Shown in pieces: positions 1-25,715 of a stretch of 25,715 nt of DNA. A model generated the notes under the pieces. That model ran no database searches. It saw only the letters and a program-made list of their open reading frames with translations, and had not been told where the DNA came from. The number at the start of each line of letters is the position of its first letter. Position 1 is the first letter of the stretch. A program made the position numbers and the translations under genes. The stretch is from a virus, in IMG/VR virus record IMGVR_UViG_3300035698_028165, positions 1 to 25,715 of that record; one strand, 5' to 3'.

Positions 1-186
1 CTTCTGCTTATACCTATACATCTTATTCTCTTTAGCATCGAACACACTTACGTCTGCTATTACTACTTTCCGACTATCGTCAAATTTAATTCTTCTAGCC
101 ATTCCGTATATTCCTTTTTTCTTACCTAATAGTAACTTTTCAAACGCTATTATAGCCTTTGCTGCTAGTTTAACGGACTTTTTCAT
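1..186 (-). CDS. Hypothetical basic protein, 3' end cut by window edge
   Basis: Open frame beginning with ATG at 186 (MKKSVKLAAK...) and running without a stop off the left edge, so only the first 62 residues are visible. The visible part is rich in Lys and Arg, with a hydrophobic stretch AIIAFEKLLLG near residues 11-21 followed by a basic patch (KKK, RR), then an alternating stretch RKVVIADVSVFDAKE that looks like beta strands. I do not recognise a family. The start overlaps the end of the 38-aa gene upstream (170-286) by 17 bases, and an AGG lies about 10 bases before the ATG, so translational coupling is likely. It would be co-transcribed with the DUF932 gene. Function unknown. Confidence 0.6.
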   Translation of the reverse strand, partial: MKKSVKLAAKAIIAFEKLLLGKKKGIYGMARRIKFDDSRKVVIADVSVFDAKENKMYRYKQK

Positions 187-286
187 CACAAACTAACCTG
201 AGCAAATCACAATAAATATGCTCCAACCTGCTATATTCTTCGTATTGTGTTTGAAACCTCATTTTATTTAAAATATCTTCTTTCAT
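170..286 (-). CDS. Very small hypothetical protein (38 aa)
   Basis: Short frame MKEDILNKMR...CDEKVR with a TAA stop at 170-172. A TGGAG ribosome binding site lies six bases before the ATG at 286, and the frame begins 16 bases after the DUF932 gene stops. An in-frame ATG four codons further upstream exists, but its own first bases form the GGAG, so the inner ATG is preferred. The predicted peptide is charged and probably helical, with two cysteines. It is typical of the tiny accessory genes packed into phage early regions. No family is recognised and the function is unknown. Good spacing, a clear binding site and tight packing are the only support that it is real. Confidence 0.5.
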   Translation of the reverse strand: MKEDILNKMRFQTQYEEYSRLEHIYCDLLRLVCDEKVR

Positions 287-301
287 AATTGGCTCCATCT
301 A

Positions 302-1258
302 TTAATTTGCTAACTTTACAGCTAAATTAGCCGCAAATTCCTCTATTTTCGTTCTATCATGTAGCTGTAATCTCTGAGCTCCTCTTGAAAAAGCGTTAAC
401 TATGCCATACATAGATAATACAGGTTCTTTCGTATAAGCCTTAATGAAATAATCTTTCCATGAATTTGGCCATTTTTGAGCTTTACAAGTATCTTCTATA
501 TATGTCATCGGCTCTAATATTTCGAACTGCTTCATCTTTTGGAAATTATTATAAAATCCGTCTAATCCGTTTGTAATATCAACAATAGTTGAAGCACAAG
601 CATTCATAATTCTTAATTCGTCTCCTCTATGCCTGAAATGAGCTCCCCCTACGTTTTTAGGTGATATTAACCCATTTTCACAAACTAACCTATATAAATA
701 AGCCCTAAACTGTAATGCCATAAAGCCCACTTCGGAATTGTTTATCACTACGCCCTTTTTTACTATATCATCTACGTTATGTTTTCCTTTTACTTCGTCA
801 AATACAAACCGAATAGATGTCATCACATCACTTACATGATAATTCATAATACCAATATCTCGGTTCTTTAAAAACGGTTCTATTAAATCTATTAGCTTTA
901 AATCATCTATTGCTACATAAGAATCACTTACTACCGCTCTGATTAAATTATCGTTTATTACTCTATATTTCCATAATTTATCTGTTTTACTTAAGAAATG
1001 ATTAATATTCTCTTCTTTTAATTCCGGTGGACATTTACCAATATAAGCATTTGGTACGACTAATTTCGTTAATAGCTGCTGATGTGCCCATTGATTGATA
1101 TATAATGGCTGATGTTTGTTATTCTTTGTAAGTAACATTCCTTGTTTTTTAACCGTATCGTATTGATAACGTAATTCCTGACAATTTAACAGAACATCAT
1201 AAGGAACCTCTCTCTTCTGCCTATTCTTTATTTTTTGTTTTAATTCTTCGTATTGCAT
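302..1258 (-). CDS. DUF932 family phage/plasmid protein (318 aa)
   Basis: Resembles the DUF932 family found in phages and plasmids. Family-like segments are the central LYINQWAHQQLLTKLVVPNAYIGK, then PPELKEENINHFL, then the strand-turn RAVVSDSYVAIDD, and the later GFMALQFRAYLYRLVCENGL. The biochemical role of DUF932 proteins is not established; they are usually seen among accessory or replication-associated genes of mobile elements. A longer reading from a TTG at 1312 is possible, but the ATG at 1258 has a textbook AAAGGAG 7 bases upstream, and a likely promoter (1284-1312) occupies the extra segment. I therefore chose 1258. It lies in the left-edge accessory unit, downstream of three small genes and upstream of two more. 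Confidence 0.8.
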   Translation of the reverse strand: MQYEELKQKIKNRQKREVPYDVLLNCQELRYQYDTVKKQGMLLTKNNKHQPLYINQWAHQQLLTKLVVPNAYIGKCPPELKEENINHFLSKTDKLWKYRVINDNLIRAVVSDSYVAIDDLKLIDLIEPFLKNRDIGIMNYHVSDVMTSIRFVFDEVKGKHNVDDIVKKGVVINNSEVGFMALQFRAYLYRLVCENGLISPKNVGGAHFRHRGDELRIMNACASTIVDITNGLDGFYNNFQKMKQFEILEPMTYIEDTCKAQKWPNSWKDYFIKAYTKEPVLSMYGIVNAFSRGAQRLQLHDRTKIEEFAANLAVKLAN

Positions 1259-1283
1259 TTCAATCTCCTTTAAAGTAATTATT

Positions 1284-1312
1284 TTTATACTATTATTTGA
1301 TTCCAAAATCAA
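1284..1312 (-). promoter_or_regulatory. Likely sigma70-type promoter for the DUF932 gene
   Basis: On the minus strand the gap reads TTGATT (1307-1312), a 17-base spacer, then TATAAA (1284-1289). The start codon of the DUF932 gene at 1258 follows after a short leader containing AAAGGAG. The -35 box lies inside a 7-bp perfect inverted repeat (TTTGATT / AATCAAA, loop TTGG), which could serve as an operator. The motif TTTTGATTTTGGAA here (1301-1314) recurs with one mismatch at 6361-6374 upstream of another gene cluster. Assigned by inspection only. Confidence 0.45.
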
Positions 1313-1361
1313 AATTTATTTTATAGATTTTAGAACTCACTCTATTAATTCTATATACTGC

Positions 1362-1541
1362 TTATCTACTCCTAAACCCCCCACCAATACCGTCTAATAC
1401 TAACGCAATTTCGTTAGGTTTTATCGAATCGTATGTTGGATATTCTGTAAATAGTGTTGCTACATAACCCACTTTTCTGACAAACCCGTAACAATCTTTG
1501 AATTCTTTTATCACCCTATATTTTGTTACTTTTTTCTTCAT
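1362..1541 (-). CDS. Small hypothetical basic protein (59 aa)
   Basis: MKKKVTKYRVIKEFKDCYGF... ending GGGFRSR. The ATG at 1541 is chosen over an upstream in-frame start because AAAGGAG lies 6 bases before it. The middle part (YRVIKEFKDCYGFVRKVGYVATL) has alternating hydrophobic residues that suggest a small beta-rich, SH3-like fold, but I recognise no family. It shares an almost identical leader (AAAACAAAGGA) with the next two genes upstream, so the three appear to be expressed as a set from the promoter at 2026-2053. Function unknown. Confidence 0.6.
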   Translation of the reverse strand: MKKKVTKYRVIKEFKDCYGFVRKVGYVATLFTEYPTYDSIKPNEIALVLDGIGGGFRSR

Positions 1542-1563
1542 TTTGCTCTCCTTTGTTTTAATT

Positions 1564-1791
1564 TTATAAAAATTCACTCATTATATTTACCCCTGAACCG
1601 AATTCATACTCGAACATTTCGTTAAACAAATCTAACGCCTTTTTCTTTGTATTTAATATATCAATTACTTTACCCTCATAGTAAACCTTTCCGCCTGTTA
1701 CCCCAACGCACCCTGCATACTTTATGCTCAAAAATTCTTGCCCCTCTAGGTCTTCAATAATTTGTTCTTTTGTGATTTTGTACTCTTTCAT
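1564..1791 (-). CDS. Small hypothetical protein (75 aa)
   Basis: MKEYKITKEQIIEDLEGQEF... ending NIMSEFL. The ATG at 1791 has AAAGGAGAATTAAA directly upstream and is preferred to an in-frame start 14 codons earlier, which lies in the leader. The N-terminal half looks helical; the centre (FLSIKYAGCVGVTGGKVYYEGKVIDIL) looks like short beta strands with glycine turns, followed by an acidic helix. No family is recognised. It sits between two other tiny genes with matching leaders in the accessory unit driven from 2026-2053. Confidence 0.6.
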   Translation of the reverse strand: MKEYKITKEQIIEDLEGQEFLSIKYAGCVGVTGGKVYYEGKVIDILNTKKKALDLFNEMFEYEFGSGVNIMSEFL

Positions 1792-1808
1792 TTTAATTCT
1801 CCTTTGTT

Positions 1809-1970
1809 TTAATTTAATCCGTACACACTCCAATCATTAGTTCCCCAAACTATTATATGATAGAGCAAATATCCGGCACTCCCTCCTAAAAACATTCCCA
1901 TTAGCCAATATTGAATTTTTTTTATATTTCCAGAACAGGCAGGACACCCAAATTTCGATCTTTCTTCCAT
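1809..1970 (-). CDS. Small membrane protein with one CxxC (53 aa)
   Basis: MEERSKFGCPACSG... followed by a hydrophobic stretch at roughly residues 20-40 (IQYWLMGMFLGGSAGYLLYHIIVW), long enough for one transmembrane helix. The CPAC pair at residues 9-12 is a lone two-cysteine knuckle, either half of a zinc ribbon or a redox pair. The start at 1970 is preceded by AAAGGAAAATTAAA. It is the first gene after the strong promoter at 2026-2053, so it should be well expressed. A small membrane protein in this position could act on the host envelope or in superinfection control, but the sequence does not decide this. Confidence 0.55.
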   Translation of the reverse strand: MEERSKFGCPACSGNIKKIQYWLMGMFLGGSAGYLLYHIIVWGTNDWSVYGLN

Positions 1971-2025
1971 TTTAATTTTCCTTTGTTTTATTTTAGTTTT
2001 AATTTTTATCAATTAACCAAGACTT

Positions 2026-2053
2026 ATTATAAGGATTTTAACAACATAGTCAA
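2026..2053 (-). promoter_or_regulatory. Strong sigma70-type promoter
   Basis: Minus strand shows TTGACT (2048-2053), a 16-base spacer and a perfect TATAAT (2026-2031), in the gap between the terminator of the long right-hand unit and the first small gene of the left unit. It is the best consensus promoter I can see in the window and points leftward toward 1970. Such a promoter would be read by unmodified host RNA polymerase, consistent with early expression of the small genes downstream. Confidence 0.75.
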
Positions 2054-2108
2054 CATTTATTTTATTATTTTTAATCACCCTAAAAACTAGCATATTAATC
2101 AAATAGTT

Positions 2109-2142
2109 ACAAAAAAGCCACCTATAATTAAATAAGTGGCTT
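2109..2142 (-). terminator. Rho-independent terminator
   Basis: Minus strand forms a 7-bp perfect stem (AAGCCAC, 2136-2142, with GTGGCTT, 2115-2121) around a 14-base AT-rich loop. It is followed immediately by a run of T (2111-2116 on the complementary strand) ending TTTTTTG. It lies just downstream of the stop at 2171 and ahead of the promoter at 2026-2053, so it closes the long leftward transcription unit. Confidence 0.75.
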
Positions 2143-2170
2143 CAATGTAAGGATACCATATGCAAAACAA

Positions 2171-3073
2171 CTAAAAAATTTCTTCTGTTCTCTTTTTATT
2201 ATCTTTATTTATCACACATCTATACTGTTTTATAGTTTGTAGATAATCTCTCTTAATTTTAAATACTCTACCACTCTCTTTTAATCTTATCAATTCTTTA
2301 ACAAGCCATTCATTGTCTTTGTCTAGGTTTTCTCTTACAAAATTCATAAGACTAAATCTTTTTTCTTTCTTTGGTGGCTTATCTTTATTTTTTATCTCTT
2401 TATCTATTACTTCTTCTATTACCTCGACTACTTCTTCTTTAGCACTATCCACTTCTTCTTTAGATACTATTGGAACTTGATCTACTTGAGGGGCTTCTTC
2501 TTCTTCAACTACTGGTGTTTCTTCTTTTTGATCTTCTAATGTCAATTCAGCTGCTGGAAGTCCCCCTATCTCATCTTCGTGTAAAGAAAAATCAGACTCT
2601 TGGCTTTCTGACTCTATATCATCATCACTAGCCAATGAAAAAGTTCCTTCAAATACTTCTTCTTTTCTATCTTGTTTATCTTGTTGACCTAAAGCGAACC
2701 CTTCAGACGTATTCTGTTCAACCGATTCTTCTTGCTCTGGTTCTTCTTGCTCTTGATTTTCTTTATTATCAAACTCCATAACGTATTCCCCTTTCATAGG
2801 TCTGAAAAAACCGTATACTTTTTGCTTAACACCTTTTCTATCTTTGTGTTTTAATTTTAAAATACCTTCTGCAACCACATATGGATGTCTATACTCTTTA
2901 CAATAACCTATCCACCATAGATAATCTTTATTTTTAACAAGTTCTATTGGAGACAAATCCAGAAACAAATACTTCTCTTTAAATTTTATTTCTTCTAATT
3001 CTTCTTCGTCTCCTCTACTCAAAACTGGTTTAAATTCGTACAACGATGTCCTCAATGCAATTCTTTCCCCCAT
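2171..3073 (-). CDS. Hypothetical acidic-linker protein (300 aa)
   Basis: Three parts are visible. Residues 1-97 form a compact domain with aromatic strands (FKEKYLFLDLSPIEL, YLWWIGYCKEYRHPYVVAEG, KVYGFFRP). Residues about 100-225 are a very acidic low-complexity linker rich in Glu, Gln, Asp and Ser. Residues about 230-300 are basic (KPPKKEKRFS) and end in a helix-helix-wing pattern (MNFVRENLDKDNEWLVKELI, then GRVFKIKRDY) that could be a small winged helix. No family is recognised. The start at 3073 follows AAAGGGGGGAATGC. As the last gene before the terminator at 2109-2142, it belongs to the dnaN cluster. The arrangement (folded head, acidic tether, possible nucleic-acid-binding tail) hints at a scaffold or replication accessory, which is inference. 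Confidence 0.7.
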   Translation of the reverse strand: MGERIALRTSLYEFKPVLSRGDEEELEEIKFKEKYLFLDLSPIELVKNKDYLWWIGYCKEYRHPYVVAEGILKLKHKDRKGVKQKVYGFFRPMKGEYVMEFDNKENQEQEEPEQEESVEQNTSEGFALGQQDKQDRKEEVFEGTFSLASDDDIESESQESDFSLHEDEIGGLPAAELTLEDQKEETPVVEEEEAPQVDQVPIVSKEEVDSAKEEVVEVIEEVIDKEIKNKDKPPKKEKRFSLMNFVRENLDKDNEWLVKELIRLKESGRVFKIKRDYLQTIKQYRCVINKDNKKRTEEIF

Positions 3074-3091
3074 GCATTCCCCCCTTTGTTT

Positions 3092-3550
3092 TTAGTTTTT
3101 AATTTTATAATCCTCCGGCTCTACATTCGGCATATTAAATATTAGTGATAATGTCCCCCCAACATCAACTAATGGCCTTTTATTCCCCGCAGAATCTGTA
3201 TTTAAGTATTGGTCATGTGTTAATAACTTCTTAATCAATTCGTATTCAGTCCCCTCAAACTTAAAATAACTATATTCGTCATGATTAAAATCTTTAAATC
3301 TTCTTCTTAACTCTTGGAAATCCAATTGATTTTTTAATTCTCCCATAGTAGGACAATAATTCAAGACTAGAAATTCAATCATTCCTAATGTTCCAATTCT
3401 TTTTTCATCCTTATTGACATTATCTTCAATATTAGAAATTTCTATCTCTGTTAGTGTTCTCTGGTCTCTTCCTTCAAAACTTTTAACTACCGTATTAAGT
3501 TCGTCTTTAGACATTGGAACAGGTCTTTTTACTTTTAAATAGTAATACAT
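3092..3550 (-). CDS. Hypothetical protein (152 aa)
   Basis: MYYYLKVKRPVPMSKDEL... ending EPEDYKIKN. The N-terminus looks like a beta strand followed by an acidic helical region (residues 15-55). The middle LGMIEFLVLNYCPTMGEL and FQELRRRFKDFNHDEYSYFKFEGTEYELIKKLL look helical with an aromatic turn. I recognise no domain or catalytic motif. The ribosome binding site TAGGAG lies 8 bases before the ATG and contains the stop of the coiled-coil gene upstream, so the two are probably translated together. It sits in the dnaN transcription unit, so a role in replication or host takeover is plausible but unproven. Confidence 0.65.
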   Translation of the reverse strand: MYYYLKVKRPVPMSKDELNTVVKSFEGRDQRTLTEIEISNIEDNVNKDEKRIGTLGMIEFLVLNYCPTMGELKNQLDFQELRRRFKDFNHDEYSYFKFEGTEYELIKKLLTHDQYLNTDSAGNKRPLVDVGGTLSLIFNMPNVEPEDYKIKN

Positions 3551-3562
3551 CTTATTATTCTC

Positions 3563-3898
3563 CTATTGCAGTGAAGGTATTAAATCCAAATTAATCGAAT
3601 ATTGAGCTAAAATTTTAGCTACTTGCTTTCTATTCTTAGCATCTTTTAACCCAACTAATACTCGATAAAACATAGACAATTGCATTTCTAAATCATCTAT
3701 GAATTTCATTTGAGACTCAATTGTTTTATTTTTGTTCTCTAATTCTTTTTGCAACATATCTATAATTCTCTCTTTTATTGCTAAAGAACTTCTCAAAATA
3801 TTCAAATGACTATCAATACTTTTTATATCTTCGTTAATCTTCTCTACAGAACCAAATAAAAAAGGTGTAGTCATTCGTATGTTTTTCTCTGTATTCAT
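3563..3898 (-). CDS. Coiled-coil protein coupled to dnaN (111 aa)
   Basis: Residues about 17-75 carry heptad-like spacing of Ile and Leu (INEDIKSIDSHLNILRSSL through LQKELENKNKTIESQMKFIDDLEMQ), consistent with a long parallel coiled coil. A short predicted helical C-terminus follows (QVAKILAQYSINLDLIPSLQ). Its ATG overlaps the dnaN stop by one base (TAATG), with little independent ribosome binding site, which suggests translation by termination-reinitiation and a fixed ratio to the clamp. The short hydrophobic C-terminal tail could be a clamp-contact peptide, though I see no clean clamp-binding consensus. Family not recognised. Confidence 0.65.
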   Translation of the reverse strand: MNTEKNIRMTTPFLFGSVEKINEDIKSIDSHLNILRSSLAIKERIIDMLQKELENKNKTIESQMKFIDDLEMQLSMFYRVLVGLKDAKNRKQVAKILAQYSINLDLIPSLQ

Positions 3899-5055
3899 TA
3901 ATTATCTAAGAATCTTAAAGGCATTACTACACCGATATCTTTAGAAACACCCTCTTTCTCAGCCTCCATTATAATAGGTAAAGTATTCTCTTTGTAATAT
4001 ATCTTCACTCTTTCCCCACCTAAATTATTTAAACTCTCTATTAAATATTTTGGATTAAAACATATCATCAATTTATGGTTATTTTTTGTCAAAATAGGTA
4101 TTTTATCTACTAATTGCCCCAAATCTTGATTTTTTACGCTAACTGACAAGCAATCATCATCAAAATGGAACACTATGTGACTTGTTTTCCCATATAATAT
4201 CTCAGCCCTCGTTAGGAACATACTTAATTGATCTTTATTAAACTCTAGTGCTGTATAGTCTTTCTCATATTCACTAAAATATTTATCCACATCTAAAGCA
4301 TCATTTTCTAATAGCCGGAAACATACATAATTCCCTTTATAATCCAAAATGCCTATCTTTGAATTTAATTTAAACCGGACATTAGCACCTTGTTCGCAAT
4401 CTTTTAAAAAAGACAAAACATGAGGAAAACTACTTAACGATATTTTAGTTGCAAAATTCTCAATATTCTCTAATGAAAAATTCAATATTTTGCTTTTTGC
4501 CAATCTTTGACCATCTGTTGCAACGGTTCTAATCTCTTTCATTACCTTGTCATAAGATAGATTAACACAATTTAGTTTAATCCTATTGTCATCATCAGTA
4601 GATGCAGCATAAATCGTCTTCCTGAACAATTCGTATAAAACCTCTGCTTTAATATGACAATCCGTTTCTAATGTCTCTGACATCATACTATCAAATTTAG
4701 GGAATTCCTCTTCTAACAAGTAAGGAATGTTAAATTGTGCGTCTTCTAGCTTAATCTGACATTTTCTTTCATGATCTTTTAACTCAAACACAACATCCGA
4801 ACTAGTGCTAGATGCCAAAATAGACACCAATAAGCTATGCGGCAAACAAAAACTAACATCTTCTCCCTCTGCATAAATATCGCCTAACATTATTACTCGA
4901 ACTATTTCTAAATTATTAGCTTCTATCTTTAACTTATCACCCTTCTTCTCCAACAAAACATTGGATAAAACAGGTAATATATTCTTCGTCTTAATGATTG
5001 TTTGACATTTCTTTAAATTAGTAAGCAATTCGTCTCTTCTCAGCCTAAGATTCAT
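3898..5055 (-). CDS. dnaN: DNA polymerase III beta subunit (sliding clamp)
   Basis: A 385-aa bacterial-type beta clamp, close to the usual ~370 residues. It encircles DNA as a dimer and tethers the replicative polymerase. Family landmarks seen are the N-terminal RRDELLTNLKKCQ with LPVLSNVLLE, the middle-domain signature IRTVATDGQRLAKS, the C-terminal-domain FNPKYLIESLNNLGGERV, and the terminal VVMPLRFLDN, matching the family's conserved MPMRL ending. It is preceded by AAGGAGAGAATA and its first 11 bases overlap the gene upstream. The alpha subunit that would use it (22581-25715) is encoded about 17 kb away in the same orientation. I see no clamp-loader genes in the window, so the host loader or a gene outside is needed. 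Confidence is high from several family motifs in order. Confidence 0.95.
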   Translation of the reverse strand: MNLRLRRDELLTNLKKCQTIIKTKNILPVLSNVLLEKKGDKLKIEANNLEIVRVIMLGDIYAEGEDVSFCLPHSLLVSILASSTSSDVVFELKDHERKCQIKLEDAQFNIPYLLEEEFPKFDSMMSETLETDCHIKAEVLYELFRKTIYAASTDDDNRIKLNCVNLSYDKVMKEIRTVATDGQRLAKSKILNFSLENIENFATKISLSSFPHVLSFLKDCEQGANVRFKLNSKIGILDYKGNYVCFRLLENDALDVDKYFSEYEKDYTALEFNKDQLSMFLTRAEILYGKTSHIVFHFDDDCLSVSVKNQDLGQLVDKIPILTKNNHKLMICFNPKYLIESLNNLGGERVKIYYKENTLPIIMEAEKEGVSKDIGVVMPLRFLDN

Positions 5056-5812
5056 TATTCTCTCCTTCTTTCCCTACTACCTCTGCTACCTCTGCTACCT
5101 TTACTACTTCTGCTACTTTTACTTCCTCTGCTACCTTTACTACTTCTGCTACTTTTACTTCCTCTGCTACTTTTACTTCCTCTGCTACTTTTACTTCCTC
5201 TGCTACTTTTACAATAGGTGCTTTGACCTTTACGACTTCTATTTTAAAATGGCCTACTTTACCAACTAGCTCTTTATTATGATAAGCTGCTGGGAAATGA
5301 GCGTCCAACTCAAATTTATCACCTATCTTCTTGCCAAGTAGCCCCTTATTAAAATCATTTATAACTTGTGGGTCTCCTACCCTAAATCTAAATCCGTTTT
5401 GTTCACTGCCTGGATAAGTTTTACCTTCAACACTTCCAACATAATTAATAACCACAACATCATTTTGTTCAATCACTTTGTCTTCATCTTGCACTTTCCA
5501 TTTTTCATCTTCCATCTGTTCCTTTACAACTTCTAATTTCTCTGTAGTTTTAGTTAGTTCTTGCTTAAAAACTTTATCATCAAAAATTCCTTTTGCTTTA
5601 CACAATGTTATCAAAGTCTCTATCTTACAATCAAACGCTTCAGTTATAAACTTTAACAACCGCTCCCTAATAATATAATTCTCTTTTTTTAATTTATTTA
5701 TTTCCTCTCCCATTCCAGCAACAATCTGCATTAAACCGTCAGATTGTTTTTTTTGTCCCTCTAATATTTGTTTCTTTGTTGGTGCTGGTGTAGCTCTAAA
5801 TCCTTTATTCAT
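5045..5812 (-). CDS. Trigger-factor-type peptidyl-prolyl isomerase domain protein with repeat tail
   Basis: Predicted to bind or isomerise peptidyl-prolyl bonds. Residues 1-110 are mainly helical, with a coiled-coil stretch at about 34-60 and a second at 82-108. Residues about 113-197 match the FKBP-like domain of trigger factor: VVVINYVGSVEGKTYPGS, FRFRVGDPQVINDFNKGL (equivalent to the MIPGFEDGI turn), GDKFELDAHFPAAYHNKEL, then GKVGHFKIEVVKV. The ribosome-binding N-terminal and C-terminal chaperone domains of true trigger factor are absent. Residues 201-246 are near-perfect six-residue repeats (VKVAEE or VKVAEV), encoded by an 18-bp-period DNA repeat. Its start overlaps the gene upstream by ATGA and its end overlaps dnaN by 11 bases. 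Its partner is unknown; a chaperone for a replisome or virion protein is possible. Confidence 0.85.
   Translation of the reverse strand: MNKGFRATPAPTKKQILEGQKKQSDGLMQIVAGMGEEINKLKKENYIIRERLLKFITEAFDCKIETLITLCKAKGIFDDKVFKQELTKTTEKLEVVKEQMEDEKWKVQDEDKVIEQNDVVVINYVGSVEGKTYPGSEQNGFRFRVGDPQVINDFNKGLLGKKIGDKFELDAHFPAAYHNKELVGKVGHFKIEVVKVKAPIVKVAEEVKVAEEVKVAEEVKVAEVVKVAEEVKVAEVVKVAEVAEVVGKEGENNES
5075..5212 (-). repeat. In-frame tandem repeat encoding VKVAEE/VKVAEV units
   Basis: About seven copies of an 18-base unit, in the sense strand roughly GTAAAAGTAGCAGAGGAA, run through the 3' end of the isomerase gene. Some copies have GTA in place of the last GAA codon, and the last unit is shortened. Being a multiple of three, copy-number change would alter tail length without breaking the frame. 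The encoded tail alternates Lys, Val, Ala and Glu and could form an amphipathic helix or strand. Such repeats are prone to slippage and recombination, so length may differ between relatives. Confidence 0.9.
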
Positions 5813-6315
5813 AATGTTTCCTTCCCTTTCTCTATATCCATTGTTGGTATTAAAAAAGTAAAACCTTGTGTAGCATGTTTTACTCTTGCCATATCGCCTT
5901 CTATCCCTACCACTCTAACTAAGTCATAGGTGCAAATTCTTGGTTTTATATTTTCCGGTTGTATATCTCCAATTGCTACAATCCTTCCTCTATCTCCTGC
6001 TACTATACCTACCTCTTTTAACTCTTCATCATCATTTTTTTTGCCCTGTAAAGGCATGTTCCGACTAACTATTCCTGATTTCTCTGGAACTTTAGATGTT
6101 TTCTTCTCTTTAACAACGACTTCACTGCCACCTTCTATTTCTTTAATTCTCGATCTAGCAAAAGAAACCACCTCATCTAAAACCTTTTGCTTGGCTTTTT
6201 TGCTTACTTCTAATTCTTTTATAAGTGGAATTTTATCTAAGGTAATTAATTCTTGGTATATATTCACTAAATCTATCTTTTCTTGAATAACATCTAATTG
6301 CTCTTTTAATTTCAT
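5809..6315 (-). CDS. Hypothetical protein: coiled coil plus beta-rich C-terminal domain (168 aa)
   Basis: Residues 1-65 have heptad-like hydrophobic spacing (LKEQLDVIQEKIDLVNIYQELITL, then a Lys-rich helix ending GG), suggesting a coiled coil. A flexible basic linker covers about 66-95. Residues about 100-165 alternate hydrophobic residues and glycines (VGIVAGDRGRIVAIGDI, DLVRVVGIEGDMARVKH, GFTFLIPTMDI) like a small SH3- or KOW-type barrel. Family not recognised. The start at 6315 has AAAGGAGAATTAAAAATA upstream and is the first gene after the 6316-6416 gap. Its stop overlaps the next start by ATGA. KOW-like barrels often contact nucleic acid or RNA polymerase, so a transcription or replication link is conceivable but only inferred. 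Confidence 0.65.
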   Translation of the reverse strand: MKLKEQLDVIQEKIDLVNIYQELITLDKIPLIKELEVSKKAKQKVLDEVVSFARSRIKEIEGGSEVVVKEKKTSKVPEKSGIVSRNMPLQGKKNDDEELKEVGIVAGDRGRIVAIGDIQPENIKPRICTYDLVRVVGIEGDMARVKHATQGFTFLIPTMDIEKGKETL

Positions 6316-6345
6316 TATTTTTAATTCTCCTTTTAATTATTATTC

Positions 6346-6372
6346 TTTATATCATTTTTTTCCCAAAATCAA
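6346..6372 (-). promoter_or_regulatory. Possible promoter ahead of the dnaN cluster
   Basis: Minus strand reads TTGATT (6367-6372), a 15-base spacer, then TGA-TATAAA (6346-6354), an extended -10 form. It lies in the 101-base gap between the minor head protein and the first gene of the dnaN cluster. The upstream element CCCAAAATCAAAA on the plus strand (6362-6374) is shared with the promoter proposed at 1284-1312. The spacer is shorter than optimal, so this is tentative. Confidence 0.35.
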
Positions 6373-6393
6373 AAATTATTTTTGAATAATTTT
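6372..6393 (-). terminator. AT-only hairpin, possible weak terminator
   Basis: A perfect 9-bp inverted repeat (AAAATTATT and AATAATTTT, loop of four) lies just after the minor head protein gene. On the minus strand it is followed by TGATTTT. With no G or C in the stem and an interrupted T run, it would be a weak terminator. It also overlaps the -35 region of the possible promoter at 6346-6372 and could be an operator instead. Confidence 0.3.
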
Positions 6394-6416
6394 ATGTCTT
6401 CCATAACTGATTAGAA

Positions 6417-8318
6417 TCATTTAACTTTTTTTCTCCAATTTTCTTTCCCTTGTCCTACAAATTTTAATTCTTTTGTCTTCTTATCAAAATCCCAACCTTC
6501 AGCTATATAAACAAGCGGCTCGCACCTACAATTGTGTATTACCACACCTCGTGCAATAAAACTTTCATCATCTTCTACTGTTATATCATATAACTTATGC
6601 TTTTTAGAGCTATAAATTCTATGTATCCACTCAATTTTTAATTCTTCAAAATGAAAAGAATGATTAGAATTTTGCAAAACCCTCCCTATATCTTGTTGAA
6701 TTTGTTTTCTATTAGGAACATCAACATATCTTAATACATGCCACCCATTATCTCTTAACAAATCATCCCTACTATCATCATATTCTTTCCTATTTTTATG
6801 CCAATACTCCCCATCATATTCAATATCAATTTTCAATTCTGGAATAGCAATATCAAGACTTTTATTAAACACCCCAAACTCTAATTGAGCAGTAGGGTAT
6901 TCTTTGCGAACTAATCGATATAATTTTATTTGAGGCTTTGAAATTCTCAAATTCCCCTTTAATGCCTTTAATGCCCCCCCATTTAACATATTTTCTTTAT
7001 TTTTTCTTCTATGCTCTGTAGATTGCAAAACTTTTAATGTCTCTTTATAATACCCTTGTTTCCATTTATTACTTACAGTTCTTGCTATTTGATCATAAAC
7101 CCTACTCTTGTTATTTTCACCATGAATACCCGATAAATCTTTAGGTAATTTATACATACATTCGTGGCTACAAGTCCGAGCATCTCTTCCTCCAATTTCC
7201 ATACTTTTGTTGCAAATTTCACATCTTTTTAGTACCTTAATTAAGAAATCACTTTGTTGCAATTCACAAATCTTAACCCACCCTCTTTGAGTCAAAACCT
7301 TATGATCACCTGTTAAAACAAGCTTTCTTATGCCATCAGGATTCCTATTCTCCTTACTAGAATACTTATAGTAAATTTCATATAAAATTTTGTGAGGATT
7401 CGGATAGCCTTTTAAAACACCAACCACCTTTTTAAAATGGCCTTTATGTGTTAAAACAAAATCCCCATTTTGAATGTCCTTAATTTTTACCCACCCCTTT
7501 TTTGTATAAATCACTGTTTTTGGATCTACAACTGAATTTGGATGTGTAGCTGATATTGTAGCCTTCCAATCTCTCGCTTTTCTACCGTAATTATCACCAT
7601 TAGATTGAAGCTCTGATAATTTATATACCTTTGGTGTACCATCTCTATTTAAATAAAATTTCCGACAATAATCACACAAAGCCGCATCATCATGTGCTAC
7701 CTTAAACACATATATGTCTTTAGAGGTTTTCTCTGGATGACGGGCTATTATAGCATCCTGTGACCCTATATTAACAGCTGTTGTCAACTCAGTAGAAACT
7801 ATTCTCTGAAAGTTCCGAAATAAATCTTTTGTCTTATCTCGCATTTCAGAAGCAATAGCATTAGTCATCTTCCTTTTAAGGACACCTTCTTCTAAAATAG
7901 GTCGAATAATACCACTTAATATCTCATTACGATAACCCATATTTAAGTTATTCATTGTTTCAAGGACATGTGTTTGGGTCATATTCTTTAATTTCGATAT
8001 ATAACTACCTGCTGATTCCCTGATATTATCAATAGCATACTTTTCAACATCTGAAAGTATCACTTCTTTTTCTCTCCCCCTTAATTCTTTCAAAGAAATC
8101 TTCGGTGGCTTCGGTACTGGTCTTAATTTCCCTACAAAATAAGCATCTTCTACAAAATTCTCATCCTCTGGAAAAGGTGATAAAATCCCTTTATTAACTA
8201 ACTCATCTATCATTTCTCTGGATAAACCTTCTCGCCCTATCATTTTAATCATAATTCCATCAAAATGATCTTCAATAATCTGCATTATCCTTCTTTTTAT
8301 TTCATCTGTAATTAACAT
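6417..8318 (-). CDS. MuF/SPP1 gp7-type minor head protein interrupted by an intein
   Basis: 633-aa precursor predicted to yield a 298-aa head-morphogenesis protein after splicing. The N-extein (1-261) is helical, with the region typical of the gp7/MuF family (LFRNFQRIVSTELTTAVNIGSQDAI), then YVFKVAHDDAALCDYCRKF. The C-extein (597-633) begins CRCEPL. Joined, they give the family's ATHPNCRCEPL ending, with CDYC (215-218) and HPNCRC probably forming a metal site. Such proteins sit on the portal in the procapsid, and some travel with the DNA. The intein occupies 262-596. The start follows the 72-aa gene's stop directly, with little binding site of its own, implying coupling to that gene and the portal. 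Family assignment is strong; whether splicing is efficient is inferred from intact motifs. Confidence 0.88.
   Translation of the reverse strand: MLITDEIKRRIMQIIEDHFDGIMIKMIGREGLSREMIDELVNKGILSPFPEDENFVEDAYFVGKLRPVPKPPKISLKELRGREKEVILSDVEKYAIDNIRESAGSYISKLKNMTQTHVLETMNNLNMGYRNEILSGIIRPILEEGVLKRKMTNAIASEMRDKTKDLFRNFQRIVSTELTTAVNIGSQDAIIARHPEKTSKDIYVFKVAHDDAALCDYCRKFYLNRDGTPKVYKLSELQSNGDNYGRKARDWKATISATHPNSVVDPKTVIYTKKGWVKIKDIQNGDFVLTHKGHFKKVVGVLKGYPNPHKILYEIYYKYSSKENRNPDGIRKLVLTGDHKVLTQRGWVKICELQQSDFLIKVLKRCEICNKSMEIGGRDARTCSHECMYKLPKDLSGIHGENNKSRVYDQIARTVSNKWKQGYYKETLKVLQSTEHRRKNKENMLNGGALKALKGNLRISKPQIKLYRLVRKEYPTAQLEFGVFNKSLDIAIPELKIDIEYDGEYWHKNRKEYDDSRDDLLRDNGWHVLRYVDVPNRKQIQQDIGRVLQNSNHSFHFEELKIEWIHRIYSSKKHKLYDITVEDDESFIARGVVIHNCRCEPLVYIAEGWDFDKKTKELKFVGQGKENWRKKVK
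6531..7535 (-). mobile_element. Intein with Vsr-like homing endonuclease in the minor head protein
   Basis: 335 residues (262-596 of the precursor). It begins with Ser262 after HPN and ends His595-Asn596 before Cys597, giving the nucleophile, penultimate His, terminal Asn and +1 Cys needed for splicing. Block A is VVDPKTVIYTKKGWVKI, block B is VLTGDHKVLT (TGDH at 336-339), and blocks F/G are LYDITVEDDESFIARGVVIHN. Between B and F lies a putative zinc knuckle (C366xxC369, C383xxxC387), then a Lys/Arg-rich DNA-binding stretch. A PD-(D/E)XK/Vsr-like nuclease core follows at about 463-535: SLDIAIPELKIDIEYDGEYWH, then RDDLLRDNGWHVLRYVD. Candidate catalytic residues are D489, D498, E500, D502 and H507. 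There is no LAGLIDADG or HNH motif. All parts look intact, so both splicing and homing could be active. Confidence 0.9.
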
Positions 8319-8537
8319 TTATAAGCCTGTCTTTAATTCAAGGATTATTTGTTTCACTATTTCAAGATACATCTTTGAAAATGATTTCTCAGCTTCATGA
8401 ACTAAATCTTCCATTAGTTCATCATCATATGTCTCAATAGCTTCTAAAACATCATCATCAGCCAAAGCTTTTAATAATTTTTCTCTGACATCATGTATAC
8501 ATTCATTCTTACCTAATTTTATAATCACTCTAGCCAT
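8319..8537 (-). CDS. Small hypothetical protein between portal and minor head genes (72 aa)
   Basis: MARVIIKLGKNECIHDVREK... A short N-terminal strand (ARVIIKLG) is followed by acidic helices (LADDDVLEAIETYDDELMEDLVHEAEK) and a C-terminal amphipathic helix (MYLEIVKQIILELKTGL). The ATG overlaps the portal stop by one base (TAATG) and its own stop directly abuts the next start, so it is translated in a chain with its neighbours. The position suggests a head-assembly accessory, perhaps an adaptor for portal or minor head protein, but no family is recognised. Confidence 0.65.
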   Translation of the reverse strand: MARVIIKLGKNECIHDVREKLLKALADDDVLEAIETYDDELMEDLVHEAEKSFSKMYLEIVKQIILELKTGL

Positions 8538-10270
8538 TAATCATACCATTCTATCTTTAAAGGTTTCTTTAGTCCTTTTATTTTTTTTAATACTTTTTGG
8601 GCTTTTTTCTTGTCCTTGCCAACAACCGCTTTTATCATTGCTTTCTTAGCTTCTTCTTCTTTTTTTGATGTCTTCTTTTCTTTTACTTCATCATCATACT
8701 CTTCTGACACATCTTCTTCGACTTCTTCCCCTGCATACCCCGCATTTTCTTCACCGTCTGGAGAAAAATCTCCTTCTTCCCCCAAACCTTTTTCTTGCGA
8801 CATATATTGCAAATAAATGGGGTCTAAAATAATATCTCCATACTCCAACTCTTCTTGCCCCATTTCTTTTCTAACTTCATTAATAGTATATGTAGTAGTT
8901 ACTTTCTTTTTAATTCTATCCAATTCTACATCTTCATCTTGAGAATCCAACCCTACAAATTCAAACATATATTGATCTGCTAATTCTTTATCAAATCTAA
9001 CCAAAATATCATCATTCATAAGGTCTTGTAACCAATTTAATAAAGGTCTTAAAATACTATTTCTTGTGTCCTTTAATATTACTTCATTTCTGCTACCACT
9101 GTCTCCTAATGAACCACCACCATCCCTAGATATATCAAAATTAATTTCTGCTGGATTAATTCCATAGACTGCACAAATCAATCTAATCAAGTATGTCATC
9201 CATTGATACCATTCCATGTCCCTATTTGACATAGATGACATTGGCAACCATTCAATACCCTCAGGAGCATTAAACAACAACTGTCTCCAAGCGTTTCTAA
9301 CACCTGCACTTTGTCTCTGTAACATTCTCCGAATACCCTGCATATCCTGCTCAGTTAATTCAGATTTTATATTAAGAATACCATTATTAGCATGACCTTG
9401 TTTGAAAAAAACTTCATTATGGATTTCAGATATTCTATGACTAGCTACCGTATTTAGAAGCCATTCTAATTCCGCTGGTGGATATCCTCTATAAGGAATC
9501 TCAACACTTGGAACTCTATGTTTATATATTAAATCTTCATAAGTATAAGCAGCCATCACTTGACCTTTATATACTTGAACATATTTAATATCTGCGATAT
9601 TCTTTTGTGCTTCTTCTAAATTCTTCAATCTATCAGTATCAGTATTATCTAAATTGAACATCATACCTTTTAAATCTTTGATTTTATCCTTTAAATCTTT
9701 AACTGCATATCGAATAGTTCCTGACGATACAGGGATAAAATAAGCCATCCTTCCTTTTGCCCTAGCCCCAACACATTCTATAGAAACAGGATTATACATC
9801 AAAGTATCTCTAGTAATTAACCTTAGAAAGGTATCAAAATTTCTTCTGTCTTCATTTGGTCTTTGCTCTGTCAAATGTCCCGTATTATTAATATATTTTT
9901 CTATACTTTTAATATCTTGCTTTTCTTTATCCCCTATTTCTCTATCTTTATCTCTTAGTTTAATAACATAACCCACACTATATCTGTCTCGTTGAGGTTT
10001 CGAAAATGATGCAACTCGATTAACTAATTTATTAATAATTGCCGCAACTACCATATCTGAAGTAGCGACTTGCCTTAATATATCAAAAGATATAAGAGCT
10101 GGCTTTTCTTCCCACACACCAGAACTTGTAACTTCTGTGGAATCCATATAAATGGATTTACGCCTAAACGAATAAGAATCGTTAAGCCCACCTTTGGCTT
10201 TATCTAACCAATTGTCCGTTTTAGTGTGTGCAATATCTTTAAGTTTAGAAAACAAATTTTTAGATTTCAT
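8537..10270 (-). CDS. Portal protein
   Basis: 577 aa, a normal length for portals of siphophages and myophages. The portal is the dodecameric ring at one capsid vertex through which DNA enters and leaves. Supporting features are its place after the terminase and before the MuF-type gene, the N-terminal region (DILRQVATSDMVVAAIINKLVNRVASF) typical of portal families, the core LNTVASHRISEIHNEVFFKQG...GILNI, and the later WYQWMTYLIRLICAVYGINPAEI with a Gly/Ser loop (GGGSLGDSGSRNEV) and helix resembling the stem and tunnel-loop region. The last ~90 residues are a highly acidic then highly basic low-complexity tail. AGGAG precedes the ATG by about 8 bases. Which portal superfamily it belongs to cannot be fixed by eye. 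Confidence 0.88.
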   Translation of the reverse strand: MKSKNLFSKLKDIAHTKTDNWLDKAKGGLNDSYSFRRKSIYMDSTEVTSSGVWEEKPALISFDILRQVATSDMVVAAIINKLVNRVASFSKPQRDRYSVGYVIKLRDKDREIGDKEKQDIKSIEKYINNTGHLTEQRPNEDRRNFDTFLRLITRDTLMYNPVSIECVGARAKGRMAYFIPVSSGTIRYAVKDLKDKIKDLKGMMFNLDNTDTDRLKNLEEAQKNIADIKYVQVYKGQVMAAYTYEDLIYKHRVPSVEIPYRGYPPAELEWLLNTVASHRISEIHNEVFFKQGHANNGILNIKSELTEQDMQGIRRMLQRQSAGVRNAWRQLLFNAPEGIEWLPMSSMSNRDMEWYQWMTYLIRLICAVYGINPAEINFDISRDGGGSLGDSGSRNEVILKDTRNSILRPLLNWLQDLMNDDILVRFDKELADQYMFEFVGLDSQDEDVELDRIKKKVTTTYTINEVRKEMGQEELEYGDIILDPIYLQYMSQEKGLGEEGDFSPDGEENAGYAGEEVEEDVSEEYDDEVKEKKTSKKEEEAKKAMIKAVVGKDKKKAQKVLKKIKGLKKPLKIEWYD

Positions 10271-10272
10271 GC

Positions 10273-10659
10273 TTAAACTCCTATGAAAACGGTTATATCG
10301 GCTAAATCTGCGACATCACACAAAACGCTTAAAGAAGTAAAATTACCCCTTTTAATCAACATTCCGTCTTTTGTCCCTGCAATACTAGGTGATACAATGC
10401 AATTATTATCAACTTCACCATTAAATCTCACACTAATCGTCTGATCTGTTAAGATATAAACAAAAGACGCTGGACTTGCTGGCAATGAGAAAATCTCATT
10501 AAAAGGCCCTGTTCTATTAATATCAAACTTATTCTTTTGGGTATAATCTTTAATGACACTTAAAGTCTCATCTATCATTACTTTTTTAGGAGCATTTGTA
10601 GCTGTAGTATCTTGATAAATTAAGATTCTATTAGTAAAATTCATATGTGCTGTAGCCAT
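10273..10659 (-). CDS. Probable structural protein between terminase and portal (128 aa)
   Basis: MATAHMNFTNRILIYQDTTA... Short alternating hydrophobic stretches and many Thr, Asn and Gly suggest an all-beta sandwich: FVYILTDQTISVRFNG, then NNCIVSPSI, then GMLIKRGNFTSLSVLCDVADLADITVFIGV. It ends in a hydrophobic strand. This composition resembles phage decoration or tail-type structural proteins, and the position between terL and the portal gene supports a virion role, but the family is not recognised. It has its own strong binding site (AGAGAGG 6 bases before the ATG) and a 78-base upstream gap with a TATAAT-like box, so it may be expressed more strongly than its neighbours. Confidence 0.6.
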   Translation of the reverse strand: MATAHMNFTNRILIYQDTTATNAPKKVMIDETLSVIKDYTQKNKFDINRTGPFNEIFSLPASPASFVYILTDQTISVRFNGEVDNNCIVSPSIAGTKDGMLIKRGNFTSLSVLCDVADLADITVFIGV

Positions 10660-10694
10660 ATATACCTCTCTTTTCCTTTAAAAATTTTTACGAA

Positions 10695-10723
10695 ATTATA
10701 ATATAGAATCCTTTAAAATTTTA
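10695..10723 (-). promoter_or_regulatory. Possible promoter ahead of the 128-aa structural gene
   Basis: The minus strand has a perfect TATAAT (10695-10700) in the gap between terL and the 128-aa gene, but the hexamer 17 bases upstream (TAAAAT, 10718-10723) is a poor -35. In DNA this AT-rich the -10 match could be chance, or a phage-modified polymerase could use it. Support comes mainly from the gap being longer than usual here. Confidence 0.25.
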
Positions 10724-10737
10724 ATTATAATCATTAA

Positions 10738-12621
10738 TCACGCTAATGCAAACTTTACTTTACCTCCTCCTACTTCTTTTCTTTTTAATTTTCCGTCTTC
10801 TTCTTCGAATTCCGAAGAGTTATCAGCAAACCCTATATGCCCTGTATATAAAGCCATTTCATCCGCTGTAGGAGCAGATTGAGGCAAATGCTTATCATAA
10901 CCAATAGGACTATAATCTAACGATGGTTTTGCGTCTTCCACCATAATATATTTCATCTTAATCATGCCTAAAATACCCACCACTAAATATCTTAGCCCAT
11001 CCATAGCATGATCTCTTTTTTTCCGAATAGTATCTGTCGGCTCATCTAATTCAGGGTCTATCTTCAAACGATAAACCTGCATTTCTTCACCTGATTCTAC
11101 ACAAGAATTATGTATAAATAATTTACTTTCTTTCCTTGAGCCAGGAACTCTCAAATGCTTTCTAACTAATCCTATCCCCCATTTAACATCTTTAGAAATT
11201 TTAGAATATGGTGGATGATCTGTATTAACGACTGAAAAGTATTTCTTAAATTCTTTAATAGCCCCAGGACTTTCTATATCAGGAAACATTTTACTTATCC
11301 CTAAATGTCCCCATCTATGATGTGTTTCTAAAGCAAATTCTGCATCTGACTTGTATTGAGCTACTAACTCGTCCAATATATATATATTATCTTTACCATC
11401 TACTACCCCTAACAAGGCTAAAGCCATATTAAATCCGAAATCCACCCCCAGAAATCTTTTACAATTATGCTTTTCAAATAATTCAATCATGACTTTAATA
11501 TCTAGTTCTACATCTCCATCATATTTTTCCCCCATAAAAATTTCGTGCATTCTATCATATGATATAAAATGTATAGAAGGGTCAAACATCGGATAAACAA
11601 GACCTGAACTAGATGGTTTTTTGTTCAATCGCTGTGCTTTAAAAAACTCAGGGTCATCAGTAAAAAACAATCGTCTAACATCATCAATAGATTGCAAAAA
11701 AGGATTGTCTCTCTTTTGATTTTTTAATCTCCCTAAACAAAACGAAAAGATGCCACACTTATAACAATTTTCATAGGCACTGTATTTGACGTATCTCTCT
11801 CTCTTTTCAAGATTCAACTGGCTATATTCTTTATCGCTTAAAGCGACTAAATCATCTTCATCAGCGTATAACGATGTGTTCTGTTCCCCTGATCTTTCTT
11901 TATCACAATATTGGGTTATTTCTAATTGTCCCCACCTATGAATTCTTAACGGATAATTAACATCCTTCTTTTTCTTATTAATCATTTCTTGAATGTTGCC
12001 AAATGCGTACTTCCTAGAGCTAATACAAATATTTAAAGGACTTTTTCCCATTGCCGGAGATAACATACCCTTTGATTCTATAAAGACTTTCTTGTCTGTA
12101 AGATCAACTTCATCCTGAATTATACTACCATGAAAAGAGTTCACTGCTCTAATTGTTCCTGTTCCAATCTTCAATTGTCTCTTAAACCGACTAATAGTTT
12201 CACTCATTATGGTTTTTATAGCTACATCCTTAACATAGGGCTTATTTAATACTCCCTGAACATACCCATAAGTAACCTTAGATTGATCATAAATAGATGC
12301 CATGTGGAAATAATCCCGCCATCTATCAAATGTTAAAGCTAATAATTCAATTGCAGCACAAGTAAGACTCTTCTGGCCTGATCTACAAGCTATTCCTAAA
12401 ATATTATAATCCTCTAGTTCAACATTTATCTTCATCCCCATCATAGAAGTAAAAATATCCCAAGCAAAATCAAGTGGTGACGAATTCCCCTCTTCTATGG
12501 TCTGAGAAGCTAAATAAATCCCATAATAATACCGGAAATAAATATCTAAATCTTCTTTTGATTGAGGTAAATCCTCAAACATTTTCGAAGCTTCTTCTAC
12601 TGTTAAGCTATTATTTTCCAT
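10738..12621 (-). CDS. terL: Terminase large subunit
   Basis: 627-aa packaging ATPase and nuclease that pumps DNA through the portal and cuts concatemers. The ATPase half shows a terminase-type P-loop at about 78-86 (ACRSGQKSL), Walker B IIQDEVDLT (D170, E171) and a coupling motif ISSRK (200-204). The RNase H-fold nuclease half shows FLGVDFGFNMALALL (D394), a second acidic site around MFPDIESPG (D448) and DHAMDGLRYLV (D541). A small cysteine cluster (C286, C289, C295) lies between the two. The P-loop has Gln where most terminases have Gly before the Lys. The start overlaps the candidate small terminase by 11 bases. Assignment rests on ordered motifs and adjacency to the portal. Confidence 0.92.
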   Translation of the reverse strand: MENNSLTVEEASKMFEDLPQSKEDLDIYFRYYYGIYLASQTIEEGNSSPLDFAWDIFTSMMGMKINVELEDYNILGIACRSGQKSLTCAAIELLALTFDRWRDYFHMASIYDQSKVTYGYVQGVLNKPYVKDVAIKTIMSETISRFKRQLKIGTGTIRAVNSFHGSIIQDEVDLTDKKVFIESKGMLSPAMGKSPLNICISSRKYAFGNIQEMINKKKKDVNYPLRIHRWGQLEITQYCDKERSGEQNTSLYADEDDLVALSDKEYSQLNLEKRERYVKYSAYENCYKCGIFSFCLGRLKNQKRDNPFLQSIDDVRRLFFTDDPEFFKAQRLNKKPSSSGLVYPMFDPSIHFISYDRMHEIFMGEKYDGDVELDIKVMIELFEKHNCKRFLGVDFGFNMALALLGVVDGKDNIYILDELVAQYKSDAEFALETHHRWGHLGISKMFPDIESPGAIKEFKKYFSVVNTDHPPYSKISKDVKWGIGLVRKHLRVPGSRKESKLFIHNSCVESGEEMQVYRLKIDPELDEPTDTIRKKRDHAMDGLRYLVVGILGMIKMKYIMVEDAKPSLDYSPIGYDKHLPQSAPTADEMALYTGHIGFADNSSEFEEEDGKLKRKEVGGGKVKFALA

Positions 12622-13255
12622 TATCTACTTTTACCTCTTCTATTAATGGAACTTCTATTTTTTCCCCTAAATGAATCCTATTCGCATCTCTCTTCATTTT
12701 TTCTATCAAAGAATCCCTATTATCAGCTGCTTGCTGAACAATAACTTGCACTTGTTGACTAGAAACTCCATTATTCTCAGCATCCAAAGGTTGCCCCTCA
12801 GGTTTACCTTCTAATATCTCTCGACAATACCCTAAAATCGATTTGAATTGGTTGAAATCCTTTGCTATTAAAAAGCTATCTATTTTTTCATTGTTCATTA
12901 TTGCCCAATACATTTTCTCTATTTCTTTCAAATTAGCATCTTTAACCATCAAAAAAGCATTTAATTCTTCCACTTTAGACTCAATAATTCTTCTATTCAT
13001 CTCTTCAGTAACTTCAACCAGAATATTTCGCCTTCTTACCGCCCATTTATAAAACTGAATAGCATTATTAAGCTGCTTTTCGGCCAAATAACACCCTTCT
13101 GCTTCACATACTTTTAAAAGCTCTTTAATCGGCTTTCCTTCCATCCATAATTTAAACAGAACTTCATTAAGAAAAGGGCTCAGATTTCTCGTCCTAGTTG
13201 TTCGCCTATCCACCCCAATCTTTTTATCCGCTGCTTTAACTTTTCTTTTTCTCAT
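12611..13255 (-). CDS. Candidate terminase small subunit (214 aa)
   Basis: Placed directly before terL and overlapping it by 11 bases, the usual spot for the DNA-recognition subunit. The N-terminus is very basic (MRKRKVKAADKK, RRTTRTR). Residues about 25-70 form helices with a helix-turn-helix look (LFKLWMEGKPIKELLKVCEAEG, then LAEKQLNNAIQFYKWAVRR). Residues 75-145 are a helical, acidic oligomerisation-like region and the C-terminus has a Gln-rich stretch (SSQQVQVIVQQAADN). The ATG at 13255 is chosen over one six codons earlier because GGAG lies 9 bases upstream of it and inside the longer frame. It overlaps the preceding gene by 20 bases. Small terminases diverge strongly, so context carries most of the weight. 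Confidence 0.6.
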   Translation of the reverse strand: MRKRKVKAADKKIGVDRRTTRTRNLSPFLNEVLFKLWMEGKPIKELLKVCEAEGCYLAEKQLNNAIQFYKWAVRRRNILVEVTEEMNRRIIESKVEELNAFLMVKDANLKEIEKMYWAIMNNEKIDSFLIAKDFNQFKSILGYCREILEGKPEGQPLDAENNGVSSQQVQVIVQQAADNRDSLIEKMKRDANRIHLGEKIEVPLIEEVKVDNGK

Positions 13256-13625
13256 TAACCATATCTCCAACAAATTTGTTTCGCTTATATTTCCTAACTT
13301 TTAAAACTACTTCGTATTTCGATAAATTTCTTTCAATAAAAACAAAGAATTTCTTAGTGATTTTTTTCTTTTTAAAATAATAAGGCACTGGCCTAAGATA
13401 AATAGACATATCTAATGTCTGCAAATCTTTGTCATAATCTATATCAATACTGGCAACCCCCTCATCTATCGCTTGCAGAATAACAACCATTCTTTCTAAA
13501 TATTGTGGAGTTAATACTCCAAATCCAGATAACCAAAGACTCCTAGCATCTAATTCGAAAATATCCATCTCAGGCTGATATGTGCCCATAACCTCTTTAA
13601 TTTTTTCCAAATTCTTCAATGGCAT
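13236..13625 (-). CDS. Hypothetical protein between resolvase and terminase (129 aa)
   Basis: MPLKNLEKIKEVMGTYQPEM... Residues 20-60 are mixed helix and strand (IFELDARSLWLSGFGVLTPQYLERMVVILQAIDEG). Residues 58-115 look like beta strands with basic loops (ASIDIDYDKDLQTLDMSIYLRPV, then KKKKITKKFFVFIERNL and YEVVLKVRKYKR). No family is recognised. The ATG at 13625 has GGAG only two bases away and overlaps the resolvase gene by 29 bases; an alternative ATG at 13589 lies just past the resolvase stop with an equally imperfect site. The true start is therefore uncertain, while the frame itself is well supported by tight packing. Confidence 0.6.
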   Translation of the reverse strand: MPLKNLEKIKEVMGTYQPEMDIFELDARSLWLSGFGVLTPQYLERMVVILQAIDEGVASIDIDYDKDLQTLDMSIYLRPVPYYFKKKKITKKFFVFIERNLSKYEVVLKVRKYKRNKFVGDMVNEKKKS

Positions 13626-14046
13626 ACTCCATTAACCACCTTGCGTCTGCTTCGTTATCATCTAGTGGTTCGTAATTAAGTTTGTCCTTGCAAGCCGCTA
13701 TCATTGCTTCTTTCTTAGCATTCCCTTTACCTGTTGCGAATCTTTTAATATCAAGATAATTTATGCCCTTATACTCCACATTATTATCATGACACCAAGT
13801 TGTAATTAGCCCCCTTAACTCTCCGGCTACTTCTGCACCTAACTTAGACCTGTGATTCTTAGAGACTTCAAACACTAAAACGTCTACCTCTTTAATTTCC
13901 TGTAATTTATTTCTTAATCTAATTAATCTCATTCCCCTAGATTCATCTCTTTTTATAGACAAATTCCAAACCCCACTCATCTTGCTGCTACCATCCCAAT
14001 AAGCCCAACCACATTGCGTGGCTTGATCTATTGCTAATATTTTCAC
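13597..14046 (-). CDS. RuvC-like Holliday junction resolvase
   Basis: 149-aa RNase H-fold nuclease predicted to cut four-way junctions left by recombination so that replicating DNA can be packaged. Acidic residues fall in the right order: D7 in MKILAIDQATQCGWAY, E60 in VDVLVFEVSKNH, and the C-terminal pair in PLDDNEADARWLMEY (D130, D134). The central helix GAEVAGELRGLITTWCHDNN and the KGNAKKEAMIAA segment are typical of RuvC and its phage relatives. The start codon is GTG, with AAAGGGGAAG upstream, overlapping the preceding stop as GTGA. Its place after sbcC and before the terminase genes fits a role linking recombination to packaging. Confidence 0.85.
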   Translation of the reverse strand: MKILAIDQATQCGWAYWDGSSKMSGVWNLSIKRDESRGMRLIRLRNKLQEIKEVDVLVFEVSKNHRSKLGAEVAGELRGLITTWCHDNNVEYKGINYLDIKRFATGKGNAKKEAMIAACKDKLNYEPLDDNEADARWLMEYAIEEFGKN

Positions 14047-14495
14047 AACTCTTCCCCTTTAATTGCTTTTTCAAATGCTTCTTTATCATTTTGATAAGAC
14101 TCTTCAACTCCTTCTAATACAGCTTTCTTAACTACTTCTTTTTCGTCTTCAGATAAATCTGGGTTCTCTTCTAAAGCCATAGCAGCTAAATCCATTGCTC
14201 CATTCACATATTTGGCTGAATCCTTTGCTATCTTCATCACTACTTCTTGAAAAGTTTGTCCTGTTACGTCTTCCAAAGCATCTTCTTCTTTTTGGAAAGA
14301 ACTTACTCTTGCAACTATTTTACCTTTTTCGTGCTTTATCCAAATATTATAATTACTCTTTACCAAATTTGTTAAATTCTCGAAAATAGTAGTTTGCATT
14401 CCCATAACCTTGTTCGCAATCTTTACCTTTTCATGTAATTCATTAAATTTCTGTTCCCATTTTTGCTCAACACTCTCTGTTTTCTTTTCATCCAT
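14043..14495 (-). CDS. Hypothetical acidic protein (150 aa)
   Basis: MDEKKTESVEQKWEQKFNEL... Residues 1-45 are helical and charged, probably a coiled coil. A short strand region follows (NIWIKHEKGKIVARVSSFQ) and the C-terminal half is acidic and helical (TFQEVVMKIAKDSAKYVNGAMDLAAMALEENPDLSEDEKEVVKKAVLEGVEE). No family is recognised. The gene lies between sbcC and the resolvase and ends in GTGA overlap with the latter. Its leader holds a 13-base tandem duplication of the ribosome binding site and start region (14491-14520), so its translation may be tuned in an unusual way. Confidence 0.65.
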   Translation of the reverse strand: MDEKKTESVEQKWEQKFNELHEKVKIANKVMGMQTTIFENLTNLVKSNYNIWIKHEKGKIVARVSSFQKEEDALEDVTGQTFQEVVMKIAKDSAKYVNGAMDLAAMALEENPDLSEDEKEVVKKAVLEGVEESYQNDKEAFEKAIKGEEL

Positions 14496-14520
14496 TGGTG
14501 TCCTCCATTGGTGTCCTCCT
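14488..14520 (-). promoter_or_regulatory. Tandemly duplicated ribosome binding site with a six-codon leader ORF
   Basis: Minus strand carries AGGACACCAATGG twice in direct tandem (period 13: 14505-14517 and 14492-14504). Each copy has a GGAGG-type site and an ATG. The distal ATG (14508) opens MEDTNG with a TGA stop at 14488-14490; the proximal ATG (14495) opens the 150-aa gene. The mini-ORF therefore ends a few bases inside the main gene. This may be a translational coupling device or simply a recent slip duplication. Confidence 0.7.
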
Positions 14521-14586
14521 CTTTAAAATAACATAAAAGACTAATAAATCACTACACTATTAATTCTTTTACAGGTTTTATCTCTC

Positions 14587-16443
14587 TTAATTAGTCATTA
14601 AATTACTTATACCTTTGCGTTTTTCTACTTTGTATACTCCATCAAAAAGATTTTGGAATTCTGTCTGATGGTCAATAACCCAAATAAAATCTTTAGACTC
14701 TCGTAATTTCTGTAGAAAAACCATTATTTTTTCTTTCCCATTTTTATCTAACCCTGTGAAACACTCATCTAAACAGATGAAATTAGGAACAGAAGCACTC
14801 CTAACAGCGATAATTTTAGATAAAGCGAAACTAACAGCTAGAATCAACCGAGCTTTTTCCCCACCTGACAACCCTTGGATGTTCCTTTTTTCGTTATCAA
14901 TTAATAATATCGTATCTATTTTTTGTTTTACACTACCTTGAGAGTTCAAAGATTCTATATCAAACCTTAATAAAATATTACCATCGAACATATCCCTTAA
15001 GTATTCTGAAATATAAAAATTAATTTCATTAATGATTTTAGCGAACACAAAAGCCTTTACTCCTTCTCGACCAAAAGCTTTTATTAACAACCCATAAGCA
15101 TTAATATGCTTTTCCGCCTTTTTTAAGACATCATTCTTCTTAACAATCTTAATCTCTTGCTGCTTTATTTCACCCTCCAACTTATCTACAATTTCACCAT
15201 AATTATTGTTTTCACTCTTCTTCTTCTTTATTAATTCATCGTAATTAACAAGGTGCTTTCCTATGTTTTCCATCATTTTATTGAAATTTTGAGTAGCATT
15301 ATTGAAAATATTTTGTGAAGCTATAACTTTAATTCTTAACTTATCTATTTCTTTCTTTTTGCCTTTATTAGCCTCTACAATTACTTTTAATTTCTGAAGA
15401 GCATTCTCTAATACTTTATTCTCATCCTCTAACTGCCCTATCTTTGCTTTTAATGGCTTAACAGAATAGGATAAATGCTCATCTTTTACTTCTTGCATAC
15501 AAGTAGGGCACTTCCCTGCTAAGATCAAATCATTGAATTGTTTTATCTGCTTTCCTAAAATTTGTAATTCTTTATCATTTGATATTTTTTTGACCTGTTC
15601 TTTATTTAATTTTTCATCTGCTAGGTCATCTAAACTTTCCCTTAACTCACTTATTCTATTTTGGGTTTGATCTATTAATTCTACTAATTTACATTCTTCA
15701 TCATATTTCTTCTTAACTTCTTTTTTTTCTTTGCCCAATTCCTTAACTTTGGTCTGGAAATTATTAATATCTTGGTCTCTCATTCCTTCAAAAGACTCTG
15801 ATAACCTTTTCATCTTCATCAATTGATCTTTTTTATCTATAATTCCCTTTTGACAATACCCAATATTCTTAGATAAATCACTCATCTTCTCTTTCATAAC
15901 ATTCAAATCTTTTTTAACTGAATCAGAACAAGTATCAAAAACATATAAATCTAAAATTTCAGTTAAAACATCTTTCTTTTCTTCATCATTAGAAAATAAA
16001 AATTGCTGTACAATATCTGTATTTTGAGAAAAATAAATACTTCGCAAAAATGTCTGTAAACTTAGCCCAATTGTTCTATTGATAAACTGCTGCGTCTCTC
16101 TATTATCTTTCCCATTCTTAATTTGAGTGTTTTTATAAAAATTTAGAATATTAGGATTTCTCGTCCTATGAATAAAATATAAATCTTCACCTCTTTTAAA
16201 AGTCAATTGGATATCAAGCCCCCCCCCACCCCACTGAACAACCTCTTCCAACTTCACTTTCCTTGGTAAATCCCCATAAAGCGCAAAACAAATAGCATCT
16301 ATAACAGCTGACTTGCCTGCACCATTAGAAGTTTCTTCATCGAAATTATATCCATCTATTAAAAACAATCCCTTCTCAAACGATAGATTTAACTCTTTAT
16401 AAGACAAAAAACTCTTTGCCTTTAATTCTACCAAATTTATCAT
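14587..16443 (-). CDS. sbcC: SbcC/Rad50-like ATPase (T4 gp46 type)
   Basis: 618-aa SMC-like ATPase that with SbcD processes DNA ends for recombination-dependent replication. The N-terminal half-domain begins MINLVELKAKSFLSYKE, with a P-loop in NGAGKSAVIDAICFALYG (40-57). Long coiled coils follow on both sides of a zinc hook CPTC (312-315). The C-terminal half has the ABC signature NIQGLSGGEKARLILAVSFAL and Walker B FICLDECFTGLD, then the H-loop VIDHQTEF. The length is close to T4 gp46 and much shorter than cellular SbcC. Residues 72-75 are four glycines encoded through an uninterrupted G9 run, a slippage-prone tract. AAAAAGG lies before the ATG, and the stop of the zinc-ribbon gene falls between them. 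Confidence 0.93.
   Translation of the reverse strand: MINLVELKAKSFLSYKELNLSFEKGLFLIDGYNFDEETSNGAGKSAVIDAICFALYGDLPRKVKLEEVVQWGGGGLDIQLTFKRGEDLYFIHRTRNPNILNFYKNTQIKNGKDNRETQQFINRTIGLSLQTFLRSIYFSQNTDIVQQFLFSNDEEKKDVLTEILDLYVFDTCSDSVKKDLNVMKEKMSDLSKNIGYCQKGIIDKKDQLMKMKRLSESFEGMRDQDINNFQTKVKELGKEKKEVKKKYDEECKLVELIDQTQNRISELRESLDDLADEKLNKEQVKKISNDKELQILGKQIKQFNDLILAGKCPTCMQEVKDEHLSYSVKPLKAKIGQLEDENKVLENALQKLKVIVEANKGKKKEIDKLRIKVIASQNIFNNATQNFNKMMENIGKHLVNYDELIKKKKSENNNYGEIVDKLEGEIKQQEIKIVKKNDVLKKAEKHINAYGLLIKAFGREGVKAFVFAKIINEINFYISEYLRDMFDGNILLRFDIESLNSQGSVKQKIDTILLIDNEKRNIQGLSGGEKARLILAVSFALSKIIAVRSASVPNFICLDECFTGLDKNGKEKIMVFLQKLRESKDFIWVIDHQTEFQNLFDGVYKVEKRKGISNLMTN
16219..16227 (-). repeat. 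Poly-G (G9) tract inside sbcC
   Basis: Nine consecutive G on the coding strand, preceded by TGGGGT, encode Gly73-75 of the SbcC-like protein. A single-base slip would shift the frame early and remove both zinc hook and Walker B. It stands out in a genome this poor in G and C. It may be a natural mutation hotspot or a sequencing/assembly-sensitive site; the current length keeps the gene open. Confidence 0.8.
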
Positions 16444-16446
16444 ATT

Positions 16447-16779
16447 TTAATCCTTTTTAATTTTACCTGTTTTTTGATTTATAAAGTTTGTATTCTTAGC
16501 AATCTTATCTACTCCAAACTTTTCTACCATCTCCCCCAACTCATATTTCTTCTGATATTTTTTAGACCGATCTTTCATTATCCGGTTAATTCCCCTCATT
16601 ACTTTTTTTCTTTTATGCCCATCTAAACAAACATTAACTGTAGGTTCATTAATTAAAGAAGGTAACTTTGTAGAGATATCCCCGCATTTTTGGCAACGCG
16701 TGTCTTTGATATTATCAGGATGACATATTGTAGTAAAAACAATATCACAATTAGTACATTGGAAACGATAAAAAGGCAT
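16447..16779 (-). CDS. FmdB-type zinc-ribbon protein (110 aa)
   Basis: Begins MPFYRFQCTNCDIVF...RCQKCGD, the pattern of the FmdB/CxxC-CxxC regulatory protein family: MP-Y-x-C-x2-C near the N-terminus and a second CxxC about 18 residues on (C8, C11, C29, C32), making one zinc ribbon. The rest (residues 45-110) is basic (GHKRKKVMRGINRIMKDRSKKYQKKYE) and could bind nucleic acid. It is placed between sbcD and sbcC, with short gaps on both sides (17 and 3 bases). Host FmdB proteins are poorly understood putative regulators. Here a role with the SbcCD complex is suggested by position alone. Confidence 0.75.
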   Translation of the reverse strand: MPFYRFQCTNCDIVFTTICHPDNIKDTRCQKCGDISTKLPSLINEPTVNVCLDGHKRKKVMRGINRIMKDRSKKYQKKYELGEMVEKFGVDKIAKNTNFINQKTGKIKKD

Positions 16780-16796
16780 ATTAAGTTTCCCCTTCT

Positions 16797-17852
16797 CTAT
16801 TGATTTAATGCTTTAGCCAGATACTTGTCTTTCCCTAAGCTTAAAACAAATTCTCTGTCTTGATAATCTTTTAAATATAAATTAACATAATCTTCAAACA
16901 TCTGAACTATAGACTGGTTTTCATCAATTTGAATTTGAACAGAGGGGTCTAAAAAATTATATTGAATATAGATATTATCACATAAAGGTAATATATCTTG
17001 TTCCATCAAAGAAATCAAAAAATGTTTGCTTACTTTTTGACAATTTTCTTGAGTATCTCTCATTACAAATCTTACAAAATCCTGTTTATTATATCCCTCT
17101 ACTTTACCTTGAGACAAATCTTCTAAAGACAATTCAAACGAATAATATTGAGGCAAAACATCTTTCAAAGAGAAAAATTCAAACTTCTTATCCATAGAAC
17201 CAGAAATGTATAAGATTTTCTTTTCTTCATTAGCTTCCCCAAAACTATGCGCAAAGGGAGAGCCTAAATACATTATATTCCCCTTTTCTTGAAAAGAATG
17301 AAAATGCCCCGCAATGACTTGACTTTCACCAAAATCTTTAACATCTAAGCCATGCTCTACTTTTATGTTAGTTTGAGAATTAAAACAAAATTCATTAATT
17401 GATTGATGACAAAATAAAAGCTCTAACCCCTCATTAGCTTTTTTTAACTCTTCTAAGAATCCCTTCCTATCATTTCTATAAGGGATAGCCCCTACTCCTG
17501 CATCTATTTGTTTGAATTCATCAACAACCGTAATTTTATCCCAAAAAAATTGACCAAAATCAAAAGAATGAGTAACTAGGTTCAAATTAGTATAATCATG
17601 ATTCCCTAAGACAATATAGACATGCTTTAAATGGGTTTGTAATAATATATGTAATTGCTCAAAAAAGAAATTCTGGACTTCTACTCGAATAATAGATTTT
17701 ATGTCATAGATATCACCAAGAAAAATTAGGCAAATATCAGAACTTTCAGAACATTTCTCTTTTAATATCTCTCCAACATATTCAAAAAACTTTTTAGCGA
17801 TTTCAAGATTAGCCAATTTTAGGTGTAAATCACCTATTACTAAAAATTGCAT
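16797..17852 (-). CDS. sbcD: SbcD/Mre11-like nuclease (T4 gp47 type)
   Basis: 351-aa calcineurin-fold phosphoesterase, the nuclease partner of SbcC. The metal-binding motifs appear in order: GDLHLK (D8, H10), LGDIYD (D47), LGNHD (N84, H85), FCHQS (H149) and AGHFHSFQ (H183, H185). The C-terminal 120 residues form the smaller capping and partner-binding region and match no motif I can name. The frame overlaps the recA-like gene by 23 bases and its ATG is preceded by GGAG inside that gene, so the two are translationally linked. All catalytic residues are present, so activity is expected. Confidence 0.92.
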   Translation of the reverse strand: MQFLVIGDLHLKLANLEIAKKFFEYVGEILKEKCSESSDICLIFLGDIYDIKSIIRVEVQNFFFEQLHILLQTHLKHVYIVLGNHDYTNLNLVTHSFDFGQFFWDKITVVDEFKQIDAGVGAIPYRNDRKGFLEELKKANEGLELLFCHQSINEFCFNSQTNIKVEHGLDVKDFGESQVIAGHFHSFQEKGNIMYLGSPFAHSFGEANEEKKILYISGSMDKKFEFFSLKDVLPQYYSFELSLEDLSQGKVEGYNKQDFVRFVMRDTQENCQKVSKHFLISLMEQDILPLCDNIYIQYNFLDPSVQIQIDENQSIVQMFEDYVNLYLKDYQDREFVLSLGKDKYLAKALNQ

Positions 17853-18891
17853 TATCAGTCTCCATTATTTTAATATATAATTCTTGTTGTAATTGTTCGT
17901 TTTCTTTTACTTTTTGAGAAAATTCAGCCATCCCTACGCCTATTTTTTCTTCATTATAAAAATAAGTTTTACCTTCTAATTTCACAACCCCCGTACCCAA
18001 AGCTAATGCTGATATTTCTTCCCAAGTATCCACTATCCCCTCACTGTACAAAAACTTAAATATTGCTACCCTATTAGGAATACCCACTCGGCTTTTTTCT
18101 AAAACTTTCATCTTGATATAATGGCCAATCTGAGCCTCATTACCATCAACACCTTTTAGTTCAGTGTCAAAAACCTTATTCTTTTTGCCTTCTTTTTTTT
18201 CAAAATGAAGAATAGCATCTGAACAATGTAATAATGCTTGTCCCCCTGTTAATTTAAACTTATTCCCTAATCTTTGTTGGATGGGGTCAAATTGTATTCT
18301 AGATTGAGATAAAAAGACCCAAGTAATATTCCGTTTCCGAGACGGAGTAACAATTAATCTTAATGCTCCAGGCAAATAAGAAGCTAAATCTCCCATGACC
18401 ATTTTTTCAGTATGATCTTTATTGCTTTCTTTGGGTGGAATCAAACCATGTAAACTGTCCACTACACAACCCAAAACTTTCAATCCTTTATCATGGGCAT
18501 CTGTAACTTTTTCTGCAAAAAAATCAAAGATTTCTCTTCCGAAATCTACTGGTTCCACTCTAAACCTTAAATTCCTATCTGCTTCAGTAAATCCATCTGC
18601 TTCAGACATAAAAATATTTAACCAATGTCTACTAAATGATTTCTCTGCATCAAACCAAATAATTATACCGTCTGGGTCATCTTTCAACATTTGAGCACAA
18701 CAAGAAACAGCAAACATAGTTTTCCCTGCTGATTCACCACCAAAAAAAGTATAAAATCGTCCAGGGACTAATCCCCCTTGTAGCGCATAATTAACGGAAG
18801 GGGACATTGTCGGATAATATTTATCAATAATAGGGATGATTGATTCTTCCTTTCCAAACAATTTCTTAAGTAAACTTTTGTCAATAGTCAT
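17830..18891 (-). CDS. recA: RecA-family strand-exchange recombinase
   Basis: 353 aa, about the length of bacterial RecA. It forms filaments on ssDNA and catalyses strand exchange for repair and recombination-dependent replication. Seen are the N-terminal YYPTMSPSVNYALQGGLVPGRFYTFFG, Walker A GGESAGKT (51-58), the catalytic glutamate region WFDAEKSF (E83), Walker B VLGCVVDSLHG (D145), and WVFLSQSRIQFD (L2/sensor region). The Walker A matches bacterial RecA (GPESSGKT) better than T4 UvsX, but the remainder is divergent, as is common for phage recombinases. The C-terminus (LQQELYIKIMETDNAIF) is acidic-helical and overlaps sbcD. AAAGGG precedes the ATG at 18891. Confidence 0.88.
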   Translation of the reverse strand: MTIDKSLLKKLFGKEESIIPIIDKYYPTMSPSVNYALQGGLVPGRFYTFFGGESAGKTMFAVSCCAQMLKDDPDGIIIWFDAEKSFSRHWLNIFMSEADGFTEADRNLRFRVEPVDFGREIFDFFAEKVTDAHDKGLKVLGCVVDSLHGLIPPKESNKDHTEKMVMGDLASYLPGALRLIVTPSRKRNITWVFLSQSRIQFDPIQQRLGNKFKLTGGQALLHCSDAILHFEKKEGKKNKVFDTELKGVDGNEAQIGHYIKMKVLEKSRVGIPNRVAIFKFLYSEGIVDTWEEISALALGTGVVKLEGKTYFYNEEKIGVGMAEFSQKVKENEQLQQELYIKIMETDNAIFSNR

Positions 18892-18912
18892 TATTTGCCC
18901 TTTCTTTATCTA

Positions 18913-19446
18913 TTAACTTTGCTTAGAACATGTTTGAATCTCAGCATCCATATTCTTTTTTATCCAATTAAGACAATCTTCGAAATAGCTTGCGTAATTA
19001 TCAAAAAACTTGGATATCATTGACCAACTATTCTCAATTGTTTTCAACCTCAAAACTTCTTCATCCATATCTACATAAGTTTGGGCTTTCCCATCTGTGA
19101 TTGAAATAGTTTCATTACCCTCTTTGTCTACTTTTTTTGTGCCATATTTGTCAACTGCTCTCTCTAAAGTAGCAATCGCTCTCTCTCTCTTATACCTTTT
19201 CTCTGCTTCTAACTTAAAAGATTCTGACACTCTAGCGTTACAAATACAAATCTGTCTGGCATATAAAAAATCACCACCTAAATTTTTACAATCTTCCAAA
19301 GAACCAGTGTATATCTGTTCATTCGATCTTTCGTATTTTTTGATATAATCTACATCTACTTGCTCTGGTTGGATTTTATCAAAAATCTTTGTGATAAACG
19401 GAAGCATTTTTTTAGGTAAAATTTGATACTTTTTTTCTTCTGTCAT
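18913..19446 (-). CDS. Hypothetical protein, possible UvsY-like recombination mediator (177 aa)
   Basis: Sits between the ssDNA-binding-protein region and the RecA-family gene, where phages often encode a mediator that loads the recombinase onto coated ssDNA. The C-terminal two thirds resemble the layout of T4 UvsY: a charged helix (SFKLEAEKRYKRERAIATL), a short polar region, DEEVLRLKTIENSWSMISKFFDNYASYFEDCLNWIKKNM. The last part matches UvsY's pattern of D-x2-VL, then W, then a hydrophobic helix and IK. The first ~70 residues are extra and contain C53, C67 and C69 in ICICNAR. AAAGGAGGATTAAA precedes the ATG. The UvsY link is inference from pattern and position; the family is not certain. Confidence 0.4.
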   Translation of the reverse strand: MTEEKKYQILPKKMLPFITKIFDKIQPEQVDVDYIKKYERSNEQIYTGSLEDCKNLGGDFLYARQICICNARVSESFKLEAEKRYKRERAIATLERAVDKYGTKKVDKEGNETISITDGKAQTYVDMDEEVLRLKTIENSWSMISKFFDNYASYFEDCLNWIKKNMDAEIQTCSKQS

Positions 19447-19447
19447 T

Positions 19448-19774
19448 TTAATCCTCCTTTTTTAATTTATAATATGTGGCAACCATACTTACCAAATCTT
19501 TCTTTGGAATAGAATATAGTCTCTTTATCACCATTTCTCCATCACAGCCTTTGAATGGTTTTGTCTGAAGATGAACGATTCCTTCTACAACAACCACATC
19601 ATCTACCATTATTATACACCTATCATAATCTCTTTCAGTTCTAATCTTTAATTCTCCTTGTATAATTTTTTCCAAACTTCGTATTGGTCGTTCAGGGGCA
19701 GGTTTTCCATCAGATGCAACATTGTATTCTTCTACTGTATTATATATTTGTTCTATCTTTATTTTCTTTGTCAT
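19448..19774 (-). CDS. Hypothetical protein in replication cluster (108 aa)
   Basis: MTKKIKIEQIYNTVEEYNVAS... The second half looks like a beta-rich fold (DRCIIMVDDVVVVEGIVHLQT, then GEMVIKRLYSIPKKDL) and ends in a short helix with a basic/acidic tail. The ATG at 19774 is preferred to one three codons upstream because AAAAGG lies at proper distance only for the inner start. Its stop lies one base before the next gene's ATG. It is flanked by the ssDNA-binding protein and the possible mediator, so a replication or recombination role is likely from context; no family is recognised. Confidence 0.6.
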   Translation of the reverse strand: MTKKIKIEQIYNTVEEYNVASDGKPAPERPIRSLEKIIQGELKIRTERDYDRCIIMVDDVVVVEGIVHLQTKPFKGCDGEMVIKRLYSIPKKDLVSMVATYYKLKKED

Positions 19775-19793
19775 TTTAATCATCCTTTTAATT

Positions 19794-20729
19794 TTATTTC
19801 ATTAAAGATTCTATTTCATCATCTATCTCCTGCTTAACCTCGTCAACTTCACCACTAGCATTACCAATACCTTGAGGTATAGAAGCTTGTTTTGGGGTTT
19901 CTATTGGGGTTTCTATTGGTTTTTGAATAGTTTCTTGTTGTGAAGAACCCTCTGTGTTTTTAGCTTGTTTATATCTTTCAACAAAATCAAAATTACCATT
20001 TGCTGCATCTTCCAAATCCTTTATGGTATAATTTTTAACCAAAGTATCTTCAGGATAGATATAAAGAGCCTCATAGTTTTTAATAATTTCTTCTGGAATA
20101 GATGTCCTATCCGGGAATAAACTTACTGTCCATTCCCATTCAAATCTAGCCCCTTTACCCTTCTTTTTCTTAGTCTTTTTCACGATGATGTTACGACCCG
20201 CTTTTATATCAAAAATACTTATATACTTATCTTTCAATGAATTTCGTTGTAAATCTATTTGATTCTTCAACAATCCAAAAGCTTTTGCATTAAACTGCAA
20301 AAAGACAAAATTGTTGTCTTCATCAAGAGCAGTATAAAGAAACTCTTGTTGAGGTCTTATGTTGTAACTCTGGCTATATAAAGCTTTACTTTCATTAACT
20401 TCCCCTGTTTTCTTAGCATATTCTGATTTACTTGATAAATTAATAGATTTTGCGCAAACAGGACAAACCCCTTCATTTTTCATTGCACAATTAACAACGA
20501 CATATTTTCCTTCAGTTGTTTTCAGAAAATGTTTATCATAAACATAACAAGGAGAATATCTCTTCTTAGGTGATACAGGCGGTACTAACAATCGTAAGAT
20601 GTGACTCCTGTCTTCCTCAATTTGATAGATTAGATTTAGGCCACTAGCTTTTTTCTGTCTTTTTTGAGCTTCTTCATAATCTCCAAACATTTCTTGTTCG
20701 CTTTTTTCATAGTCTTGTGGTGTAAACAT
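19794..20729 (-). CDS. ssDNA-binding protein, T4 gp32-like
   Basis: 311-aa single-strand-binding protein with the three-part layout of T4 gp32. The N-terminal segment is charged and probably cooperative. The core carries zinc ligands H67, C81, C89 and C92 (HFLK... NCAMKNEGVCPVC), which match the spacing of gp32's His-Cys-Cys-Cys site closely. The C-terminal region is a Pro/Thr/Gln-rich linker ending in an acidic tail (GEVDEVKQEIDDEIESLMK) of the kind that recruits partner proteins. Aromatic residues in FLYTALDEDNNFVFLQFNAKAF fit an OB fold. It coats ssDNA for the polymerase and recombinase encoded alongside. AAAGGAGAAGAGT lies before the ATG at 20729. Confidence 0.85.
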   Translation of the reverse strand: MFTPQDYEKSEQEMFGDYEEAQKRQKKASGLNLIYQIEEDRSHILRLLVPPVSPKKRYSPCYVYDKHFLKTTEGKYVVVNCAMKNEGVCPVCAKSINLSSKSEYAKKTGEVNESKALYSQSYNIRPQQEFLYTALDEDNNFVFLQFNAKAFGLLKNQIDLQRNSLKDKYISIFDIKAGRNIIVKKTKKKKGKGARFEWEWTVSLFPDRTSIPEEIIKNYEALYIYPEDTLVKNYTIKDLEDAANGNFDFVERYKQAKNTEGSSQQETIQKPIETPIETPKQASIPQGIGNASGEVDEVKQEIDDEIESLMK

Positions 20730-20768
20730 ACTCTTCTCCTTTAATTGTAAGGGGTCTTAGTTACTCTT

Positions 20769-21719
20769 TTAGAATTTAAGAGTTATTGCTGCCCCTAAGT
20801 TAAACTTTCTATTATCATACCCTATTATAGGACCGATATACGTATTGTCTAAGAACAAGATTAAATCATGTAAATTATATAAAATTGGTGAAAAACTATA
20901 ATTAAATCCATTTCTTATCTTTCTTCCACCAATTCCAAATCGAATAAATCTAAATTTATTTATTCCGTCTTTCTTATAACTTATCAATGAAAACCCGATA
21001 TTGGGAACTAAATCTATATTTTTGTCTTTCAAAGTAATAATTGTATTTATACCTAAATCCGGTGAGAAATCAAAAACTATTTTGCCTTTTTTCATTTTTT
21101 CTATATTTATAAAAGTTTCAGCATTTTCAATAGGCAAAGCATAAGGAATATTTCTCCAATCCTTCTTAGAACTATCTTTTCTAACTGCTAAACCAGACTG
21201 CAACATAATCAAATCAACAGAATTTGTTACTTTATAGTTCTTCTTTTCTTCCTGTATCATCGTATGAGCTTCAACTTTATAATTATATGCCTTAGAAACA
21301 ACTTTACCATTAGAATATATCATCACATACCCAATAGCAGGTCCAACCTCTCCATCTTGGCTCTTTAAATGTACCTCATGAAAAACATATTTTAATTTAC
21401 CATCATAAACACATTCTAAATCTACTTTATTGTTCTTTTTAGCATATGATCTAATAAGATATGTTGCATCTGTTAAAGCTCCTATGTTGTCATACTCAAT
21501 CTTCATATTCCCACTAAAAGATTGTCTTGCTTTATCTATTATCTCACTATCAAAAACATATTTATTAGCCGATTGTCCTATGTTTTGGTCTATCCTCAAA
21601 AATTGGCTATCCAATAACTTATCTTTAGACCCACAACCTTTCCCAACCAAAAACCACCCAAAACATAGGACTGTAATTATTAAAATTACTATTATATAAT
21701 CAAGTAATAATTTCATCAT
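20769..21719 (-). CDS. Membrane-anchored protein with beta-rich C-terminal region (316 aa)
   Basis: A single hydrophobic segment at about residues 4-25 (LLLDYIIVILIITVLCFGWFLVG) is followed by GKGCGSKDK, giving an N-terminal anchor; I see no lipobox or clear signal-peptidase site. Residues 40-200 are mixed. Residues about 200-316 alternate hydrophobic residues and glycine (FDFSPDLGINTIITLKD, FRFIRFGIGGRKIRNGFNYSFSP, YIGPIIGYDNRKFNLGAAITLKF), ending in Phe like outer-membrane barrels. No family is recognised. The start region holds ATGATG just after GGGGAG; the second ATG has the better spacing. It overlaps the kinase-like gene by 20 bases and sits oddly inside a replication operon. It might modify the host envelope or tether replication to the membrane, both speculative. 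Confidence 0.6.
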   Translation of the reverse strand: MMKLLLDYIIVILIITVLCFGWFLVGKGCGSKDKLLDSQFLRIDQNIGQSANKYVFDSEIIDKARQSFSGNMKIEYDNIGALTDATYLIRSYAKKNNKVDLECVYDGKLKYVFHEVHLKSQDGEVGPAIGYVMIYSNGKVVSKAYNYKVEAHTMIQEEKKNYKVTNSVDLIMLQSGLAVRKDSSKKDWRNIPYALPIENAETFINIEKMKKGKIVFDFSPDLGINTIITLKDKNIDLVPNIGFSLISYKKDGINKFRFIRFGIGGRKIRNGFNYSFSPILYNLHDLILFLDNTYIGPIIGYDNRKFNLGAAITLKF

Positions 21720-22563
21720 CTCCCCACACTACTTTCTTTTTAGAGAATATAGCATTACCCACTTGAATCTCACCAGGCTTAAGAACCTCTGGTTGTCCTG
21801 CTCTATCTGTTCTAACTGGAAACACCAAAGGTTTTACCTTGCCTGAAGCCATTCTTAGGTTAACATCTTGCTCTAATTTTTGACAAATTGTTACAATTTG
21901 TTCAGCTATTTTCTTGTCCTTTTTATCAATCTCTATTGCTGAAAACACAGGATAATTGCTCAAATCTTCTCTTAAAAAAGAATAATCATCTTCTGATTTT
22001 TTGCCTTTGCTTATTACATTTATAGGATATACAACCTGAAACATTTCTTCTGCTATTGCTATTTCATTAGCATATTTTATGTCTTCTATTAAATAAGTTC
22101 CGTATTTCCCCATAACTTGTTTAAAAGCAATTTTAGGTAGAAAATCAGCATAAGCTTTTCGAGCTACTTCCATACCAAGATATCTTAAAACTTCTCTAGG
22201 TGTCTTCAATAACATCATTCTAAAGTTATTAACGCCTATTTTTGACGGATTAAAATAACTAAAATCACTCCCTAACATAGCAAACATTACCCTTAAAATG
22301 TTCCTAATTTGTCCTTCTCTTACCATAATTGGATTAGTAAACTTTTCGTCTAACTTTCCTTGTAGAAAGTATTGCGAAGGAACTCCAAAAACTTTAGGGT
22401 CTTTAGCAATCTGAATCAATGTTTCTCTTAAAACCACCCTCGTACAATTTCCTTTGCAAACTTTAAAAATCTCTCCTGCTACTTGGCCCCTATCCTCAGA
22501 ATTTCCACCACACAAAGCGAATACTACCTGCAATTTAGCTGTTTTTTTCTTATCTTCCGACAT
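21700..22563 (-). CDS. Deoxynucleoside-monophosphate-kinase-like protein with degenerate P-loop
   Basis: 287 aa. Resembles phage dNMP kinases (P-loop fold, phosphorylation of dNMPs for DNA synthesis) in three ordered places: the N-terminal strand-loop-helix VVFALCGGNSEDRGQVAGEI; TPREVLRYLGMEVARKAYADF, equivalent to the family's R-x-LLQ-x-LGTE-x-GR segment; and GTYLIEDIKYANEIAIAEE, equivalent to its DVRFPNE segment. The P-loop that should read G-x4-GK-[DS/T] has Asp and Arg where Gly and Lys are required, so ATP binding in the usual way is unlikely. It follows dnaE by 17 bases with AAAGGAGGAATGAA. It may be a repurposed or regulatory pseudo-enzyme. The family assignment is by eye. Confidence 0.6.
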   Translation of the reverse strand: MSEDKKKTAKLQVVFALCGGNSEDRGQVAGEIFKVCKGNCTRVVLRETLIQIAKDPKVFGVPSQYFLQGKLDEKFTNPIMVREGQIRNILRVMFAMLGSDFSYFNPSKIGVNNFRMMLLKTPREVLRYLGMEVARKAYADFLPKIAFKQVMGKYGTYLIEDIKYANEIAIAEEMFQVVYPINVISKGKKSEDDYSFLREDLSNYPVFSAIEIDKKDKKIAEQIVTICQKLEQDVNLRMASGKVKPLVFPVRTDRAGQPEVLKPGEIQVGNAIFSKKKVVWGDDEIIT

Positions 22564-22580
22564 TTCATTCCTCCTTTTAG

Positions 22581-25500
22581 TTATATTGAAAAATCAACAA
22601 ATTTCATTTTATTTACAATAATACCTCTTCGGCCATTATAATCATTAATTGTCCCACTAATTTCCACTAAAGCATTATCATTTAATTGAGGTGAATACGT
22701 ATCATATATACTTGGAAATAGCGTTAAACTTATCGTGCTGTTTTTATTAATCAAATCTATAAAAGCCATTTTATCTTTCTTCTTTGTCTCTATTATTCTT
22801 TTTTCTCCCAAAACTCCTGCTGTTTTAACTTCTTTTTGATTTTCTAAATAAGGTATTTCACTTATTTCTGTAATACCCTTACTAAAATAATCTTTAAAAT
22901 CTTTTTGATAATCTACCTCAAAGATTGTACAACTCTCTGATTTCTTTTTCAAAACCCCAAATCTATTAAGATTCTCAATTTCATTATGACATTCTTCCAA
23001 TATCTTAGATTTTTCTCTTGCTGTTTTTTTAGCTGCCAAAGAATAATAATACTCAATAGCTAACTCTTTATCTTGTTTTTTATCTAACCCCTCTAAAGCA
23101 TTAGCCCAAATAAGATTCAGAAAAACTGCCTTATTTACCACTCTATTATCTACTCTTAAGGAAAAATCCCGTAAAGAATGATAAGGCTGGTTTTTAATGA
23201 TCTCTTCAACGGCTCTCGGACCTACTCGATTAATAAAGCTCAAAGGCATAACTATCTTGCCCTGCTCATAATCTATAGTATAGTTGGCTTGACTTTTGTT
23301 TATATGAGGAAACACAAACATATTTTTGCTTTGACTATAATAATACTTAATTTTATCATTGCTTTCTTCGTTCTCCAATACTGAACACCACCATTCCAAT
23401 GGATAATAAACCTTTAGCCACATACAAATATAAGCTATAATACTATAACTTATAGCATGAGACTTATTAAAACCATATCCACCAAACGAAAATATCAAAT
23501 CCCACAACTTATTAGCTTTAAAACTATCTATGTCTGCATAATTTTTAATAGAATAATTAATAAATTGTTCTTTAGACGACTCTAATAAGTCTATTTGTTT
23601 CTTACCCATTGCTCTTCTTATCGTATCAGCTTCTTCATCAGTAAACCCACCCAATATTTTCACAGCTTCCATCACCTGCTCTTGATAGACTAGAATTCCA
23701 TAAGTATCTTCTAAAACACCAGTCAATGCTTTGTGCGGATAAATAATATTCTCATTACCTGAAGCTCTTGACACATAAGTTTCATGCATTCCCATCCCCA
23801 TAGGGCCAGGTCTACCGACCGAAGACAAAATAGCCAAATCATTAATGCTCTTTAATTTAGTCCGTATTATAATATTTTTAATTAAATCTGAACTAAACTG
23901 GAAAACAGTATCCGTATTGCCTTGCTCAAACTGTTTATAAACCTTACTATCAGAATAATCTAAGCTATAAACATCAATATCTTTCCCATGTTTTTGCTTT
24001 ATTTTATCAAGACAACTAAAAATTTCGTTCAGTGTTTTTAGCTTTAAAATATCATATTTTATCAATCCAGCCTTTTCACACCACTTCATAGTATATTGAG
24101 TGACCCAAGCTCCCTTACCTTTACTCCTTGCCACAGGAACAATATCAAAAACAGGGTCTTTAGACATTACTACTGCTGCCGCATGAACACCTCTTTGCCT
24201 TACTTGACCAATTAATTTCATAACAGCAAACAACAAAGTTTTATTGCCCTGCAAATACTTCTTCAATACTTCGTTTTGATCTAAAGATGTCTTAAGAACT
24301 TCTAATTGATTATCTGCATCAGTATAAGCAACATTCCGAGTTAACATATTTACTTGTTGAGCTGAAATTTCAGGCATTAATATTCTTAATGCATCTTTAA
24401 GTGCCCCTCGCAATTTCAATGTTTGGTTTATACTAATGCAAAAAACATGATCTTGCCCATATTTATGGGTTAAATAGTCTTTTACCTCTTGAGGCTTATC
24501 AAAATCTAAATCTATATCTGGCAATGCTCCTTTTTTCACCCTCGCTAAATTAAGAAATCTAGCAAAAGATAACTTATATTCGATAGGGTCAACTTTAGTT
24601 ATTCCTAAAGCATAGCTTAATAAACACCCTGCTGCTGAACCTCTCCCTGGGCCAATTGCTACATCATTTTTCTGACACCATTCTACAATATCTTCCAATA
24701 CTAAGAAATAAGGCAATAAATCTATAGTTCCATTTTCTCTAATAACTTTCAGTTCTTCGTCTATTCTTTCCACATATACCGGATTTTTTACATCAATAAT
24801 CCCTTTAGCTCTAATCAACTCCCAAACATCAACATTCTCTTTTCCTTCGACTTTAGGTAGATTATAGTTGAATTTTAACTCTACATCTTTACATTTTTCT
24901 AAAATTTCATAAGTATTATCTAAGTAAAGATTAATTTCTTCTTCTGTTAAATACGAATGCTTTTCTTTTAACAAATCTACGAATTCTTTTCTTGTTGGTA
25001 AATAATATGTCTCATAATAATGTCTTCCGGTTTTATAATAATTCATTAATTGGATATCTTGAATTATCTTATAACTTTTTTTAATCATATGCGCATCAGG
25101 TGTAGCTATAAGTTTCACTCCGTACTTGGCTGCACATTGCCTATAATATTTATTAACCACAACTTGCTTATCATATTGTCCTGTTTCTACGAATATTTTT
25201 CGCTTATTGTCCCAATTATGAGTTAAATTACCATGTTGTATTTCTAAATAAAAATCGTCTCCAAATTCTTCTTTGAATCTGATTAAATGACTATTAGCCG
25301 TCTCAGTAATATCATTAATATCGGTACTAGGGACGACATATTTTCCAACTGGACTTGCTACGCAGCCACCCCCTATTACTAACCCCTCTTTATGCTTAAT
25401 TAAATCTTTAAAGAATATTCTTGGCTTATAATAATAATTATCCTCTTGATAAGACAAGTAACTCAACTTGCATATGTTTTTATAACCTTCCCAATTTTTT

Positions 25501-25715
25501 GCCCAAGTAACGATATGACAATAAACATCTTTCTTATCCTTTTTGGGCTCCATTGCTAAATAAAACTCACACCCTAAAATTACAGGATAATTATACTTCT
25601 TACCAAAAGTATACAATTCTAACATTGACGATGCGTCACCATGATCTGTAATCGCAAGTGCAGCAATTCCCTTTTGTTTTGCACCTTTCACCCATTCCTC
25701 AATACCATCTATTCC
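22581..25715 (-). CDS. dnaE: DNA polymerase III alpha subunit, 5' end cut by window edge
   Basis: Replicative polymerase of the bacterial C family. At least 1044 codons are visible; the frame stays open to the right edge, where in-frame GIDGIEEWVKGAKQKG is the family's start of the PHP domain, so only a few N-terminal residues are missing. The GTG at 25691 is not the true start. PHP motifs include ITDHGDAS, ILGCEFYLA, YLEIQHGN and ATPDAHMIKK. The polymerase domain shows GPGRGSAAGCLLSYALG, the catalytic PDIDLDFD (two of the three aspartates), GRPGPMGMG and FNKSHAISYSIIAY. The last ~90 residues form an OB fold (TAGVLGEKRIIETKKKDKMAFI). No separate DnaQ proofreader is seen in the window. Confidence 0.95.
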   Translation of the reverse strand, partial: GIDGIEEWVKGAKQKGIAALAITDHGDASSMLELYTFGKKYNYPVILGCEFYLAMEPKKDKKDVYCHIVTWAKNWEGYKNICKLSYLSYQEDNYYYKPRIFFKDLIKHKEGLVIGGGCVASPVGKYVVPSTDINDITETANSHLIRFKEEFGDDFYLEIQHGNLTHNWDNKRKIFVETGQYDKQVVVNKYYRQCAAKYGVKLIATPDAHMIKKSYKIIQDIQLMNYYKTGRHYYETYYLPTRKEFVDLLKEKHSYLTEEEINLYLDNTYEILEKCKDVELKFNYNLPKVEGKENVDVWELIRAKGIIDVKNPVYVERIDEELKVIRENGTIDLLPYFLVLEDIVEWCQKNDVAIGPGRGSAAGCLLSYALGITKVDPIEYKLSFARFLNLARVKKGALPDIDLDFDKPQEVKDYLTHKYGQDHVFCISINQTLKLRGALKDALRILMPEISAQQVNMLTRNVAYTDADNQLEVLKTSLDQNEVLKKYLQGNKTLLFAVMKLIGQVRQRGVHAAAVVMSKDPVFDIVPVARSKGKGAWVTQYTMKWCEKAGLIKYDILKLKTLNEIFSCLDKIKQKHGKDIDVYSLDYSDSKVYKQFEQGNTDTVFQFSSDLIKNIIIRTKLKSINDLAILSSVGRPGPMGMGMHETYVSRASGNENIIYPHKALTGVLEDTYGILVYQEQVMEAVKILGGFTDEEADTIRRAMGKKQIDLLESSKEQFINYSIKNYADIDSFKANKLWDLIFSFGGYGFNKSHAISYSIIAYICMWLKVYYPLEWWCSVLENEESNDKIKYYYSQSKNMFVFPHINKSQANYTIDYEQGKIVMPLSFINRVGPRAVEEIIKNQPYHSLRDFSLRVDNRVVNKAVFLNLIWANALEGLDKKQDKELAIEYYYSLAAKKTAREKSKILEECHNEIENLNRFGVLKKKSESCTIFEVDYQKDFKDYFSKGITEISEIPYLENQKEVKTAGVLGEKRIIETKKKDKMAFIDLINKNSTISLTLFPSIYDTYSPQLNDNALVEISGTINDYNGRRGIIVNKMKFVDFSI

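Follow-up and report, generated by a model that had tools for sequence, protein, structure and literature searches.

A predicted intein with an in-frame Vsr-like endonuclease core in the MuF-type minor head protein of a phage

Inteins are already known in phages. Elsewhere, PI-MtuI bears a LAGLIDADG domain and gp41-1 has none. The EDxHD endonuclease family was reportedly introduced, along with split inteins, in the 2009 "fractured genes" paper of Dassa, in which the family's endonucleases are said to be free-standing genes between the split-intein halves. EDxHD/Vsr endonucleases in introns are also known (PMC3943268, PMC11878797, PMC12350094), and VSR-type intron endonucleases occur in Bastillevirinae (PMC11878797). 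A survey of inteins in mycobacteriophages lists terminases, nucleases, helicases and nucleotide enzymes among the hosts, and the word "capsid" does not occur in it. No description of a MuF intein was found in the literature we searched (no paper contained both "intein" and "MuF"; the wider literature may differ). Given these two results, we rate as new the insertion site in a virion protein described below. We rate likewise the fusion of an EDxHD/Vsr endonuclease in frame within contiguous inteins, the whole being a new lineage of a familiar kind of element.

We analyzed a 25,715-nt stretch of viral DNA from IMG/VR (hereafter, the window), in which a gene for a MuF-type minor head protein contains an in-frame insert (Table 1). 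On the evidence of its sequence, the insert is very probably a class 1 intein of full length that carries, in frame, a homing endonuclease of the EDxHD/Vsr type; it interrupts the head protein at the conserved HPx/CxC (slashes mark splice junctions) and is expected to splice and to home. It begins with SVVDPKT and ends with GVVIHN, followed by Cys; Ser1 is precursor residue 262 (7533–7535), Asn335 is residue 596 (6531–6533), and the +1 Cys is residue 597 (6528–6530). Removing the 335 residues from the 633-aa precursor leaves an expected host product of 298 aa. The original prediction had the coordinates, Ser1, TGDH, the terminal His-Asn, the +1 Cys and the 298-aa product correct to the base, and all were found in the ORF; the two nuclease-core motifs that it quoted, DIAIPELKIDIEYDGEYWH and RDDLLRDNGWHVLR, are both present in the intein. 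Its description of the intein as intact holds at the level of sequence (an uninterrupted 335 aa). The reading frame of the insert is stop-free, and its GC content (31.0%) and GC3 resemble those of the flanks.

Table 1. Positions of the intein-bearing gene, its parts and two neighboring genes in the window
Feature	Positions	Strand	Basis
Intein-bearing gene of the MuF-type minor head protein (633-aa precursor, intein in frame)	6417..8318	-	ORF; empty homolog L001 299 aa
N-extein, 261 aa, C-terminal end CxxC...ATHPN	7536..8318	-	L001 85% identical, residues 1-261; Herelleviridae, Bacteroides/Chryseobacterium phage homologs
Intein, 335 aa, Ser1 to Asn335	6531..7535	-	PF14890 1.8e-11; 1005-bp gap vs L001; top PDB fold matches are inteins
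Splicing domain, N-terminal part, blocks A and B (Ser1, T75, H78)	7224..7535	-	Family alignment; model secondary structure
Cys4 zinc-finger-like motif, CEIC...CSHEC	7158..7223	-	Four Cys invariant in 11 inteins; zinc binding inferred
Helical linker, probable DNA-binding region	6939..7157	-	pLDDT <50 at intein residues 133-196; length variable among relatives
Putative Vsr-like/EDxHD homing endonuclease core (D228, E239, D241, H246, D253 invariant)	6668..6938	-	PF04480; 3r3p and 3hrl profile matches; alignment columns
Splicing domain, C-terminal part, blocks F and G (D317, E324, H334, N335)	6531..6614	-	TIGR01443 6e-7; family alignment
C-extein, 37 aa, start CRCEPL (+1 Cys)	6420..6530	-	Intein-free L001 C-terminus nearly identical
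Portal protein (context)	8537..10270	-	PF04860 9e-17; phrog_12 4e-43
Large terminase (context)	10738..12621	-	phrog_5653 7e-13

Curated profiles and the fold speak for an intein, and a seamless intein-free allele does so most strongly. Searches against intein models placed the window protein above cutoff for both Pfam Intein_splicing PF14890 (44.5 bits against 35.8) and the NCBIfam intein C-terminus model TIGR01443 (29.5 bits against 15.6). The class 1 features are Ser1, T75-G-D-H78 in block B and H334-N335 followed by Cys+1. In block F, which is less conserved, position F:4 is Asp317, fitting the common Asp, and Glu324 stands where Mtu RecA has its F:13 His. Since His is the commonest residue at F:13 in inteins (PMC4031507) and Ser1 is found only in the window within this set, the rate and efficiency of splicing may be unusual. 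An AlphaFold model of the intein, built from an 11-sequence alignment (mean pLDDT 73.5), has a HINT fold, with high pLDDT across most of the splicing blocks and values below 50 in the linker; a model of the whole precursor (mean pLDDT 47) was not used. Inteins were the top PDB matches in a Foldseek search (gp41-1 at 1.2e-5, DnaB and Mtu RecA; E-values 1e-5 to 1e-3), and the intein-family profile also matches the gp41-1 and Mtu RecA inteins. A feature beyond those of the original prediction is the Cys4 motif (C105, C108, C122 and C126 of the intein), which separates block B from the nuclease and is invariant in the 11 inteins.

The N-extein of the window alone matched no Pfam or PHROG family. 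The host assignment as a MuF-type minor head protein, which the original prediction had made, is supported by the allele that lacks the intein: L001 matches phrog_115 (minor head protein) at 2.5e-8 and, below cutoff, Phage_Mu_F PF04233 at 0.0069. It is also supported by the adjoining portal gene, with the large terminase nearby. Phages of Bacteroides and Chryseobacterium, and Herelleviridae that infect Lysinibacillus and Bacillus, have homologs that lack the intein, with CxxC ... HPxCxC or a close form. The intein lies directly before the first Cys of HPxCxC and thus splits this motif, which probably forms a zinc knuckle. Matches to the first blocks of the intein in Lysinibacillus and Bacillus phages were rejected as inteins because those MuF proteins are intein-free and end in their own C-terminus. 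In the MuF relatives L059–L064, L092, L104, L107, L110, L130 and L131, the CxC pair is replaced (HPNERH, HPNCRD, HPNDRE, HPHCRH); relatives in which the first Cys is missing, and with it the +1 Cys, would presumably be unable to host the window's intein at HPx/CxC. Elsewhere in the head gene region, the window encodes an FKBP-type prolyl isomerase (5045–5812; PF00254, 4.9e-12) with a VKVAEEVKVAEV repeat tail, and L001 has a related ORF without the tail in the corresponding place (6501–7109). An SbcC/SbcD-like pair, a RecA/UvsX-like recombinase and DNA polymerase III alpha lie near the head genes (14587–18891 and 22581–25715).

In one IMG/VR contig, L001, the counterpart of this gene has no insert; its intact product (299 aa, ...GATHPNCRCEPLVYIAEGWDFDKKTKELKF) reads ATHPN/CRC exactly where the window has its 1005 bp. 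This alignment across the junction, which the original prediction had called for, is seamless. The joined window exteins and L001 share 83% DNA identity, with a gap of exactly 1005 bp, in frame, and the 23 bases spanning the junction are identical (GCTACACATCCAAAT before it and TGTAGGTG after it). The upstream genes form one collinear 5.7-kb block (79.6% identity), which stops where the intein starts, at its first base; the downstream genes are collinear too, but only about 67% alike. We consider L001 the strongest single piece of evidence for what appears to be a mobile, precisely bounded insert.

When the window and L001 were compared around the junction, no simple tract of co-conversion emerged: the 60 bp beside it are 73%–84% identical. 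A run of 23 identical codons (7656–7724; codons 199–221) is longer than shuffling expects (p 0.0016) and lies about 120–190 bp upstream of the intein, away from the junction. It is possibly a recombination tract or a sign of constraint near the CxxC motif. Because this unusually similar block does not reach the junction, we draw no conclusion about co-conversion.

Two IMG/VR profile scans combined recovered ten more distinct inteins built in the same way, each in a MuF-type protein of a phage. Eight (L002, L003 and L031–L036) occupy the window's site, directly before the Cys of the HxxC motif. That of L005 is shifted by two residues (HAMCR/C), so that nine of the ten lie at the motif and one elsewhere (L037 duplicates L035, and L004 and L006 are identical to L005 over the gene). 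Seven of the ten host proteins were scanned, and six match Phage_Mu_F above cutoff, L034 having only a weak minor capsid protein 2 match; the hosts L033, L035 and L038 were placed by their sequence. TxxH, the C-terminal HN, the Cys4 motif and the nuclease D/E/D/H/D are invariant in all 11, and the +1 Cys is present in every family member. The original prediction had called this pairing of host and endonuclease uncommon, wording that has to change given ten further such inteins and thus at least eleven distinct ones in MuF-type proteins. Nor is Ser1 a trait of the family: only the window has it, and the other ten, as well as the endonuclease-less inteins at the site, have Cys1. The latter are L039 (140 aa), L040 (173 aa; closely related to L032), L057 (228 aa) and inteins of Gordonia and Vibrio phages. 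Among 50,697 public phage records, there was no place covering 80% of the window intein, and a profile search of cellular genome contigs returned four loci with the nuclease part only and no full intein of this build.

Some of these loci have further features. In L038 (3309–4610), the same type of intein lies elsewhere in a MuF-type protein (FHSER/C GVLYTRTF). L035 (1764–6098; duplicate L037) encodes a 1445-aa portal-MuF fusion with two apparent inteins, one in the portal domain (start CHSEDTEV, end near ITASGN/S, LAGLIDADG-like by eye) and one in the MuF domain with a Vsr-like nuclease; a further ORF (8896–9609) matches the intein-family profile (4.1e-24). The intein-bearing minor-capsid-like protein of L034 (2011–4329) has a C-terminal ADP-ribosyltransferase domain (PF03496, 2.4e-11).

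The putative endonuclease core, of PD-(D/E)XK-like type, was assigned by sequence profiles, since a Vsr fold was absent among the PDB matches listed and the splicing domain dominated the fold search. DUF559 PF04480 matched the window above its Pfam cutoff (1.2e-6; 28.8 bits against 20.6), and the intein-family profile matched both PDB 3r3p, annotated as a "mobile intron protein" (4.4e-6), and the endonuclease-like protein 3hrl. We take 3r3p to be I-Bth0305I. Vsr PF03852 matched three of the 11 family members, the window not among them (NCBIfam vsr gave it only 0.069). Together these matches agree with the Vsr-like homing endonuclease of the original prediction as the probable identity. No LAGLIDADG or HNH Pfam family matched the window at E-values up to 1, and these identities were dropped. 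In the core, D228, E239, D241, H246 and D253 are invariant across the 11 inteins. At the first acidic position of the nuclease, 202 in helix A, the window and five relatives have Gln and five others have Glu, so catalysis by the window nuclease could be altered.

An extein-profile scan yielded 80 loci with 86 recognized MuF ORFs, of which two carried an intein (L057 and L058, with equal protein length and scores). The MuF part of these two shares 39% identity with L001. In the MuF tree, a branch with support 100 joins the window to its empty relative, and L055 and other empty forms fall between the window and L057; intein presence must have changed at least three times, and well-supported branches force two of these changes. 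The intein tree pairs the window with L057 at 91, which is not strong, and allows only weak statements because none of its branches reaches 95%. With the window filled, L001 empty and L057 endonuclease-less, three states of a presumed homing cycle coexist in the MuF clade of the window. In most of the distant pairs, splicing domains are more alike than host MuF domains (window and L031, 44% against 27%; L003 and L034, 50% against 18%). This fits lateral movement, though slower change of the intein could also explain it.

Among the readings that we weighed against a splicing and homing intein, the one with most in its favor, although we consider it unlikely, places the window late in the homing cycle: splicing would be under selection while the nuclease decays and no longer homes. 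Gln202 in place of Glu, a linker shorter than in most relatives (whole intein 335 aa against 348–434 aa) and the loss of the nuclease from L057, L040 and L039 all lean this way. Yet the five invariant nuclease residues listed above and the Cys4 motif are intact in the window, and the very close empty allele L001 fits a recent gain or loss. Five diverged relatives share the Gln, which marks it as a trait of the lineage rather than recent damage.

That the insert is simply a fixed structural domain of this MuF lineage would fit its continuous reading frame, but next to nothing speaks for it once the alleles are compared: L001 refutes it, and 84 of the 86 MuF ORFs, the 85%-identical L001 included, have no intein match. 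The Hint domain might instead be a self-cleaving release module with a nuclease payload and no ligation, like the pretoxin-Hint of MuF polymorphic toxins. MuF toxins with C-terminal payloads do exist (PMC5576092), and PT-HINT PF07591 matches seven of the 11 family members; in the window, though, PT-HINT falls below cutoff and Intein_splicing above it. The element is internal, all family members retain the +1 Cys, and immediately after His-Asn the head protein continues with its own C-terminus, CRCEPLVYIAEGWDF, just as L001 reads. We rejected this very improbable reading because the C-extein resumes after the insert, whereupon the gene ends.

For the preferred reading, a splicing and homing intein, we took the boundaries, domains, empty site and three states of relatives from the sequence, and from these we infer splicing, zinc binding, cutting and homing. 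Ser1 would attack the N-terminal splice junction to give an ester, the N-extein would be transferred to Cys+1, and cyclization of Asn335 would lead to ligation, releasing a scarless 298-aa head protein and, separately, the 335-aa intein. By means of the Cys4 finger, the linker and the nuclease core, the intein would then cut intein-less MuF alleles of co-infecting phages near the site, and repair would copy it into the cut allele. As the insert parts the halves of a probable zinc site and brings along a Cys4 finger, metal or redox conditions might control its splicing. A dedicated intein lineage that exploits CxxC...HPxCxC of MuF proteins, with such splicing gating when usable head protein appears, is a speculative and rather doubtful extension.

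If this reading is right, a virion structural gene, that of the MuF minor head protein, joins the repeated targets of phage inteins. The in-frame EDxHD/Vsr fusion would fill a step from free-standing Vsr-like endonucleases beside split inteins to the usual inteins with an endonuclease. A single gene now offers a filled allele (window), a closely related empty one (L001) and one that has lost the endonuclease (L057), on which the homing cycle can be tested; the splicing domains, with Ser1/Cys+1 and Glu at F:13, are new ones for study.

How does the window element compare with described systems? It has blocks A, B, F and G and the HINT fold in common with Mtu RecA (PI-MtuI) and gp41-1, and differs from such standard class 1 inteins in its F:13 Glu. 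The nuclease core can be aligned by profile with that of I-Bth0305I of the EDxHD/Vsr-like family; known enzymes of this family sit in group I introns, are free-standing or reportedly lie as separate genes between split-intein halves, whereas that of the window is fused in frame inside a contiguous intein. MuF polymorphic toxins (PMC5576092) likewise join a MuF domain to an extra catalytic domain, but their variable domain is C-terminal, after MuF, and that of the window is internal and bounded by splice junctions. Public records also hold MuF inteins, annotated as minor capsid or hint domain proteins, in the Gordonia phages Barsten, Lennon, Nordenberg, Sitar, Thing3 and SchottB and the Vibrio phages 1.265.O and 1.266.O (Barsten, Lennon and Vibrio proteins were compared at full length, the other Gordonia records by match only). 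Like the window, these have a Hint insert at a Cys of the MuF C-terminal motif (PHEVIN/CRC; HPNA/CRS) with an HN/C end; unlike it, they have Cys1 and no Vsr-like nuclease core, and their MuF hosts are distant from that of the window (17%–32% identity in the aligned domain).
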